A DNA stretch of 64,000 bases from Aminobacter niigataensis (GTDB lineage: Bacteria; Pseudomonadota; Alphaproteobacteria; Rhizobiales; Rhizobiaceae), in the NCBI RefSeq assembly GCF_014200015.1, contig NZ_JACHOT010000007.1, positions 124,001 to 188,000 of the forward strand. Reading direction: 5' to 3'. The position numbers and the translations under genes were made by a program. This document shows, piece after piece, positions 1-64,000 of this stretch. Numbering within the stretch: position 1 is the first letter of the stretch; every line of letters starts with the position of its first letter. The notes beneath the pieces are model-generated. The model saw only the letters and a list, made by a program, of their open reading frames with translations, was not told the DNA's origin and did not search any database.

Positions 1-503
1 TCGGCTGCGGATTGTGCGGCATCGAATCCATCGAAGAGGCGATGCGCTCGGTCGACGATGTGCACAAGGCAACATCAGGGCTTTCCTCCGAGGACATCGT
101 GCAGGCGGTGAAGCTGCTGTCCAAGGTCCAGCCGCTGCATGCGGAGACCGGCGCGGTACACGCAGCCGGCTTCTACGTGCCCGGCAAGGGCATTGTCGCG
201 GCGCGCGAGGATGTCGGCCGCCACAACGCGCTCGACAAGCTTGCCGGCGCCCTCGACAAGGCAGGCATATCGGGCGCGTCGGGCGCCGTGGTCGTGACCA
301 GCCGGGTGTCGGTGGAAATGGTTCAAAAGACGGCCGCCATCGGCGCGCCTTTCATCATTGCCGTATCGGCGCCAACCGCACTGGCCATCCGCACCGCCGA
401 ACAGGCCGGCATGACACTGATTGCGCTCGTGCGTGGCGACGATTTCGACATCTTCACCCATCCAGACCGCGTAAGTACCGGAGCCGCCAAAAATGTCGCA
501 TGA
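1..503 (+). CDS. fdhD: Formate dehydrogenase accessory sulfurtransferase FdhD, C-terminal part
   Basis: Reading frame 3 is open from the first base of the window, so the 5' end is missing. The visible part begins with the CGLCG cysteine motif (codons 2-6), which in FdhD relays sulfur from a cysteine desulfurase to the molybdenum cofactor of formate dehydrogenase. The conserved stretch around positions 195-250 (ARE-DVGRHNALDK) and the later VVTSRVSVEMVQK segment are typical of FdhD. It overlaps the next gene, fdsD, by 11 bases, as in rhizobial fds operons where fdhD and fdsD lie last. The first ATG-like codon inside the window is not the true start. Confidence 0.96.
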   Translation, partial: GCGLCGIESIEEAMRSVDDVHKATSGLSSEDIVQAVKLLSKVQPLHAETGAVHAAGFYVPGKGIVAAREDVGRHNALDKLAGALDKAGISGASGAVVVTSRVSVEMVQKTAAIGAPFIIAVSAPTALAIRTAEQAGMTLIALVRGDDFDIFTHPDRVSTGAAKNVA

Positions 504-744
504 AGAGCACAAGATGGGGACGAAGGAAAAACTCGTCTACATGGCGAACCAGATCGCGACCTTCTTCGAAACCAAACCCCATGACGAGGGTGTGGCCGGT
601 GTCGCCAAGCACATCAACGATTTCTGGGATCCGCGCATGCGGCGCCAGTTCTTCGAGATGTTCGATGAAGGCGGCAAGGGCATGAAGCCGCTGGTCATCG
701 AGGCGGCCGCCACGATCCGTCGCCCCAGGCAGGACGCAGCCTGA
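493..744 (+). CDS. fdsD: Formate dehydrogenase subunit delta
   Basis: An 83-residue protein of the FdsD family, the small subunit needed to make the soluble NAD-dependent molybdenum formate dehydrogenase active. The family signature is visible: KLVYMANQIATFF near the N-terminus, then a VAKHINDFWDPRMRRQF segment. The start overlaps the end of fdhD by 11 bases, consistent with translational coupling. The catalytic subunits fdsGBA are expected just left of the window. Confidence 0.95.
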   Translation: MSHEEHKMGTKEKLVYMANQIATFFETKPHDEGVAGVAKHINDFWDPRMRRQFFEMFDEGGKGMKPLVIEAAATIRRPRQDAA

Positions 745-810
745 CCGCACCGAGGCCGGCGGAACAGGCCGTTCCCCCCGACCAAACATCTGCTATGTTA
801 GCCATCCCTA

Positions 811-2391
811 ATGGTTTCTACCGATGGGATGGCTCCGATGAGGCTGATCGCGACCCGATATGCGCGCAGCGGTGACGTCCACATAGCATATCAGGTGGTC
901 GGCCAGGGGCCGATCGACCTCGTTTTTGTTCCCGGCTTCATCTCCAATCTCGACCTGCACTGGGAAGACGAAGGCTACAGCCGGCTGTTGCACCGGTTGT
1001 CGTCCTTTTCCCGCCTGATCCTTTTCGACAAGCGCGGCACCGGGCTTTCCGACCGGGTCGACGCGCATGCCCTGCCCAGCCTCGAAACGCGCATGGACGA
1101 TGTCCGCGCGGTGATGGACGCCGTGGGCTCGAGCCGGGCCGCAATCCTTGGCGCCTCCGAAGGCGCGCCGATGGCGATCCTGTTTGCCGCCACCTATCCG
1201 AAACGGACGCGCTCGCTGGTGCTCTATGGCGGCTACGCGCAGTTCGACAAATGGGTGATGGGGCGCGAACGGCTCGACGCCTTCATCGAGGCGGCGGCGA
1301 CCACGTGGGGCACGGGCGCGACGCTGGCTAACTTTGCGCCCGGGCGTGTCGACGACAGCCGCTTCGCCAACTGGTGGGCACGTTTCGAGCGGCTGTCGGC
1401 CAGCCCGACCGCAGCCGCCGCACTGGCCCGGATGAACGCAGACATCGACGTGCGCGGCGTCCTGGCGAGCATCCGCGCGCCGACGCTGGTGATCCATCGC
1501 CGCAATGACGCGCGGGTCAACCCCGACGCCAGCCGCTATCTCGCGCAGAAGATCCCCGGCGCGCGGCTCGCCGAAATCACCGGGCGCGATCACCCGATCT
1601 GGACGGGCGACGTCAACCGTGTCGCCGATCTGGTCGAGGAATTCCTGACCGGCACGCATGCAGCCCCCGACACGGAGCGGGTGCTCGCCGCCCTGCTCGT
1701 TACCCGCATTTCGGATACGGCACGGCTGGGCGACCGGATGTGGGCGGAACGCAGCCTGCGCTTTCATGAGACCTGGCGCCTTCTGGTCGGTCGCCACGGC
1801 GGCCGTGTAGCCGACCAGCATGGCGAGATGCTGGTCTCGCGCTTCGACGGCCCGGCGCGAGCGGTGCGCTGCGCCGCCGCCTTGCGCGAGGCGGCCCAGG
1901 ACATCGGCATCGCCAGCGCGCAAGGCGTGCATGTCGGCGAGGTCGAGATGCGCGGACCTCCCTCCGGCCTGGCGATCCGCGTGACGGCACAGATCGCCGA
2001 CCATGCCGGGCGCGGCGGCATCCTTGCCTCGCGGCTGGTCGCCGACCTCGCCGCCGGCTCGGGCCTGCATTTCGCCGATGCCGGCCGGCTGTCCCTCGAC
2101 GATCTCGACGAGCCGCTGGCGCTGGTCGAGGCGACGTCGGAACAGCACCTGGAGCCGGCATGCCGCAGCAAGGCGATCGCGGTGGAGCCATCGGCGCTGA
2201 CAGTGCGCGAGAACGAGGTGGTGGCGCTGATCGCCGACGGCAAGAGCAATGCCGCGATCGCAGCCGAGCTCAGCCTCAGCGAACACACGGTCAAGCGCCA
2301 TGTCGCCAACATCCTGCTCAAGCTCGACCTGCCGTCACGCGCGGCGGCAGCCGCCTTTGCCGCCCGCCAGACTGGCCCGGACGGGCCATAG
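811..2391 (+). CDS. Alpha/beta-hydrolase, degenerate cyclase-homology and LuxR-type HTH fusion regulator
   Basis: A 526-residue three-part protein. Residues about 10-280 are an alpha/beta hydrolase with an oxyanion region (VFVPGF) and a nucleophile elbow reading GASEGAP. Residues about 288-435 align in pattern with class III adenylate cyclase domains (ERVLAALLVT..., FDGPARAVRCAAALREA, GVHVGEVEMRG). The metal-binding aspartates are missing: the usual TDIVGST is TRISDTA and the usual GDG is HGE, so catalysis is unlikely. Residues about 465-520 are a LuxR-type helix-turn-helix (LTVRENEVVALIADGKSNAAIA...). The likely role is a cytoplasmic ligand-sensing transcription factor; the ligand is unknown. 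ATGs at 829 and 838 are alternative starts. A perfect hairpin covers the stop codon. Confidence 0.85.
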   Translation: MVSTDGMAPMRLIATRYARSGDVHIAYQVVGQGPIDLVFVPGFISNLDLHWEDEGYSRLLHRLSSFSRLILFDKRGTGLSDRVDAHALPSLETRMDDVRAVMDAVGSSRAAILGASEGAPMAILFAATYPKRTRSLVLYGGYAQFDKWVMGRERLDAFIEAAATTWGTGATLANFAPGRVDDSRFANWWARFERLSASPTAAAALARMNADIDVRGVLASIRAPTLVIHRRNDARVNPDASRYLAQKIPGARLAEITGRDHPIWTGDVNRVADLVEEFLTGTHAAPDTERVLAALLVTRISDTARLGDRMWAERSLRFHETWRLLVGRHGGRVADQHGEMLVSRFDGPARAVRCAAALREAAQDIGIASAQGVHVGEVEMRGPPSGLAIRVTAQIADHAGRGGILASRLVADLAAGSGLHFADAGRLSLDDLDEPLALVEATSEQHLEPACRSKAIAVEPSALTVRENEVVALIADGKSNAAIAAELSLSEHTVKRHVANILLKLDLPSRAAAAAFAARQTGPDGP

Positions 2392-2411
2392 CGTAAATGG
2401 CCCGTCCGGGC
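2375..2411 (+). terminator. Perfect 14-bp inverted repeat spanning the stop codon
   Basis: Bases 2375-2388 are perfectly complementary to 2398-2411 with a 9-base loop that contains the stop codon of the preceding regulator gene. There is no T-run after the stem, so a Rho-independent terminator is only one reading; an mRNA-stabilising hairpin is another. Confidence 0.5.
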
Positions 2412-2495
2412 GAAGCGGAAGGGCCACACCAGGGACTACAAATTCTCCCCAAGCAGGCAGGCAAAATGGCCATGGACCTGCGGATGGAGGAAGTC

Positions 2496-2972
2496 ATGAC
2501 CAAGGCACGTGAGGTGTTCGCAGCGCTGGCGGTCGCAGCCGGGTTCTCCGCGCTCATCGCATCGAGCGCGCTCGCCGAGGACAGTTCGGCTGAGGCAACC
2601 TACCGGGATATCGAGGCCACGCTCGGCTCGGTGCCCGGCTTCTTCAAGCAGTTTCCGGAGTCCGGCATCGCCGGCGCCTGGGCCGAATTCAAGGGCGTGC
2701 AGCTCAATCCCAAGACCGAGCTGGACGGCAAGACCAAGGAACTGCTCGGCCTGGCAGTCGCAGCACAGATACCGTGCCAGTACTGCATCTATTTCCACAC
2801 CGTAGCGGCCAAGGCCAACGGCGCCACCGACGAGGAAATCCGCGAGGCCGTGGCGATGTCTGCGACCGTGCGGCACTGGTCGACGGTGCTGAACGGCATG
2901 CAGGTCGATTACCCGCAATTCAAGCAAGAGATCGACACGGTGATGGCCGCAGCCAAGGCCAAGTCGCAATAG
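2496..2972 (+). CDS. Exported carboxymuconolactone-decarboxylase/AhpD-like protein
   Basis: A 158-residue protein from the ATG at 2496, chosen because GGAGGA (2486-2491) lies just upstream; in-frame ATGs at 2466, 2472 and 2484 are alternatives. The first 25 residues form a signal peptide ending near SSALAED. The mature part carries the CMD/AhpD core, with a CQYC pair followed by a histidine (CxxC...H) as in AhpD-type peroxidatic or disulfide-reductase proteins. A periplasmic location is unusual for this family. It precedes two further small genes (3028 and 3433) in the same direction, which may form one unit. Confidence 0.82.
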   Translation: MTKAREVFAALAVAAGFSALIASSALAEDSSAEATYRDIEATLGSVPGFFKQFPESGIAGAWAEFKGVQLNPKTELDGKTKELLGLAVAAQIPCQYCIYFHTVAAKANGATDEEIREAVAMSATVRHWSTVLNGMQVDYPQFKQEIDTVMAAAKAKSQ

Positions 2973-3027
2973 ACCGCTGAGATCAATCAACCGGGCGTCC
3001 CGCTGAGGGCGCCAACAGGAGGAACAA

Positions 3028-3390
3028 ATGCTTGCCACCAAGGAAGCCGTGACCGGCGCCTCGATCAAGAAGGCGATCGAAGGCCGCGACGGCAAGATGC
3101 TGTCCAGCTTCTATGCCGACGACGCGCTGGTGCGCGTCATCGACCGCAACAACCCGCCGAGCAAGCCGCGCGAGATCCGTGGCCGGGCTGCCATCACCAC
3201 GTTCTGGGACGACATCTGCAGCCGGGCGATGACCCACCGCGTCGACACCACCATCGCGCAAGGCGACAGCCTCGCCTTCTCGCAAGCCTGCTCTTACCCC
3301 GACGGCACCAAGGTCTTCTGCGCTGCCATGCTGGAACTCAAGGATGGCAAGATCGCGCGGCAGACCGTCGTGCAGGCCTGGGACGAGTGA
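3028..3390 (+). CDS. NTF2/SnoaL-like fold small protein
   Basis: A 120-residue protein preceded by AGGAGG. The pattern of an N-terminal helix, FYADDALVRVID, a central WDDI and a C-terminal DGKIARQTVVQAWDE strand is typical of SnoaL-like/NTF2-like polyketide-cyclase-fold proteins. The substrate is not evident. It lies 55 bases after the CMD-like gene and 42 bases before a 104-residue companion, suggesting co-transcription. Confidence 0.75.
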   Translation: MLATKEAVTGASIKKAIEGRDGKMLSSFYADDALVRVIDRNNPPSKPREIRGRAAITTFWDDICSRAMTHRVDTTIAQGDSLAFSQACSYPDGTKVFCAAMLELKDGKIARQTVVQAWDE

Positions 3391-3432
3391 TCGAATGCGG
3401 ACGAATGGTCGTCCGCAAAAAGGGAGGAAGCC

Positions 3433-3747
3433 ATGTTCGTCGCACGCTGGAAGATCGATGCCCGCTTCGGGCACAAGCAGGGTGCAATCGAGCTGCTGCG
3501 CCAATGGGAACGGGAGATCGGTCCGCAGGCCGGCACCGACCAGATGGCGATGCAGATCCTGACCGGATCGATCGGCGCCAAGGAGGCGGCGATCGAGGTC
3601 AACCATACGGTCGAGAGCTTGGCGCAACTCGACGACATGTTCGCCAAGATCTCCAAACTCGACGCCCATGCCCAATGGGGCAAACGGCTCGAGCCGCTGG
3701 TCGTGTCAGGCTCGTCCTACTGGAACATCTACCGGGTGATTGACTGA
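3433..3747 (+). CDS. Small conserved protein, possible dimeric alpha/beta-barrel (NIPSNAP/ABM-like)
   Basis: A 104-residue protein with a good Shine-Dalgarno (GGGAGGAAG before the ATG). It is rich in alternating strand/helix segments: MFVARWKIDARFG, then an amphipathic helix, then VSGSSYWNIYRVID at the end. This resembles ferredoxin-like dimeric alpha/beta-barrel proteins, but the resemblance is weak and the function is unknown. It ends the run of three small genes behind the LuxR-fusion regulator. Confidence 0.65.
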   Translation: MFVARWKIDARFGHKQGAIELLRQWEREIGPQAGTDQMAMQILTGSIGAKEAAIEVNHTVESLAQLDDMFAKISKLDAHAQWGKRLEPLVVSGSSYWNIYRVID

Positions 3748-3764
3748 CGACCACCCGATCAGGC

Positions 3765-4382
3765 CTACTGATGCGTTTCGCCCGGAGGGCGGTCTTCGAC
3801 CGGCCTTCGGGTACTGTGGCGCAGTGCCAAGAGGAAGATAATCTCGGCGGCGACGACGATCGCAATGATGCGGAAGCCGATGGTCACGGGATCGTGGTCG
3901 CCATCGCGCATCAGGTAGCCGCCGATCAGGAAGGCGGAATTCCAGATCAGGGCGCCGCAAAGCGTGGCCAACGCGAAAGGCACGAAGGAAAGCCGCAGGA
4001 CGCCGGCCTCGAGCGCCAGGTAGGTGCGCGCCACCGGCACCAATTGGGCGATCAGCGAAGCGCGGAAGTTGTTGCGGCGATAAGCCTGCGTCAGCTTCTG
4101 ATAGGTCGCGTGCTTGAGGAAAACGTACTTGCCGAAGCGCTTGACGGCAGCGTCGGCGCGATCAGGCCCCAGCCAGTTGCCGCCGGCATACCAGATCATC
4201 GAACCGAGGGTCGAGCCGACCATGGTCGCAAACATCAGCGCGACAAGCGTCTGCATGTCCGGCGCGGCGGTCATGCCGAGGAACAGCAGCAGCACATGCG
4301 ACGGCGGGACCGGCGATATCTTCTCGGTGAAGGCCAGGCCGGCGGCACCAAACAGGCCGAAACCCAGGATCGATGGGATCAT
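3765..4382 (-). CDS. DedA-family (SNARE-associated/VTT domain) membrane protein
   Basis: A 205-residue integral membrane protein with about five hydrophobic segments and the VTT-domain pattern: a re-entrant region FTEKISPVPPSHVLL, then GSTLGSMIWYAGG, then the arginine-containing LVPVARTYLALEAG segment. DedA proteins are linked to undecaprenyl-phosphate or phospholipid flipping. The start at 4382 overlaps by ATGA the stop of a truncated phospholipid methyltransferase remnant, so the two were probably once one transcription unit concerned with membrane lipids. Confidence 0.85.
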   Translation of the reverse strand: MIPSILGFGLFGAAGLAFTEKISPVPPSHVLLLFLGMTAAPDMQTLVALMFATMVGSTLGSMIWYAGGNWLGPDRADAAVKRFGKYVFLKHATYQKLTQAYRRNNFRASLIAQLVPVARTYLALEAGVLRLSFVPFALATLCGALIWNSAFLIGGYLMRDGDHDPVTIGFRIIAIVVAAEIIFLLALRHSTRRPVEDRPPGETHQ

Positions 4383-4601
4383 GCAAAACGCCAGTCGTAA
4401 CTCTTTGCCGGCTTCATCCTGGTGATCCGATAGAAGGCCGCCGGCGGCAGGTTGCGGAAAGTATGGCCAACGCGCGTCACTTCGAGATCGAGCCTGTCGA
4501 GTAGCGGCTGATCGATAGGACAACGGAAGCCGTAGGTGAACATATACATCGCCCCGCCGGGCCTGACATTAGCAAAAACGCCTTCGAGGATGGCGAGTGT
4601 C
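4379..4601 (-). pseudogene. C-terminal remnant of a PmtA-like phospholipid N-methyltransferase
   Basis: Reading leftwards from about 4600, the frame encodes ILEGVFANVRPGG, MYMFTYG, and then LDLEVTRVGHTFRNLPPAAFYRITR. This matches the last strands of rhizobial PmtA-type SAM-dependent methyltransferases, which end in a RNLPPA-YR motif. The SAM-binding N-terminal two thirds are absent; instead the sequence joins the tail of a histidine kinase on the other strand. The stop overlaps the DedA start by ATGA. Confidence 0.7.
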
Positions 4602-4604
4602 CGG

Positions 4605-4736
4605 CGCGGCGCGGGCCCGGGCCTCAACCTGGTCCATGAGATCATGCAGATCCATGGCGGCCGCATCGAACTCGCCTGCGGCGAGCAAAGAGGCACCCAC
4701 TTCAGGATAGTCTTTGCAAGCGATCCGGCTGCCTAG
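4605..4736 (+). pseudogene. C-terminal remnant of a sensor histidine kinase (ATPase domain tail)
   Basis: The plus-strand frame from about 4608 reads GAGPGLNLVHEIMQIHGGRIEL followed by GTHFRIVF. This is the G2 box and last strands of a HATPase_c domain. The H-box, N-box and G1 box are all missing. The remnant meets a minus-strand methyltransferase remnant head on at about 4600-4608, and no start codon with a ribosome-binding site serves it. Confidence 0.7.
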
Positions 4737-5497
4737 CCAGCGGCGATGGAGAGCTTCGCGCCGGCATCGGACAGCGCCCCGGTGAGATCGTCCGCTGGCT
4801 GCCGGTCGGTGAAGAGTTCGGTGAAACCGGAAAAGCCACAGACCTGGACCAGCCCCTGGCGGCCGAACTTGGTATGGTCGGTGACGACGACCGAACGCTG
4901 GCCGCGCGACAGCACCATGCGGGCGAACTCCGCCTCCTCGAGATCGTAGTCCATCACGCCGTTGGCCGCGTCGAGCGCGCCGGCCGAGATCACCGCATGG
5001 GTGACGGCGAAGCGGCTGACGAATTCGATGGCCGAGACGCCGAAGGCAGCACCGCTGTCGCTGCGCAGTTCGCCGCCGGCCATGTAGACCTTGTTGCCGT
5101 TGACGGTGGCCAGCGTGCGGGCGATGTCGGAGGAGTTGGTCACCACCGTCAGGCGGCGATGGCCGAGCAGTTCCCGGGCAAGATAGCTGGTGGTGGTGCC
5201 GGTATCGAGCATGACCGACTCGCCGTCATGGATGGTGGCGGCGACGGCCTTGGCGATGGCACGCTTGGCCTCGGCATTTTCGCGCATGCGGCGCTCGAAG
5301 GGCGCCTCGCCGACGGCCGACGGCAGGCCGATGGCACCGTGCATCTTGAGGATCGCTCCGTCGGATGCCAGCGGCTTGACGTCCCGACGCACGGTTTCGA
5401 GCGACACGCCGAGCTTGTCGGCAAGGTCGGCGATGGTGATCGTGCCCTCGTCCTCGAGCAGGCGCAGGATTTCGCTGTGACGCTTGGAATGGTTCAT
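4733..5497 (-). CDS. DeoR/GlpR-family transcriptional regulator
   Basis: A 254-residue regulator with an N-terminal DeoR helix-turn-helix (residues about 1-57, HSEILRLLEDEGTITIADLADKLGVS-ETVRRD) and a DeoR-C sugar-phosphate-isomerase-like effector domain (about 75-235, including MLDTGTTTSYLA and VTNSSDIA). Such proteins usually repress carbon-use genes and respond to a phosphorylated intermediate. It is divergent from the choline-kinase-like/amine dehydrogenase pair starting at 5712, which is its most likely target. The stop overlaps the end of the kinase remnant by four bases. Confidence 0.9.
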   Translation of the reverse strand: MNHSKRHSEILRLLEDEGTITIADLADKLGVSLETVRRDVKPLASDGAILKMHGAIGLPSAVGEAPFERRMRENAEAKRAIAKAVAATIHDGESVMLDTGTTTSYLARELLGHRRLTVVTNSSDIARTLATVNGNKVYMAGGELRSDSGAAFGVSAIEFVSRFAVTHAVISAGALDAANGVMDYDLEEAEFARMVLSRGQRSVVVTDHTKFGRQGLVQVCGFSGFTELFTDRQPADDLTGALSDAGAKLSIAAG

Positions 5498-5711
5498 CAG
5501 GCTGCCCCGCTCGAAGGGCCAGTTTGGCCGTTTCCGAGATTCGCGATGACTGACTCTACCGTATTCATCTCGCGATATTCAACAGATACGGTCAAAAGAA
5601 CAACAAAAACCACAAATCCGGATTGACACTGCCGCTTCCGCTGCGTGAGACTGCCCGTCAACAAGACCAGGGCGCAAGGGGAACGCGCCGGACACGGCAC
5701 GGAGAGGCTGG
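5498..5711. promoter_or_regulatory. Divergent control region between the deoR-type gene and the kinase/dehydrogenase operon
   Basis: This 214-base gap separates two divergent transcription units. The segment around 5563-5626 is notably A+C rich, with repeated AACAA/CAAAA words and an ATATTC/GATAC cluster. DeoR-family operators are often short direct repeats of this kind. No exact operator can be assigned by eye. Confidence 0.4.
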
Positions 5712-6596
5712 ATGTCGAATAGCGAGGATCGCATCCGCGCCCTGCCGCTGTGGAACGGGGCAGTGACGATCGCGCCGCTGAAGGGCGGCATCAGCAACGA
5801 AAGCTGGGTGGTGACCGACGCGTCGGGGGCGCATGTCGTGCGCTTCGGCAAGGATTTTCCCTTCCATCACGTCACCCGCGAGCGCGAGGTGATGGTGGCG
5901 AAAGCAGCCTTCGAGGCGGGCTTCGCGCCTGAACTGCAATATGCGGCACCCGGCGTGATGGTGACGGAGTTTCTCGGCGCCAGGACCTATGGCGCCGGCG
6001 ATGTCCGGGCCAATGCGACAGGCATCGCCCGCATGGTCAGGCGCTTCCATATCGAGATGCCCAGGCATGTTTCAGGGCCCGGCTTCATGTTCTGGGCCTT
6101 CCACGTGATCCGCGACTATGCCCGCACGCTTCAGGCCGGCGGCAGCCGGATGACGGCCGAATTGCCCCGCTATCTCGAACTGGCCGACGCGCTCGAGGAG
6201 GCGCAGGCGCCCCTGCCGATCGTCTTCGGCCACAACGACCTGTTGCCGGCCAACTTCCTCGACGACGGCGACAGGCTGTGGCTGATCGATTTCGAATATG
6301 CCGGATTTTCGACCGGAATGTTCGACCTTGCCGGCATCGCCTCCAATGCAGGGATGACTGAGCAAGAGTCGGACGATCTGCTCACCACCTATTTCGGCGG
6401 CCCGCCCGACCAGGAAATCCGCCGCTCGCACGCGGCCATGCAGTGCGCCTCGCTGCTGCGCGAGGCGATGTGGAGCATGGTCTCGGAAATCCACCTCTCC
6501 GCTCCGGACAGCGACTATGTCGCCTACACCGCCGAGAACCTCGGAAAGCTCGATGCGGCGCTCGAAACCTATCGCACATTGTACGGAAAACTCTGA
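5712..6596 (+). CDS. Choline/ethanolamine-kinase-like phosphotransferase
   Basis: A 294-residue protein of the APH/choline kinase fold. Key elements are visible: an N-terminal glycine/serine turn (GGISNESW), the Brenner box HNDLLPANF with the catalytic aspartate, and the metal-binding DFEYAG. Choline and ethanolamine kinases share exactly this spacing. It is followed after two bases by a dimethylglycine/sarcosine-dehydrogenase-like gene, so the substrate is plausibly an amino alcohol or a related methylated amine; the exact substrate is not shown by the sequence. Confidence 0.85.
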   Translation: MSNSEDRIRALPLWNGAVTIAPLKGGISNESWVVTDASGAHVVRFGKDFPFHHVTREREVMVAKAAFEAGFAPELQYAAPGVMVTEFLGARTYGAGDVRANATGIARMVRRFHIEMPRHVSGPGFMFWAFHVIRDYARTLQAGGSRMTAELPRYLELADALEEAQAPLPIVFGHNDLLPANFLDDGDRLWLIDFEYAGFSTGMFDLAGIASNAGMTEQESDDLLTTYFGGPPDQEIRRSHAAMQCASLLREAMWSMVSEIHLSAPDSDYVAYTAENLGKLDAALETYRTLYGKL

Positions 6597-6598
6597 TC

Positions 6599-9040
6599 AT
6601 GGCCCTCCCTTCACATGCACAGATCGTCGTCATCGGCGGTGGCATCATCGGCTGCTCGACCGCCTATCACCTGGCGCGCGACCACAAGGCCGACGTGATT
6701 CTGCTCGAACAGGGCAAGCTGACCTCAGGGTCGACCTGGCATGCGGCGGGACTGGTGGGGCAGTTGCGCTCGTCGGCCTCGATCACCCGCGTGCTCAAAT
6801 ATTCGGTCGAACTCTACAAGGGGCTGGAGGCCGAGACCGGGCTTGCCACCGGCTGGAAGATGACAGGCTGCCTGCGGCTCGCCACCAACCAGGACCGCTG
6901 GACCGAATACAAGCGGCTGGCGACGACGGCGAAAAGCTTCGGCATGGACATGCAGCTGGTATCGCCGGAAGAGGTCAAGCGCATGTGGCCGCTGATGGAG
7001 ACCTCGGATCTCGTCGGCGCTTCGTGGCTGCCGACCGACGGCCAGGCGAGCCCCTCCGACATCACCCAGTCGCTGGCCAAGGGCGCGCGCATGCATGGCG
7101 CGAAGCTGTTCGAGAACGTGCGCGTGACCGGCTTCGAGATGAAGGACGGCCGCATCCTGAAGGTTATGACCGACCAGGGCGACATCGCCTGCGACAAAGT
7201 GGTGAACTGCGCCGGCCAGTGGGCGCGGCAGGTGGGTGCGCTGGCCGGCATCAACGTGCCGCTGCAGCCGGTCAAGCACCAGTACATCATCACCGAGAAG
7301 CTGCCCGGGCTCGCCACCGACGCGCCAACCATCCGCGACCCTGACCGGCGCACCTATTTCAAGGAAGAGGTCGGAGGGCTTGTCATGGGCGGCTACGAGC
7401 CCAACCCGATAGCCTGGACCACAGGCGACGTGCCCAACGACTGGGAATTCCGGCTGTTCGACGACGACTACGACCATTTTGAGCAGCACATGGTGCAGGC
7501 GATAGAGCGTGTGCCCGGACTGGCTGATGTCGGCGTCAAGCAGATGATCAACGGCCCGGAGAGCTTCACGCCCGACGGCAACTTCATCCTGGGGGCGGCG
7601 CCTGAGTGCCAGAATATGTTCGTCGGTGCCGGCTTCAACGCCTTCGGCATCGCCTCTGGCGGCGGTGCCGGCTGGGTGCTGGCGCAATGGGTCGTCGACG
7701 GCGAAGCGCCGCTGGACCTCTGGGTGGTCGACATCCGGCGCTTCTCGGGCCTGCACCGCGATCGTCAATGGGTGTCCGACCGCACGCTCGAAGCCTATGG
7801 CAAGCACTACACGATCGGCTTTCCGCATGAGGAATATGACAGCGGCCGGCCCTACATCGTCTCGCCGCTCTATGAGCGGCTGAAGAAGTATGGCGCCGTC
7901 TTCGGTTCCAAGCTCGGCTGGGAGCGGCCCAACTGGTTCGCGCCCAAGGGCATGGAGGCGAAGGACGTCTACGCCATGGGCCGCCAGAACTGGTTCGAGC
8001 CGGTGGGCGCCGAGCATGCCCATGTGCGCGAGGCGGTCGGCGTCTTCGACCAGTCGTCCTTCGCCAAATACGAAATGACGGGCAAGGACGCGCAACAGGC
8101 GCTCGACTTCATCTGCGCCAATGACGTGTCGAAGCCTGCGGGGCGTCTGACCTATACGCAACTGCTCAACACGCGGGGCGGCATCGAGGCCGACCTGACC
8201 GTGGCGCGGCTGGCAGAAGACAAGTTCTACATCGTTACCGGCACCGGCTTCCGCACCCACGACCTGGCCTGGATCAGCGACCACATTCCGGAGGGGCTGG
8301 ACGCGAGGCTGGTCGATGTCACCGAGCAGTTCGGCACGCTGTCGCTGATGGGGCCGAATGCGCGGAAAGTGCTCGAAGCCGTCACCGATGCCGACGTCTC
8401 CAACGCTGCCTTCCCCTTCGGCCATATCAAGGAGATCGCCATCGCCGGTGCCACCATCAGGGCGCTGCGCGTGACCTATGTCGGCGAACTCGGCTGGGAA
8501 CTGCATGTGCCGATCGAGGCTACAGGCGAGGTGTTCGACGCGCTGATGGCGGCGGGCGCTGCACATGGCATCCGCCCGGTCGGCTACCGCGCGCTGGAAT
8601 CGCTGCGGCTGGAAAAGGGCTACCGCGCCTGGGGCTCGGACATCACCCCCAACGACACGGCATTCGAGGCGGGGCTCGGCTGGGCGGTGAAGCTGAAGAA
8701 GAACATCGACTTCCTCGGCCGCAAGGCGCTGGAGAAGCTCGGTAACGCGCCGCTGACCAAGCGGCTCGCCTGCTTCACCGTCGACGACAAGGAGGTCGTG
8801 CTTGTCGGGCGCGAGACGATCCTGCGCGACGGCCAGCCGGTCGGCTACCTCACCAGCGGCGGCTATGGCTACACAGTGGGCAAGAACATCGGCTTCGGTT
8901 ACGTCCGCGACGCCGGAGGCGTCGACGATGCGTTCCTCACCGGCGGCAGCTACGAGCTGGTGGTCGCCATGGAGCGGGTTGCGGCGAAGATCCACCTCGA
9001 GCCGCTGTTCGATCCCGCCGCAGCACGTGTGAAGGGGTAA
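6599..9040 (+). CDS. FAD-dependent dehydrogenase with aminomethyltransferase domain (dimethylglycine/sarcosine dehydrogenase-like)
   Basis: An 813-residue two-part enzyme. Residues about 8-380 are a DAO-type FAD domain (GGGIIGC at 13-19, then STWHAAG, the histidine region used for covalent flavin in this family). A linking FAO_M-like segment follows. From about 430 onwards is a GcvT/aminomethyltransferase domain with its C-terminal barrel (TYVGELGWELHVP, GYRALESLRLEKGYR). The family oxidises N-methyl groups and passes formaldehyde to tetrahydrofolate. The start is 6599, two bases after the upstream stop, rather than the longer open frame from 6443. It is co-transcribed with the kinase. Confidence 0.92.
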   Translation: MALPSHAQIVVIGGGIIGCSTAYHLARDHKADVILLEQGKLTSGSTWHAAGLVGQLRSSASITRVLKYSVELYKGLEAETGLATGWKMTGCLRLATNQDRWTEYKRLATTAKSFGMDMQLVSPEEVKRMWPLMETSDLVGASWLPTDGQASPSDITQSLAKGARMHGAKLFENVRVTGFEMKDGRILKVMTDQGDIACDKVVNCAGQWARQVGALAGINVPLQPVKHQYIITEKLPGLATDAPTIRDPDRRTYFKEEVGGLVMGGYEPNPIAWTTGDVPNDWEFRLFDDDYDHFEQHMVQAIERVPGLADVGVKQMINGPESFTPDGNFILGAAPECQNMFVGAGFNAFGIASGGGAGWVLAQWVVDGEAPLDLWVVDIRRFSGLHRDRQWVSDRTLEAYGKHYTIGFPHEEYDSGRPYIVSPLYERLKKYGAVFGSKLGWERPNWFAPKGMEAKDVYAMGRQNWFEPVGAEHAHVREAVGVFDQSSFAKYEMTGKDAQQALDFICANDVSKPAGRLTYTQLLNTRGGIEADLTVARLAEDKFYIVTGTGFRTHDLAWISDHIPEGLDARLVDVTEQFGTLSLMGPNARKVLEAVTDADVSNAAFPFGHIKEIAIAGATIRALRVTYVGELGWELHVPIEATGEVFDALMAAGAAHGIRPVGYRALESLRLEKGYRAWGSDITPNDTAFEAGLGWAVKLKKNIDFLGRKALEKLGNAPLTKRLACFTVDDKEVVLVGRETILRDGQPVGYLTSGGYGYTVGKNIGFGYVRDAGGVDDAFLTGGSYELVVAMERVAAKIHLEPLFDPAAARVKG

Positions 9041-9107
9041 GTGCTCGCCAAAAAGCCATGATCTGCCTTATCAAGGCTCGCAAGGACGGGCACGAGACAA
9101 GGACCTG

Positions 9108-9596
9108 ATGATGGCGAAACAGATGGCGCGCGCGGCCTTGCGCGCAACGGCGATGGGCGGACTGCTTTTCCTGGCCGCCTGCCAGACCGGTTCGAACATG
9201 GCCGGTGACGGTGCCGGCGCGTCGACGACAGGCATAGCCTATCTCCAGACCATCCGCTCCGAGCACGGCCTGCCGCCGCTGCGCCCCGACTCGACGCTGG
9301 AGCGCGCAGCACTGCAGCAGGCGGGCTACATGGCGCGAAGCGGCAAGATGGAGCACACCACCGGCTGGGGCAAGGATTTCGCCGCCCGCATGAACGACAA
9401 CAGCGTTGCAGGTGCTGCAGCCGAAAACATCGCCCATGGCGGCATGGAGCCGGCCAAGCTGTTTTCGATGTGGATGAACTCCGCCGGACACCGCCGCAAC
9501 ATGCTCGACCCGCGCTTCAGCAAGTTCGGCCTCGCCTATGTGCGCGAGGCCAAGGGCAGCGACAAGCGCTACTGGGCGCTGGTGCTGGGCAAATAA
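9108..9596 (+). CDS. CAP/SCP-domain lipoprotein
   Basis: A 162-residue protein with a lipoprotein signal peptide ending in the lipobox LAAC. The CAP domain (cysteine-rich secretory/antigen 5/PR-1 family) shows its usual signatures: a histidine in KMEHT, the AAENIAHG segment, and SMWMNSAGHRRNML. Bacterial members are extracellular or envelope proteins of poorly defined function. It is convergent with the DMT transporter, three bases away. Confidence 0.9.
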   Translation: MMAKQMARAALRATAMGGLLFLAACQTGSNMAGDGAGASTTGIAYLQTIRSEHGLPPLRPDSTLERAALQQAGYMARSGKMEHTTGWGKDFAARMNDNSVAGAAAENIAHGGMEPAKLFSMWMNSAGHRRNMLDPRFSKFGLAYVREAKGSDKRYWALVLGK

Positions 9597-9599
9597 CTC

Positions 9600-10541
9600 T
9601 CAGTGCACGCTGGTCGGCACCGTCTCTGGCTCGGCCTTGTCCACCACCTTCTGGCGGTGGAAGATGAACAGGCCGGCAACGACGATGATCGCCGAGCCGA
9701 TGAGGCCCTGAGCATCGGGGTAATCGCCGAAGAAGGCGATGCCCATGACAATTGCCCACAGAAGCAGCGTGTATTGCAGCGGCGCCAGCAGCGAGGCGGG
9801 CGCGAGCTTGAGCGCGCGCGTAATCATCAGGTGCGCCGCGCATGAGACGACGCCGAGCAGCAGCATGGCCGACCAGTCGAGCGCACTTGGCGCGCGCCAG
9901 TCGGCGACCGCCAGCACACCGCCGACAATAAGCGCGCCCACCGTCTGCCAGGTAACGAGCGTGGTGTCGTTGGTGGCGCGCAGCTTGCGGCTGAGGATCA
10001 GCGTGACGGAGAAGGACAGGCTGCCGACGATGGCGAACAGCGACGGCCAGGACAGCGAGGCTGTCGACGGACGCAGCGCAATGACCACGCCGCAGAAGCC
10101 GAGCACGATGGCGATCCACCGGCGCCAGCCGACCTTTTCGCCAAGGAAGAAGTGCGAAAGGGCGGCGATGTAGATGGGGCCGGCCATGTAGAAGGTCATG
10201 ACGTCGGCCAGCGGCAGGTAGGCGACGGCGGCATAGAAAAAGCCCGTATCGGCCGTGGCGAGCACGACGCGAAGCACCTGCAGGCCCGGGCGCTCGACCC
10301 TTGTCAGAGGGGCTACGCCTTGCTTGGCGATCATCGGGCCGAGGATGATGAAGGCGCCGACCGAGCGGATGAAAAGCACCTGGCCGACGGAGAAGCTGGT
10401 GACCAGCCATTTGCCCATGGCATCGTTGAGGGCGAACATGAAGTCGCCCAGCAGCATCAGCAGGACGCCCGCGAGAACGAGGTTCCCCTTGGGCAGGGCT
10501 ATGGCTTGTCGAAATGTCATGGTGTCAGCGTCCGCGGGCAA
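9600..10541 (-). CDS. DMT-superfamily (EamA domain) transporter
   Basis: A 313-residue protein with about ten hydrophobic segments arranged as two EamA repeats, for example LSWPSLFAIVGSLSFSVTLILSRKLRA in the middle and LLAPLQYTLLLWAIVMGIAFFGDYP near the end. EamA proteins export or import metabolites such as amino acids; no substrate can be inferred. The start may instead be the ATG seven codons in (10520). Confidence 0.9.
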   Translation of the reverse strand: MPADADTMTFRQAIALPKGNLVLAGVLLMLLGDFMFALNDAMGKWLVTSFSVGQVLFIRSVGAFIILGPMIAKQGVAPLTRVERPGLQVLRVVLATADTGFFYAAVAYLPLADVMTFYMAGPIYIAALSHFFLGEKVGWRRWIAIVLGFCGVVIALRPSTASLSWPSLFAIVGSLSFSVTLILSRKLRATNDTTLVTWQTVGALIVGGVLAVADWRAPSALDWSAMLLLGVVSCAAHLMITRALKLAPASLLAPLQYTLLLWAIVMGIAFFGDYPDAQGLIGSAIIVVAGLFIFHRQKVVDKAEPETVPTSVH

Positions 10542-10634
10542 CGGGCCCGGATCGCGCCTATCTAGGCCCGCAACGCCATCTTTGCGAGAGCTAAGTGCCC
10601 TGGACCATGCGTTGCTGCGTCGCAGCGCCAGCGA

Positions 10635-10889
10635 TCACGGCCTGGGCGCGACGACGATCGGGCGATAGACGACAAACGGTCGACCCCAATCATCGAACTC
10701 GCTGCGACGGCGGAACTCGGCGCGGCGGTCGAGTTCGATGCGCTGCAGGCATTCGGCGAAGGCGTCATTGCGCTTGGTGAAGCCGTAGGTACGGCACTTT
10801 TCCTCGTCACGGGCGCGCTGCTCTTCGGAAGACACACAGCCGGCAACAACGGCGGCCGTGAGAAGCAACAAGACGGTCCTGAACTTCAT
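10635..10889 (-). CDS. Small lipoprotein of unknown function
   Basis: An 84-residue protein from the ATG at 10889. The first 18 residues form a lipoprotein signal with the lipobox VAGC. The mature part is charged, has two further cysteines (KCRTYGF, ECLQRIE) and ends in a tyrosine/proline-rich tail. The CRTYGF...AFAECLQ pattern recurs in small rhizobial envelope proteins. No function is known to me. Confidence 0.75.
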   Translation of the reverse strand: MKFRTVLLLLTAAVVAGCVSSEEQRARDEEKCRTYGFTKRNDAFAECLQRIELDRRAEFRRRSEFDDWGRPFVVYRPIVVAPRP

Positions 10890-10984
10890 GGCTGCGCCTC
10901 GCATTCAAAACTTGATTCCGGACGGCGACTTTATTCGTTCGGCCGGGGTTCGGGAAGAGGTGGCCTATTCGCCTGCTGTCGGCA

Positions 10985-11045
10985 TTACCCCTCTCCGGCT
11001 CGGCTTTGCCTCGCCACCTCTCCCCACTTCGTGGGGCGAGGAACC
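10985..11045. repeat. Intergenic hairpin repeat, C-rich type
   Basis: This short element after the amidohydrolase gene contains CCCCTCTCC, a CGGCTCGGC/GCC segment and the self-complementary CCCCAC-TTC-GTGGGG. It resembles the arms of the longer repeats at 16.4 and 61.2 kb and belongs to the same general class of rhizobial intergenic palindromes. Confidence 0.6.
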
Positions 11046-11064
11046 CAAGCTGGAAAAGCACCTC

Positions 11065-12357
11065 TCAATTTGCTTGCTGCGGCACGACGTGGCGGCGGTT
11101 GATGCTCGCCGGACGGCCCTTGATCGAAAGTGACGTATCGCGCTTCGGGCGCTCGGCCACCACCTTGCCTTTGGCGACGACGCACAGCCGCTCGGCGCGC
11201 AGGCGCACCGCCTCGATCGGATTGCCGGCGTCGAGCACGACGAGGCTCGCCGTCTTGCCAACCGCGAGGCCGAGATGGTCGAGCCCCATGATCTCGGCAT
11301 TGACCCTGGTGACCATGTCGAAGCAGCGGCGCATATCGGCGGGCGACGACATCTGGGCGACATGCAGGCCCATGAAGGCGACATCGAGCATGTCGGCGGT
11401 GCCGAGCGAATACCAGGGGTCGAGCACACAATCCTGGCCCCAGCCGACGCGGATGCCGGCCTTGAGCATCTCGGGAACGCGGGTCATGCCGCGGCGCTTG
11501 GGATAGGTGTCGTGCCGGCCCTGCAGCATGAGGTTGATCAGCGGGTTGGGGATCGCCGACACGCCGGCTTCGGCGATGAGCGGCAACAGCTTCGAGACGT
11601 AATAATTGTCCATCGAGTGCATCGAAGTCAGATGCGAGCCGGCCACCCTGCCCTGCAGGCCGAGGCGCTGGGCCTCGTAGGCCAGTTGCTCGATGTGGCG
11701 CGACAGCGGATCGTCGGTCTCGTCGCAATGCAGGTCGACCATCAGCCCGCGCTCCGCCGCGATTTCGCAGAGTTCGGTGACCGAGCGCGTGCCGTCGGCC
11801 ATGGTACGCTCGAAATGCGGAATGCCGCCAACGACATCGACGCCCATGTCGAGGGCGCGGATGGTGTTTTCGCGGGCCGTCGGCGAGCGATAGAGCCCAT
11901 CCTGCGGGAAGGCGACAAGCTGCAGGTCGATGTAGGGCGCGATCTCTTTCTTGACCTCGAGCAGGGCCTCGACGGCAAGCAGCCGATCATCGCAGGTGTC
12001 GACATGGGTGCGGATGGCGAGCAGGCCCATCGACACGGCCCAGTCGCAATAAGCAAGCGCCCGTTCCTTGACCGCCTCATGGGTGAGCAGCGGCTTGAGT
12101 TCGCCCCACAGTGCAATGCCTTCGAGCAGAGTACCCGAGGCATTAATGCGCGGCAGGCCGTAGGACAGCGTCGCATCCATATGGAAATGCGGGTCGACAA
12201 AGGGCTGCGAGACGAGGTTGCCGGAGGCATCGACGACACGGCCCGCCTCGGCATCGATGCGCGGTTCGATCGCGGCGATGCGGTCGCCCTTAATGCCGAT
12301 GTCGGCAACGGTTCCATCGGGCAGCGTGCCGCCCTTGACGATCAGGTCGAAGCTCAT
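11065..12357 (-). CDS. Cytosine-deaminase-like amidohydrolase
   Basis: A 430-residue metal-dependent hydrolase. The HFHMD motif (HxH metal ligands), HVDTCDD, the later HCDE catalytic segment and the GWGQDC-LDPWYS region are the hallmarks of CodA-type cytosine deaminases and related amidohydrolases. The start at 12357 overlaps by ATGA the stop of a nucleoside-type ABC permease, so it is the last gene of the transporter operon. Cytosine, another pyrimidine or a related cyclic amide is the likely substrate; the sequence alone does not choose. Confidence 0.88.
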   Translation of the reverse strand: MSFDLIVKGGTLPDGTVADIGIKGDRIAAIEPRIDAEAGRVVDASGNLVSQPFVDPHFHMDATLSYGLPRINASGTLLEGIALWGELKPLLTHEAVKERALAYCDWAVSMGLLAIRTHVDTCDDRLLAVEALLEVKKEIAPYIDLQLVAFPQDGLYRSPTARENTIRALDMGVDVVGGIPHFERTMADGTRSVTELCEIAAERGLMVDLHCDETDDPLSRHIEQLAYEAQRLGLQGRVAGSHLTSMHSMDNYYVSKLLPLIAEAGVSAIPNPLINLMLQGRHDTYPKRRGMTRVPEMLKAGIRVGWGQDCVLDPWYSLGTADMLDVAFMGLHVAQMSSPADMRRCFDMVTRVNAEIMGLDHLGLAVGKTASLVVLDAGNPIEAVRLRAERLCVVAKGKVVAERPKRDTSLSIKGRPASINRRHVVPQQAN

Positions 12358-13295
12358 CTCTCGCCTTTCTGGTACGGGATCATCAGCGCCTTGGGATAGG
12401 TAGCGCGGCGCGCCACCAGGATCAGGGCCAGGATGGACAGCGCATAGGGCATCATCAGGAACACCTGGTAGGGCACGATGCCGCCCGACATCTGCTGCAG
12501 GCGAACCTGGTAGGCGTCGAACGCGGCAAACAGGATGGCGCCGATCAGCGCCTTGCCCGGCCGCCACGAGCCGAACACCACCAGCGCAATGCAGATCCAA
12601 CCGCGGCCGTTGATCATCTCGAAGAAGAACGAGTTGAAGGCCGACATGGTGAGGAAGGCGCCACCGACCGCCATCAGCGCGCTGCCGACCATGACGGCGC
12701 CGATGCGGATGCCAGTGACCGAAATGCCCTGCGCCTCGACGGCCGACGGGTTCTCGCCGGCGGCCCGGACGGCAAGGCCGACGGGCGTGCGGTAGAGCAC
12801 CCAGGCGACGACTGCGACGGTGAGGAAGGCAAGATAGGTCAGCGGCGTCTGCGAAAACAGCGCTTCGCCAAGCACCGGGATCTTCGACAGGCCGGGGATC
12901 GGCAGCGGCTGGAATGGCTCGATCTTGGGCGGCGAGGTCACCTCGGGCAGCGCCAGGCGATAGATGAAATAGGTCAGGCTGGTGGCAAGCAGCGTGATGC
13001 CGATGCCGACGACATGCTGCGACAGGCCGAGCGGCACGGTCAGCGTCGCATGCAGTAGGCCGAACATCGCGCCGGCAAGGGCCGCGACCAGCACCCCGGT
13101 CCACAGGTCACCGCCGGCATAGACGGTGAACCAGCCGGCAAAGGCGCCAGCAGTCATGATGCCCTCGATGCCGAGGTTGAGCACGCCGGCGCGCTCGCAG
13201 ATCAGTTCGCCCATGGTGGCGAAGATCAGCGGCGAGGCGATGCGGATGGCAGCGACCCAGAAGGAGGCGGTGAAGAGGATTTCAAACGCGTCCAT
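12354..13295 (-). CDS. ABC transporter permease, BMP/nucleoside type (second permease)
   Basis: A 313-residue permease of the BPD_transp_2 family (pattern of bacterial NupQ/YufQ). It has about eight to ten hydrophobic segments and the family sequences ICERAGVLNLGIEGIM near the N-terminus and VRAAGENPSAVEAQGISV in the cytoplasmic loop that contacts the ATPase. It pairs with the permease at 13567-14616 and is coupled by ATGA to the amidohydrolase gene. A 271-base gap with a hairpin repeat separates the two permeases. Confidence 0.93.
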   Translation of the reverse strand: MDAFEILFTASFWVAAIRIASPLIFATMGELICERAGVLNLGIEGIMTAGAFAGWFTVYAGGDLWTGVLVAALAGAMFGLLHATLTVPLGLSQHVVGIGITLLATSLTYFIYRLALPEVTSPPKIEPFQPLPIPGLSKIPVLGEALFSQTPLTYLAFLTVAVVAWVLYRTPVGLAVRAAGENPSAVEAQGISVTGIRIGAVMVGSALMAVGGAFLTMSAFNSFFFEMINGRGWICIALVVFGSWRPGKALIGAILFAAFDAYQVRLQQMSGGIVPYQVFLMMPYALSILALILVARRATYPKALMIPYQKGER

Positions 13296-13348
13296 CAGAG
13301 GGCTCTCCGCCTCGATACTGCCTGCATCAACCGATGTGGGCGCCTTAC

Positions 13349-13550
13349 GTTGCCCCCCTCTGGCCTGCCGGCCATCTCCCCCTCAAGGGGGGAGATCAAG
13401 CTGTGACCAGCGCCTCGCCCAATCGTCGGCGGCAGAAAGGTTTCGCCATGTCTGCCAAAGCGCATTGCGACGCGGCAGGAATTGGTGCGGCGTCGACGCG
13501 ACTGATCTCCCCCCTTGAGGGGGAGATGGCCGGCAGGCCAGAGGGGGGCG
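13349..13550. repeat. Inverted pair of hairpin repeats between two permease genes
   Basis: Two copies of a roughly 48-base element face each other at 13349-13398 and 13503-13550. Each copy has two internal palindromes: TGGCCTGCCGGCCA, and a CCCCCTCAAGGGGG-type stem. The whole unit can fold as one long cruciform. The layout resembles RIME-type intergenic mosaic elements of rhizobia; that assignment is by pattern only. Confidence 0.85.
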
Positions 13551-13566
13551 CGAAGGATCACAGCCA

Positions 13567-14616
13567 TCACCTCCACCTCACCCGGAACCGCGTCAGCAGG
13601 ATCGCCACCACCATCGTCAGAAGCGACGTCGCGACCATGACGTCGGCGATGTAGCTCGGCACCTTGGCGACGCGGCTCATGGCGTCGGCGCCGACGAAAA
13701 TGCCGGCGACGAAGATGGCCGAGGCGATGACGCCGAGCGGATTCAGCATCGCCAACATGGCGACGACGATGCCCGAATAGCCGTAGCCCGGCGACAGGTC
13801 GAGCGTCAGGTTGCCCTTGAGGCCCGAGACCTCGGAGAAACCTGCCAGTGCCGCCAGCCCGCCCGACAGAAGCGCTGTCTTCATCAGCACGCGGTTGACC
13901 GGAATGCCGACGAAACGCGCGCCCTCGGGGTTGTGGCCGACGGCGCGCATCTCGTAGCCGAGCACGGTCTTCTTCATGATGACCCAGACGACAATGGCCG
14001 AGACGATGGCGATGACGAAGCCGTAATGCAGCCGCTTGCCCTGGATGATGCGCGGCAACTGCGCCTCGGCGATGACCTTCTGCGACTGCGGCCAGCCGAG
14101 GCCCATCGGGTCCTTGAGCACGCCCTCGAGCAGCATCGAGACGAACAGCAGCACGATGAAATTGAGCAGGAGGGTGGTGACGACCTCGTCGACGCCGAAG
14201 CGGGTCTTCAGGATCGCCGGACCGAGAAGCAGCAACCCTCCGGCGAGCATCACCGCCAGCATGATGACGGGGATGAGAATGATCGATGGCAGCGGCAGGG
14301 CGCCGGTGCCGAGCACCACGGTGACAATGCCACCGACATAGAGCTGGGCCTCGGCGCCGATGTTCCAGAGCTTAGCGCGGAAGGCAACGGCGACCGCCAA
14401 GCCGGTGAAGATCAGCGGCGTCGCGCGCGTCAGCGTCTCTAGCAGGGCGAATTGCGAGCCCGCGGCACCTTTGGCGACGAGGTAGAAGACCGACAGCGGC
14501 GAAGCCCCGGCCGCGAGTACCAACAGCGAGGTGATGAGCAGCGTGGCAACAATCGCCGCGATCGGGAACAGCAGGGTGAGCGCCAGCGACGGCGCGGGTT
14601 TCGGCTCAAGCCGCAT
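13567..14616 (-). CDS. ABC transporter permease, BMP/nucleoside type (first permease)
   Basis: A 349-residue permease of the BPD_transp_2 family (NupP/YufP pattern), with about ten membrane segments, an N-terminal extension, KLWNIGAEAQLYVGG, and the ATPase-contact loop MRAVGHNPEGARFVGI. The start at 14616 was chosen over the longer open frame because the upstream extension is encoded by a hairpin repeat. It works with the permease, ATPase and binding protein of this operon. Confidence 0.93.
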   Translation of the reverse strand: MRLEPKPAPSLALTLLFPIAAIVATLLITSLLVLAAGASPLSVFYLVAKGAAGSQFALLETLTRATPLIFTGLAVAVAFRAKLWNIGAEAQLYVGGIVTVVLGTGALPLPSIILIPVIMLAVMLAGGLLLLGPAILKTRFGVDEVVTTLLLNFIVLLFVSMLLEGVLKDPMGLGWPQSQKVIAEAQLPRIIQGKRLHYGFVIAIVSAIVVWVIMKKTVLGYEMRAVGHNPEGARFVGIPVNRVLMKTALLSGGLAALAGFSEVSGLKGNLTLDLSPGYGYSGIVVAMLAMLNPLGVIASAIFVAGIFVGADAMSRVAKVPSYIADVMVATSLLTMVVAILLTRFRVRWR

Positions 14617-14655
14617 GATGTTGCCTTCCCCCGGCTTGAGATGGCTGCGGGACAG

Positions 14656-14814
14656 CGCCCCCCTCTGTCCTGCCGGACATCTCCCCCACAAGGGGAGAGA
14701 TCAGCAGTGGCTCCGGCTGACGCCTTTCTGCAACTCCGCAGGTTGGCGAAACCGGCGCGGCCGGCCAATCTCCCCCCTTGTGGGGGAGATGTCCGGCAGG
14801 ACAGAGGGGGGCAA
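14656..14814. repeat. Inverted pair of hairpin repeats between permease and ATPase genes
   Basis: Arms at 14656-14702 and 14767-14814 are nearly perfect inverted copies, each containing TGTCCTGCCGGACA and a CTCCCCC...GGGGGAG stem. It is the same family as the elements at 13.4 and 62.7 kb, with compensating base changes in the first palindrome (TGGCC/GGCCA there, TGTCC/GGACA here), so the hairpin is kept while the sequence drifts. Confidence 0.85.
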
Positions 14815-14850
14815 CGTAGAGCGCGGCCCGAGCAAAGGTGCACTCGTTGC

Positions 14851-16383
14851 TCACGCCGCCTGCCCCTCTTCGCCGTGACCTGCCATCAGTTCCCCCAGTT
14901 CGCGAATGCTGCGCTCGCCGCGCGCCGACGGGCTCGAAAGCCGCCCCTTGGACATCACGACGATGCGGTCGGACAGCGCCAGGATTTCCTCCAGGTCCTC
15001 CGAGATCAGCAGCACTGCTGCCCCCCGCTCGCGGGCGGCAAGCAGCATGCGGTGGACATAGGCGACCGCGCCGACGTCGAGGCCGCGCGTCGGCTGGCTG
15101 GCGAGGATGACCGCAGGCTCGGGGTCAAGCGCGCGGCCGAGGATGAGCTTCTGCATGTTGCCGCCCGAAAGCAGCCGGATGCGCGCCTCGGGCGACGGGC
15201 ATTTGACGTCGTAGTCGGCGATGATCTCCTCGGCGAAGCTGCGCGCCGCCTTCCAGTCGAGAAAGCCCATGCGGCTGAAGCGCGGACTGCCGTAGCGCTC
15301 GGCGATGACGTTCTCGGTGACGCTCATGTCGCCGATGGTGCCGACGGCATGGCGGTCTTCCGGGATGCGGGCAACGCCATGGCCGAGCGCTGCCTGTGGC
15401 GACCAGTCGCCGACCGGTTGGCCGGCAATGGAAATGCAGCCTCCGGTGGGGCGCCTTGTGCCGGCGATGAGCGCGGCAAGGGCCGCCTGGCCGTTGCCGG
15501 AAACGCCGGCCAGGCCGGTGATCTCGCCGGCGCTCAGGGTCAGCGACACCTCGTCGAGGCCGGCGCCATTGTGGCGGGCGGTGGAGACACGGTCGAGCAC
15601 CAGCAGCGGCGCGCCAACCTGGACCGGGCTGACCTCCGCCGGCTTGACCTCCTGGCCGACCATCAGGGCCGCCAGTGCCTTGCGATCGGTCGCCTTGGTT
15701 TCGCGTTCGCCGGCGAGCCGGCCGGAGCGCAGCACCAACACGCGGTCGCTGACGGCCATGACCTCATGCAGCTTGTGGGAAATGAAGATGATCGACAGGC
15801 CCTTGGCGACAAGCAGCTTCAGCGTGCGGAACAGCGCATCGGTCTCGGCTGGGGTCAGCACCGCCGTCGGCTCGTCGAGGATCAGGATGCGGGCCTCGCG
15901 GTAGAGGGCCTTCAGGATCTCGACACGCTGGCGCTCGCCGACGGAAAGGGTCGAGACGGTAGCAGTGGGGTCGACCGCCAGGCCGAAATCGGTGGAGAGC
16001 TGTCCTATGCGGTTGCGCGCGGCGGCCCGGTCGAGGCGCGGACGCCACAGGCTCTGAGTGCCGAGGGCGATGTTTTCCAGCACCGTCATGTTGTCGGCGA
16101 GCGTGAAATGCTGGTGCACCATGCCGATGCCGGCATCGAGTGCTGCGCGCGGATCGCCCGGCGGCAACGGCTTGCCGAAGGCCTCGACCGTGCCCTCGTC
16201 GGCGACGTAGTGGCCGAAGAGGATGTTCATCAGCGTGGTCTTGCCGGCACCGTTCTCGCCGAGCAGCGCGATCACTTCGCCACGCTTCAGCTCGAAGGAA
16301 ATGGCGTCGTTGGCGACGAGCGGGCCGAACCGCTTGGTGATGCCGGAGAGGCTAAGGACGGGTTCTGAGGCGGTGGGCGACAT
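14851..16383 (-). CDS. ABC transporter ATP-binding protein with two ATPase domains (nucleoside/simple-sugar type)
   Basis: A 510-residue tandem ATPase like NupO/RbsA. The first half has the Walker A GENGAGKTT, the signature LSVGERQRVEI and the Walker B ILILDEPTAVLTP. The second half has a degenerate P-loop region (GVSGNGQAALA), the signature LLSGGNMQKLILGRAL and ASQPTRGLDVG. Degeneracy of the second site is normal in this family. The start at 16383 avoids an extension that lies in a repeat. It powers uptake through the two permeases downstream. Confidence 0.95.
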   Translation of the reverse strand: MSPTASEPVLSLSGITKRFGPLVANDAISFELKRGEVIALLGENGAGKTTLMNILFGHYVADEGTVEAFGKPLPPGDPRAALDAGIGMVHQHFTLADNMTVLENIALGTQSLWRPRLDRAAARNRIGQLSTDFGLAVDPTATVSTLSVGERQRVEILKALYREARILILDEPTAVLTPAETDALFRTLKLLVAKGLSIIFISHKLHEVMAVSDRVLVLRSGRLAGERETKATDRKALAALMVGQEVKPAEVSPVQVGAPLLVLDRVSTARHNGAGLDEVSLTLSAGEITGLAGVSGNGQAALAALIAGTRRPTGGCISIAGQPVGDWSPQAALGHGVARIPEDRHAVGTIGDMSVTENVIAERYGSPRFSRMGFLDWKAARSFAEEIIADYDVKCPSPEARIRLLSGGNMQKLILGRALDPEPAVILASQPTRGLDVGAVAYVHRMLLAARERGAAVLLISEDLEEILALSDRIVVMSKGRLSSPSARGERSIRELGELMAGHGEEGQAA

Positions 16384-16408
16384 TCGCGATCCGGGCGGGG
16401 CGATTGGG

Positions 16409-16557
16409 CGACCCCTTCTCCCCTGTAGGAGAAGGTGGCCGAGCGGAGCGAGATCGGATGAGGGGTGTTCCAACTTGGAATACCCCTCACCATTGCCAAC
16501 CTTGCCGCTGCGGGGCTGCGGGGCAATCCGACCTCTCCCACAAGGGAGAGGTGGAAA
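16409..16557. repeat. Hairpin repeat unit between ATPase and binding-protein genes
   Basis: This unit has a left stem at about 16412-16437 (CCTTCTCC...GGAGAAGG), a central GAGCGGAGCGAGATCGGATGAGGGGTG segment, and a right stem CCTCTCCC-ACAA-GGGAGAGG ending at 16553. It is a different repeat family from those at 13.4 and 14.7 kb but shares its general architecture with the element at 61.2 kb. Confidence 0.8.
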
Positions 16558-16560
16558 GCG

Positions 16561-17586
16561 CTAGCTCGACTTGGGCTCGGCGTCGTTGATCTCGACGGTG
16601 AACGAGCCGTCCTTGATCGCCTTTTCCTTCTCGGCGACCTTGGCCTTGATCTCGTCGGGCACCTTGCCCTCGAAGGTGCCGAGCGGAGCCAGCGACGAGC
16701 CGCCGTTCTTCATGAAGGAATAGACGCCGTAGTCGTCGGCCTTGAAGGTGCCGGCCTTCACTTCCGCAATCGCCTTGTCGAGCGTCGGCTCAAAGTGCCA
16801 CAGCGCAGAGGCGACGACGGTTTCGGGATAGTCGGCCTGGGTATCGATGACGTTGCCGATGGCCAGCACCTTCTTTTCCTTGGCGGCATCAGAGACGCCG
16901 AAACGCTCGGCGTAGAGCAGGTCGGCGCCGCCGTCGATCTGGGCGAAGGCGGTTTCCTTGGCCTTGGGCGGATCGAACCACGAGCCGATGAAAGCGACCT
17001 GGAACTTGGTGTCGGGGGCCACTTCCTTCACGCCGGCCATGAAGGCGTTCATCAGGCGGTTGACCTCGGGGATCGGGTAGCCGCCGACCATGCCTATATT
17101 CTTCGACTTGGTCATCGCGCCGGCAACGAGGCCGGAGAGGTAGGACGCGTCCTGGATGTAGTTGTCGAAGACCGAGAAGTTCGGCACGGCGGCGTCGGGC
17201 TTGAAGCTGGAGCCCATCAAGAAGGCGACGTCGGGATAGTCCTTGGCCACCGCGCGGGCGGCGTCCTCGACGCCGAAAACCTCGCCGAGGATGAGCTTGT
17301 GGCCGGCCTCGGCATATTCGCGCATGACACGCTCATAGTCGTTGTTGGCGGTGTTTTCCGAATAGACATATTCGATGTCGCCGCGGTCCTTGGCGGCGTT
17401 GGCCGCCTTGTGGATGCGGCTGACCCACTGCTGCTCGACCGGAACCGTGTAGACGGCTGCCACCTTGATCGGGTCGGCCGCGAAAAGCCGCACCGGCAGC
17501 CCCACCGCCGCCACGGCGGCGGAGGCACCCGTAGCCTTGATCAGCGTACGCCGAGACAAGCCGAAATCGTTTGAATTTCTTGGCAT
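16561..17586 (-). CDS. BMP-family ABC transporter substrate-binding protein with Tat signal
   Basis: A 341-residue binding protein of the basic-membrane-protein/PnrA family, whose members bind nucleosides or related compounds. The N-terminus has a twin-arginine signal (SRRTLIK at 11-17) followed by a hydrophobic stretch ending near LFAAD, so it is predicted to be exported folded. Family motifs include YSENTANNDYERVMREYA and GMVGGYPIPEVNRLMNAF. The ATG at 17586 is preferred; the upstream GTG is part of the AGGTGG ribosome-binding site. It is the first gene of the minus-strand operon. Confidence 0.93.
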   Translation of the reverse strand: MPRNSNDFGLSRRTLIKATGASAAVAAVGLPVRLFAADPIKVAAVYTVPVEQQWVSRIHKAANAAKDRGDIEYVYSENTANNDYERVMREYAEAGHKLILGEVFGVEDAARAVAKDYPDVAFLMGSSFKPDAAVPNFSVFDNYIQDASYLSGLVAGAMTKSKNIGMVGGYPIPEVNRLMNAFMAGVKEVAPDTKFQVAFIGSWFDPPKAKETAFAQIDGGADLLYAERFGVSDAAKEKKVLAIGNVIDTQADYPETVVASALWHFEPTLDKAIAEVKAGTFKADDYGVYSFMKNGGSSLAPLGTFEGKVPDEIKAKVAEKEKAIKDGSFTVEINDAEPKSS

Positions 17587-17822
17587 TCTTTCCACCTCTG
17601 GCTGGTTTTGGTCTTCTTTGGCGAAGGCGCGTTTTTTATCGTTTGGTCAACGGTATGCGAAATCCGGAATGCCGGCAATCCGCAGGCAGCCTGCTGTCCA
17701 CCGTCTCCTTGCGCACTGCCACGGCAGGTCCTTGCATTGGCAGCACATCTCCCGTTTCCCTTCGCCCGCAGGTGCTTTATATAGGCCCGCACGGGGGGCC
17801 GCGCCTCAAGGGACCCATTGAT

Positions 17823-19577
17823 TTGTTTGGATTTTTTCGTCCGACGCAGAATCACCGCCTGATCTTTCGATTGCTGCGCGAATCCTTCCGCCAGCATGCC
17901 CTTGGCTACGGTATCGCAATCGCCGCCATGCTCGTGGTGGCCGGCATGACCGCGGCCAGCGCCTGGATCATGCAGGACATCACCAACGAGTTCGTCATCG
18001 GCAAGGACATCAACCGCGTCTACATGATCGCGGCGATGGTGGCGGGGATATTCATCCTCAAGGGCGTGGCGACGTTCGTCCAGGCCTTCTTCCTGAGCCG
18101 TGTCGGCAACAGCATCATCGCCGACCGCCAGCGCAAGATCTACGATCGCATCCTGGCGCAAGGCATCTCCTTTTACCATTCGATCCCGTCGTCGGACCTG
18201 ATCACCCGCGTCACCCACAATGCGCAGGCAGCGCGTGCGGTGCTCGACGTCATCGTCACCTCCTTCGTGCGCGATCTGTTTTCGCTGCTCGGCCTGGTTG
18301 CTGTGATGGTCTACCAGCAGCCGATCCTGTCGCTGGTCGCCTTCATCGTCGGCCCGATCGCTATCTTCGGCGTCAACCAGATCTTGCGCCGGGTGCGCAA
18401 GATCATGGAGGCGGAGTTCATGTCGCTGGCGCAGATCGTGCAGGTGATGCAGGAGACGACGGTCGGCGTGCGCATCGTCAAATCCTTCAATCTCGAATCC
18501 CTGATGCGCAGCCGCATGCACCGTGCCGTCTCCGACGTCGAGCAGCGTGCCAACACCATTGCCGCGCTCGAAGCCGGCACCAGCCCGATCATGGAAACTC
18601 TGGCCGGCCTCGCCATCGCCGGCGTGGTGCTAGTCAGCGGCTACCTCGTCGTCCAGGGCGGCCAGACCCCGGGCAGCATCATGTCGTTCATCACAGCACT
18701 GCTGTTGGCCTACGAGCCGGCCAAGCGGCTGGCGCGGTTCCGCGTTTCGCTCGAGGCCGGCCTTGTCGGCGTGCGCATGATGTTTGAACTTACCGACCGG
18801 CCGCTGACGATTACCGAAAAGCCTGGTGCCGAGGCACTGTTGGCCGGCCCCGGCAGGATCGAACTCAAGGATCTCAGCTTCTCTTATGCCGACGGCGAAC
18901 CGGTGCTGCGCGATCTCGACCTGGTCTTCCCCCCGGGCAAGATGACCGCACTCGTCGGCCCCTCGGGCAGCGGCAAGTCGACGATCATGAACCTGATCAT
19001 GCGCATGTACGATCCCGACAGCGGCCAAGTGCTGTTCGACGGGCAGGACATTTCGCATGCGACGCTGCATTCGGTGCGCGACCGCATCGCCTATGTCAGC
19101 CAGGATACCTTCCTGTTTACCGGCACGATCATGCACAACATCCGGCTCGGCCGCGAAGGCGCCAGCGACGAAGAGGTGATCGCAGCCGCCAAGGCCGCCA
19201 ACGCGCACGACTTCATCACGGCGCTGAAGAACGGCTATGCGACCCAAGTCGGCGAGAACGGCGCCCTGCTTTCGGGTGGCCAGAAGCAGCGGCTGTCGAT
19301 CGCGCGCGCCATCCTGCGCGATGCCAACGTGCTTTTGCTGGACGAAGCCACCAGCGCGCTCGACGCCGAATCCGAGGCGCTGTTCCGCGAGGCACTGGAA
19401 AAGCTGTCGGCGGGCCGCACGACGATTGCGATCGCACACCGGCTGTCGACCGTTCACCAGGCCGACAACATCGTGGTGATGCAGGACGGCAACGTTACCG
19501 AACAGGGCCGCCATGCCGATCTTCTGGAAGCCGGCGGGCTCTATCGCCGGCTCTACGAATTCCAGCTGATGCGCTGA
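17823..19577 (+). CDS. MsbA-like ABC exporter (fused membrane and ATPase domains)
   Basis: About 584 residues from the TTG at 17823, chosen because coding-like sequence begins there and AAGGGA lies nine bases upstream; the open frame runs further left without a convincing start. Residues 1-300 hold six membrane helices of an exporter domain. The ATPase half shows Walker A GPSGSGKST, a Q-loop at YVSQDTF, the signature LLSGGQKQR, Walker B VLLLDEAT and the H-loop IAHRLS. The likely substrate is lipid A, a lipid or a hydrophobic compound. A Rho-independent terminator follows. Confidence 0.9.
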   Translation: MFGFFRPTQNHRLIFRLLRESFRQHALGYGIAIAAMLVVAGMTAASAWIMQDITNEFVIGKDINRVYMIAAMVAGIFILKGVATFVQAFFLSRVGNSIIADRQRKIYDRILAQGISFYHSIPSSDLITRVTHNAQAARAVLDVIVTSFVRDLFSLLGLVAVMVYQQPILSLVAFIVGPIAIFGVNQILRRVRKIMEAEFMSLAQIVQVMQETTVGVRIVKSFNLESLMRSRMHRAVSDVEQRANTIAALEAGTSPIMETLAGLAIAGVVLVSGYLVVQGGQTPGSIMSFITALLLAYEPAKRLARFRVSLEAGLVGVRMMFELTDRPLTITEKPGAEALLAGPGRIELKDLSFSYADGEPVLRDLDLVFPPGKMTALVGPSGSGKSTIMNLIMRMYDPDSGQVLFDGQDISHATLHSVRDRIAYVSQDTFLFTGTIMHNIRLGREGASDEEVIAAAKAANAHDFITALKNGYATQVGENGALLSGGQKQRLSIARAILRDANVLLLDEATSALDAESEALFREALEKLSAGRTTIAIAHRLSTVHQADNIVVMQDGNVTEQGRHADLLEAGGLYRRLYEFQLMR

Positions 19578-19591
19578 TCGCCGTGCGCCTG

Positions 19592-19628
19592 AAAGCCGCG
19601 CCTTGGCACACCCGAGGCGCGGCTTTTT
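19592..19628 (+). terminator. Rho-independent terminator after the ABC exporter
   Basis: Bases 19592-19603 and 19615-19626 form a perfect 12-bp stem with an 11-base loop, ending in a run of five T residues. It sits 14 bases after the exporter stop codon, and the A-run at the start of the stem would also serve the convergent aldehyde dehydrogenase gene. Confidence 0.9.
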
Positions 19629-19653
19629 GCTTGTGCATTTGGCCTGGCGGCCC

Positions 19654-21135
19654 TCAATCGATGCGGATGAAGACGCCCTTGGTGCTGAGATATTCGCCAA
19701 GATGCTCGCCACCGCCCTCGCGGCCGTAACCGCTCATCTTGTAGCCGCCGAAGGGCACCGCGGGGTCGATGGCGTGATAGGTGTTGACCCACACCGAACC
19801 GGCCTGCAGCCGGCGCGACAGCTGGTGCGCGGTGGCCAGGTCGCGCGTGAAGACACCGGCGGCCAGGCCATAGGGCGTGTCGTTGGCGCGTCTGACCGCC
19901 TCGTCCAGCGTATCGAAAGGCAAGGCCGAGATGACCGGGCCGAATATCTCCTCGCGCGCTATGCGCATGGTGTCGGAAACGCCGGCAAAAACCGTCGGGG
20001 CGATGAAGTTGCCGGCAGCCAGGGCGCCGTGCGACAGCCTGGTGCCGCCGGTGACGAGCCGAGCGCCCTCCTCGGAGCCGGCACGCAGATAGCCCTCGAC
20101 ACGCTCGAGCTGGCGCGGCGAAATCAGCGGGCCGATTTCGGTCTCCGGGTCAATGCCATTGCCGATGCGCAAGCTTGCGGCATAAGCGGAAAGACGTTCG
20201 ACGAACTCGTCATGGATCGAACGCGCGACGAACAGGCGCGAGCCGGCGATGCAGATCTGGCCGGAATTGGCGAAGACCGACATGGCGGCGACCGGCACCG
20301 CCCGCTCCAGGTCGGCATCGGCGCAGACGATGACCGGCGACTTGCCGCCGAGTTCGAGCGACACGCGCTTGAGATTGCCGGCCGAGGCCCGGACGATGCT
20401 CTGGCCGGTCAAGGTGGAGCCGGTGAAGACGATCTTGTCGACGCCCATGTGTTCTGCCAGCGGCGCGCCGGCTTCCGCTCCCGTGCCGGTGACAACATTG
20501 ACGACACCGTCGGGCACCCCGGCCTCTGCCATCAGCTCGGCGATTAGCAGCGGCGTCAGCGGCGCTTCTTCCGAGGGCTTGAGCACGACGGTACAGCCTG
20601 TCGCCAGCGCCGGGCCGATCTTCCAGATCGACGCGGCGGTCGGTGCATTCCACGGGATGATCGCGCCGACGACGCCGACCGGCTCCTTGCGCGTGAACGA
20701 AACGATGTCACCGGGCAACGAGTTCTCGATGGTCTCGCCGTGCAGGGCGGTCGCCATACCGGCGTAGTAGCGCAGCATGCCAAGAACACGATTGGCATTA
20801 CCCCGCGCCCTGGCGATCGGCAGCCCCATGTCGGTGGTGTCGGAGGTGCAGATCTCCTCCCAGTGGCGCTCGAACAAATTGGCAATGCGCAGCAGCAGCT
20901 TCTGCCGTTCATGCGGCTTGAAGCGGCTCCATGGTCCGACAAAGGCATTGCGTGCGGCGGCCACTGCGCGCTCGATATCCTGCCTGCCGCCGCGCGGCAC
21001 CGTGGCGATGATCTCGCCGGTGGCCGGGTTGCGCGTCTCGAAGGTCTGGCCGGAAGCCGCCTCCACCCACAAACCGCCGATGAACATCGGCCTATGGCGG
21101 CCATCGATGGGCTGGCGGATGGGGACGATGGTCAT
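19654..21135 (-). CDS. Aldehyde dehydrogenase family protein
   Basis: A 493-residue NAD(P)-dependent aldehyde dehydrogenase. Visible features are the N-terminal FIGGLWVEA, the cofactor loop FTGSTLTGQSI, the general-base glutamate in SLELGGKSP, and the catalytic cysteine in NSGQICIAGSRLF. The start at 21135 has GAGGAG upstream. The nearest groups are broad-substrate aldehyde dehydrogenases of the gamma-aminobutyraldehyde/betaine-aldehyde type, but the substrate is not determined. Confidence 0.93.
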   Translation of the reverse strand: MTIVPIRQPIDGRHRPMFIGGLWVEAASGQTFETRNPATGEIIATVPRGGRQDIERAVAAARNAFVGPWSRFKPHERQKLLLRIANLFERHWEEICTSDTTDMGLPIARARGNANRVLGMLRYYAGMATALHGETIENSLPGDIVSFTRKEPVGVVGAIIPWNAPTAASIWKIGPALATGCTVVLKPSEEAPLTPLLIAELMAEAGVPDGVVNVVTGTGAEAGAPLAEHMGVDKIVFTGSTLTGQSIVRASAGNLKRVSLELGGKSPVIVCADADLERAVPVAAMSVFANSGQICIAGSRLFVARSIHDEFVERLSAYAASLRIGNGIDPETEIGPLISPRQLERVEGYLRAGSEEGARLVTGGTRLSHGALAAGNFIAPTVFAGVSDTMRIAREEIFGPVISALPFDTLDEAVRRANDTPYGLAAGVFTRDLATAHQLSRRLQAGSVWVNTYHAIDPAVPFGGYKMSGYGREGGGEHLGEYLSTKGVFIRID

Positions 21136-21251
21136 GGTGTGCTCCTCGCCGGCGCGGCCGAGGCGTGGCGCCATGGCCTGGTCAACGCGGCAAGGCTAGG
21201 CCGGAGTGGCCACGCCATTCAAGCCATTGCGATGAGGCCAGGAGCCGAACG

Positions 21252-21896
21252 TCAGGCGATTGCGGTGCGTTCGAAATCGCCGGTGGTGCGGTCCATGACC
21301 CACAACTCGCCCGCCGAGATGTCGAACCAGGCGCCGAAGATTTCCAGTCGGCCCTTCTGCTCGAGGATCTGGACGCACGGGAAGGTGCGCAGATTGGCGA
21401 TCGAGTAGCGGATCGAGATGCGCTCGAGCGCGGTCTGCCGCTCGGACTTGGTCATCATCTCGTTGCCGGAGACGACTTCGGCCGCAGGCCCGACGAGGCT
21501 CATCCACTTGCCGATGAAATCGCCGGGCGAGAGCGGCGTGGCATTGGGGTCGAGGGCCGCGCGGATGCCGCCGCAGCGGCCGTGGCCCATGACGACGATG
21601 TTCTTGACCTTGAGCGCCTGCACGGCGAATTCGAGCGCCGCCGAAGTGGAGTGGAACTCGCCATCCGGCGAATAGGGTGGCACGAGATTGGCGACGTTGC
21701 GCAGCACGAACAATTCGCCCGGGCCGGCATCGAAGATGGTTTCGGGCGCCGCACGGGAATCGCAACAGGCGATGACCAGCGTTTCGGGCGACTGGCCCTC
21801 GCGCGCCAGCGACTTGTAATGCTCGGTTTCGGCCGCGTAACGGCCCTTCATGAAGTTGCGATAACCGGTGAGCAGCGTATCAGGCAAATTCGACAT
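21252..21896 (-). CDS. Beta-class carbonic anhydrase
   Basis: A 214-residue enzyme that interconverts carbon dioxide and bicarbonate in the cytoplasm. From the ATG at 21896, the zinc ligands are Cys44 (in CCDSR, which also holds the Asp46/Arg48 dyad), His105 and Cys108 (GHGRCGG). An in-frame ATG at 21908 is an alternative start. The gene stands alone. Confidence 0.95.
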   Translation of the reverse strand: MSNLPDTLLTGYRNFMKGRYAAETEHYKSLAREGQSPETLVIACCDSRAAPETIFDAGPGELFVLRNVANLVPPYSPDGEFHSTSAALEFAVQALKVKNIVVMGHGRCGGIRAALDPNATPLSPGDFIGKWMSLVGPAAEVVSGNEMMTKSERQTALERISIRYSIANLRTFPCVQILEQKGRLEIFGAWFDISAGELWVMDRTTGDFERTAIA

Positions 21897-22162
21897 GGAG
21901 TTGCCCATAAACGGAAATTGCCGTTGCGGCAAATGCAAATGAGCAACAGCTACTAAGTCTCCGACGTCTTGGACCGGTGCCCCTCGCGCCGCTCAACCGC
22001 GGAACGAAAAGCCAGGCGCTTTACGATGAACGAAGTTGGGCTATGCTGCGGTTCGAACCGCACCGGAAGCGCCTTGCCCAGCAAGGCTCTCGCCTGCCCG
22101 CCGAAACCCGGCAGCTGACAACAAGCGCGGCACACTATCTGCAACACGGCAAGGAGAGTGAA

Positions 22163-22339
22163 ATGCGCCTGCTCCTTTTCATCATTTTTGCTGCCGGCGT
22201 TCTGGCGGCGACAGGCGTCGGACCCGCGCCCGTCTCACCCGCACAAGCCCAGGAATGCTCGGGCGAAAACTGCCCGCAGCCAAGCGGCCAGGGCAGCGGC
22301 CGGGACTGCGAAAGCAAGAAGGAAAATACGGTCAGCTGA
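22163..22339 (+). CDS. Small exported cysteine-containing protein, unknown function
   Basis: A 58-residue product starting at the ATG 22163, five bases after AAGGAGA. The first 30 residues are a signal peptide ending in AQA-QE. The mature peptide of about 28 residues is hydrophilic, with three cysteines and a glycine/serine-rich middle (CSGENCPQP...GRDCESKK). I do not recognise a characterised family. The strong ribosome-binding site and clean signal peptide argue that it is real. Confidence 0.65.
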   Translation: MRLLLFIIFAAGVLAATGVGPAPVSPAQAQECSGENCPQPSGQGSGRDCESKKENTVS

Positions 22340-22521
22340 CGGCGCGCCAGCCCGACAGGTCGACTGACGCTTCTTCCGCGGGGGCTCAGGACTTAAGTGG
22401 CCGCGCATCGCCGGCAGCGCTCGCTGCGCAATGCCGGTTGATTTTGCGTGCGCCGTTGTCGAGGATGCCCGTAGAGCCTCGCTGCCGACAACAGACCGGG
22501 CCAGAAGCTGTCGCATTGGAA

Positions 22522-22806
22522 ATGAGCATGGACGGACACGTCGTCGATAACCCGGCCATGAGCCGATACGAACTTGCACTGGGTGACGAAGTGGCGGCGG
22601 CCTACTACCGGATCGAGGACAACCGCATCGTGCTCGTCCACACCGAGGTGCCGCAGGCGTTCGCGGGACAAGGCATCGGCTCCAGGCTTGCCAAGGGTGT
22701 GTTCGAAGCCATCAAATCCAGCGGCCGCAGGGCGATCGCCAGATGCCCCTTCATGGCGACCTATGCCAGCCGCCACCCGGAATACCTGGCGCTGCTGGAT
22801 GGTTGA
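22522..22806 (+). CDS. Small GNAT-like N-acetyltransferase (YidJ/COG2388 type)
   Basis: A 94-residue single-domain protein. The acetyl-CoA loop region reads AFAGQGIGSRLAKG and the C-terminal half has ARCPFMATYASRHPEY, the CPF...HPE signature of the small GNAT family. The start could also be the ATG two codons later. A protein of the same family is encoded at 24004-24330, on the other side of the lrgAB pair. Confidence 0.82.
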   Translation: MSMDGHVVDNPAMSRYELALGDEVAAAYYRIEDNRIVLVHTEVPQAFAGQGIGSRLAKGVFEAIKSSGRRAIARCPFMATYASRHPEYLALLDG

Positions 22807-22922
22807 CCTTCCGAACGCCACCGCCTTGCGGACCGAGGTTCGAGCAATCTCGAGCGTCGATGCGAGGCAGCGCTTCTGAGCCGTACTTTCCACCTTCGAG
22901 CTACATCCGGGACAGGCCACAC

Positions 22923-23282
22923 ATGATCAAGGGCATAGCACTTCTGCTGCTGTTTCAATTGCTGGGGGAAAGCATCGTCTTCACCACAGGGCTTCCCCTG
23001 CCCGGCCCGGTGGTTGGCCTGGTGCTGCTGTTCGTGGCGATGCAGGCATGCAAGATGCTCGGCCTCGGGCTGTTCGCCGAGGCGGAAACTGCGGCCGACG
23101 GCTTCCTTGCCAATCTCGGCCTGCTGTTCGTGCCGGCCGGCGTCGGCATCGTCGCACTTTGGAGCCAGTTGCAGAGCCAGGCTGGTGCGATCCTGATGGT
23201 GCTGGTGGCGTCCGCGGTTCTGACCCTTGCCATCACCGTGTGGACGTTCGTCATCGTCCGCCGGTTCGTCGGACGGGAATAG
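22923..23282 (+). CDS. lrgA: CidA/LrgA-family membrane protein
   Basis: A 119-residue protein with four hydrophobic segments and the LrgA signature LPLPGPVVGLVLLF, followed by a charged C-terminus. CidA/LrgA proteins are holin-like and form a pair with LrgB; proposed roles include pyruvate or glycolate transport and control of cell lysis. It lies five bases before lrgB. Confidence 0.9.
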   Translation: MIKGIALLLLFQLLGESIVFTTGLPLPGPVVGLVLLFVAMQACKMLGLGLFAEAETAADGFLANLGLLFVPAGVGIVALWSQLQSQAGAILMVLVASAVLTLAITVWTFVIVRRFVGRE

Positions 23283-23286
23283 CCTG

Positions 23287-24003
23287 ATGAAGCATCCCAT
23301 CGAACTCTGGGTCTACCTGTCCGCCTCGCCGCTGCTGTGGCTCACCCTGACCTTGTTTGCGTGGATATTGGCCACCACGATCTCGGTGCGCCTGAAGCGC
23401 CACCCACTGGCCAATCCGGTGCTGATCACCATCGCGGTGCTGTCGACGACGCTGTGGTTGTTCGACGTGCCCTACGAGACGTTTTTCGAAGGCGCCCAGT
23501 TCATCCATTTCCTGCTCGGCCCCGCCACCGTGGCCATCGCCATCCCGTTGTACCGCCAGTGGCAAAAGGTGCGGCAGGCGCTGATCCCGATGGCGGCGGC
23601 GCTGGTCGTCGGCTCCTTCTCCGCGGTGTTGTCGATCGTGCTGATGGGCAAATGGGTTGGTCTTTCCCAAGATGTGCTCGTCTCGTTCCTGCCCAAATCG
23701 GCCACGGCCGGCGTGGCCATGGCGATTTCATCGTCGCTGGGTGGGAATCCCTCGCTGACCGCCGTCCTGGTGGTGCTCACCGGCATCGTCGGCGCGCTTG
23801 TGGTGACACCGCTGATGAATGCGATGCGGATCAAGGACTATGCCGCGCGCGGCTTTGCGGTCGGGCTGACTTCGCACGGCATCGGCACGGCCCGCGCCTT
23901 CGACGTCGATGAGACTGCGGGACTGTTTGCCGGGATTGCGATGGCGCTGAACGCCATCGCAACGTCCCTGATCGTGCCGCTGCTGGTCAGGCTGGTGCTG
24001 TGA
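23287..24003 (+). CDS. lrgB: LrgB-family membrane protein
   Basis: A 238-residue membrane protein of the LrgB/CidB family. The conserved FLPKSATAGVAMAISSSLGG segment and the later RGFAVGLTSHGIGTARAF are diagnostic. It acts with the LrgA partner encoded just upstream. It is convergent with, and immediately abuts, the GNAT gene on the minus strand. Confidence 0.92.
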   Translation: MKHPIELWVYLSASPLLWLTLTLFAWILATTISVRLKRHPLANPVLITIAVLSTTLWLFDVPYETFFEGAQFIHFLLGPATVAIAIPLYRQWQKVRQALIPMAAALVVGSFSAVLSIVLMGKWVGLSQDVLVSFLPKSATAGVAMAISSSLGGNPSLTAVLVVLTGIVGALVVTPLMNAMRIKDYAARGFAVGLTSHGIGTARAFDVDETAGLFAGIAMALNAIATSLIVPLLVRLVL

Positions 24004-24330
24004 TCAGCGAGGCGGTGGCTCTTCGCCGGGCGCCAGCGTCATGACGTCGGCCCATTCGGGATGCTTGCGATACTGCGCCCGCACATAGGGGCAAAGCGGC
24101 AGGATCTTGAACCCGTTCTTGCGCGCGTCCTCGACCAGGAACGTCACCAGGGCCGCGGCGGCACCGGTTCCACGCATCGTCTCGGGCGCGCCGGTGTGAT
24201 CGGCGCTGATCAGCCCAGGGCCCCTCTTGGTGAAGGTGATTTCGGCTTCGCCGTCGACGCCGGCGATGCGGGCGACGTAGCGCCCGTGGCGCTGGCCGCG
24301 TTCTTCCCTGGAGATGTCGATTTCAGACAT
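24004..24330 (-). CDS. Small GNAT-like N-acetyltransferase (YidJ/COG2388 type)
   Basis: A 108-residue protein of the same small acetyltransferase family as the product at 22522: APETMRGTGAAAALV in the acetyl-CoA loop, then LCPYVRAQYRKHPEW. The stop abuts the lrgB stop with no gap. It has an N-terminal beta-sheet domain that the other copy shares. Substrate unknown. Confidence 0.85.
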   Translation of the reverse strand: MSEIDISREERGQRHGRYVARIAGVDGEAEITFTKRGPGLISADHTGAPETMRGTGAAAALVTFLVEDARKNGFKILPLCPYVRAQYRKHPEWADVMTLAPGEEPPPR

Positions 24331-24381
24331 GTCTTTCCTCTGCTTTCACATCATGGAACCCGGACAAAAGCCGCTCCGGGA

Positions 24382-25029
24382 TCAGGCCACCGGCTCGACC
24401 GACAGCATCCGTTCCATCTCGGAACGGCCGAAAGTGGCGCCGAAGATCGGCGTGCCGGTTCCGAAGGTGCGGCTGGCCGCGAGCGGACCGGCATCGACGG
24501 CATCGTAGCCGAGGCGGTCGACAAACGCGGCGACGATGCCGCGGGCAGCGGGATCGTTTCCGGCGATGGCCAGGGCGCGCCTGTCGGGATCACCGGCCGG
24601 ACGCGCCTCCTCCTCGATCTCATGGTAGCCCATGTGATTGAAGCTACGCACCAGCAGCGCTGCCGACAAGAACTCCTGGACAACCTCGCTGCTCGACCGC
24701 ACGCCCTCGAACTCGGCGATTGTCCCGTCGGTCGGGGCCCAGTAGTTCATGATGTCGACCACCACCTTGCCGGCCAGAAGCTCGGGCTTCAGGCTGCGGT
24801 ATTTCGACAACGGCAGCGCCAGCAGCACGATGTCGCTGTTGGCGATCGCAGCCTCCGCCGTCCCTGCCTTTGCCCCCGGAGCCATGATCTCCAGCAGCAG
24901 TTCGATCTCGGCGGGCGGCCGACCCGTTGCGACACGGACCTCGTAGCCGGCTCCTAGCGCCAGCCGAGCCAGCGCGGTGCCGACACGGCCGGCGCCGAGA
25001 ATGCCGATGGCGGACGTCTCAGGCGACAT
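24382..25029 (-). CDS. NADPH-dependent F420-reductase-like NAD(P)-binding protein
   Basis: A 215-residue Rossmann protein with GILGAGRVGTALARLAL at the N-terminus and VVDIMNYW in the middle, the pattern of NADP-oxidoreductase coenzyme-F420-dependent family proteins. In rhizobia these usually occur without F420 and probably act on other cofactors or substrates. The start overlaps the end of the upstream LLM flavin oxidoreductase by 11 bases, so the two are translationally coupled and may share electrons. Confidence 0.85.
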   Translation of the reverse strand: MSPETSAIGILGAGRVGTALARLALGAGYEVRVATGRPPAEIELLLEIMAPGAKAGTAEAAIANSDIVLLALPLSKYRSLKPELLAGKVVVDIMNYWAPTDGTIAEFEGVRSSSEVVQEFLSAALLVRSFNHMGYHEIEEEARPAGDPDRRALAIAGNDPAARGIVAAFVDRLGYDAVDAGPLAASRTFGTGTPIFGATFGRSEMERMLSVEPVA

Positions 25030-26086
25030 TGGTCAACTCCTTGGCCGGCTCGCTGGTGCCGAGTTCGGCATCGACGAGCGGCTTCACCTTGGTGCCGAGC
25101 AGTTCGATGGAGCGCAGGAACTCCCTGTGCGGCATCTGGCCGACATCGGTCTGGAAGAACTGCCTCATGTGGCCGAGGCTCTTGTGCAGGGCCACGATCC
25201 GCTCGGCGATCTCCTCGGGTCCACCGGCAAACAAGGCGCCGGCACCGCTGGCCTCCTTGTCGAAATGGGCGCGCGGCGGCGGTGCGAAACCGCGGATCTT
25301 GCCGAGCTGTTCCATGACGCGGTGCCAGTGGGTCCAGAAGAACTCCTTGGCCTGTGCCGCATCCTCGCCGACGAAGCCGGGGCTGGCGACGGCGACCTTG
25401 ATCTTCTCCTGCGCTATGCCGGCCTGTGCGGCAGCACGCCTGTAGAGATCGGCCAAGGGCGCAAAGCGGTTCGCCTGCCCGCCGATGATGGCATAGGAGA
25501 CCGGCAAGCCGAGCAGGCCGGCACGCACCGACGAATGCGGATTGCCGCCGGTGGCGAGCCAGATCGGCAACGAACCGGCGTCCGGGCGCGGCACCACCAG
25601 CGCATCGTTCAGCGCCGGGCGGAACTTGCCGCTCCAGGTGATCGATTCGCTCTCGTTGATCTGGAGCAGCAGCTCGAGCTTTTCGGCATAGAGTTCGTCA
25701 TAGTCGTTCAGGCTGTGGCCGAACAACGGAAAGGATTCGGTCGACGATCCGCGGCCCGCGGTGATTTCAGCGCGGCCGTTCGAGACTGCGTCGAGCGTGG
25801 CAAACTGCTGGTAGACGCGCACCGGATCATCGGTGCTGAGCACGGTGACCGCGCTGCCGAGCTTGATGTTCCTGGTCGTGGAGGCGGCCGCGCCCAGGAT
25901 GACGGTCGCGGCAGAGGCCGGCATTTCGCGGGTGTGATGCTCGCCAATGCCGAAATAGTCCAGCCCCACCTGGTCGGCGAGCTGGATGGCTTCGAGCAGG
26001 TTGCGCGTGGCATCGGCGGTCGAGCCGAGCTTGCCGGTTGCGGCGTCGGCCTGCACATCGCCAAAGCTGTAGACACCCAGTTCCAT
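25019..26086 (-). CDS. LLM-class flavin-dependent oxidoreductase
   Basis: A 355-residue luciferase-like monooxygenase with the family patterns GIGEHHTRE near the N-terminus, STDDPVRVYQQFATLDAVSNGRAE, and GRGSSTESFPLFG. Start 26086 has GGAG upstream. It is divergent from an HxlR regulator and overlaps the F420-reductase-like gene downstream. Its closest relative in the window is the product at 59039. FMN and a long-chain or small redox substrate are inferred, not shown. Confidence 0.92.
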   Translation of the reverse strand: MELGVYSFGDVQADAATGKLGSTADATRNLLEAIQLADQVGLDYFGIGEHHTREMPASAATVILGAAASTTRNIKLGSAVTVLSTDDPVRVYQQFATLDAVSNGRAEITAGRGSSTESFPLFGHSLNDYDELYAEKLELLLQINESESITWSGKFRPALNDALVVPRPDAGSLPIWLATGGNPHSSVRAGLLGLPVSYAIIGGQANRFAPLADLYRRAAAQAGIAQEKIKVAVASPGFVGEDAAQAKEFFWTHWHRVMEQLGKIRGFAPPPRAHFDKEASGAGALFAGGPEEIAERIVALHKSLGHMRQFFQTDVGQMPHREFLRSIELLGTKVKPLVDAELGTSEPAKELTNVA

Positions 26087-26146
26087 GGTCTTCGCTCCTT
26101 TGCCGGCGGCGCCCTTGTCGCTCGCCTTGTCAGTAAGTATATTTTT

Positions 26147-26169
26147 GTAACCTGGCCTAATATTGTTAC
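26147..26169. promoter_or_regulatory. Candidate HxlR operator, GTAAC-N13-GTTAC
   Basis: In the 112-base gap between the LLM gene and the hxlR-type gene, GTAAC (26147-26151) and GTTAC (26165-26169) form an inverted repeat. A related half-site AGTAAG lies at 26132. HxlR proteins bind such spaced inverted repeats and often repress or activate both divergent genes. Confidence 0.5.
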
Positions 26170-26198
26170 TGGCCGGAAAGGCGCAAGGAGGCACATCG

Positions 26199-26573
26199 AT
26201 GTTACCTGAACCGAGCGGCCTGCTGGAGATTTGCAGGCCTGTCCGCCACATTCTCGCCCGCGTCGGCGACAAATGGAGCGTGCTCATCGTCATGGCCCTG
26301 CGCGACGGCCCGCGCCGCTTCAACGAGATCAAGCGCGCCATCGGCACCATCTCGCAGCGCATGCTGACATTGACGCTCAAGGGCATGGAACGCGACGGGC
26401 TGGTGCGGCGTATGGTGACGCCGTCGAACCCGCCCCGCGTCGACTACGAACTCACCGAATTGGGGCATTCCCTGCGCGGACCGATCGAAGAGCTCGGGCG
26501 CTGGGCGATCGACAACGAGAGGCGGATCACCCAGGCTCAATTGTGGTTCGACGGCCGCGACAAGGCCGCCTAA
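26199..26573 (+). CDS. HxlR-family transcriptional regulator
   Basis: A 124-residue winged-helix regulator starting at 26199, with AGGAGG eight bases upstream. Family marks are ICRPVRHILARVGDKWSVLIVMALRDGPRRFNEI and TISQRMLTLTLKGMERDGLV. The N-terminal cysteine (in LEICRPV) is the residue that senses electrophiles or oxidants in several HxlR/YodB-type regulators. Divergent placement suggests control of the LLM oxidoreductase and reductase pair. Confidence 0.93.
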   Translation: MLPEPSGLLEICRPVRHILARVGDKWSVLIVMALRDGPRRFNEIKRAIGTISQRMLTLTLKGMERDGLVRRMVTPSNPPRVDYELTELGHSLRGPIEELGRWAIDNERRITQAQLWFDGRDKAA

Positions 26574-26731
26574 TCTGGTTCCGGCAGGTGCGGCCGGCGA
26601 CAAGCTCGCAGCGTGGCGCTCCCCGAAGCGTTCGACGACAAAGGTCAGGAGCCGACCGGCATGTTCGCCGTCGGTTTCGCCTGCGCACGCTCCAGCGCCG
26701 GCGACAATGCTCGATAACTTGCGAAGAAAAA

Positions 26732-26808
26732 TGGCGCGCCCGAAAGGATTCGAACCTCTGACCCCCAGATTCGTAGTCTGGTGCTCTATCCAGCTGAGCT
26801 ACGGGCGC
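26732..26808 (-). tRNA. tRNA-Arg (ACG anticodon), first copy
   Basis: The minus strand folds as a complete cloverleaf: a 7-bp acceptor stem (GCGCCCG with CGGGCGC), a D arm GCTC-AGCTGGATA-GAGC, an anticodon stem CCAGA/TCTGG with loop CTACGAA (anticodon ACG), and TTCGAAT in the T loop. The discriminator is G and the CCA end is encoded. It is identical over 77 bases to the copy at 31873. A promoter lies about 60 bases upstream. Confidence 0.97.
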
Positions 26809-26871
26809 GCAACAGGCCAAATGTTGAAAATGGCCGAGACGCTTCGGTCAATCGACCGCAGCGACCGGCGC

Positions 26872-26900
26872 TACCTAGCGGTTGGTTTTGCGAATTGCAA
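26872..26900 (-). promoter_or_regulatory. Promoter of tRNA-Arg copy A
   Basis: On the minus strand, TTGCAA (26900-26895) and TAGGTA (26877-26872) are separated by exactly 17 bases. The same pair with the same spacing is present upstream of the second tRNA copy, which supports it as a genuine promoter. Confidence 0.7.
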
Positions 26901-27063
26901 GCAGCCGCCGAGCTTTTTCTGGAAAGGCAACGCAGTTGTCCCGCCGCGCGGCGAGCGGGACAGAAAATCGAACTGCGTCTTGAACAGTTCCATCATTCTG
27001 AAATTCGGAAGAATGGCGCGCCATGGAGGATGAAACTGAGAACTTCGAATTGGTGGTCCTACG

Positions 27064-27285
27064 ATGAAGAACGCGCCTTTTCGACTAAAAGAAATAGATG
27101 AAACCGAAGAGGCTCTTTCCGAAAGACGGCAGCTAGATTGTGCTGCTGTCAAATTCCTGGCGGATCGCGGTGCAGACGATAAATTGGTCGACGCTGTTGC
27201 CATTGCGATTGACGATCAACGGATCAATGAAGAGCTCGCGAAACAGCTGCGAGAGTACGGCAAACTCACGGGCGGAATTGCATAG
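27064..27285 (+). CDS. Small hypothetical protein in the tRNA-bounded segment
   Basis: A 73-residue open frame with lower GC than its surroundings (about 50%). The product is acidic and helical (EIDETEEALSERR..., NEELAKQLREYGKL) without signal peptide or membrane segment. The ribosome-binding site is weak. No family recognised. The flanking stretches 26809-27063 and 27286-27505 contain no gene I can support. Confidence 0.4.
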   Translation: MKNAPFRLKEIDETEEALSERRQLDCAAVKFLADRGADDKLVDAVAIAIDDQRINEELAKQLREYGKLTGGIA

Positions 27286-27505
27286 CGAATTTCTCGCTGT
27301 GCACGGACAGAGTGGCCGGCCAGCCTGATACCCATAACCACCGAACTTTGCCTTGATTACTGTTTTGCCGAGAGCCAAAAAGACACTAGCGGCCTTTGCA
27401 ACATCTGTTGTTGAGCGACCGAAATGGCCGATGCCGGACCGTCCGCTTGCGGCAGAATTGGGCAAAAAGCCGACCTTTCATTTGGGCGTAGTCCGATCGC
27501 ATTGT

Positions 27506-30301
27506 TCACCACGCATAGCGCAGCACGCCCTTGCCCGAATATGACCTCGTCACGTTGGAGAACTCACCCTCGAAGCTTGCCGCCGCCGACCAGCCGTTCA
27601 GCCATCTCTTCTCAACCGCAGCGGTTATCAAAGCGGAATCGGGCGCCATGGCAGCTCCATTCACGACGAAACTGGCGCCGGGCAGCGTTTGGAAGGTTGC
27701 GGTCAGGCTCCGGTCCGGATTGAAGTTATGTGCCCAGGCAAGGCGCCCGCGCAACGTTAAGACGCCATCGGCCATGTCAAACGACTTGTCCATGCGCAGG
27801 CCGAGTTCGGCGCGCGTGTCGGTCACGCTTCTACTTTCGTAGGACAGAGCGAAGGTGTTTGAGCCGCCGACCGTCTGCTCGGCATAGGAGGGCATGTCGA
27901 AGGCGGTGAACTGGCCAGCCGCGTAAGGCGTGAAGCCAACGCCGCCGACGTCAAGGCGGTAGCCGCCCTCAAGGCGCCCGGACCAGGCATTGGCGTCGAA
28001 CTCGGCGCGCAGGTGATCGGTGCCGGATACTGTCAGGAACCGGTCCGTCGTAAAATCCTGCCGGCCATAAGCGAGCGCGCCCGTCAGATAGGCGGCCCCG
28101 GCATTGTGTCGGAAAAAGGCGCCGGCCTGGAACAGGTCGGAGCTGCCGCTGCCGAGGCCGGGGACGCTGAAGCTGGTGCTGCCGCCGGCCAGCGCGAAGC
28201 CGGCGACGGTGTCGGGAGACAGGCTGTAGTCGGCGCCGACGGCAAAGCCGTAGAGGCTGGTCCGGGTATCGTTCGACCCCACCGAGGCATTGCCGTCGGT
28301 CAATTGCGAGCCGCCATACCCGGCCACCCATGCGCGCCAGGGCTGTTCCACGGGCAGGTGGGGCGAGGCGTTGGCGGACAGAGCCGCATCGGCATTGCGC
28401 TTGCCTGGTCCCCCGCCATCTTCGGCATAGGCAAGGCCGGCCGGGACTTTGGTGTCGGCATCATTGTCGCCGCCGACCGGAACGCCCCGCCCGGTGATGA
28501 ACGGATCCGTGATCACCCCAACAAACTGGTCCATGGCATAGAACGTCGCCTGCTGCGCGCCGGTGCCGATCTCGCCGGAAAGCTGTGTCAATCCAGCCGG
28601 TGTCAGCCCGCCGAATACCATCGGGATGCTGCCAGTGGTGTCGAAGAAATCGACGATGGCGTCGCCGACATTCTGCTGGTTTTCGGAAAGTCCTATCCCG
28701 GTCGGCGGCACGAAGTTCAGTTCAAGATCGAGATAAGCTCGCGTGGTGTCGTAGCTCAGTGAGGTGTGGAAGCCCGACGGCAGGTTGCCGTTGTTGGTCG
28801 TGGGATTGAACGTGCCGGTGATGCTGCCTGCGGTCAGGATCGTGTATTGCTTGGCGACATAGCTGCCGCTCGCAAAAAGCGGGGCGACGGTGGCGCCGCC
28901 TAGCGACGCGTTGCCGGTGACATTGGCGTAAGAGGAGGAGGCAGGATCGACGACCACCGCATAGAAGGCGCCCGGCTGCATCGTCAGGCTCGACAGGGTC
29001 ATTGACGTTCCCGGCAGGCCGTGACCCGGCGCAAATACGCCGCCTGCGCTTACAGTGGTAGCGCCGGCGAAACCGATGCCACCCAGAATGCCGCCGTTTT
29101 CGACGGAGGTCAGGGATGACGACGCGATCGAGCCATCCACCACAAGCGTTCCGTCGCTTACAGTGGTCGCACCCGTATAGGTGCTTGTTCCTGTAAGTAT
29201 CAGAGTGGCGATGCCGGCTTTTGTCACCGATCCGCTGCCGGTGATGGTCTGGTCCAGGGTCGAGCCCGTTGGCTGATCGAAGGTGAGCGAGCCGGTGACC
29301 GAGATACGACCGGTGATTCCGGACGTCGAGTTGGCCAAGGTGAGGAAATTGTCCCCGCCGGTGAAGACGATGGCGTCGGCACGTGTCCCGCCGTCACCGC
29401 TCAGGCCTCCCGAGATGACACCGCGATTGGTGACGGTCAAATTGGCGCCGACCAGGCCCGCGCCGCCCAGACCGGGTGGAGATCCTCCACTGCCGCCTCC
29501 GCTTGCCCCGCCATTGCCTCCAGCCACCGTGCTGTCGATTGTAATCATGACCCCGCCAAGGCTGGTGAGCAGCAGCCCGGTTCCGCCGCTCCCGCCACTA
29601 CCGCCGAATTGGGCGGAGCCTCCGTCGCCGCCATCACCTCCGGTCACCGCCACGCCAACCGTCCCGAGGTTGCCCGAGCCGGTCGCCACGACACCAAAAC
29701 CGCCCGCACCGCCGCCCCCGCCGCCACTGACACCCCCTCCTCCCGCGCCGCCATTGCCTCCGGCGCCTCCGGTCGAAATGGCGGCGGGAAGGATGGCGCC
29801 GACAGAGCCATGGGCGCCGCCGCCGCCGCCGCCGCCGGAACGTTCCCAGAATGATCCGGCCGCGCCGTTGCCGCCATCCGCTCCGGCCGACGGCCCCCCG
29901 GCGCCGCCCGTCCCGCCAAGGCCGGCGCTGCCATTGCCGCCGCTGCCACCCGCGGCACCGGCGCCACCGCCGCCACCGCCGCCGCCGATTCCACCCGGTC
30001 CGTTTGCGCCCGTGCCGCCGGGGCCGGTCGCGCTGTCGGCTCCGCCTGCACTGTTAAAGATCCCCCCCGTGCCACCACCCGCGATCGCCGGGGCGGCACA
30101 GATTGTTGTACCTGCGAGAAGCAACAGGGCGACACTTCGCGTGACGCTTCCCCGAACGAAAGTCTGACACCTATGCGGACCGATGCAGGCTCGTCGAGGG
30201 TCCCAAAGGCCCAGCCGCGACCGGCCGAGTGGCACATCCGGCAACAGCGACGACGCGAGTTCAGCTCGCACGCCTGCCGTTTTCGATTCGTGACCCATCA
30301 T
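27506..30301 (-). CDS. Autotransporter with glycine-rich passenger and C-terminal beta-barrel
   Basis: About 931 residues from the ATG pair at 30301/30298, preceded by a G-rich ribosome-binding site. The first 75 residues form an extended signal region ending near AAPAIAGG. Residues about 75-290 are strikingly glycine-rich (GGxGG, GGSGG repeats). Next is a passenger-associated repeat (LILTGTSTYTGATTVSDGTL, GGILGGIG) and a pertactin-like stretch. The last about 280 residues are an autotransporter beta-barrel ending in the aromatic YAW. It is a type V secreted or surface protein; the ligand or role is unknown. It is divergent from an AraC regulator. Confidence 0.88.
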   Translation of the reverse strand: MMGHESKTAGVRAELASSLLPDVPLGRSRLGLWDPRRACIGPHRCQTFVRGSVTRSVALLLLAGTTICAAPAIAGGGTGGIFNSAGGADSATGPGGTGANGPGGIGGGGGGGGAGAAGGSGGNGSAGLGGTGGAGGPSAGADGGNGAAGSFWERSGGGGGGGAHGSVGAILPAAISTGGAGGNGGAGGGGVSGGGGGGAGGFGVVATGSGNLGTVGVAVTGGDGGDGGSAQFGGSGGSGGTGLLLTSLGGVMITIDSTVAGGNGGASGGGSGGSPPGLGGAGLVGANLTVTNRGVISGGLSGDGGTRADAIVFTGGDNFLTLANSTSGITGRISVTGSLTFDQPTGSTLDQTITGSGSVTKAGIATLILTGTSTYTGATTVSDGTLVVDGSIASSSLTSVENGGILGGIGFAGATTVSAGGVFAPGHGLPGTSMTLSSLTMQPGAFYAVVVDPASSSYANVTGNASLGGATVAPLFASGSYVAKQYTILTAGSITGTFNPTTNNGNLPSGFHTSLSYDTTRAYLDLELNFVPPTGIGLSENQQNVGDAIVDFFDTTGSIPMVFGGLTPAGLTQLSGEIGTGAQQATFYAMDQFVGVITDPFITGRGVPVGGDNDADTKVPAGLAYAEDGGGPGKRNADAALSANASPHLPVEQPWRAWVAGYGGSQLTDGNASVGSNDTRTSLYGFAVGADYSLSPDTVAGFALAGGSTSFSVPGLGSGSSDLFQAGAFFRHNAGAAYLTGALAYGRQDFTTDRFLTVSGTDHLRAEFDANAWSGRLEGGYRLDVGGVGFTPYAAGQFTAFDMPSYAEQTVGGSNTFALSYESRSVTDTRAELGLRMDKSFDMADGVLTLRGRLAWAHNFNPDRSLTATFQTLPGASFVVNGAAMAPDSALITAAVEKRWLNGWSAAASFEGEFSNVTRSYSGKGVLRYAW

Positions 30302-30460
30302 CCGCCCCCTGCCAACAGCTGGACATTTTGCGGAAGCACTGCGGCCCGCAAGGGTGGGCAAAACGATTGAGACGATATGTCGAGAAAATGAGATGCTCGG
30401 CAAAATCAGGCCCGGCTTGCGCGCTCACAAGCGCGCAGCTACGTTCGCGCTGAGGGCTGG

Positions 30461-31549
30461 ATGGAGGGGATGCCATTGGACAAGCCGGCGGCGGAATCGC
30501 ACGGCAAAAGGCCATCTTCCCGCCTGGACATCTCGGTCAGTCCGGGAAACGCGCGTGATTTCGATCTCCTGCGTATTGGCCTGTCTCCCCTCTACGAGAT
30601 GGATGCTCCCGATACTTCGGCGCGGGCCTCGTTTGCAGCCGGAATGACGAGTTATCATTTCGCCGATATCGGCATTGCCAACAGCTGGGGGGCCGCCACC
30701 AACTTCGAACGGACTCCCCTGACCATCGCCCGCGGCGGGCTCGACAACATCTGCCTGCTGCTCTACGCGCAAGGTGGCTGCGGCCTGACCAGCGAGGGTC
30801 ATTCGGCCGAGGTCCATCCTGGCGACGTGTGCTTTCTCGACATGACCCGGCAGAGCACGTTAAGCGCTACGCGCTACCGGAATCTCTCCCTGGTGCTGCC
30901 TCGCGCCTTGCTTGCCCCGCTGGTCGCCGACATCGACGGTTTGCACGGCCGCATCCTGCAGAGGTCGACGTCACTCAACGCGATGCTGGCGAGCCATCTG
31001 CGCGCCCTGTTCAACGAGGCCCCCGTCCTGGCTTCGAAGGATGCGGGTGCTGCCGCACACGGTACGGCGGCGCTGGTTGCGGCATTCGCCGGTGCATCGG
31101 CGACTGGCCGGGAGATGATCGAGCAGGCTTCCTCCAGCGCGTCCCTGCAAACCGCGCGCCGACTGATCGAAGCGAACCTGCGGGAGCCGGACCTGGGTCC
31201 GGAATTCGTATGCCAGCGGCTCGGCATGTCGCGTGCCAAACTCTACCGGCTGTTCGAGCCGATCGGCGGCGTTGGCGCGTATATCCAGCAACGACGGTTG
31301 ACGCGCGCCTACCACGCGCTGACCGACCCGGCGCAGGCAAACGTCTATATTGGCCTCGTTGCCTCGCAATGCGGCTTCGGCAATGCCTCGGTCTTCAGCC
31401 GCGCTTTTCGACAGGCTTTCGGCATTTCGCCGACCGACCTGAGGTCCAACCATCGGCGCGTGGATGCGGACGACACCGGCCTCTCTGGTGATAACGCCTT
31501 CACGACCATGAGGCGGCAGCTGCTCGGAATGGGCTCGCGCCACAGATAG
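30461..31549 (+). CDS. AraC-family transcriptional regulator
   Basis: A 362-residue regulator. The N-terminal about 220 residues match the AraC-binding-domain-like fold (GGLDNICLLLYAQGG, HPGDVCFLDM). The C-terminal about 100 residues hold the two AraC helix-turn-helix motifs (LGPEFVCQRLGMSRAKLYRLFEPIGG, and SQCGFGNASVFSRAFRQAFGISPTDLR). Start 30461 has GAGGG upstream; ATG 30470 is possible. It faces away from the autotransporter gene across a 159-base gap and is its probable regulator. Confidence 0.9.
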   Translation: MEGMPLDKPAAESHGKRPSSRLDISVSPGNARDFDLLRIGLSPLYEMDAPDTSARASFAAGMTSYHFADIGIANSWGAATNFERTPLTIARGGLDNICLLLYAQGGCGLTSEGHSAEVHPGDVCFLDMTRQSTLSATRYRNLSLVLPRALLAPLVADIDGLHGRILQRSTSLNAMLASHLRALFNEAPVLASKDAGAAAHGTAALVAAFAGASATGREMIEQASSSASLQTARRLIEANLREPDLGPEFVCQRLGMSRAKLYRLFEPIGGVGAYIQQRRLTRAYHALTDPAQANVYIGLVASQCGFGNASVFSRAFRQAFGISPTDLRSNHRRVDADDTGLSGDNAFTTMRRQLLGMGSRHR

Positions 31550-31728
31550 CCGGGCGGCGGAACCGCGCTACGTGCATAGAGTGCTGGCAGCCTTGGGGCC
31601 GCGAGCGGAACGGCGGCTTTGCGGAAGCGCGGCCGGGAATGGAGACATGCGGTTGCCTTCGAAACAGACAGTAGGTCGGAATCTCGTCCGGCGCGCCGCA
31701 TTGGGCACAGATGATAGCTATGGGATAG

Positions 31729-31902
31729 CATCACAATGCCCGGCTGGAGCTGAAGGAGGTCAAAGTGCAAGACAAGGAAATTCGCATCACAGGGTCAAAA
31801 GCCGTGCTCGCGAGAGTTGCCTCGCAGGGCTTCGTTAAGACCCCGCCTTCGGTTCTCTCTTTTGTTCGAGAATGGCGCGCCCGAAAGGATTCGAACCTCT
31901 GA
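31729..31902 (+). pseudogene. C-terminal remnant of a serine-type site-specific recombinase
   Basis: From 31729, just after an in-frame TAG, the frame reads ARLELKEVKVQDKEIRITG, SKAVLARVA and VLSFVREWRAR, then runs 30 bases into the tRNA gene before stopping. By pattern this is the tail of large serine recombinases, which in several rhizobial elements end next to a tRNA. The catalytic domain is absent. An AAGGAGG lies in frame inside it and could let a 46-residue peptide start at the GTG 31765. The family call is from memory of the pattern, not a search. Confidence 0.5.
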
Positions 31903-31949
31903 CCCCCAGATTCGTAGTCTGGTGCTCTATCCAGCTGAGCTACGGGCGC
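31873..31949 (-). tRNA. tRNA-Arg (ACG anticodon), second copy
   Basis: It is identical over all 77 bases to the copy at 26732-26808, with encoded CCA and anticodon ACG. Its 3' end faces the glycine-rich autotransporter segment and touches the recombinase remnant, as expected for an integration site. Its own promoter is retained. Confidence 0.97.
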
Positions 31950-32007
31950 GCGACAGGCCATGCGAACGGCCAACACGCTTCGGTCAATCGACCGCGGCGA
32001 TTGGCGC

Positions 32008-32036
32008 TACCTAACGGCTGGCATGACGAAATGCAA
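32008..32036 (-). promoter_or_regulatory. Promoter of tRNA-Arg copy B
   Basis: Minus-strand TTGCAT (32036-32031) and TAGGTA (32013-32008) are 17 bases apart, matching the promoter of copy A in sequence and spacing. Confidence 0.7.
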
Positions 32037-32062
32037 GCCGCTGCCGGCAAAGTTTTTTGACA

Positions 32063-33553
32063 TCAGGCCGGTCGGCGCAAACCGTGGCGTGCCTCGTCGA
32101 GGCGGACCGGCTGATCGGGAATAGTGACGGCAAAGACGGTGCGACCGCCGGTGCTCTCGACCAGTTCCAGCGAGCCGCCATGGGCGCGCACCAGCTCGTA
32201 GGCGATGGCGAGGCCAAGCCCGGTGCCGCCGCTGCGCGCAGAACCGCGGAAGGCGGCAAAGAGATTTTCGCGTGCCTTCTGCGGCAGCCCCGGACCGGTA
32301 TCGGCGACCAGGATGCGGCTGACGCTGCCTTCGCGTTCGGCATAGACGGTGAGGCGATTGACGATGGCGCTGTCGGCCACGCCCGCCATGGCCTGGACGG
32401 CGTTGCGGCAGAGATTGGTCAGCACCCTGAACAGCTGGTCCGGGTCGGCATCGATCTCGAAGTCGGTATCGACCGCATTGAAGAATTCGATGCCCGAGTC
32501 AGACTCGAGGCCGAGCAGGCCATGCACGTCGTCGACCAGCTGGCTGAGCCGCAGGCGACGGCGCGCCGGCGGAAGTTCCTGGGCGCGGCCATAAGACAGC
32601 ACGTTTTCGGTATAGGCGACGGCACGGTCGAGCGTCTTCAGCAGCTTCGGCGCAAAGGCCTGGACGGCCGGATCCTTGACCATGCGCAGGCGGTCGGACA
32701 TCAGTTGCGCCGAGGCCAGTATGTTGCGCATGTCATGGTTGATCTTCGACACCGCAAGGCCGAGGTCGGCGAGGTGCTTCTGTTCGTTCAGCATCTTCTG
32801 CAGATGCATCTGCATCGCCGACAATTCGCGTTCGGCAACGCCGATCTCGTCGCCACGCGACCCGGCCGGAACGATGACACCTGCCGGGCTGTCGGGAGCA
32901 TCGGAGAAGGTCAGCATCGAGCGCGTCATGGCGCGGATCGGGCCGATCATGATGCGGTCGATGGCTGCGTAGACCAGGGCTGCAGTACAGAGCGAAATCA
33001 ACAGCGAGACGAAGACGATGTACCGCGCGTTGCCCAGCATGGCGCGATGCAGCCGGTAGTCGGGGATGACGAGCTCGAATTCCTTCTGGCTCTCGCCGAC
33101 GGTTCCGAAGACCCGCAGCATGCGGTTGCCACCGAACAGCAACGTGTCGATCGCCGCCGGCATCGAGCTCAGCACGCCTGCCTTGGTGATGTCGATATGT
33201 TCGTCGACCTGGGGCGGCATGTCGGTAACGACGAGCAGCCTCGAGACGCCGCCATCGCGCACGGCGATCGCCTTGGCGCCGATCGCCATCAGCACGTCGT
33301 TCTGGGCGGCGCGCGACAACGACGTCGGATCGCCCTGCACCAGGATGGCCGCAACCGCGGCAGCCGTCGCCAGCCGCTCCTCCAGCCAGCGAAGCCGGTA
33401 GGAGGCGATCGAGGGCAGGAAGAACAGGACTTCGGCAAAAAGCACGAAGGCAATGGTCAAGAGCAGCAGCTTGGCCGAGAGGCCGCGCGAAAGCGGAACC
33501 GAACGGTCTGCTGGTTTTCCGGCATATGCGCCGGTATCTGCTGCTTCAGTCAT
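32063..33553 (-). CDS. Membrane sensor histidine kinase, orphan
   Basis: A 496-residue kinase from the ATG at 33553. A membrane helix lies at about residues 26-46, a periplasmic or extracytoplasmic part follows, then a second helix around 200-220 and a HAMP-like linker. The H-box region reads AVSKINHDMRNILASAQL, with the phospho-acceptor histidine. The ATPase domain has NLCRNAVQAM (N-box), VADTGPGLP (G1) and GGTGLGLAIAYELVRAHGG (G2). No response regulator is adjacent. The deviant H-box resembles the HWE/PmrB-distant rhizobial kinases, so its partner must be elsewhere. Confidence 0.9.
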   Translation of the reverse strand: MTEAADTGAYAGKPADRSVPLSRGLSAKLLLLTIAFVLFAEVLFFLPSIASYRLRWLEERLATAAAVAAILVQGDPTSLSRAAQNDVLMAIGAKAIAVRDGGVSRLLVVTDMPPQVDEHIDITKAGVLSSMPAAIDTLLFGGNRMLRVFGTVGESQKEFELVIPDYRLHRAMLGNARYIVFVSLLISLCTAALVYAAIDRIMIGPIRAMTRSMLTFSDAPDSPAGVIVPAGSRGDEIGVAERELSAMQMHLQKMLNEQKHLADLGLAVSKINHDMRNILASAQLMSDRLRMVKDPAVQAFAPKLLKTLDRAVAYTENVLSYGRAQELPPARRRLRLSQLVDDVHGLLGLESDSGIEFFNAVDTDFEIDADPDQLFRVLTNLCRNAVQAMAGVADSAIVNRLTVYAEREGSVSRILVADTGPGLPQKARENLFAAFRGSARSGGTGLGLAIAYELVRAHGGSLELVESTGGRTVFAVTIPDQPVRLDEARHGLRRPA

Positions 33554-33914
33554 TTTGGTCTTTGCTGCAAGTCCACCCTGGGAGCGTAGGTTCGGCCAAT
33601 GGAAGCGCGAAACGCCTTGCATCCCGTCACGGCAAAGATAGGCTATTGCAGCGCAGTTGCAAATTCCGCAGTGCAAAAGACGGCCTGTAGCCATGTCATG
33701 GACGGGCCGGTTGGCGGTCCCGGACGGGCTGCCGACAACCGGCGGTGGCAACGGCGCCGGCGGATTGACTTCACGGCACCTTCTTTCTATAAGCCCGCAC
33801 ACGCTCGGGACCCGCTTCCGTCGCGGTTTTTGATCGCGTCGAGGCAAGCCGAGCCAAGCTCCTGTTACAAAGTGACAGAATCAAGAAGGGCCGCACCCCG
33901 CGGTATTAAAACAA
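33554..33914 (+). promoter_or_regulatory. Intergenic region with the rpmH operon promoter
   Basis: In this 361-base gap, TTGACT (33765-33770) and TATAAG (33788-33793) are spaced by exactly 17 bases and give a near-consensus sigma-70 promoter reading into rpmH. The leader is about 115 bases. Between 33554 and 33760 I see nothing else I can name. Confidence 0.75.
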
Positions 33915-34049
33915 ATGAAGCGTACCTATCAGCCTTCCAAACTCGTCCGTAAGCGCCGTCATGGTTTCCGTGCTCGCATGGCTACCAAGGGCGGTCGTGG
34001 CGTCGTCGCAGCTCGCCGCAATCGCGGCCGCAAGCGGCTCTCCGCCTAA
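33915..34049 (+). CDS. rpmH: 50S ribosomal protein L34
   Basis: A 44-residue, strongly basic protein. It begins [21 protein letters not shown], continues with [21 protein letters not shown] and ends in SA, which is essentially the universal L34 sequence. It is the first gene of the rpmH-rnpA-yidC cluster and is driven by the promoter at 33765-33793. It is a component of the large ribosomal subunit. Confidence 0.98.
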
Positions 34050-34065
34050 GCCGTAGGCGGGGACC

Positions 34066-34434
34066 TTGCCCGCTGACGGCAAGCCAGAGGGGTCTGCTCC
34101 GCATGGACGCGGCCCCGAACGGCTTCTGAAAAGAAAACAGTTTCTGGCCGTCCGCCGCGGTGACAAGCGGCGCGGGCGGTTTTTTCTCGTCGAGGTCCTG
34201 GATCGCGACGACAAGGCCGGGCCGCGGGTCGGCTATACCGTCACCAAGAAGGTCGGCAATGCGGTTGTCCGCAATCGTGTCAAACGGCGCCTGCGGGAGG
34301 CCGTTCGTACACATGCCGCAGGTGACATGGCCGCCGGCAAAGACTATGTGATCGTCGGGCGCGAAGATGTGCTCACCGCCCCTTTCGGCCAGATAACGGC
34401 TGAACTTTCTCGGCGCATTCGCGGAACGCGATAA
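34066..34434 (+). CDS. rnpA: Ribonuclease P protein component
   Basis: A 122-residue basic protein that binds RNase P RNA for tRNA 5' maturation. The RNR motif region ([20 protein letters not shown]) is fully present, preceded by [14 protein letters not shown]. The start is the TTG at 34066; no in-frame ATG precedes the conserved RLLKR segment. It lies 16 bases after rpmH. Confidence 0.96.
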
Positions 34435-34443
34435 GGGCTTTCG

Positions 34444-36258
34444 ATGGAAAACAACCGTAACTTCTTCATCACCATCGCCTTGTCGGTGCTGATCCTGACG
34501 CTCTGGCAGGTGTTCTACATGAACCCCCGCATCGAAACGCAGCGGGAAACCGCGCGGATCGAGGCCGAGCGCGTGGCGCAGGAGCAGAAGGCCGCGCAGC
34601 CTGCCGGCACGACGCCCGGCAGCGCCACCCCTGCCGCGCCGCAGGCCGGCATCCCCGGCACGCCGACGACGCAGGCCGCCATTGCCGACCGCGCCCAGGC
34701 GATCGCCGGCTCGGGCCGCGTCGCCCTCGACACGCCGAGCCTGAAGGGTTCGATCAACCTGACCGGCGCGCGCATCGACGACATCAGCCTCAAGCACTAC
34801 CGCGTGACGGTCGAGCCGAATTCGCCTGTCATAGAGCTGCTGAACCCGCAGGCACTGCCGTCCGGCTTCTACGGCGAGATCGGCTTCGTCGGCAGCGAGG
34901 CGACCGGTGCCGTTCCGGGTCCCGACACGGTCTGGACCGCCGAAGGCAACCAGACGCTGACCCCGGCAACGCCAATCACGCTGACCTACACCAATGAAAA
35001 GGGCCTGACCTTCAAGCGCGCCATTGCGGTCGACGAGAACTACATGTTCACGGTGACCGATACGGTGACGAATGCCGGCAGCGCCGACGTCGCGCTGTCC
35101 AACTACGGACGCCTGACCCGCTTCGACAAGCCGCTGCATGCCTCGACCTACGTACTGCACGAAGGCCTGATCGGCGTGACCGGCACCGAAGGCCTGCAGG
35201 AGATCAGCTACAGCACGATCGAGGACGACAAGCAGGTCCTGCCCGGCAAGTCGACCGACGGCTGGCTCGGCATCACCGACAAATACTGGGCCGCGACGCT
35301 GGTTCCCTCGGGCAAGCAGCCGTTCCAGCCGCGCTTCTCCTATTTCGACGACGGCCGCCCGCGCTACCAGGCCGACTACCTGACCGACCCGATCACGGTG
35401 GCGGCCGGCCAGTCGGCGACTGTCGAAACGCTGGTCTTCGCCGGCGCCAAGGAAGTGGCCAAGATCAACGCCTACGAGGCGGATCGCCAGATCCGCCAGT
35501 TCGAACTCCTGATCGACTGGGGCTGGTTCTACTTCATCACCAAGCCGATGTTCTGGCTGATCGACAACCTCTACAAGTTGCTCGGCAATTTCGGCCTGGC
35601 GATCCTCGCCACCACCGTCATCGTCAAGGCCATCTTCTTCCCGCTCGCCAACAAGTCGTACAAGTCGATGGCGAACATGAAGATGGTGCAGCCCAAGATG
35701 CTGGAAATCCGCGAGAAGTACGCGGACGACAAGATGAAGCAGCAGCAGGCGATGATGGAGCTGTACAAGACCGAGAAGATCAATCCGCTCGCCGGCTGCT
35801 GGCCGGTGCTGATCCAGATCCCGGTGTTCTTCGCGCTCTACAAGGTGCTCTACGTCACCATCGAAATGCGCCACGCGCCGTTCTTCGGCTGGATCCACGA
35901 TCTGGCGGCACCCGATCCGACCTCGATCTTCAACCTGTTCGGCCTGCTGCCATGGGGCGTGCCCGCCTTCCTGATGATCGGCGTCTGGCCGCTGATCATG
36001 GGCGTGACCATGTTCCTGCAGATGCGCATGAACCCGACGCCTCCGGATCCGACCCAGGCGATGATCTTCACCTGGATGCCGATCCTGTTCACCTTCATGC
36101 TGGCGTCGTTCCCGGCGGGCCTCGTCATCTACTGGGCGTGGAACAACTCGCTGTCGATCCTGCAGCAGGGCGTGATCATGAAGCGCCAGGGCGCCAAGAT
36201 CGAGCTGTGGGACAACCTTGTGGCGCTGTTCAAAAAGAAACCGACACCGGCCGAATAG
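34444..36258 (+). CDS. yidC: Membrane protein insertase YidC
   Basis: A 604-residue insertase of the Gram-negative type. Residues 1-28 contain the first membrane helix, residues about 60-350 are the large periplasmic beta-supersandwich domain, and from about 355 come the five conserved core helices (for example GWFYFITKPMFWLIDNLYKL, KINPLAGCWPVLIQIPVFFALYKVL, and the last FMLASFPAGLVIYWAWNN). The positively charged C-terminus is short. It acts with or without SecYEG at the inner membrane. A terminator follows. Confidence 0.98.
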   Translation: MENNRNFFITIALSVLILTLWQVFYMNPRIETQRETARIEAERVAQEQKAAQPAGTTPGSATPAAPQAGIPGTPTTQAAIADRAQAIAGSGRVALDTPSLKGSINLTGARIDDISLKHYRVTVEPNSPVIELLNPQALPSGFYGEIGFVGSEATGAVPGPDTVWTAEGNQTLTPATPITLTYTNEKGLTFKRAIAVDENYMFTVTDTVTNAGSADVALSNYGRLTRFDKPLHASTYVLHEGLIGVTGTEGLQEISYSTIEDDKQVLPGKSTDGWLGITDKYWAATLVPSGKQPFQPRFSYFDDGRPRYQADYLTDPITVAAGQSATVETLVFAGAKEVAKINAYEADRQIRQFELLIDWGWFYFITKPMFWLIDNLYKLLGNFGLAILATTVIVKAIFFPLANKSYKSMANMKMVQPKMLEIREKYADDKMKQQQAMMELYKTEKINPLAGCWPVLIQIPVFFALYKVLYVTIEMRHAPFFGWIHDLAAPDPTSIFNLFGLLPWGVPAFLMIGVWPLIMGVTMFLQMRMNPTPPDPTQAMIFTWMPILFTFMLASFPAGLVIYWAWNNSLSILQQGVIMKRQGAKIELWDNLVALFKKKPTPAE

Positions 36259-36281
36259 GCCGGAAAATCGAGATGAAACAG

Positions 36282-36314
36282 AAAGGCCCTGGAATTTCCG
36301 GGGCCTTTTCTTTT
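36282..36314 (+). terminator. Rho-independent terminator after yidC
   Basis: An AAAGGCCC-TGGAA arm pairs with TTTCC-GGGGCCTTTT to form a stem of about 13 bp with one mismatch or wobble, ending in a T-run. It lies about 25 bases past the yidC stop codon and separates it from the acetyltransferase gene. Confidence 0.85.
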
Positions 36315-36610
36315 CACTTGATATCGAAGCACTGAAACTCTTTCGGCAGGCGCTGCGTATCTCGAAGATACCTGCATGCGTCAGCTTGCGGGGTGGCGGT
36401 GTCTGACCTCCCCCCGGTCAGCAATGAACCGTCTCGGCAAGGCCGGGGTCCCGCTGTCCCTTGCGGGACCCCGGTTTGCGGCCCAGCAATCGCAACCAAG
36501 AATTCAAGTATTCGCGCAATGATCGAATGAAGAAGGTCCGGCGCGGCGATGTCAGCGCGGCGGATCGCGCTATACTGTCACCCTATCCGCCTCAATACGG
36601 ACGTTGCGCC

Positions 36611-37249
36611 ATGCCGGGACCGAACCCCTCGATCAAGCACCCGATGCCGATGCACAAGCGCGTCGGCTTCCTGAAGCCCCTCGTCGACGCCGAAAACATC
36701 GAGGTCGGCGACTTCAGCTATTACGACGATCCCGAGGGCCCCGACCTCTTCCAGACCAAATGCGTGCTGCATCACTACCCCTTCATCGGCGACAAGCTGA
36801 TCATCGGGAAGTTCTGCGCCATCGCAGAAGGCGCGCGCTTCATCATGAACGGCGCCAACCACGCCATGTCCGGCTTTTCGACCTACCCATTCAACATCTT
36901 CGGCCATGGCTGGGAGGAAGGCTTCGACGTCGCCACCTGGCAGCAGGAGGTGCGTGGCGACACGGTTGTCGGCAACGACGTGTGGATCGGTATGGAAGCG
37001 GTGATCCTGCCGGGCGTCCATATTGGCCACGGCGCCATCATTGCAGCGAAATCGGTTGTCAGCAGGCACGTACCGCCTTATGCGATCGTAGCCGGCAATC
37101 CTTCGGTCGTGGTCAAGAAGCGTTTCGACGACAAGACCATCGAACGGCTGCTTTCGATTGCCTGGTGGGATTGGCCGGTGGACAAGATTGGCCGCAACCT
37201 CGACGCCATTCGCGGCTCCGATATTTCTCTGCTGGAGGCAGCGGTTTGA
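36611..37249 (+). CDS. CatB-related hexapeptide O-acetyltransferase (Vat/XAT family)
   Basis: A 212-residue protein from the ATG at 36611. The left-handed beta-helix repeats are visible ([45 protein letters not shown]), with the catalytic histidine in NGANHAM. The C-terminal [22 protein letters not shown] is typical of the chloramphenicol/streptogramin acetyltransferase (XAT) group. Many chromosomal members do not give resistance, so the substrate is open. It ends in a TTGA overlap with engB. Confidence 0.88.
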
Positions 37250-37911
37250 ACGACCAGACAAGACCGGCAGCACCGGTGGATGCCGAGCTATTCAAGCGCC
37301 CGTGGATCTTCATCCGCGGCGTGCCCGCCATGAAGTTCCTGCCGCCAGAGGGACCGCCCGAGATCGCCTTTGCCGGCCGCTCGAATGTCGGCAAGTCGTC
37401 GCTGATCAACGGCCTGGTCAGGCAGGGCGGGCTGGCGCGCACCTCGAACACGCCGGGGCGCACGCAGGAGCTTAATTATTTCGTGCCCGACGGCTATTCC
37501 GGCGAGGCCGGCGACCTGCCGCCGATGGCGCTGGTCGACATGCCGGGCTACGGCTACGCCCAGGCACCCAAGGAACAGGTCGACGCCTGGACCAAGCTGG
37601 TGTTCGATTATCTGCGCGGCCGGGTGACGCTCAAGCGCGTCTATCTGCTGATCGATTCCCGCCATGGCATCAAGAAGAACGACGAGGAGGTGCTGACCCT
37701 GCTCGACAAGGCGGCGATCTCCTACCAGATCATCCTGACCAAGACCGACAAGATCAAGGCTGCCGGCGTGCCCCGGTTGATCGACGAGACGCTTCTCAAG
37801 ATCAAGAAGCGGGCGGCGGCGTTCCCGGTCGTGCTCGCCACCTCTTCGGAAAAGAACGAAGGCATGGACGAACTGCGCGCGGCGATCGCGCTGGTGGTCA
37901 ATGGCGGCTAG
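37246..37911 (+). CDS. engB: Ribosome biogenesis GTP-binding protein YihA/YsxC (EngB)
   Basis: A 221-residue GTPase for 50S assembly. The start is the TTG at 37246, whose last two bases form the stop of the acetyltransferase gene (TTGA). P-loop GRSNVGKSS is at about 44-52, the switch region [14 protein letters not shown] follows, then G3 (DMPGYG), G4 (TKTD) and G5 (ATSS). Position after yidC is conserved in rhizobia. The 3' end overlaps msrB by four bases. Confidence 0.96.
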
Positions 37912-38405
37912 GCCGTCGCCGGCCTGAAGCTCAGCGCCAGGCCGTTGATGCAGTGACGCTTGCCGGTCGGCGGCGGGCCGTCGTCGAAGATGTGGCCGAA
38001 ATGGCCGCCACAGCGGCGGCAGTGCACTTCGGTGCGGGTCATCAACAGGGCACTGTCGACCTTGGTGCCGACGGCATTGGGCAGCGCCTCCCAGAAGCTC
38101 GGCCAGCCTGTCCCGGAGTCGTATTTTGTCTCGGAAGCGTAAGCGCCGAGATCGCATCCCGCGCAATGGAAAACACCCTTGCGGTGCTCCTGGAGCAGCG
38201 GGCTTGTCCATGGCCGCTCCGTGTCTTCCTGGCGCAACACCGCAAACTGGGCGTCGGAAAGTACGGTGCGCCACTCCGCCTCCGTCCTGGTGATCTCGAA
38301 GCTCTCGGCCAATGCCGGGCCGGCAATGGTCAATCGCCTGGAAATGACGACACCGGTAAAAACGGCTATCGCTGCGCTGCCCAACAGGAATGACCGGCGG
38401 TTCAT
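37908..38405 (-). CDS. msrB: Peptide-methionine (R)-S-oxide reductase with Tat signal
   Basis: A 165-residue MsrB. Residues 1-33 form a twin-arginine type signal (NRRSFLLG then a hydrophobic stretch), so a periplasmic location is likely. The reductase domain has the two zinc CxxC pairs (CAGC and CRRC), the substrate region GTGWPSFW and the catalytic cysteine in RHCINGL. Periplasmic MsrB repairs oxidised envelope proteins. It lies convergent to engB and upstream, in the same direction, of nothing; the fasciclin gene begins 164 bases to its right. Confidence 0.93.
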
Positions 38406-38473
38406 GGCATTGCTCCTATCCGACCATAGGCCGGTGCCGCATCACGGCGAAATCAACTGGGCTTGAGGGCAAA

Positions 38474-38517
38474 CGATGCGCCCCGCCGCGGCTTCAAGGC
38501 CGTTGCGGGGCGCATCG
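38474..38517. terminator. Perfect 13-bp inverted repeat between fasciclin gene and msrB
   Basis: Bases 38474-38486 and 38505-38517 are perfectly complementary, with an 18-base loop. It sits just after the fasciclin gene in the reading direction (minus strand). There is no obvious T-run, so it may be a factor-dependent or bidirectional terminator. Confidence 0.5.
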
Positions 38518-38568
38518 TCGATTGCACGAGCGTCAGCGAGCCAGTGCCCGCACAATCATGCCCCCGGC

Positions 38569-39120
38569 TCACATCTTGGGCAGAAGCACCTTGTCGATGA
38601 CATGGATGACGCCGTTCGACTGTTCGACATTGGCAATGGTGACATTGGCGACATTGCCGTTCTCGTCCTCAACGGTGACCTTGTCGCCGTCATACTTGGC
38701 GGTCCAGGTGCAGCCGCCGACGGTCTTGACCGGGTGAGCGCCCTTGTCGTCGTCGACCATCTTCTTGATGTCGGCCGCCATCGCCTTGGCGCCGACGACG
38801 TGGCAGGTCAGGATCTTGGTCAGCTGATCCTTGTTCTCCGGCTTGAGCAGGTTCTCGACGGTGCCGGCCGGCAGGGCGGCGAAGGCCTCGTTGGTCGGCG
38901 CGAAAACGGTGAACGGGCCCTTGCCCTGCAGCGTCTCGACCAGGCCGGCAGCCTTGACGGCGGCGACGAGCGTGGTGTGGTCCTTCGAGTTGACCGCGTT
39001 CTCGACGATGTTCTTGTCGGCAAACATCGCCGCACCGCCAACCATCGGGTTTTCGGCATAAGCAACGGTGGCGAGAGCGGAGAAAGCACCGGCGAGCAAA
39101 GCGAGAGAGATCTTACGCAT
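38569..39120 (-). CDS. Fasciclin-domain secreted protein
   Basis: A 183-residue protein with a signal peptide (about 22 residues, ending in AYAEN). The rest is a single FAS1 domain: LVAAVKAAGLVETLQGKGPFTVFAPTNEAFAALP (H1 region) and SNGVIHVIDKVLLPKM (H2 region). FAS1 proteins mediate adhesion or envelope functions; rhizobial Nex18-type proteins are related. It lies downstream of an ECF sigma/anti-sigma pair and carries matching promoter candidates at 39167-39276, so control by that sigma factor is likely. Confidence 0.93.
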   Translation of the reverse strand: MRKISLALLAGAFSALATVAYAENPMVGGAAMFADKNIVENAVNSKDHTTLVAAVKAAGLVETLQGKGPFTVFAPTNEAFAALPAGTVENLLKPENKDQLTKILTCHVVGAKAMAADIKKMVDDDKGAHPVKTVGGCTWTAKYDGDKVTVEDENGNVANVTIANVEQSNGVIHVIDKVLLPKM

Positions 39121-39166
39121 ATCGTAACTCCTTGGATTGTTTCCCTAGATGGAAAGGCAAAAGGAA

Positions 39167-39192
39167 TTACGGTTTCGAGCGAGAACAGTTTC
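39167..39192 (-). promoter_or_regulatory. Candidate ECF promoter, proximal, of the fasciclin gene
   Basis: On the minus strand GAAAC (39192-39188) is followed after 16 bases by CGTAA (39171-39167), about 47 bases before the start codon. This matches the GAAC/CGT type of ECF sigma promoter. Confidence 0.5.
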
Positions 39193-39248
39193 ACAAAAAA
39201 GCAGAAATATATATTTATTATCAAACGGTTATTTCTCAAAACCTTGTA

Positions 39249-39276
39249 GATACGTGGGTCAATGCGAATAAGTTTC
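39249..39276 (-). promoter_or_regulatory. Candidate ECF promoter, distal, of the fasciclin gene
   Basis: Minus-strand GAAAC (39276-39272) and CGTATC (39254-39249) are separated by 17 bases. The pair sits within an inverted repeat GTGGGTC/GACCCAC (39254-39260 and 39277-39283), which could also be an operator or a weak hairpin. Confidence 0.5.
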
Positions 39277-39304
39277 GACCCACCTTGCTTATCTGCGAAG
39301 ATTC

Positions 39305-40027
39305 TCAGATTTCCCGGAGGTCGCCGGCCGCAACCACAGGTCCGGTCGGCTGGCCGGTCGGCGAACCGCCTGTCGGCTCGAGGCTGACTGCGAGCACGGC
39401 TCCGGCTGCGAGCTTGTCGCGCATGTCTTCCTTGACCGGCATCTTCATGGTGGCGCCGACCGGAATGACGCCCATCGACACCGGCGGGTTGGTGCCCTCG
39501 ATCATCCAGAGCTCGAAGTCCTTGCCGGTGCCGCGTTCGCCCGCGACATGGGACAGGCCGACCTCGCCGGAGGCGGCGTCGTACATGACCATGTACTTCA
39601 CGTCGCTGCCGTCGGCGGCGAGCGATGCCACCATGCGCTCCTGCGGCACGTCGACCGGCGGGCTGATCATGGGCACGGCGACATAGATCGCCAGGGCAGC
39701 CACGGCAGCCGTTGCCAAGCCGCGCCAGAAGGCAAGGCTCGCCCACAGGCCGGCAGGCTGCCCAACCGGCGCCTGAGCGGTGGAGGAGAACAATCTGGCG
39801 TCGATGGCCTGCTTGACCGAGGCCGGCGCCTCGACCTCGGGATAGGCCGCGCCCAGCGGGGCGAACCGCACTTCCCATTCGTCGACGAGCCGGGCGAACC
39901 CAGGCTCGCCATCGATGCGCATACCGACCTGGCGGCGCTCGTCGGCAGGCAGGACGCCGAGAACGTATTCGGCGGCGACGATGTCGTCCCCTCCACGTTC
40001 CGGTCCATTGTCTTCCGCGAGCGTCAT
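39305..40027 (-). CDS. RskA-type anti-sigma factor
   Basis: A 240-residue membrane protein from the ATG at 40027 (ATGA overlap with the sigma gene; 40039 is a possible earlier start). The N-terminal cytoplasmic part has AAEYVLGVLPADERRQV, the anti-sigma-K zinc-less domain pattern. One membrane helix lies at about residues 90-110, and the C-terminal periplasmic anti-sigma-K domain contains FELWMIEGTNPPVSMGVIP. It should hold the adjacent ECF sigma factor at the membrane until an envelope signal leads to its release. Confidence 0.92.
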   Translation of the reverse strand: MTLAEDNGPERGGDDIVAAEYVLGVLPADERRQVGMRIDGEPGFARLVDEWEVRFAPLGAAYPEVEAPASVKQAIDARLFSSTAQAPVGQPAGLWASLAFWRGLATAAVAALAIYVAVPMISPPVDVPQERMVASLAADGSDVKYMVMYDAASGEVGLSHVAGERGTGKDFELWMIEGTNPPVSMGVIPVGATMKMPVKEDMRDKLAAGAVLAVSLEPTGGSPTGQPTGPVVAAGDLREI

Positions 40028-40563
40028 CTTTCCAGACATTCCCTAAGCTTCAACAGGCTGCGGCGCAGCCATGTCCGCATGGTATTGAGCGGCACGCCAT
40101 GGCGTTCCGCGAGTTCGGCATAGCTCTCGCCCTTGAGATAGGCGCCGCGGACTGCGGCGGCCCGGTCCTTCTCCAGTTCCTCGAGGCAGCCGTGGATGCG
40201 CCCGGCCTCGTCGCCCGCCACCGCCGCGGCCTCCGGTCCCGGCGCGGGATCGGCAATCTCAAGCGCCTCATCGATGGCGAGGGGTGCCTGGCGCCGTGCC
40301 CGGATACGATCGATCGCATGATTGCGCGCGATTGCCACAAGCCACGAGATGGGGCTGAGGTCGGAGGCGGCAAACCGGTCGGCCTTCGTCCAGATCTTGA
40401 CGAAGACCTCCTGCAGCGCTTCCTCGGCATCTGCCCTGTCGTTCAATACACGCAGGCAGACGCCGAAAAGTTTCGAGCTCGTCTGCCGGTAGAGCAGATC
40501 GAAGGCACCGCGGTCCTTCATCGAGGTCCGCACGATCAGTTTGGTGATGTCCTGCGGCGTCAT
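40024..40563 (-). CDS. ECF RNA polymerase sigma factor (SigK-like)
   Basis: A 179-residue group IV sigma factor. Region 2 includes AFDLLYRQTSSKLFGVCLRVL, DRADAEEALQEVFVKIW and SWLVAIARNHAIDRIRARR. Region 4 includes RGAYLKGESYAELAERHGVPLNTMRTWLRRSLLKLRECL. The ATG at 40563 is preferred to the GTG at 40572. It is translationally coupled to the anti-sigma gene by an ATGA overlap. Confidence 0.95.
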   Translation of the reverse strand: MTPQDITKLIVRTSMKDRGAFDLLYRQTSSKLFGVCLRVLNDRADAEEALQEVFVKIWTKADRFAASDLSPISWLVAIARNHAIDRIRARRQAPLAIDEALEIADPAPGPEAAAVAGDEAGRIHGCLEELEKDRAAAVRGAYLKGESYAELAERHGVPLNTMRTWLRRSLLKLRECLER

Positions 40564-40610
40564 TGTCGCCACGTTACGTTGCGGAGGCCGAATTGCAACT
40601 GCTGTTTAGA

Positions 40611-40636
40611 TTGCGCCACAACCTGCAACCGGTTTC
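40611..40636 (-). promoter_or_regulatory. Candidate autoregulatory ECF promoter of the sigma gene
   Basis: Minus-strand GAAAC (40636-40632) is followed after 16 bases by CGCAA (40615-40611), about 48 bases before the sigma start. It resembles the two fasciclin-gene candidates in box and spacing, apart from CGCAA in place of CGTAA/CGTAT. Confidence 0.4.
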
Positions 40637-40745
40637 GGAAGCGCAGGAGGCATGGCGTCACAGGCCGGCCAGGGTCATCGAACCATTTGCCCCCTGCCCG
40701 GTTTCCGGCTAAGACCGCGCCGACCTTTTCCACCGATCCGGGACC

Positions 40746-41648
40746 ATGCCGATGACGACGAACGTCGCCGCCACCGCCGAAATGCAGGCCGCCCTGCTTT
40801 CAGCCGCCCTGCCCTACATGCAGCGCTACGAGAACAAGACCGTCGTCGTGAAATATGGCGGCCACGCTATGGGCGACGTGGCGCTCGGCCGCGCTTTTGC
40901 CCGCGACATCGCTTTACTGAAGCAGTCGGGCGTCAACCCCATCGTGGTGCACGGCGGCGGCCCGCAGATCGGCGCCATGCTCAACAAGATGGGCATCGAA
41001 TCGAAGTTCGAAGGTGGCCTGCGCGTCACCGACCAGAAGACGGTCGAGATCGTCGAGATGGTGCTGGCCGGCTCGATCAACAAGGAGATCGTCGCCCTGA
41101 TCAACGCCGAGGGCGAGTGGGCGATCGGCCTGTGCGGCAAGGACGGCAACATGGTCTTCGCCGAAAAGGCCAAGAAGACCATGATCGACCCCGATTCGAA
41201 CATCGAAAAGGTGCTCGACCTCGGCTTCGTCGGCGAGCCGGTCGAAGTCGACCGCACTTTGCTCGACCTTCTGGCCCGTTCCGAAATGATCCCGGTCCTG
41301 GCGCCCGTCGCCCCGGGCCGTGACGGCCACACTTACAACATCAACGCCGACACCTTCGCCGGCGCCATTGCCGGCGCGGTCAAGGCATCGCGGCTTTTGT
41401 TCCTCACCGACGTGCCGGGCGTGCTCGACAAGGACAAGAAGCTGATCGACGAGCTGACGGTCGCCGACGCCAAGGCGCTGATCAGGGACGGCACCATCTC
41501 GGGCGGCATGATCCCCAAGGTCGAGACCTGCATCGAGGCGATCGAGCGCGGCGTCGAAGGCGTCGTCATCCTCAACGGCAAGACGCCGCACTCGGTGCTG
41601 CTCGAGCTGTTCACCGAGCATGGCGCGGGCACGCTGATCGTCCCGTAA
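40746..41648 (+). CDS. argB: Acetylglutamate kinase
   Basis: A 300-residue amino-acid kinase, the second step of arginine biosynthesis (N-acetylglutamate to its phosphate). Motifs are [11 protein letters not shown] at the N-terminus, [36 protein letters not shown] and the [14 protein letters not shown] allosteric region. ATG 40752 is an alternative start. A terminator follows the stop codon. Confidence 0.97.
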
Positions 41649-41677
41649 GCGATAACAGTTCTGCCCCAACGGACTAT

Positions 41678-41708
41678 GACGAGGCCGGCTTTTGTCGGCC
41701 TTGTCATT
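41678..41708 (+). terminator. Rho-independent-like terminator after argB
   Basis: Arms 41678-41687 (GACGAGGCCG) and 41696-41705 (CGGCCTTGTC) pair with one G-T wobble around an eight-base loop. A short ATTTC follows. It lies 30 bases after the argB stop. Confidence 0.7.
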
Positions 41709-41801
41709 TCAGCCCTTGCGTTCACGAAGCATTGAAGCGCCTTGGCTTTCATTTTTCCCGCGTTGACGCACACTGATTTCCGGTCCCTTGGACGTCGAAC
41801 C

Positions 41802-42584
41802 ATGCTGGCGGCGCTGGCGCTGATGCTGTGCACGAGCTGCGAACTGCCTGCCACGCCGGTCATCGGCGTGGATGCCGGGACGGTGGATGTCGAGCTGGTG
41901 CTGGCCGTCGATGTTTCGAGCTCGATGGACGAAGGCGAGTTCGCCCTTCAGCGCGCCGGTTATGTCAAGGCGCTGCGCCACCCCGACTTCGTCAATGCCG
42001 TTCTGTCGGGCGTGAGGGGCCGCATTGCAGTGACCTATTTCGAGTGGGCGGGAACCGTCCAGCAGGAATCGGTCATACCGTGGCAGATCATCGACAGCCG
42101 CGACAGCGCCGACGAATTCGCCGCCAAGCTCGCCGTCAGGCCGATCGGCGGATCTGGCGGCACCTCGATCTCCAATGCGGTGGCGTTCGGCGCGAGCCTG
42201 CTGCAGCACAACGACTTCAGGGGTGAAAAGAAGGTGATCGACATCTCGGGCGACGGCCCGAACAACACCGGAGCGCCGGTGGAGGTCGCTCGCAACAACG
42301 CGGTTGCAACCGGCATCATCATCAACGGCCTGCCGATCCTCGTTCGACCGACGGGAAGCCTCGAAGACATCGACCGCTACTACGCCGAATGCGTGACCGG
42401 CGGGCCCGGCTCGTTCGTCCTGCCCATTCATCTCGCATCGGAGTTCATCACCGCGATCCGCCGCAAGCTGATCCTCGAGGTCAGCGGCGTCACCGACGCG
42501 CCGGACATCCTGAAAATCCAGGCGACAGAACCCGTCAACTGTCTCGTCGGCGAACGCTACCGGCTGGTTTATCCAGAGCCGTAG
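41802..42584 (+). CDS. DUF1194 (von Willebrand factor A-like) exported protein
   Basis: About 260 residues from the ATG at 41802; the frame is open upstream to the TTG at 41742, so the start is uncertain. The N-terminus is hydrophobic with cysteines (MLCTSC), probably a signal or lipoprotein leader. The metal-ion site motif DVSSSMD and the later GGSGGTSISNAVAFGASLL are typical of DUF1194 proteins, a VWA-type family common in rhizobia with unknown role. It lies close to, and convergent with, the lrp-type gene. Confidence 0.88.
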   Translation: MLAALALMLCTSCELPATPVIGVDAGTVDVELVLAVDVSSSMDEGEFALQRAGYVKALRHPDFVNAVLSGVRGRIAVTYFEWAGTVQQESVIPWQIIDSRDSADEFAAKLAVRPIGGSGGTSISNAVAFGASLLQHNDFRGEKKVIDISGDGPNNTGAPVEVARNNAVATGIIINGLPILVRPTGSLEDIDRYYAECVTGGPGSFVLPIHLASEFITAIRRKLILEVSGVTDAPDILKIQATEPVNCLVGERYRLVYPEP

Positions 42585-42588
42585 TCGC

Positions 42589-43065
42589 TTACGGCCGCAG
42601 GTGCCCGAGCGGCACGTGGCCGGGCCCCTTGATGTTCTGCAGCACCAACTGCGTGTGCACGTCGCGCACGCCCGACAGCCGCATCAGGCGGTGCATGACG
42701 AAGGCGTTGAGGTCGTCGACGCTGGGCACCATGACGTGCAGCAAGAAGTCGTAGTCGCCGGTCATCGTCCAGCAGGCCGAGACCTCGTCCATCCGCTGCA
42801 CGGCGGCGATGAACTTTTCCGGCGAGTCGTCGCTGTGGCTGACCAGCCTGACCTGGACGAAGACCTCGACCATGAGGCCCACCGCCCGACGGCCGATGCG
42901 GGCGGCAAAGCCCTTGATGACGCCGGCCTCCTGCAGCGCTTCGAAGCGCCGAGCGCAAGGCGTATTGGAGAGGCCGATCTCCTGCGCGATCTCGGACACC
43001 GGCTTGCGGCCGTCGCGCTGGAGAATATCGAGCATCTTGATCTCGAACTCGTCGAACTGAGGCAT
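42589..43065 (-). CDS. Lrp/AsnC-family transcriptional regulator
   Basis: A 158-residue regulator from the ATG at 43065 with GGGAG upstream. The helix-turn-helix (KMLDILQRDGRKPVSEIAQEIGLSNTPCARR) is followed by an RAM/AsnC ligand domain (VEVFVQVRLV, ACWTMTGDYDFLLHVMVPSVDDLNAFVMHRLMRL). It is divergent from phenylalanine hydroxylase and probably controls it in response to an aromatic or other amino acid. Confidence 0.93.
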   Translation of the reverse strand: MPQFDEFEIKMLDILQRDGRKPVSEIAQEIGLSNTPCARRFEALQEAGVIKGFAARIGRRAVGLMVEVFVQVRLVSHSDDSPEKFIAAVQRMDEVSACWTMTGDYDFLLHVMVPSVDDLNAFVMHRLMRLSGVRDVHTQLVLQNIKGPGHVPLGHLRP

Positions 43066-43199
43066 TTTCACTCCCTTGTGCATCATCTGCAGGTAAATAT
43101 ACCTCAATTCCCGGGCTGATGCGCGGAAAGAAGTGAATCCTGCTCGACAGCCCCGATTATGATTCGGCATCGAAACCATGTTGTCGGGAGGATCAGACA

Positions 43200-44033
43200 A
43201 TGGGCATCAGCGTTCAGGACTACGCGCAAGAATGTGCGGCCCAAGGGCTGCGTGGCGACTACACGGTCTGCCGCCCCGACTTCACCGTCGAACAGAAATA
43301 CGACTACAGCGCCGCCGAGCAGGAGGTGTGGCGCACATTGTGCGACCGCCAGACCAAGCTGACCCAGAGGCTGGCGCACAAATCCTATCTCGATGGCATG
43401 TCGGCGCTCGGCCTCGTCGACCGCATCCCGGATTTTCACGACGTCAGCGAGAAGCTGCGCAAGCTCTCCGGCTGGGAGATCGTCGCGGTGCCCGGCCTGA
43501 TCCCGGCGCAGCCGTTCTTCGATCATCTCGCCAATCGCCGCTTTCCCGTCACCAACTGGCTGAGGACGCGCGAAGAGCTCGACTACATCGTCGAGCCCGA
43601 CATGTTCCACGACTTCTTCGGCCATGTGCCGGTGCTGAGCCAGCCGGTGTTCGGCGACTTCATGCAGATGTATGGCGAGAAGGCCGGCGACCTGATCGCG
43701 CTCGGCGGCGACGAGATGACCACCCGGCTCTACTGGTACACGGCGGAATACGGCCTGATGCGTGAAGCCGGCCAGCCGCTTAAGGCATTCGGCGCCGGGC
43801 TGATGTCGTCGTTCACGGAACTACAATTCGCCGTCGAAAGCCCCGATGCCCACCAGGTCCCGTTCGACATCGAGACGGTGATGCGCACAACCTACGAGAT
43901 CGACAAGTTCCAGCGCGCCTATTTCGTGCTGCCGTCGTTCGACGTGCTCAGAGACGCTTTCCAGAACTCCGACCTGGCCGGTATCATCAAGCGCTGGAAG
44001 GATGAGCCGCCGCTCGACCCGGCGACGATCTAG
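43200..44033 (+). CDS. phhA: Phenylalanine-4-hydroxylase
   Basis: A 277-residue monomeric bacterial-type enzyme that converts phenylalanine to tyrosine with tetrahydropterin and iron. Iron ligands are His137 and His142 (FHDFFGHVPVL) and Glu183 (in YWYTAEYG). The N-terminal regulatory domain of animal enzymes is absent, as expected. The divergent Lrp-type gene is the likely regulator. The DMT transporter gene is convergent, 10 bases away. Confidence 0.97.
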   Translation: MGISVQDYAQECAAQGLRGDYTVCRPDFTVEQKYDYSAAEQEVWRTLCDRQTKLTQRLAHKSYLDGMSALGLVDRIPDFHDVSEKLRKLSGWEIVAVPGLIPAQPFFDHLANRRFPVTNWLRTREELDYIVEPDMFHDFFGHVPVLSQPVFGDFMQMYGEKAGDLIALGGDEMTTRLYWYTAEYGLMREAGQPLKAFGAGLMSSFTELQFAVESPDAHQVPFDIETVMRTTYEIDKFQRAYFVLPSFDVLRDAFQNSDLAGIIKRWKDEPPLDPATI

Positions 44034-44043
44034 GCTTGCCTGG

Positions 44044-44949
44044 CTAGCCGACGGCCAAAAGCACCAGGATGCCGCCGACGATCAAAACGCAACCGGCGAT
44101 CTCGAGCCGGTTGATGCGTTCGCGGAAGAAAAAGACGCTCGACGCAAAGGTGAACAGCATCTCGATCTGGGCCAGCGACTTGACGATCGCCGCCTGCTGG
44201 AGCGTCATGGCCATGAACCAGCCGAAGGACGCCGACGCACCGACAAGGCCGGTGAACAATGCCGGCCGCCACGCCTTGGCGATGCGCGGCAGCTCATCGC
44301 GCTCCTTCCAGACGATCCAGGCCAGCATGATCAGCGTCTGGAAGACGATGACGACGGCAAGCGTCACCGCCGCCTGCATCATGAAATTCGGCCCGCCGAG
44401 CGAAAGCGAAGCGGCGCGGTAGGCGACGGCCGAGATGCCGAAAAACGTGCCCGAGGCCAGCCCGATCAGCGCGTTGCGGCTGAGCACCGAGGTCACCAGC
44501 GTGCGGGCGGTGAATGCCGTGTGCGCGACCGAGATCAGCATCACGCCGAAGACGCTGATGGCGATGGCCGCGATGGCGCCCGCCGTCGCACGCTCGCCGA
44601 GGAACAGCAACCCGAACAGTGCCGCCTGCGCCGGCTCGGTACGCGAATAGGCGGTGCCGACGGCAAAGTTGCGGAACGAAAACAGGTGGATCAAAAGGAA
44701 GGTCGCGGCGATCTGGCCGACACCGCCGACCACGGCCCAAGCAAAAAACGCTCGGTTGAGCGGCGGCAGGTCGTAGCCGACGACAAAATGCAGCACGCCG
44801 ACGAAGGCAAGCGCGAAGGGAAAACCGAAACCGAAGCGGACGAAGGTGGCACCGGTGGTGCCCATCACGCCCTTCAGGTGCTTCTGCACCACCGACCGCA
44901 GGTTCTGCAGGAAGGCGGCGGCAATGGTGATGGGTATCCAGAGTTCCAT
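44044..44949 (-). CDS. DMT-superfamily (EamA domain) transporter
   Basis: A 301-residue protein with about ten hydrophobic segments in two EamA repeats, including YSRTEPAQAALFGLLFLGERATAGAIAAIAISVFGVML and KSLAQIEMLFTFASSVFFFRERINRLEIAG. It is not closely similar to the other DMT protein at 9600. Substrate unknown; its convergent position with phhA does not imply a shared role. Confidence 0.9.
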   Translation of the reverse strand: MELWIPITIAAAFLQNLRSVVQKHLKGVMGTTGATFVRFGFGFPFALAFVGVLHFVVGYDLPPLNRAFFAWAVVGGVGQIAATFLLIHLFSFRNFAVGTAYSRTEPAQAALFGLLFLGERATAGAIAAIAISVFGVMLISVAHTAFTARTLVTSVLSRNALIGLASGTFFGISAVAYRAASLSLGGPNFMMQAAVTLAVVIVFQTLIMLAWIVWKERDELPRIAKAWRPALFTGLVGASASFGWFMAMTLQQAAIVKSLAQIEMLFTFASSVFFFRERINRLEIAGCVLIVGGILVLLAVG

Positions 44950-45004
44950 GGAGATGTCCGGCGGGACGGCTGGAGGCGCCGCCCGTTCCCTCTAGAAGCG
45001 GCAA

Positions 45005-45030
45005 AGGCCGCGTGCAACCGTACGCGGCCT
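45005..45030 (-). terminator. Hairpin after the diguanylate cyclase gene
   Basis: Inverted repeat AGGCCGCGT/ACGCGGCCT (45005-45013 and 45022-45030) with an eight-base loop, 25 bases past the diguanylate cyclase stop. A TTT follows on the minus strand and an A-run flanks the other side, so termination of the minus-strand gene is likely. Confidence 0.6.
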
Positions 45031-45054
45031 CAAAAACCTTGTGCCAGAAACAGA

Positions 45055-45816
45055 TCAGGCCGCTTCGGGGACGCCCGTATCGAAGATCGCGCGGTTGCGG
45101 CCACGGCGCTTGGCCTCGTAGAGGCGCTTGTCGGCGCTTTTCATCAGTTCCGATACGTTGGCCTCGGACTCGCAGGTGGTGCCGCCGATGCTGACGGTCA
45201 GCGGCACGGAGCGCTCGTCGTTGGGCTGGAAGCGCAGCGCCTCGACCTCGCTGCGGATACGCTCGGCCACCAGCTTGGCCTCGTCCTTCGTGGCGCCAAC
45301 CAGGAAGGCGCCGAACTCCTCACCGCCGATGCGCCCGAGGATGTCGCCGCTGCGCACGCCGCGTGTGATCGCGGCGGCGATCTGGAGCAGCGCCTGGTCG
45401 CCGGTCAGGTGACCGAAGCTGTCGTTGATCTGCTTGAAGTGGTCGGCATCGATGATCAGCAGCGCGCCGCGATCGGTCTTGCGCCTGGATCCATCGAGGG
45501 CGGCAAAGAAGTTCTCGCGGTTGAGCATGCCGGTCATCTCGTCGCGGCTTGCCTTTTCCGAGAGGCGCTTGTGCGCGGCGGCAAGCTGAGCGTGGGCACG
45601 CGTCAGCTCTGCATGGGCCACCTTCAACTTTTCACGCTGCCAGAAGGTGTGAAAAGAAAAGGGAAATGCAATCAAGACGGGACACAGCACCGGCAATAGA
45701 TAAGCGGCGGTGTCGACAGTGCCATTCGTGAGCGGAATCACCGTCAGGACCAGCGCCATCGTGACCGCAATGCACAATAGTGTGACGAAACCGGATTTTA
45801 AAAGCACAATCTTCAA
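45055..45816 (-). CDS. Diguanylate cyclase (GGDEF domain), membrane-anchored
   Basis: A 253-residue protein. Two membrane helices occupy residues about 8-60, a short coiled coil covers 62-90, and the GGDEF domain follows. The active-site motif is GGEEF (164-168), and RSGD (155-158) lies exactly five residues before it, the position of the inhibitory I-site, so feedback inhibition by cyclic di-GMP is expected. It should synthesise cyclic di-GMP from GTP. No other cyclic di-GMP gene is near. Confidence 0.95.
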   Translation of the reverse strand: MKIVLLKSGFVTLLCIAVTMALVLTVIPLTNGTVDTAAYLLPVLCPVLIAFPFSFHTFWQREKLKVAHAELTRAHAQLAAAHKRLSEKASRDEMTGMLNRENFFAALDGSRRKTDRGALLIIDADHFKQINDSFGHLTGDQALLQIAAAITRGVRSGDILGRIGGEEFGAFLVGATKDEAKLVAERIRSEVEALRFQPNDERSVPLTVSIGGTTCESEANVSELMKSADKRLYEAKRRGRNRAIFDTGVPEAA

Positions 45817-45978
45817 TTTCTGCTCCCTGCCGACAGCTGGAATGCCAGCATCAACTGAAGGTCATCTTTCCCAGGTAGTTAAAATTCGACTTACCCCGCG
45901 TAAATTCGCCATCGTCCAATGCGATTGTGAGCGTGCGCGGACGCTTCCAAATTTCCTGAACCATGCCATAAGGGCGTC

Positions 45979-46689
45979 ATGACCGATATTCCCGATCCCG
46001 CCCGCTTCGACCACGTCACCGACTGGGTGTTCGACCTCGACAACACGCTCTATCCGCATCATTCGAATCTGTTTTCCCAGATCGACGTGAAGATGACGGG
46101 CTATGTCGCGGAGCTTCTGACGCTGTCGCGCGAGGACGCACGCAAGCTGCAGAAAGAACTCTATCTCGAATATGGCACGACGCTGAACGGCCTGATGCAG
46201 CGCCATGGCATCGATCCCGATGCGTTCCTCGAACATGTCCATGACATCGATTATTCCTGGCTGGTGCCGGATCCGGTGCTGGGCGCTGCCATCCGCCAGC
46301 TGCCCGGCCGCAAGTTCATCTTCACCAATGGCAACCGTAGCCACGCCGAGCGCACCGCGCGCCAGCTGGGCATCCTCGACCATTTCGACGACATCTTCGA
46401 CATCGTCGCCGCCGGCCTGACGCCCAAGCCGGCACGCCAGCCCTATGAGACCTTCGCCGCCCTGCACAAGGTCACCGGCGCCAATGCCGTGATGTTCGAG
46501 GACCTGGCGCGCAACCTTTCGGTGCCGAAGTCGCTCGGCATGACGACGGTGCTGATCGTGCCGCGTAATTTCGAGCCGACCTTCTCGGAGATCTGGGAGA
46601 GCGATCCCACCCACGAGGACGACGTCGACTACGTCACCGACGATCTCGCGACCTTCCTGACGACGATCGTCGAGGCCAACGCCGCTTGA
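45979..46689 (+). CDS. Pyrimidine 5'-nucleotidase (HAD superfamily)
   Basis: A 236-residue HAD hydrolase of the Pyr-5-nucleotidase (SDT1/YjjG-like) group. Motif I is VFDLDNTLY, motif II is FTNGNR, the motif III lysine region is TPKPARQPYE, and motif IV is MFEDLARNL. In rhizobial genomes this gene commonly lies before dapD. It overlaps the next gene by TTGA. Confidence 0.92.
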   Translation: MTDIPDPARFDHVTDWVFDLDNTLYPHHSNLFSQIDVKMTGYVAELLTLSREDARKLQKELYLEYGTTLNGLMQRHGIDPDAFLEHVHDIDYSWLVPDPVLGAAIRQLPGRKFIFTNGNRSHAERTARQLGILDHFDDIFDIVAAGLTPKPARQPYETFAALHKVTGANAVMFEDLARNLSVPKSLGMTTVLIVPRNFEPTFSEIWESDPTHEDDVDYVTDDLATFLTTIVEANAA

Positions 46690-47681
46690 GCCGTTTCACC
46701 TCCGTCGAGGCGCGGATCGATGCGGCGGCACATGCCGTGCTCGACCGCTTGCCTGCCGGAGGCTTTTACGGTGCGCTCGTCGAATTCCTTGTCTTCGGGC
46801 TGAAGCAGGCCTGGGCCTGCCTGTTCGGCGGCGCCATGCTGGCATTGATCATGGCGACCAGGCTGTGGTGGCCTGCGGACGCCGGACTGACGCGCTACGA
46901 CTTCCTGTTCCTCGCCGCGGTCGCCATCCAGGTCGCCATGCTGGCGCTGCGCCTGGAGAAGCCGTCCGAAGCCAAGGTCATCCTGATATTCCACGTCGTA
47001 GGGACAGTGATGGAGGTGTTCAAGACCTCCGCCGGCTCGTGGATCTATCCCGAGGAGAACCTGTTTCGCATCGCCGGCGTGCCGCTGTTCTCCGGCTTCA
47101 TGTATGCGGCGGTCGGCTCCTACCTCGCCCGCGTCAGCCGCATCTTCGACATGCGCTATACTGGCTATCCGCCGCTATGGGCGACGGTGCTGCTGTGCGC
47201 GGCGATCTACGTCAACTTCTTCGCCCACCATTTCACCATCGACATCCGCTACGGCCTGTTTGCGGCAACCGCGCTGCTCTACCTCACGACGGTGGTGCAT
47301 TACCGCGTCTTCCGCTTCCGCCACCGCATGCCGCTGCTGCTCGGCTTCCTGCTGGTCGCGATGTTCATCTGGTTCGCGGAGAACATCGGCACGTGGTCGC
47401 GCGCCTGGATCTATCCCGGCCAGCATGACGGCTGGACGCCGGTGTCGATCCAGAAGCTCGGCTCTTGGTATCTGCTGATGATCATATCCTTCGTGCTGGT
47501 GACGCTGGTCCACCGGCCGCGGCCGATGGACGCGACGCCAGGCTCAAAGGCTGTAGAACTTGGCGATGATGTCCCAGGCCTCGTCGGCGGTGTCGACAAA
47601 ATCGATGATGTCCTGGTCGCCCGGCGTGATCGTGCCCTGGTCGGCGAGGAAGTCGAGGTCGATCGCCCGCTCCCAAAATGA
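46686..47681 (+). CDS. DUF817 family membrane protein with long antisense overlap
   Basis: A 331-residue protein from the TTG at 46686 (TTGA overlap). It has about eight hydrophobic segments and the DUF817 features FHVVGTVMEVFKTSAGSWIYPEE and WFAENIGTWSRAWIYPGQ. The family normally ends soon after the last membrane helix (here around residue 280). The last about 45 residues are polar and coded opposite the end of the LOG gene, an extension of 138 bases that suggests the original stop has been lost. Function unknown. Confidence 0.85.
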   Translation: MSRFTSVEARIDAAAHAVLDRLPAGGFYGALVEFLVFGLKQAWACLFGGAMLALIMATRLWWPADAGLTRYDFLFLAAVAIQVAMLALRLEKPSEAKVILIFHVVGTVMEVFKTSAGSWIYPEENLFRIAGVPLFSGFMYAAVGSYLARVSRIFDMRYTGYPPLWATVLLCAAIYVNFFAHHFTIDIRYGLFAATALLYLTTVVHYRVFRFRHRMPLLLGFLLVAMFIWFAENIGTWSRAWIYPGQHDGWTPVSIQKLGSWYLLMIISFVLVTLVHRPRPMDATPGSKAVELGDDVPGLVGGVDKIDDVLVARRDRALVGEEVEVDRPLPK

Positions 47682-48383
47682 CTTGCCGAACAGGATGACC
47701 GGCACACGCTCCATGCGTCCGGTCTGGATCAGGGTCAGCGTCTCGAAGAACTCGTCCATCGTGCCGAAGCCGCCGGGGAACACGGCGACCGCCTTGGCAC
47801 GCATGACGAAATGCATCTTGCGGATGGCGAAGTAGTGGAAGTTGAAGCACAGCTCCGGTGTCACATAGGCATTGGGCGCCTGCTCGTGCGGCAGGACGAT
47901 GTTGAGGCCTATGGAAGGCGCGCCGACATCGTCGGCACCGCGGTTGCCGGCTTCCATCACGCCAGGGCCGCCGCCGGTGACGACGACGAACTCGCGGTAG
48001 TAGGACGCAGCCGAATGCTGCGAGCACAGGCGGGCAAACTTGCGCGCCTCCTCGTAGTAGCGACTGTTGGCCTCAAGATTCTTGCGCTGCGTCTCGTTCT
48101 TCGCCGCCCAGGCCTCGCCGCCGGGCTCGGGAATACGCGCGCCGCCGAAAAGAATCACCGTGGAGCGTATGCCGCGCTCTGCCAGAATCATCTCGGTCTT
48201 GAGCAGTTCCAGCTGCAGCCGCACCGGGCGCAGGTCGCGCTGGGTCATGAAGTCTTCGTCGTTCCAGGCAAGCCGGTAGGTCGAGGCGCGCGTCTGCGGC
48301 GTATCGGGTACGCTTTTGGAGCGCTCCAGGTCCTCGTCAGAGTGCGGCAGCGGCGTCCAGCCAGCCTTATCCATAGGATTCAT
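47544..48383 (-). CDS. LOG-family protein (nucleotide phosphoribohydrolase-like)
   Basis: A 279-residue protein of the TIGR00730/LOG family, whose members cleave cytokinin or other nucleoside 5'-monophosphates. The signature PGGFGTMDEFFETL is present, as is GGGPGVMEAGNRGA. Length is greater than the plant-like type Ia LOGs (about 200 residues) and fits the longer bacterial group. The 3' end overlaps the DUF817 frame by 138 bases on the other strand. Confidence 0.92.
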   Translation of the reverse strand: MNPMDKAGWTPLPHSDEDLERSKSVPDTPQTRASTYRLAWNDEDFMTQRDLRPVRLQLELLKTEMILAERGIRSTVILFGGARIPEPGGEAWAAKNETQRKNLEANSRYYEEARKFARLCSQHSAASYYREFVVVTGGGPGVMEAGNRGADDVGAPSIGLNIVLPHEQAPNAYVTPELCFNFHYFAIRKMHFVMRAKAVAVFPGGFGTMDEFFETLTLIQTGRMERVPVILFGKSFWERAIDLDFLADQGTITPGDQDIIDFVDTADEAWDIIAKFYSL

Positions 48384-48527
48384 TTTCTGCTCGACCCCAA
48401 ATTACCGTTGCCCGCGACATTCCGCGGCGTCACCGCGATTGACCCCTCCACTAGCCTGAAATAGGGTCCGCGCGATTTTATGCCAACTTAGAAGCCTTAA
48501 CCTTAACGGTACGTAACGGAGATGTTC

Positions 48528-49382
48528 ATGTCGAAGCCCGATCTCGCCAGCCTCGAAAAGACGATCGACAAGGCGTTCGAGGAACGCGACGGCATTTCGA
48601 CATCGACGCGCGGCGAAGTCCGCGACGCCATCGAGACCGCACTCGACCTTCTGGACAAGGGCACTGCCCGCGTCGCGCAGCGCCAGGACGACGGCAAGTG
48701 GCAGGTCAACCAGTGGCTCAAGAAGGCGGTGCTGCTGTCGTTCCGCCTGAACCCGATGGAGCTGATCTCGGGTGCGCCCGGTGGCGCCTCGTGGTGGGAC
48801 AAGGTGCCGTCCAAGTTCGACGGCTGGGGCTCGGTCGACTTCGAAAAGGCCGGCTTCCGCGCCGTGCCGTCGGCCGTCGTGCGCAAGTCGGCCTTCGTCG
48901 CTCCAGGGGCCGTACTGATGCCGTCCTTCGTCAATGTCGGCGCCTATGTCGACACCGGCACGATGGTCGATACCTGGGCCTCGGTCGGCTCCTGCGCCCA
49001 GATCGGCAAGAACGTGCACCTGTCCGGCGGCGTCGGCATTGGCGGCGTGCTTGAGCCGATGCAGGCCGGCCCGACCATCATCGAGGACAATTGCTTCATC
49101 GGCGCGCGTTCGGAAGTGGTCGAGGGCTGCATCGTGCGCGAAGGCTCGGTGCTCGGCATGGGCGTGTTCATCGGCCAGTCGACCAAGATCGTCGACCGCG
49201 CCACGGGCGACATATTCTACGGTGAAGTGCCGGCCAATTCGGTCGTCGTCGCCGGCTCGCTGTCCGGCAAGCCGCTGCCCAATGGCGAGCCCGGCCCGAG
49301 CCTCTATTGCGCCGTCATCGTCAAGCGCGTAGACGCCAGGACCCGGTCCAAGACCTCGATCAACGAACTGCTCAGAGATTGA
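48528..49382 (+). CDS. dapD: 2,3,4,5-tetrahydropyridine-2,6-dicarboxylate N-succinyltransferase
   Basis: A 284-residue hexapeptide-repeat enzyme of the succinylase branch of lysine/diaminopimelate synthesis. Visible marks: [57 protein letters not shown] and [18 protein letters not shown]. Start 48528 is supported by GGAG eight bases upstream; ATG 48522 is also possible. It works with DapE, encoded 600 bases downstream. Confidence 0.97.
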
Positions 49383-49452
49383 CCTTTCGGCAGAATTTTC
49401 TCCCAGGCATTTGAGCAAATCGCTCTAATGCCCGGCCAACAGAACGGACCGG

Positions 49453-49830
49453 ATGCACTTGCCTGACAAATCCCAGCTTTTCTGGTTGTTCTTCCGATTC
49501 TCGGGCCGCGTGAACCGCGCGGCCTACGTGCTCGGCTTTCTGCTGATGCTGGTGACGATGTCGTTCCCGCTCTACCAGTTCATGCGCGTGCATCCCGAAA
49601 GCGGCGCGGCCCAGTTGTGGTCGATGCTGTTCGGCCTGAGCTTCCTAGTCTTCCTGTGGGCGCACATCGCCTTCAGCGTCAAACGCCTGCACGATTTCGA
49701 CAAGCCAGGCCTCTTCGCGGTGGCGCTGTTCATCCCGGTGATCTCGATCTTCGCCTTCATCGCGCTCTGCTTCTATCCGGGAACGCCGGGCCCGAACCAG
49801 TTCGGCCACCAGACCAACGCGCCGCAATAG
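49453..49830 (+). CDS. DUF805 family membrane protein
   Basis: A 125-residue protein with three or four hydrophobic segments and the DUF805 features FWLFFRFSGRVNRAAYVLGFLL, SVKRLHDFDKPGLFAV and FYPGTPGPNQFG. Such proteins are widespread and uncharacterised. It lies between dapD and dapE, where rhizobia often carry it. Confidence 0.92.
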   Translation: MHLPDKSQLFWLFFRFSGRVNRAAYVLGFLLMLVTMSFPLYQFMRVHPESGAAQLWSMLFGLSFLVFLWAHIAFSVKRLHDFDKPGLFAVALFIPVISIFAFIALCFYPGTPGPNQFGHQTNAPQ

Positions 49831-49976
49831 ACCCTTCCTGTGAGGCCCAACGAGCGAGCCTGCGCCTGCCCCATGACAGGTCGTGACGGGCGACGCTGTA
49901 GCGAGGCTTAACTCGGCGTTCACCGGAGCAACCGAACGTCGTGACAGGGCCGGGCGATTCAATTATCGCTGTGGCC

Positions 49977-51164
49977 ATGAAACTGCCTACAGATCCCGCC
50001 GAGAACCTTGCCGCCCTCATTCGCTGCCCGTCGGTCACCCCGGCTGAAGGCGGCGCCCTGACGGCGCTGGAAGCCATGCTGAAGCCGCTCGGCTTCGCCG
50101 TCGAGCGCCCGACCTTCTCCGAGTCGGGCACACCCGACATCGAGAACCTCTATGCCCGCCGTTCCGGCAACGGACCGCACCTGATGTTCGCCGGCCACAC
50201 CGACGTCGTGCCGGTCGGCGACGAGGCGGCGTGGACGCACCCGCCGTTCTCGGCAGCCATCGCCAATGGCGAGATGTATGGCCGCGGCGCCGTCGATATG
50301 AAGGGCGGCATCGCTTGCTTCGTGGCGGCGGTGGCGCGCCATGTCGAGGCCAATGGCGGCCCGAAAGGATCGGTGTCGCTGCTGATCACCGGCGACGAGG
50401 AAGGCCCCGCGATCAACGGCACCGTCAAGCTGCTCGAATGGGCAGCCGCACGCGGCGAGAAGTGGGACGCTTCGCTGGTCGGCGAGCCGACCAACCCGGA
50501 TATGCTGGGCGACATGATCAAGATCGGCCGGCGCGGCTCGGTGTCGGGCGTCGTCACCGTCAACGGACGCCAGGGCCATGCCGCCTATCCGCACCTCGCC
50601 GACAACCCCGTGCGCGGGCTGATGACGCTGGTCGACGCGCTGCTCAACCCTGCCTTCGACAAGGGCACCAAGGATTTCCAGCCGAGCAACCTCGAGGTCA
50701 CCACCTTCGACGTCGGCAACCCGGCCACCAACGTCATTCCGGCCAAGGCGACGGCAGCCTTCAACATCCGCTTCAACGACACCTGGACGGTGGAGACGCT
50801 GCAGGCGGAGATCCACAATCGCCTGGACAAGGCGAGCGGCCGGAAGAAATACCGCAAGGGCCGCAAGGAGCCGATCGAATTCGAGCTGACCTGGCGCGAC
50901 ACGCCGAGCCATGTCTTTTTGACCCGCGACGACAAGCTGGTCGACGCTCTGGCGGGCTCGATCAAGGCGGTCACCGGCCGCAAGCCGAAACTGTCGACCA
51001 CCGGCGGCACTTCGGATGCGCGTTTCATCAAGGATTATTGCCCGGTCGTCGAATTCGGGCTGGTCGGCAAGACCATGCACATGGTCGACGAGCGCGTGCC
51101 GCTTGCCGAACTCGAAATGCTGACACAGGTCTACCAGCGCTTCCTGGAAGACTGGTTCGGATGA
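49977..51164 (+). CDS. dapE: Succinyl-diaminopimelate desuccinylase
   Basis: A 395-residue M20 zinc peptidase-like enzyme that removes succinate from N-succinyl-diaminopimelate. The first metal ligand histidine is in [13 protein letters not shown], the bridging aspartate region reads [12 protein letters not shown], and the general base and ligands are in TGDEEGPA; a late ligand histidine is in [14 protein letters not shown] 49977 is preferred over the upstream GTG-like start at 49941. It is the second lysine gene of this cluster. Confidence 0.97.
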
Positions 51165-51178
51165 CAGCTTAGGACGCG

Positions 51179-51775
51179 ATGTTGGGCAGCAGTGAAATCC
51201 AGCAATATCTGTCCGGTGCCTGGCGGCTGATGCTGGGCAAGGCCGACGGCCTGCGCCTGCTCGATCTCAGCGCCGACGGGTTCTGGAACTCGTTCTTCGC
51301 CATCCTGATCGCCGTGCCGGCCTTGATCATCGGCTGGGTCGGGGTCTCCGACGAGCTTGCCCTGCAATCGACCGCATTCGCAGGCCGCTTCGGCATCGTC
51401 GTCCGGCTGGCGCTGGTCGACATCGGTGCCTGGGTCCTGCCACTGATCGTCTTTGCCCTGGTGGCACGCCGCGCCGGCGTCGGCGACCGCTTCGTGCACT
51501 ATGTCGTGGCCAGCAACTGGGCTTCGGCCATCATCGCCTGGCTGATGCTGCCCGCCGCCCTGCTCCGGATGCTGATGCCGGCGGCGCAGAGCGCCACGTC
51601 AGCGCTGTCGCTGGCGCTGTTCGTCCTGTCGATGGTGCTCAGCTGGCGCATGACCAATGCGGCGATCGGCAAGGGGGCTGCGGTCGGCTCGGCAGTCTTT
51701 GCCGGCATGTTCCTGGTGTCGCTGCTCGTGCTGTTTTCGCTGCAGTCGATGTTCGGGATCTACGTACCCGCATAA
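51179..51775 (+). CDS. Conserved hypothetical membrane protein between dapE and truA
   Basis: A 198-residue protein with five predicted hydrophobic segments, starting 14 bases after dapE with AGGA close upstream. It begins [35 protein letters not shown] recognise no functional motif; YIP1-like fold is conceivable because of the helix arrangement. Its end overlaps truA by 16 bases. Conservation in this position across Rhizobiales is from general knowledge, not checked here. Confidence 0.8.
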
Positions 51776-52512
51776 TCCACGCCGGTCAGGTAGAGACCGT
51801 CCGGCGGCGCCACCTGTCCGCAAGCGGCGCGGTCCTGCGCCTCGAGGGCCGCCCTGAGATCGTCGGCCGTCCAGCCGCCCTCGCCGACCCGCTTCAGGCT
51901 GCCGACCATCGAACGTACCTGGTTGTGCAGGAACGAGCGAGCCGAAGTCCTGACCTCGATCATGTCGCCGGACCGCGTGACGTCGAGCCGGTCGAGCGTG
52001 CGGACAGGGCTGTTGGCCTGGCACTGGGTCGAGCGGAAAGTGGTGAAATCGTGCCGCCCGAGCAGGAGCTTGGCCGCCTCTGCCATCGCCTCGTGGTCGA
52101 GGCGCTTGGGCACCCACCAGACCCTGCCACGCTCCAGTGCGGCTGGCGCGCGGCGATTGAGGATACGGTAGATGTAATGGCGCCCTGTGGCGGAGAAACG
52201 GGCGTCGAAATCGTCTGGCACTTGCCGGGCGGCAAGCACCGATACCGTCTCGCCGGCAGCCTGCATATGCGCGTTGACGGCATCGCGCACCTTGTCGTCA
52301 GCCCATGCCTTGGTGAGGTCGGCATGGGCGACCTGGGCGGACGCGTGCACGCCGGCATCCGTGCGGCCAGCGCCCCGCAGGGAGATGTCATCGCCGGAGA
52401 ATTTCAGGATTGCCTGCTCGATCGCCGCCTGGACGGTATGAAGGCCGGCCTGCCGCTGCCAACCGGCATAAGCGCGACCGTCATATTCGATGTCGAGGCG
52501 ATAGCGCGGCAT
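51760..52512 (-). CDS. truA: tRNA pseudouridine synthase A
   Basis: A 250-residue enzyme modifying uridines 38-40 of tRNA anticodon stems. Catalytic Asp52 is in [12 protein letters not shown], with [12 protein letters not shown] at the N-terminus and [13 protein letters not shown] near the C-terminus. It is last in the minus-strand def-fmt-GNAT-truA series. Confidence 0.97.
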
Positions 52513-52535
52513 GTGCTGTCAAAACTCCGGCCGCT

Positions 52536-53045
52536 TTACGCGGCCAGAGCCGTACCGAAGGCCGAGGCGTAGACCAGCTCGCCGGTCTCGGGCGCATCGC
52601 CCCAGGCCAGCGCCTGCAGCGCCTCGCACTGGTAGTCGCTTTCGAATTTGGCCGCGCGGTCGTGCGTGTAGCCGAAGCGGCCGTAATAGGCCGGATCGCC
52701 GAGCACCACGGCCAGCGTCTCGCCGCCATCCTTGAGGCGGATATGAGCCTCGCGGATCAGCGCGCCACCGATGCCGGTGCCGTGGAAATCGGGCTCGACC
52801 GCCAGCGGTGCGAGCGCAACTGCCGGAACGGTCTTGCCGCCGTTTTGGACATAGAGCCTCGAAAACAGGATGTGGCCGACAACGTCGCCGTCTTCTTCGG
52901 CCACCAGTTCGACGACCGCGTCGCCCTCGGCGACCAGTGCATCGACGAGACCGGCTTCGGCCTGTTGCCCGAAGGCGTGTTCCTCGACGAGGCGGATCGC
53001 CTCGCGGTCGCGGGGCGTTGCCGCCCGGATCGACATCATGCTCAT
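52536..53045 (-). CDS. GNAT-family N-acetyltransferase (YhbS-like)
   Basis: A 169-residue acetyltransferase of the YhbS/COG3153 group: [21 protein letters not shown] at the N-terminus, [24 protein letters not shown] as the acetyl-CoA motif A, and [12 protein letters not shown]. It is coupled to fmt by an ATGA overlap and lies 23 bases before truA. Substrate unknown. Confidence 0.9.
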
Positions 53046-53977
53046 GACAACTTCATTCCTTTTTCGATCTTGGCACCGCGCAGGAATTCATCCGCGGTGA
53101 CGGGTTTTCCTCCCGCCCTTTGCACCTCGACCAGCCTGACGGCGGCTTCGCCACAGGCAATCTCCAACCGGTCGTCGAGAACCGTTCCCGGCTCTCCTTG
53201 TCCGGCGGCACGTTTCGAGCGCAGCACTTTCAAGCGCTCAGTCCGTCCGCCGATCTCGAACTCGCACCAGGCGCCGGGAAATGGCGACAGGCCGCGGATA
53301 TTGTTGTCGACCGCCGTCGCCGGCAAGGTCCAATCGATCCGCGTCTCCGCTTTATCGATTTTCTTGGCGTAGGTCACGCCTTCGCTGGCCTGGGGCACCG
53401 TTTCCAGCCTGCCCGCTTCGAGCTCAGCCAGCGCTTCTACCATGAGCGAGGCACCTACCGCCATCAGACGATCGTGCAACTCGCCAGCCGTCATGTCGGG
53501 TCCGATCGCGACTTTTTCAAGTCGCGCGACCGGTCCGGTGTCCAATCCCTCTTCCATCCGCATGACCATCATGCCGGTTTCAGCATCACCGGCCATGATC
53601 GCGCGCTGGATGGGTGCGGCCCCGCGCCAGCGCGGCAGGAGCGAAGCATGGCCGTTGTAGCAGCCCAATCGCGTGCCTTCGAGAATGGCCTTCGGCAGCA
53701 ACAAGCCATAGGCCACGACCACGGCGACATCGGCCTTAAGCCCGGCGAATGCCGCATGCTCTGCGTCGCTTTTCAGCGAAAGCGGCGTGCGAACCTCGAT
53801 GCCCAGCCGCTCGGCCTCGCGCTGCACCGGCGAGGGCGTGAGCTCCAGTCCGCGACGGCCCGCGGCGCGCGGCGGCTGCGAATAGACGGCGACGACCTCG
53901 TGGCCAGCCTCGGCGATCGCACGCAGCGTCGGCACGGAAAAATCCGGCGTTCCCATGAAGATGACGCGAAGGCTCAT
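53042..53977 (-). CDS. fmt: Methionyl-tRNA formyltransferase
   Basis: A 311-residue enzyme that formylates initiator Met-tRNA. N-terminal [19 protein letters not shown], the catalytic [15 protein letters not shown] and the C-terminal AP-beta-barrel domain ([18 protein letters not shown]) are all visible. It follows def in the usual def-fmt order, with a PIN-domain remnant between them. Confidence 0.97.
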
Positions 53978-54026
53978 GAGGGTATGCGGTCCAGCAAGCT
54001 AGGCCCGGCCGGCGACGGCCAACCGT

Positions 54027-54113
54027 TCAGGCCATTGCTTCAAACGGGTTTACGAGCCTGAGGTCAAGTCCGTCGAAGTCGCGGATGTTGCGCGTGGCGA
54101 GCTCTGAGGCAAA
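54027..54113 (-). pseudogene. C-terminal remnant of a PIN-domain (VapC/FitB-like) toxin
   Basis: On the minus strand the frame reads FASELATRNIRDFDGLDLRLVNPFE and then stops. This is the last motif of VapC/FitB-type PIN toxins (TRN-DF--L-L-VNPW). The acidic catalytic residues of the N-terminal three quarters are absent. It sits in the 146-base gap between def and fmt; no antitoxin is near. Confidence 0.7.
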
Positions 54114-54123
54114 CAGAGCGGGA

Positions 54124-54654
54124 TCAACCCACCATGCGGCTCGGCGGACGGTCCTTGGCGAGCTTCTTGAACTTGCGCAGCACCATGTCGCGCTTGAGCT
54201 TGGAGATGTAGTCGATGAACAGCACGCCATCGAGGTGGTCGATCTCGTGCTGGAGGCACGTGGCGAGCAGGCCGTCGGCCTCGACCTCCTGCTCCTTGCC
54301 GTTCTCGTCGAGATACTTGACCCGAACCGCCGACGGACGCTCGACCTCGGCATAATAGTCGGGGATCGACAGGCAGCCTTCCTCGTAGACCGAGCGTTCG
54401 TCGCTGCGCGAAAGCACTTGCGGATTGATGACGACGCGCGGCGCCGGCTCCTCGCCCTCCTTGGCAAGGTCGAGCACCAGCATGCGCAGCGGCTCGCCTA
54501 CCTGGATGGCGGCAAGGCCGATGCCCGGCGCGTCATACATGGTGTCGAGCATGTCGCGCGCGAACTTGCGCACGTCGTCGTCGATGCGCTCCACGGGCCT
54601 GGAAAGCTCGCGCAGCAGTGGATCGGGAAGGATGATCAGCGGCTTGATAGTCAT
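54124..54654 (-). CDS. def: Peptide deformylase
   Basis: A 176-residue metalloenzyme that removes the N-formyl group from nascent proteins. The three deformylase motifs are present: [10 protein letters not shown] (44-53), EEGCLSIP with metal ligand Cys94, and QHEIDHLDG with His136, Glu137 and His140. Start 54654 was chosen over an upstream ATG three codons earlier. It heads the def-fmt cluster. Confidence 0.97.
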
Positions 54655-54757
54655 GTGCCTCAACTAAGATGTCGGAATAAAACCGTCAACCGGTGGCATG
54701 GGGCGATGTTCCTGTTTTGATCTGACCGTAGGATGCGAATCGGTTATGGTGCCGGCC

Positions 54758-56023
54758 ATGAACGACCTTTCCAGCATCTTGTCCGCTCCCATCGCCCAGC
54801 TTGGCGCCACCATCATCACGCTCGGCCAGGCGCTTGGTTTCGGCGCCCTGCTGTTCGTGATCCTGCTCGCCGTCCTCATGATCGCCTTGTGGCGATCGGC
54901 AAAGGCGCGCGCAGTGGCCGCCGCCGAAGCCGCCGATCACGCCCGCGACGCGGAAGCCCGCATGGCCGGCATCCTGCAGGCCCAGGCCGAGATGCAGGGG
55001 CGGCTCGGCACGGTTGCCGACATCTTCGGCGCGCGCCAGGCCGAGCTGACGCAGTCGCTCGGCCAGCGTCTCGACGCCATGACCGGCCGCATCGGCCAGA
55101 CCATGGCCGAGCAGACGAAATCGACGCATGACAGCCTGGCCAAGCTGCAGGAGCGGCTCGCCGTCATCGACACGGCCCAGGGCAACATCCAGTCGCTCGC
55201 CGGCCAGGTGGTGCAGTTGCAGGCGATCCTGTCCAACAAGCAGACGCGCGGCGCCTTCGGCCAGTCGCGGATGGAGGCGATCGTCGCCGACGGGCTGCCT
55301 CTCGGCGCCTATGAGTTCCAGGCGACGCTGTCGAACAACAACCGGCCGGACTGCCTGGTCAAGATGCCCAATGGCGCACCGTCGCTGGTCATCGATGCCA
55401 AGTTTCCCCTCGAGGCCTGGAACGCCATCCGTGCCGCAGCCGACGTCGATGGCGCTGCAGACGCGCAGAAATATGCCGCGCAGGCGTTCCGGCGCGATCT
55501 CGAGGTGCACATCAAGGCGATCGCCGACAAGTACCTGATCTCGGGCGAGACGCAGGACACGGCGTTCATGTTCGTGCCGTCGGAATCGATCTTCGCCGAG
55601 ATCCACGAGAATTTCGAATCACTGGTGCACCGGGCGCATCGCGCCCGCATCGTGATCGTCTCGCCATCGCTTTTGATGCTGTCGATCCAGGTCATCCAGG
55701 CGATCCTCAAGGATGCGCGGATGCGCGAGCAGGCGCACCTGATCCAGGGCGAGGTCATCCGCCTGATGGAGGATGTCGGCCGCCTCGACGAGCGCGTGCG
55801 CAAGCTGCAGACCCATTTCGGCCAGGCCAGCAAGGACATCGACGACATCCTGGTGTCGTCGTCCAAGGTCACCAAGCGCGGCGAAAAGATCGAGGCGCTG
55901 GAATTCGGCGCCTCGCATGCCGGCGAATCGGACGAAGCCGCGAAACCTCAAGCGCCGAATGGCCGCGCCGCCGACTCCAAGACGGGCCAGCTCAGGCTGC
56001 GGGTGGTAGAGGAAAGCGAATAG
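54758..56023 (+). CDS. rmuC: DNA recombination protein RmuC
   Basis: A 421-residue protein. One membrane helix at about residues 17-40 is followed by a coiled coil (about 45-150, alanine/glutamine-rich), then the RmuC nuclease-like domain (NNNRPDCLVKMPNG, LVIDAKFPLEAW, DTAFMFVPSESIFAEI). RmuC limits inversion at short inverted repeats and is thought to be a nuclease. Start 54758; ATG 54746 is possible. Confidence 0.95.
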   Translation: MNDLSSILSAPIAQLGATIITLGQALGFGALLFVILLAVLMIALWRSAKARAVAAAEAADHARDAEARMAGILQAQAEMQGRLGTVADIFGARQAELTQSLGQRLDAMTGRIGQTMAEQTKSTHDSLAKLQERLAVIDTAQGNIQSLAGQVVQLQAILSNKQTRGAFGQSRMEAIVADGLPLGAYEFQATLSNNNRPDCLVKMPNGAPSLVIDAKFPLEAWNAIRAAADVDGAADAQKYAAQAFRRDLEVHIKAIADKYLISGETQDTAFMFVPSESIFAEIHENFESLVHRAHRARIVIVSPSLLMLSIQVIQAILKDARMREQAHLIQGEVIRLMEDVGRLDERVRKLQTHFGQASKDIDDILVSSSKVTKRGEKIEALEFGASHAGESDEAAKPQAPNGRAADSKTGQLRLRVVEESE

Positions 56024-56030
56024 GGCGTCG

Positions 56031-56435
56031 CTAGGACTGCTTCTCGACCGTCTCCATGCCGTCGAATGCGGGCAGCCAGTGCAGGGCCGAGCGGTGCCAA
56101 ACCTGCTTGCGCGGAACCAGCTGCTCGCGCTGGCTGGATGTCCCGGTCCTGAGGCCGTAGACCTTCGGCCCGTCGCCGACCGAGGTGGCGAAGAGATGCG
56201 ACCCACACTCGGCGCAAAAGCCTTGTGCCCGCTTGTTGCCGCTCTCGCCGGTCTTCACGTAGATCCTGGGTGTGCCCGTGAACGCGATCTTGTCCTCTGC
56301 GACCGGAACCGTCACGCGAAATGCAGTGCCGGTCAGCTTCTGGCAGTCGGTGCAATGGCAGATCGCCGTCTTCTCGGGGTCGACCTCGGCCATGTAGGTG
56401 ATGGCGCCGCAATGGCAGCCGCCTTCAATCTTCAT
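56031..56435 (-). CDS. GFA-family (glutathione-dependent formaldehyde-activating enzyme-like) protein
   Basis: A 134-residue CENP-V/GFA family protein. Zinc-binding cysteines are seen in GGCHCGAITY, CHCTDCQKLTG and FCAECGSHLF. Many members are not formaldehyde enzymes, so the name is a family label. It is convergent with rmuC, seven bases apart. Confidence 0.92.
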   Translation of the reverse strand: MKIEGGCHCGAITYMAEVDPEKTAICHCTDCQKLTGTAFRVTVPVAEDKIAFTGTPRIYVKTGESGNKRAQGFCAECGSHLFATSVGDGPKVYGLRTGTSSQREQLVPRKQVWHRSALHWLPAFDGMETVEKQS

Positions 56436-56462
56436 TGAAATTCCTCCCTTTTCCTCACGATT

Positions 56463-57431
56463 CTATTCCGTCTCAGGCGCCGCCGTATCCCCGGTCATAA
56501 GTCTATCCCGCCGCTCGCGCCAGCGCTCGGAAGTCTGCGGCTTGATGAAGACCGCACTCACCTCGGGGACTTCCGCCTTGAGCTTGTTCTCCAGCCGCTC
56601 GACGCAGGTTTCGATATCGGCCGCCGAGATGTGGTCGACAAAATCGAGGCTGAGGCCAGCGACGATCTGCTCGGGGCCCATGTGCACCGTCAGCACGCCG
56701 TTGGCCTTTTCGACCGCCGGGTCGGCCTGGGCAACCTCCAGGATCTTGGCCTGCATATCGGGCAAGGCGGGCTCTCCCATCAGCAGCCCCTTGCTCTCCC
56801 GGGCGAGGAACACCGCCGTCGCCGCGAGAATCAGGCTGATGCCGATGGATGCGGCGCCGTCCATCCAGGGCTGCTCGAAATACTGCGCCGCGGAAATGCC
56901 GATGAGCGCGATGACCAGCCCGAGCAGGGCTGCGCTATCCTCGAACAGCACGGTGTAGACGCTGGGATCCTTGCTGCGCCGCACGGCCTGGATGTAGCCG
57001 AGGCTGCCTTTGCTGCGCCGGAACTCCTTGAGCGCGACCAGCCAGGAGCCACCTTCAAAGACCATGCACAGGCCAAGCACCACGTAATTGACGAGCGGGT
57101 TTTCGATCGGCTCGGGATCGAGCATGTGGATCACGCCCTCATAGAAGGCGACGCCGGCACCGAGCGCAAAGACCAGAAGTGCGACGATGAAACTCCAGAA
57201 ATAGAGCTCGCGGCCATGGCCGAATGGATGCAAGCGGTCGGGCGGTTGGGCGGCGCGCCGAAGCCCATAGAGCAGCAAAAGCCCGTTGCCGGTGTCGACC
57301 AGCGAGTGCACGCCTTCCGACAGCATCGCCGAACTGCCGGTGAACGCGGCGGCGACAAACTTGGTGGCGGCGATCAGCAGGTTGCCGGCGATTGCCGCAA
57401 AGATCACAAATCTGGAGCCGGAGTGTGCCAC
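56463..57431 (-). CDS. Cation diffusion facilitator (CDF) metal transporter
   Basis: A 322-residue transporter with six membrane helices (residues about 10-215) and a C-terminal cytoplasmic ferredoxin-like domain. Metal-site candidates are the HSLVD of helix 2 (SEGVHSLVDTGNGLL) and the acidic FEDSAALLG of helix 5. It is of the atypical longer type with RLHPFGHGRELYFWSF. Zinc, manganese or iron efflux is likely; which metal is not decided. Confidence 0.92.
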   Translation of the reverse strand: MAHSGSRFVIFAAIAGNLLIAATKFVAAAFTGSSAMLSEGVHSLVDTGNGLLLLYGLRRAAQPPDRLHPFGHGRELYFWSFIVALLVFALGAGVAFYEGVIHMLDPEPIENPLVNYVVLGLCMVFEGGSWLVALKEFRRSKGSLGYIQAVRRSKDPSVYTVLFEDSAALLGLVIALIGISAAQYFEQPWMDGAASIGISLILAATAVFLARESKGLLMGEPALPDMQAKILEVAQADPAVEKANGVLTVHMGPEQIVAGLSLDFVDHISAADIETCVERLENKLKAEVPEVSAVFIKPQTSERWRERRDRLMTGDTAAPETE

Positions 57432-57586
57432 CGTCAGTTCCTCGCGAGAGGCAACTGTAGCGGGCGCCGGGCTGGGCTCAAGCCAATTCGTGGCTGCGAA
57501 ACAAGCGGCTGGTGGCTCAACACCCCTCTTGCAAGCGAGACAACTTCGCGTTTCACTTCGTGTCTCAGCAGCGGGAGAAACGAATC

Positions 57587-57712
57587 ATGGCCAAGGGTGC
57601 GATGAAAGCCGGGAAAGAAGCCCGGAAACCCAAAAAAGACGCCAAGAAGCCTGCGCCAGCGCCGGCATTCAAGGCGCCTCCGGTGCAAGCCACCAAGATC
57701 AAGGACAAGTAG
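57587..57712 (+). CDS. Small lysine/alanine/proline-rich protein, unknown function
   Basis: A 41-residue basic protein with GGGAG eight bases before the ATG. The sequence is low-complexity: MAKGAMKAGKEARKPKKD, then an alternating KPAPAPAFKAPP segment and TKIKDK. It may be a nucleic-acid-associated peptide, but nothing shows this. A perfect terminator hairpin follows. Confidence 0.65.
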   Translation: MAKGAMKAGKEARKPKKDAKKPAPAPAFKAPPVQATKIKDK

Positions 57713-57738
57713 GCTCTGGTCTCGGCTTGATATCAATC

Positions 57739-57770
57739 ACCAGACGCCCGGTCTCGGCCGGGCGTCTGGT
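57739..57770 (+). terminator. Strong hairpin terminator after the small basic protein
   Basis: ACCAGACGCCCGG and CCGGGCGTCTGGT form a perfect 13-bp stem around a six-base loop, followed by a T-rich tract (TGATTCTTCTTCC). It separates the small gene from the riboswitch-led exporter gene. Confidence 0.85.
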
Positions 57771-57801
57771 TGATTCTTCTTCCAAAAACCCCATCTATCC
57801 T

Positions 57802-57855
57802 GGCGCAGGAACGATCTTGCGCCTCCCCCAAAAAACCGGTCGGGACGACCCGCCA
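57802..57855 (+). promoter_or_regulatory. Guanidine-II (mini-ykkC) riboswitch
   Basis: Two hairpins, each with an ACGA tetraloop, lie just upstream of an SMR exporter gene. Hairpin 1: GGCGCAGGA (57802-57810), loop ACGA (57811-57814), TCTTGCGCC (57815-57823), nine pairs with one G-U. Hairpin 2: GG-T-CGGG, loop ACGA (57845-57848), CCCGCC (57849-57854), six pairs with one bulged T. Paired stems with ACGR loops, the inner pairs GGG/CCC in the second stem and position before gdx/sugE are the definition of this class. The ribosome-binding site (GGAG, 57862-57865) lies just downstream. Guanidinium binding would free or expose it; the exact mechanism here is inferred. Confidence 0.88.
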
Positions 57856-57871
57856 TCCAATGGAGCGTTCC

Positions 57872-58186
57872 ATGGCTTGGACTTATCTGTTTCTTGCTGG
57901 ACTGTTTGAGATCGGCTGGGCCATCGGGCTGAAATACACGGACGGCTTTTCGAAGCCGATGCCGACTGTCCTCACCATCGCCTCGATGATCGTCAGCCTC
58001 GGCCTGCTCGGCCTGGCGCTGAAGACGCTGCCCGTCGGCACGGCTTATGCCATCTGGACCGGCATCGGCACGGTCGGCACGGCGATGCTTGGCATCTGGC
58101 TTCTGGGCGAGCCGGCAACGGCGCTCCGCCTTGCCTGCATCGGCCTGATCGTGTCCGGCATCGTCGGCCTCAAGCTCGTCGCCTGA
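57872..58186 (+). CDS. SMR-family guanidinium exporter (Gdx/SugE)
   Basis: A 104-residue four-helix small-multidrug-resistance protein from the ATG at 57872, seven bases after GGAG. The essential glutamate is in [20 protein letters not shown], a sequence typical of the SugE/Gdx subgroup rather than EmrE. Gdx proteins export guanidinium ions against protons. The upstream guanidine-II riboswitch agrees with that function. Confidence 0.95.
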
Positions 58187-58391
58187 TCGCGCAGTCGCGA
58201 AATGGCCTGGCCTGGCCTGCCCAACCGGGCGGGCCACAGCAATCTGCATGCCGACTGACCTGCGGACACGCCAAAGCGGCCCGCGCCCCGGGCTTGGCAA
58301 AACCCCGGTCGCGAACCACCAGCAATGAGAATTCGCGCAATCGGACCTGGCTAGCAGGCCGATGCGTCTTTCAGGCGAATGTGTCCTGCAA

Positions 58392-58820
58392 TCAGCCGAA
58401 ATTGGCCGAAGGCGGCATCCGCTTGCCGCGCGCCTTGCGCGCTGCGTAACGCGCGTCACGCTTGGCCTTGCGCTCAGCCTCGTCGGAGAGCACGCGGCTG
58501 ATACGGTCGGCCTCTTCAGCCTCGCGTGCCTTGGCTTCCGCCTGCGCGGCCTCTTCGGCGGCCAGGCGTTCAGCTTCGGCCTTGGCTTCGCGTTCGGCCT
58601 TTTCGATGGCTTCACGAGCCAAGCGTTCCTGCCGCAGCTTTTCCTTTTCGGCTTCGCGGATGGCGCGTGCCTCTAGGATCGCCTTGCGTTCAGCCTGGCG
58701 TGCCACAACCGCTGGATCGTCAGCTGCCGGGCGTGCCTTGTACTTTTCGAGGAGAGCTTTCTTTGCGTCATTGGCGGCGTTACGCCGTTCGAAGACGTCT
58801 TTTTCCCTGTAGATTGCCAA
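58392..58820 (-). CDS. DUF6481-like coiled-coil protein
   Basis: A 142-residue, highly charged protein that is nearly all helix. A long Ala/Glu/Lys/Arg coiled coil spans residues about 15-135 (REAEKEKLRQERLAREAIEKAEREAKAEAERLAAEE). It starts MAIYREKDVFERRNAANDAKKALL, the conserved N-terminus of a family found widely in rhizobia, and has no signal peptide. Function unknown. Confidence 0.85.
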   Translation of the reverse strand: MAIYREKDVFERRNAANDAKKALLEKYKARPAADDPAVVARQAERKAILEARAIREAEKEKLRQERLAREAIEKAEREAKAEAERLAAEEAAQAEAKAREAEEADRISRVLSDEAERKAKRDARYAARKARGKRMPPSANFG

Positions 58821-59038
58821 TTTGATTTCCCTGGAGTCACTTCGCGCCGCTTACATACGCGCGCAAAGGCAGAGTTCAAGCGCCAAAAAGGCATGTCTCC
58901 CATGAATTCGCGTGATGTTGCGGATAGGAAACGCTCTTTGGCGCCAATCTCGATATGGATTGTTCACTAGTCCGCATCTGGCGGCTTCGTGGAGCGATGG
59001 CTACCTGTAGCACGAATGACAGCGACAGGACCAGCGAT

Positions 59039-60091
59039 ATGGAACTTGGCCTTTACACTTTTGCCGACGTCAGCCCGGAAGCAGGCCCGGGAGCCATTGG
59101 ACCGCATCAGCGGTTGCGCAATCTCATCGAAGAAATCGAACTGGCCGACCAGGTCGGGCTCGATGTGTTCGGTCTTGGCGAGCACCACCGCCCGGATTAC
59201 GCAGCCTCTGCGCCGGTCGTCGCGCTTGCTGCCGCAGCCGAGCGCACCAAGCGCATCCGGCTGACCAGCGCCGTCACCGTGCTTTCCTCCGACGATCCCG
59301 TGCGCGTGTTCCAGCAATTCGCCACCCTCGACCAGCTTTCCGGCGGCCGCGCGGAGATCATGGCCGGTCGCGGCTCGTTCATCGAATCGTTCCCGCTGTT
59401 CGGCTACAACCTCGAGGACTACGACGAGTTGTTCGCCGAAAAGCTCGACCTGCTGCTGGCGCTGCGCGACAGCGAGCGCGTCACGTGGTCGGGCACGCAT
59501 CGCGCGTCGATCGACGATCGCGGCGTCTATCCCCGCCCCTATCAGGACAAGCTGCCGATCTGGATCGCCATCGGCGGCACGCCGCAATCGGCAGCGCGCG
59601 CCGGCGTGCTCGGCCTGCCGCTGGCGCTTGCCATCATCGGCGGCGAGCCGGCACGATTCGCACCGCTTTTCGACCTCTATCGCGAGGCGTCACGGCGCGG
59701 CGGGCAGGACCCGGCCAAGCTTGCCACCAGCATCAACGTCCATGGCTTCGTCGGCGAAACCACCGAGCAGGCGGCCGACGACTTCTACCAACCGCAGGCC
59801 GAGGTGATGAACCGCATCGGCCGCGAGCGCGGCTGGGGACCGACTTCAAGGGCGCATTTCGACCAATCGCGTTCGCCGCAAGGCGCGCTGTTCGTCGGCA
59901 ACCCGGAGGTGGTGGCCGAAAAGATCGTGGCACAGCACAAGCTGTTCAAGAACGAGCGCTTCCTGCTGCAGATGGCGATCGGCATCATGCCGCACGACAA
60001 GATCATGAAAGCGATCGAGCTCTACGGCACCAAGGTGGCGCCGCTGGTGCGCAAGGAACTTGGCGCCTCGCCCGCCGGTCCGGCAGCTTGA
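59039..60091 (+). CDS. LLM-class flavin-dependent oxidoreductase
   Basis: A 350-residue luciferase-like monooxygenase from the ATG at 59039 (AGGA upstream). It shares the patterns [35 protein letters not shown] and [13 protein letters not shown] with the protein at 25019, so the two are paralogues. Here no F420-reductase-like partner or regulator is adjacent. The upstream gap (58821-59038) shows nothing I can name. Confidence 0.93.
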
Positions 60092-60187
60092 ATCCGGCTG
60101 GACCAAAACTTACCCTGAGCGGGAAGGTTTGTTTGCGAGGATAGTGGTTCCTATATCCGGCGGGTCCCCACCCGCCGGAGCTGCATC

Positions 60188-61189
60188 ATGACCACCCTTT
60201 CTGTCCTCGACCTTTCGCCGGTCACCGAAGGCAGCACTGCCGCGCAATCGCTCCGGAATACGCTCGACCTCGCCCGCCACGCCGAGACACTCGGCTTCCA
60301 CCGCTACTGGCTGGCCGAGCACCACAACATGGCCGGCATCGCGAGTGCTGCGACCTCGGTCGTCATCGCCCATGTCGCGGCCGGCACCAGCACCATCCGA
60401 GTCGGCGCTGGCGGCATCATGCTGCCCAACCACGCGCCGCTGGTGATCGCCGAGCAGTTCGGCACGCTGGCCGCCCTTCACCCCGGCCGCATCGACCTCG
60501 GCATCGGCCGGGCGCCGGGCACTGACATGCTGACCGCACGCGCCCTGCGCCGTAATCTCGAAGCCGGCGTCGACAATTTCCCGCAGGATGTCGTCGAGCT
60601 GATGGGCTACTTCGAGCCGGCGACGCCGGAGCAGCGCATCCGCGCCGTACCCGGCGAGGGCGAGCAGGTCGAGGTCTGGGTGCTCGGCTCCAGCCTTTAT
60701 GGCGCGCAACTCGCCGCCATGCTTGGCCTGCCCTACGCATTCGCCTCGCATTTCGCGCCCGCCGAGCTCGACCATGCGATCGAGATCTACCGCTCGCGCT
60801 TCCAGCCCTCGGAGCGGCTGGCCAAGCCCTATGTCATGGCCGGCATCAATGTCGTGGCCGCGGAGACCGACGCGGAGGCGAAGCTCCTGTTCACCTCGGT
60901 GCAGCAGGCCTTCGTCAATCTGCGAAGCGGCCGCCCAGGCAGGCTTCCGGCCCCGGTCGAAGGCTACGAGCGCGACCTTGACCCGGTCGCCCGCCAGATG
61001 CTGTCGCAGACGCTCGCCTGCGCGGTGGTCGGTTCGCCCGAAACCGTCCGCCGCGGCGTGGAGGCGTTCATTGCGCGAACCGGTGCTGACGAATTGATGG
61101 TGACGGCGCAGGTGTTTGACCATGTCGCGCGCAAGCGGTCGTACGAGATATTGGCGGAAGTCGGCGCCGCACTGGCAAAGGCGGCGTAG
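60188..61189 (+). CDS. LLM-class flavin-dependent oxidoreductase (TIGR03558-like)
   Basis: A 333-residue luciferase-like protein of the other major group: [20 protein letters not shown] at the N-terminus, [37 protein letters not shown] and a C-terminal [18 protein letters not shown]. It lies 96 bases after the previous LLM gene in the same direction but is only distantly related to it. Substrate unknown. Confidence 0.93.
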
Positions 61190-61195
61190 TCTGGT

Positions 61196-61372
61196 GTCTT
61201 ACCTTCTCCCCTTGTGGGAGAAGGTAAATCGGCGCGAAGCGCCGAGACGGATGAGGGGTGTTGGAAGATATACGAGGCATCAGGAGCGGGCGCAGGACCG
61301 AATTTCGAAAACCGAGCTCCGGCCAGCACTCCTCATTGCTTCGAGGCACCTTCTCCCACAAGGGGAGAAGGA
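61196..61372. repeat. Hairpin repeat unit after the LLM gene
   Basis: CCTTCTCC-CCTTGTGG-GAGAAGG at 61202-61226 and CTTCTCCCACAAGGGGAGAAG at about 61349-61370 flank GGCGCGAAGCGCC and GACGGATGAGGGGTG. The architecture matches the repeat at 16.4 kb (stem, ATGAGGGGTG, stem), so it is a second copy of that family. Confidence 0.8.
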
Positions 61373-61380
61373 AGAGTGCG

Positions 61381-62610
61381 CTATCGCATAGCCTCTACGA
61401 TGCCCTTGTCCGGAAAACACGTCGCTGCGCGGCCATTCTTGGCCTGCCAGTCGCCGATCGAGCGACGGGTCTTGAACCCCGGCAACCCATCGGCGCCGCC
61501 GACGTCGTAGCCGAGCTTTTCCAGCCCACGCTGCATGGCGGCGATGTCGGAGCGGTAGAGCCCGTCGACCTTGCCCCAGCTGCCGGCGAAGCGCCTGTCG
61601 CCTGACGCGATCCGGTCGGCGCCATGGCCGATGAACAGCGCATAGACGTCGCTCTCGTTGTATTCCTTGAGCACGTAGAAATTGGGCGTGACGATGAAGG
61701 CAGGCCCGTTGCGTCCCGCCGGCATCATCAGGAAACCTTCGGCCCTCGCTTCGTTTTGCGGGAATGGCTTGCCGCCGATACGGCCGATGCCCATCGCCGC
61801 CCAGTCGGCGATTTTTTTGCCCTGGTCAGGACCCTCCAGAGCGCAGGTTACGGTATCCGGCACCGACACCTCGAAACCCCAGTCGCGCCCCTTCACCCAG
61901 CCGTAATGGACAAGATAGTTGGCGATCGAGGCCAGCGTGTCGGGCGTCGAGTTCCAGATGTCGGCGCGGCCGTCGCCGTCGAAATCGACGGCATGCTCGA
62001 GGAACGAAGTCGGCAGGAACTGCGGCTGGCCAAGCGCGCCGGCCCAGGACGAGCGCATGGCCTTGCGGCTGACCAGCCCGCGCTCGACCATCTCGAGACC
62101 GGCGAGCAACTCCTTGCGGAACATGTCCTTACGGGTGGCGAGAAATGCCTTGGTGCCCAGCACCTCGAAGGCATCGTAAGGCATCTTGGCGGCGCCAAAG
62201 CCAGACTCGCGGCCCCATATGGCGAGCACCACGCCGCGGGGCACGCCGAAGCGCTTTTCGATCGCGGCAAGCGTTTTGGCATTGGAGCCGGCACGCGTGC
62301 GCCCGCCTGCACTGACCGCACCCAGGGTCTTCTCGGCGAAGTAGTTGCCTGGCGAACCGAACTCGGCCTGGTGCTGCTTCTTCGGCGTCTTCGGCTTTTC
62401 GCCGGGCAAGACGAGGTCGGGCAACTTGAGATTGGGCGAGACGCCGGCGAAAGCCGCGTCGAATGTCGCCCTGGAGATGCCCTTGGCCTTGGCTTCCGGC
62501 CAGAGGTCCTTCGCCAGCCAGGCCTGGAACTGGCTGTCGATGGGGGCAGCGGAGGCTGGGGCGGCGCAGGCCAAGAGTCCTATCACCAGCGAAGCCAGGA
62601 ACTGGCGCAA
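61381..62610 (-). CDS. Lytic murein transglycosylase (MltB family)
   Basis: About 409 residues from the TTG at 62610 (GGAG eight bases upstream); the longer open frame upstream lies in a repeat. A signal peptide ends near APASAAP. The SLT_2/MltB domain contains the catalytic glutamate in GRESGFG and GQPQFLPTSFL. A peptidoglycan-binding domain (PG_binding_1) closes the protein (RGLEKLGYDVGGADGLPGFKTR). It cleaves peptidoglycan with formation of anhydromuramic ends in the periplasm. Confidence 0.93.
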   Translation of the reverse strand: MRQFLASLVIGLLACAAPASAAPIDSQFQAWLAKDLWPEAKAKGISRATFDAAFAGVSPNLKLPDLVLPGEKPKTPKKQHQAEFGSPGNYFAEKTLGAVSAGGRTRAGSNAKTLAAIEKRFGVPRGVVLAIWGRESGFGAAKMPYDAFEVLGTKAFLATRKDMFRKELLAGLEMVERGLVSRKAMRSSWAGALGQPQFLPTSFLEHAVDFDGDGRADIWNSTPDTLASIANYLVHYGWVKGRDWGFEVSVPDTVTCALEGPDQGKKIADWAAMGIGRIGGKPFPQNEARAEGFLMMPAGRNGPAFIVTPNFYVLKEYNESDVYALFIGHGADRIASGDRRFAGSWGKVDGLYRSDIAAMQRGLEKLGYDVGGADGLPGFKTRRSIGDWQAKNGRAATCFPDKGIVEAMR

Positions 62611-62624
62611 GGATTGCGCTCCAC

Positions 62625-62788
62625 GTTGCCCCCCTCTGTCCTGGCGGACATCTCCCCCACAAGGGGGGAGATTGGCGGCTGCGCCCTCACCGCTCGTCGT
62701 GCAACGACGGTGGAGATTGGCCAAAGGTGCGATGAGGGCTGATCTCCTCCCTTGTGGGGGAGATGTCCGCCAGGACAGAGGGGGGCAA
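62625..62788. repeat. Inverted pair of hairpin repeats between recR and transglycosylase genes
   Basis: Arms at 62625-62672 and 62741-62788 are inverted copies with TGTCCTGGCGGACA and CTCCCCCACAAGGGGGGAG stems. It is the third member of the family seen at 13.4 and 14.7 kb, with another compensated change in the first palindrome. Confidence 0.85.
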
Positions 62789-62830
62789 CTTAGGGCGCCG
62801 ATCATCCAACCTCCCTGCAAGCCAATTGCG

Positions 62831-63436
62831 TCAAAACACGGTCCGCGACTTGAGGGCCGCGGAAAGCGTGCCTTCGTCGAGATAATCGAGTTCGCCACCG
62901 ACCGGCACGCCATGTGCCAGCCGCGTGATCTTCACGTCGAAGCCGGAGAGCTGGTCGGTGAGATAGTGCGCCGTGGTCTGGCCCTCGACGGTGGCGTTGA
63001 CCGCCAGGATGACCTCGCTGACGCCGCCCTCGGCGATGCGGGTCACCAGTTGTTTGATGGTCAGCTGGTCCGGCCCCACGCCATCCAGCGGCGACAGCGT
63101 GCCACCAAGCACATGGAAACGCGCATTCATGGCGCCAGCCCGCTCCAGCGCCCAGAGATCCGACACGTCCTCGACGACGATGATGGTGGTCGGGTCGCGA
63201 CGCGGATCGGTGCAGATCATGCAGGGATCGGAGGTATCGACATTGCCGCAGGTCGAGCAGACACGCACCTTGTCGACCGCTTCGCCCATGGCGGCAGCCA
63301 GAGGTGCCAGCAGCTGCTCTTTCTTCTTGATCAAATGGAGGGCTGCGCGTCGGGCCGAACGGGGCCCAAGCCCCGGCACCTTGGCCAGCAGCTGAATCAG
63401 GCGTTCGATCTCGGGACCGGCGATTCGCTTCGACAT
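62831..63436 (-). CDS. recR: Recombination protein RecR
   Basis: A 201-residue RecFOR-pathway protein. The N-terminal helix-hairpin-helix ([18 protein letters not shown]), the zinc finger ([16 protein letters not shown]) and the Toprim domain ([17 protein letters not shown]...[10 protein letters not shown]) are visible. Start 63436 was chosen over the longer open frame. The usual dnaX-ybaB partners are not upstream here. Confidence 0.96.
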
Positions 63437-63524
63437 GGAAGCGGTATAAAACGAGGAGCGAATGGTGAGTAGCGAATAGTGACGAAGCGCCAACCGGCTG
63501 CTCCTGTCTTCTTTCCCTATTCGC

Positions 63525-64000
63525 TCAGTCGCTCATCGGCCTGTCCTGGCTGGCAATCAGCGCGCCGATCGCGTCGGCATCCTCGGATGTCGCCTGGAAC
63601 GACATGGCACTGGCCAGTGCCGCATCGGAACCGGCGGAAGCGACGGTCGTCGGCTTCTCCTCGACAACGCCCGGCAGCGCCTGTGGTTCGGCTGAAGCGA
63701 CCATGGTTTCGGCCTCGATCGCAGCAGGCAGCGGCTTTCTGCGACTGCGCTTCTCGTAGAAGGCGTTGCCACCGGCGACTGTCGTGTAGTGCATGTTCTT
63801 GTAGGGAAACTTCAGCCCGGCCGTGTGGAAGAACATCACTTCGGGCTTCACCTTTGGGTGACGTTCGCCCTTGAGCACGGCATCCGCAGCCGCCTGCACG
63901 TCGGGCAAGGCCTTCGAATTCATCGGTCGCGACAGCACGCCGGGCGCGAACTGGCCTTTCTGGCCAACCACACCGCAGACCGTTTCGCCATATTCGCCCG
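63525..64000 (-). CDS. SleB-type cell-wall hydrolase, C-terminal part
   Basis: The frame is open across the right edge, so the 5' end is outside the window. The visible 158 residues begin with [24 protein letters not shown], then [17 protein letters not shown] and [13 protein letters not shown], the pattern of the Hydrolase_2/SleB cell-wall amidase or transglycosylase fold. A low-complexity alanine/serine/glutamate tail of about 70 residues follows. It faces recR with an 88-base gap that has a tandem AGTAGCGAATAGTGA-like word at 63466-63483. Confidence 0.85.

Follow-up and report, generated by a model that had tools for sequence, protein, structure and literature searches.

The window, a stretch of 64,000 nucleotides of Aminobacter niigataensis DNA, very probably contains a riboswitch of the guanidine-II (mini-ykkC) class, placed in the 5' leader of a gene for a Gdx-type guanidinium exporter; we put the probability of this reading at about 0.93. 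It is based on covariance-model membership, conserved paired hairpins, the type of the target gene and conservation within the genus. The element is an ordinary member of an already known kind of riboswitch, and by its sequence it would add one more guanidine switch together with its exporter gene. Elsewhere in the genome, an element of the same family precedes a second gene for subunit a of the FoF1 ATP synthase. This linkage is the part of our results that deserves follow-up, and it carries wider weight than the window element itself.

The leader and its transporter gene

The features of the leader and its surroundings are these:

57739..57770 (+): terminator-like hairpin that probably closes the preceding transcript; 14 pairs (10 G-C) and a loop of 4, then TGATTCTTCT; agreement with a consensus, short of proof
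57770..57800 (+): putative promoter, TTGATT and then ATCTAT/CTATCC, assigned by position relative to the family signals
57803..57822 (+): hairpin P1 of the guanidine-II aptamer, from the RF01068 match; 8 pairs, loop ACGA at 57811-57814
57823..57840 (+): linker between P1 and P2, from the RF01068 alignment
57841..57852 (+): hairpin P2 of the guanidine-II aptamer, from the RF01068 match; 4 pairs, loop ACGA at 57845-57848
57842..57847 (+): GGGACG, side 1 of a candidate OFF helix that would break P2; RNAalifold consensus of nine genus leaders
57862..57865 (+): Shine-Dalgarno sequence GGAG, 6 bases 5' of the ATG at 57872
57866..57871 (+): spacer CGTTCC, side 2 of the candidate OFF helix; invariant in 9/9 genus leaders
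57872..58186 (+): SugE/Gdx-type SMR transporter gene, 104 aa; NF008512, PF00893 and 6wk5 alignment

A search of the whole window on both strands with 4227 Rfam families (cmscan) placed Guanidine-II (RF01068) at 57803-57853 (+), with 39.0 bits and an E-value of 2.9e-4; in the search of the genome, the E-value of the same element is 5.6e-6. It is the sole riboswitch match in the window, the remaining two matches being tRNAs. Two identical tRNA genes lie about 5 kb apart on the minus strand, at 26735-26808 and 31876-31949. A sequence-only reading of this DNA had proposed the mini-ykkC identity and named the Rfam covariance model as its check; with a score above the gathering score of 32 bits, that identity is upheld. 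The same reading had described two ACGA-loop hairpins directly 5' of the SMR gene, which are plainly visible in the letters, and had placed the end of P2 eight bases before the ribosome-binding site, in agreement with a match that stops at 57853 and a GGAG that starts at 57862. The likeness to the family thus consists of two ACGR-loop hairpins joined by a linker, their spacing, their place before a transporter gene and the score above cut-off.

The product of the downstream gene matches PF00893 (small multidrug resistance family) and scores 130.8 bits against the NCBIfam SugE equivalog NF008512, for which the cut-off is 126. The other 20 NCBIfam models listed for it, Qac/Emr models among them, all fall below their own cut-offs, and the earlier assignment of the target gene to the SugE/Gdx type therefore stands. 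Its nearest solved relative is PDB 6wk5, which we take to be Gdx-Clo; 53/102 residues are identical. In the alignment, the two proteins have in common E13, W16, S42, Y59 and W62, residues that in 6wk5 presumably line the guanidinium site and serve guanidinium binding. These shared features tie the window protein to the SugE/Gdx subfamily; the title of the NCBIfam model still speaks of quaternary ammonium efflux. We regard it as a likely guanidine exporter. Two adjacent genes for luciferase-like monooxygenases lie 3' of it, at 58955-60091 and 60188-61189 (+).

Gene and leader are present in nine of the ten genus genomes searched, the tenth genome being 81% complete. Both ACGR hairpins are kept in 9/9 of these leaders; loss of the loops from close relatives that keep the gene, an outcome that the sequence-only reading had said would refute it, is not seen. 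The window leader and the G143 leader share 90% identity, and both the P2 bases GGGACGACCCGCC and the stretch TGGAGCGTTCCATGG around the Shine-Dalgarno sequence are identical in all nine. Among 80 more distant Gdx loci, RF01068 scores above cut-off in 43 (11, 8, 11 and 13 of 20 per set). Thirteen of the other 37 have tandem ACGR hairpins that score below cut-off (L084 is doubtful by eye), and 24 of the 80, many of them from Bosea, have none within 160 bases. Outside the genus, then, many genomes retain the gene but lack the switch.

The 5' boundary of the transcript may be approached through signals common to the family. In 75 family elements, TTG(A/C) peaks 41-42 bases before the P1 loop (28 occurrences) and CTA peaks 20 bases before it (18 occurrences); in the window, TTGA stands at -41 and CTA at -16. 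From these peaks, the transcription start would probably lie close to the 5' edge of P1. A sigma-70 consensus scan found no promoter.

Control of translation and competing readings

Guanidine-II riboswitches are described as a translational class (PMC7544219), with kissing loops and a guanidinium pocket (PMC5486947). For the element of P. aeruginosa, guanidine-dependent initiation of translation has been measured, and a P0 helix, to which both 5' flank and linker contribute, is proposed to conceal the ribosome site (PMC9561414). By analogy with these published members, the window element would bind guanidinium, engage its loops with one another and switch translation ON. At higher guanidinium levels, the ACGA loops of the two hairpins would kiss and hold two guanidinium ions; the kissing loops would favour P2 and so let ribosomes use GGAG and the ATG, and this access would lead to more exporter being made.

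The OFF state may differ in part from that of P. aeruginosa. There the P0 helix draws on the 5' flank as well as the linker, whereas in the window the family's promoter-like signals lie directly against P1 and would allow for little or no 5' flank. Similarly, masking of the ribosome site by the linker, as proposed for P. aeruginosa (PMC9561414), is not evident in Gdx leaders: an anti-Shine-Dalgarno role of the linker was rejected, with 4.09 pairs against 3.79 in shuffled sequences and 1/44 leaders at p<=0.05, barely above chance. Simple release of the Shine-Dalgarno sequence was rejected as well. Among the 24 of 27 SMR leaders that match the start pattern (three were left out), its openness is 0.319 in the free fold and 0.324 with both hairpins forced, and it is more open in 11/24.

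Another arrangement is put forward by the nine genus leaders, for which the RNAalifold consensus (-29.74) pairs GGGACG of P2 with CGUUCC. For the genus, we offer this pairing between P2 and the spacer that separates GGAG from the ATG as a candidate OFF state only; as modelled, it would bury the P2 loop together with some of the ribosome site, part of GGAG included. In the window, the OFF fold comes to -27.4 kcal/mol and the best fold constrained to keep both hairpins to -28.4 kcal/mol (OFF minus ON +1.0), and across the genus leaders the difference runs from -2.0 to +3.0 kcal/mol. Both sides of the helix are invariant in the nine leaders, among which there is no covariation in it. Beyond the genus, pairing of the 5' side of P2 with the start region is not enriched (44 leaders, mean z -0.28, 0 at p<=0.05). 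The single-sequence minimum fold of 57803-57890 retains P2, and the last bases of the spacer are also able to pair with UGGA at 57861-57864.

That last pairing underlies a different view of the leader, in which a fixed local hairpin, UGGA (57861-57864) with UCCA (57869-57872), masks GGAG regardless of ligand and the aptamer acts otherwise, for example on RNA stability. In the free fold, GGA pairs mainly within this UGGA/UCCA hairpin (probability about 0.7-0.8), which is open or closed alike when P1 and P2 are forced and has bases that are invariant in 9/9 genus leaders. However, the candidate OFF helix fits the same invariant bases, and published members act on the initiation of translation (PMC7544219, PMC9561414); we consider a ligand-blind mask unlikely. 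We give about the same low standing to the notion that the element has drifted, such that only P2 binds well and the response is weak or nearly constitutive. This notion starts from the pair adjoining the P1 loop, usually G-C in RF01068, which in the window is A-U (57810-57815), a detail that the sequence-only reading had missed. G-C at this place is a conserved feature of RF01068 and does not set a threshold for membership. Among the RF01068 matches in the family, the loop-closing pair is G-C in 74/75 P1 and 75/75 P2 hairpins, and the window has G-C in P2. The P1 pair is likewise G-C in 36/37 distinct Gdx-linked helix sets; among the nine genus leaders, only those of the window and G538 have A-U. 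The G of this pair (G6) is described as the base at the bottom of the pocket against which guanidinium stacks (PMC5486947), and we infer, with less assurance than we attach to the element's identity, that an A-U floor may weaken one of the two binding sites. Against drift, the double change preserves the pair and occurs in another species too; P2 and the two loops are undamaged, and the element still scores 39.0 bits. The A-U pocket is a small oddity of the window element, and it provides a natural variant, present in two species of the genus, to set beside near relatives that have G-C, such as G143 and G051.

It might also be asked whether these are chance hairpins, since a short G+C-rich pair of them forms easily in G+C-rich DNA, or whether they serve as a terminator or a protein site. 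This we judge extremely improbable. The E-value of 2.9e-4 holds over the window and all families, and the hairpins stand at the same place before the gene in every genus leader. Moreover, across 44 Gdx-linked elements, which comprise 37 distinct helix sets, standard pairs fill 406/444 pair cells, and shuffling of the 3' letters gives a mean of 351.0; 0/1000 shuffles reach 406, by a statistic that ignores the kinship of the rows. A guanidine-II riboswitch that controls translation of the exporter gene is the reading that we prefer.

Guanidine-II elements in the genome and family

This genome has three RF01068 elements, that of the window and two more, and no match to the guanidine-I riboswitch. 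RF01068 occurs in 61/151 family genomes, at 75 places. The first recognised gene 3' of these places, its family checked on representatives, is of SMR type in 38, of PACE/chlorhexidine-efflux type in 15 (L016, L020, L026, L116 and L120 among the loci), for FoF1 subunit a in 10, for a urea-amidolyase-associated protein in 8 and for a ChaA-like calcium/proton exchanger in 3; ChaA-like cation/proton antiporter genes lie behind the element at L005, L018 and L147. One locus, L140, has a tandem pair of elements (G119:C4 49310 and 49511) before a single SMR gene. On contig C1 of the present genome, the third element (L002 1501-1546 (-), L113) scores 33 bits and has AAGGAGG after P2. It is the single place of the 75 without an assigned gene; no long reading frame starts at a suitable distance from it, an ammonium transporter gene lies about 250 bases on, and the element is possibly orphaned.

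A second FoF1 subunit a behind the riboswitch

The remaining element of the genome lies on contig C2:

L114 8247-8288 (-): guanidine-II element (L003, L114), 178 bases before the second subunit-a gene
L114 7319-8068 (-): solitary second FoF1 subunit-a gene, behind the RF01068 element

There are two subunit-a genes in this genome, and the riboswitch-linked one is 62% identical to the other. Genes at least 69% identical to it are found in 10 of 151 family genomes, the rest among the matches listed being at most 66% identical; L029 is a truncated eleventh case in the family, at a contig end. A search of 397 genomes of the order added five more paralogs with the motif RLFAVM, and a Phyllobacterium plasmid carries a further one. 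Another subunit-a match is present in 15/15 genomes with a paralog. In a tree with 21 ordinary subunits a, ten of the paralogs group together as a single clade (support 100/100). In the alignment of these proteins, the paralogs keep the essential Arg and differ at fixed positions. Four residues past that Arg, Asn is replaced by Val (10/10 paralogs; 21/21 ordinary proteins have Asn); three residues before it, Leu is replaced by His (10/10; 20/21 ordinary have Leu); and in PYFFTVTSH, Phe is replaced by Ala (10/10; 21/21 ordinary have Phe). By the RLFxN motif, the conserved half-channel Asn would correspond, in our own assignment, to Asn214 of E. coli, which is listed as functionally important and as accessible near the c-ring (PMC6377231).

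The riboswitch accompanies the paralog closely. RF01068 scores above cut-off upstream of 21/22 fetched paralogs, namely 15 of 16 full-length ones and 6/6 further ones from the genus; the sample is the fetched loci, the best 30 per search, and paralogs of lower similarity without the switch could exist. In L169, the one below cut-off, both hairpins are present and P1 contains a mismatch. L266 duplicates L163, and the two were counted once; L186 carries only 185 bases upstream. By script, tandem ACGR hairpins stand before 19/19 distinct paralogs parsed and 0/51 ordinary subunit-a genes. This count left out L218, L193, L198 and L263; L193 and L198, read separately, add two more paralogs with the hairpins, and L263 was placed by coordinates. 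In 17 subunit-a-linked elements, double changes keep pairing at 7/12 pair positions. The neighbours of the paralogs otherwise vary by genome, an SMR gene following in G070 and G049. Inspection by eye of L014, L017, L171 and L220 shows a short reading frame between the riboswitch and atpB, beginning with an ATG shortly after P2; in L014 the frame ends just before the subunit-a ATG. It is perhaps a coupled leader.

A link between guanidine or ykkC riboswitches and ATP synthase or AtpB is not mentioned in the literature searched, in which two papers concern Na+-I switches and Nitrospirales. The published mini-ykkC gene table is a supplement named in PMC2864571, in which an earlier mention of the atpB link is possible. 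The nearest parallel is the Na+-I riboswitch, which stands 5' of operons for Na+ ATP synthases (PMC9971707): both RNAs belong to cation-sensing classes and precede ATP synthase genes. However, Na+-I is described with ATP synthase components and Na+, whereas the element on C2 precedes a solitary second subunit a and belongs to a class for another cation.

On the strength of this linkage, the riboswitch probably regulates the second subunit a. A more tentative proposal, to which we give somewhat less than even odds, is that, here and elsewhere in the order, guanidine-II also drives a dedicated second subunit a that replaces the ordinary one when guanidinium builds up; both the exchange and its purpose are matters that we infer. 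Guanidinium is the group carried by the essential arginine of subunit a. The free ion could bind the carboxylates of the c-ring, and the altered half-channel of the paralog (Asn to Val, Leu to His, Phe to Ala) would keep the motor running or sealed.

A single family of ligand-sensing RNA marks a second and diverged form of subunit a in several families of one order. Should guanidinium hamper the proton path of the ATP synthase, this would provide a concrete target for guanidine toxicity and a reason for bacteria to sense such a simple molecule.
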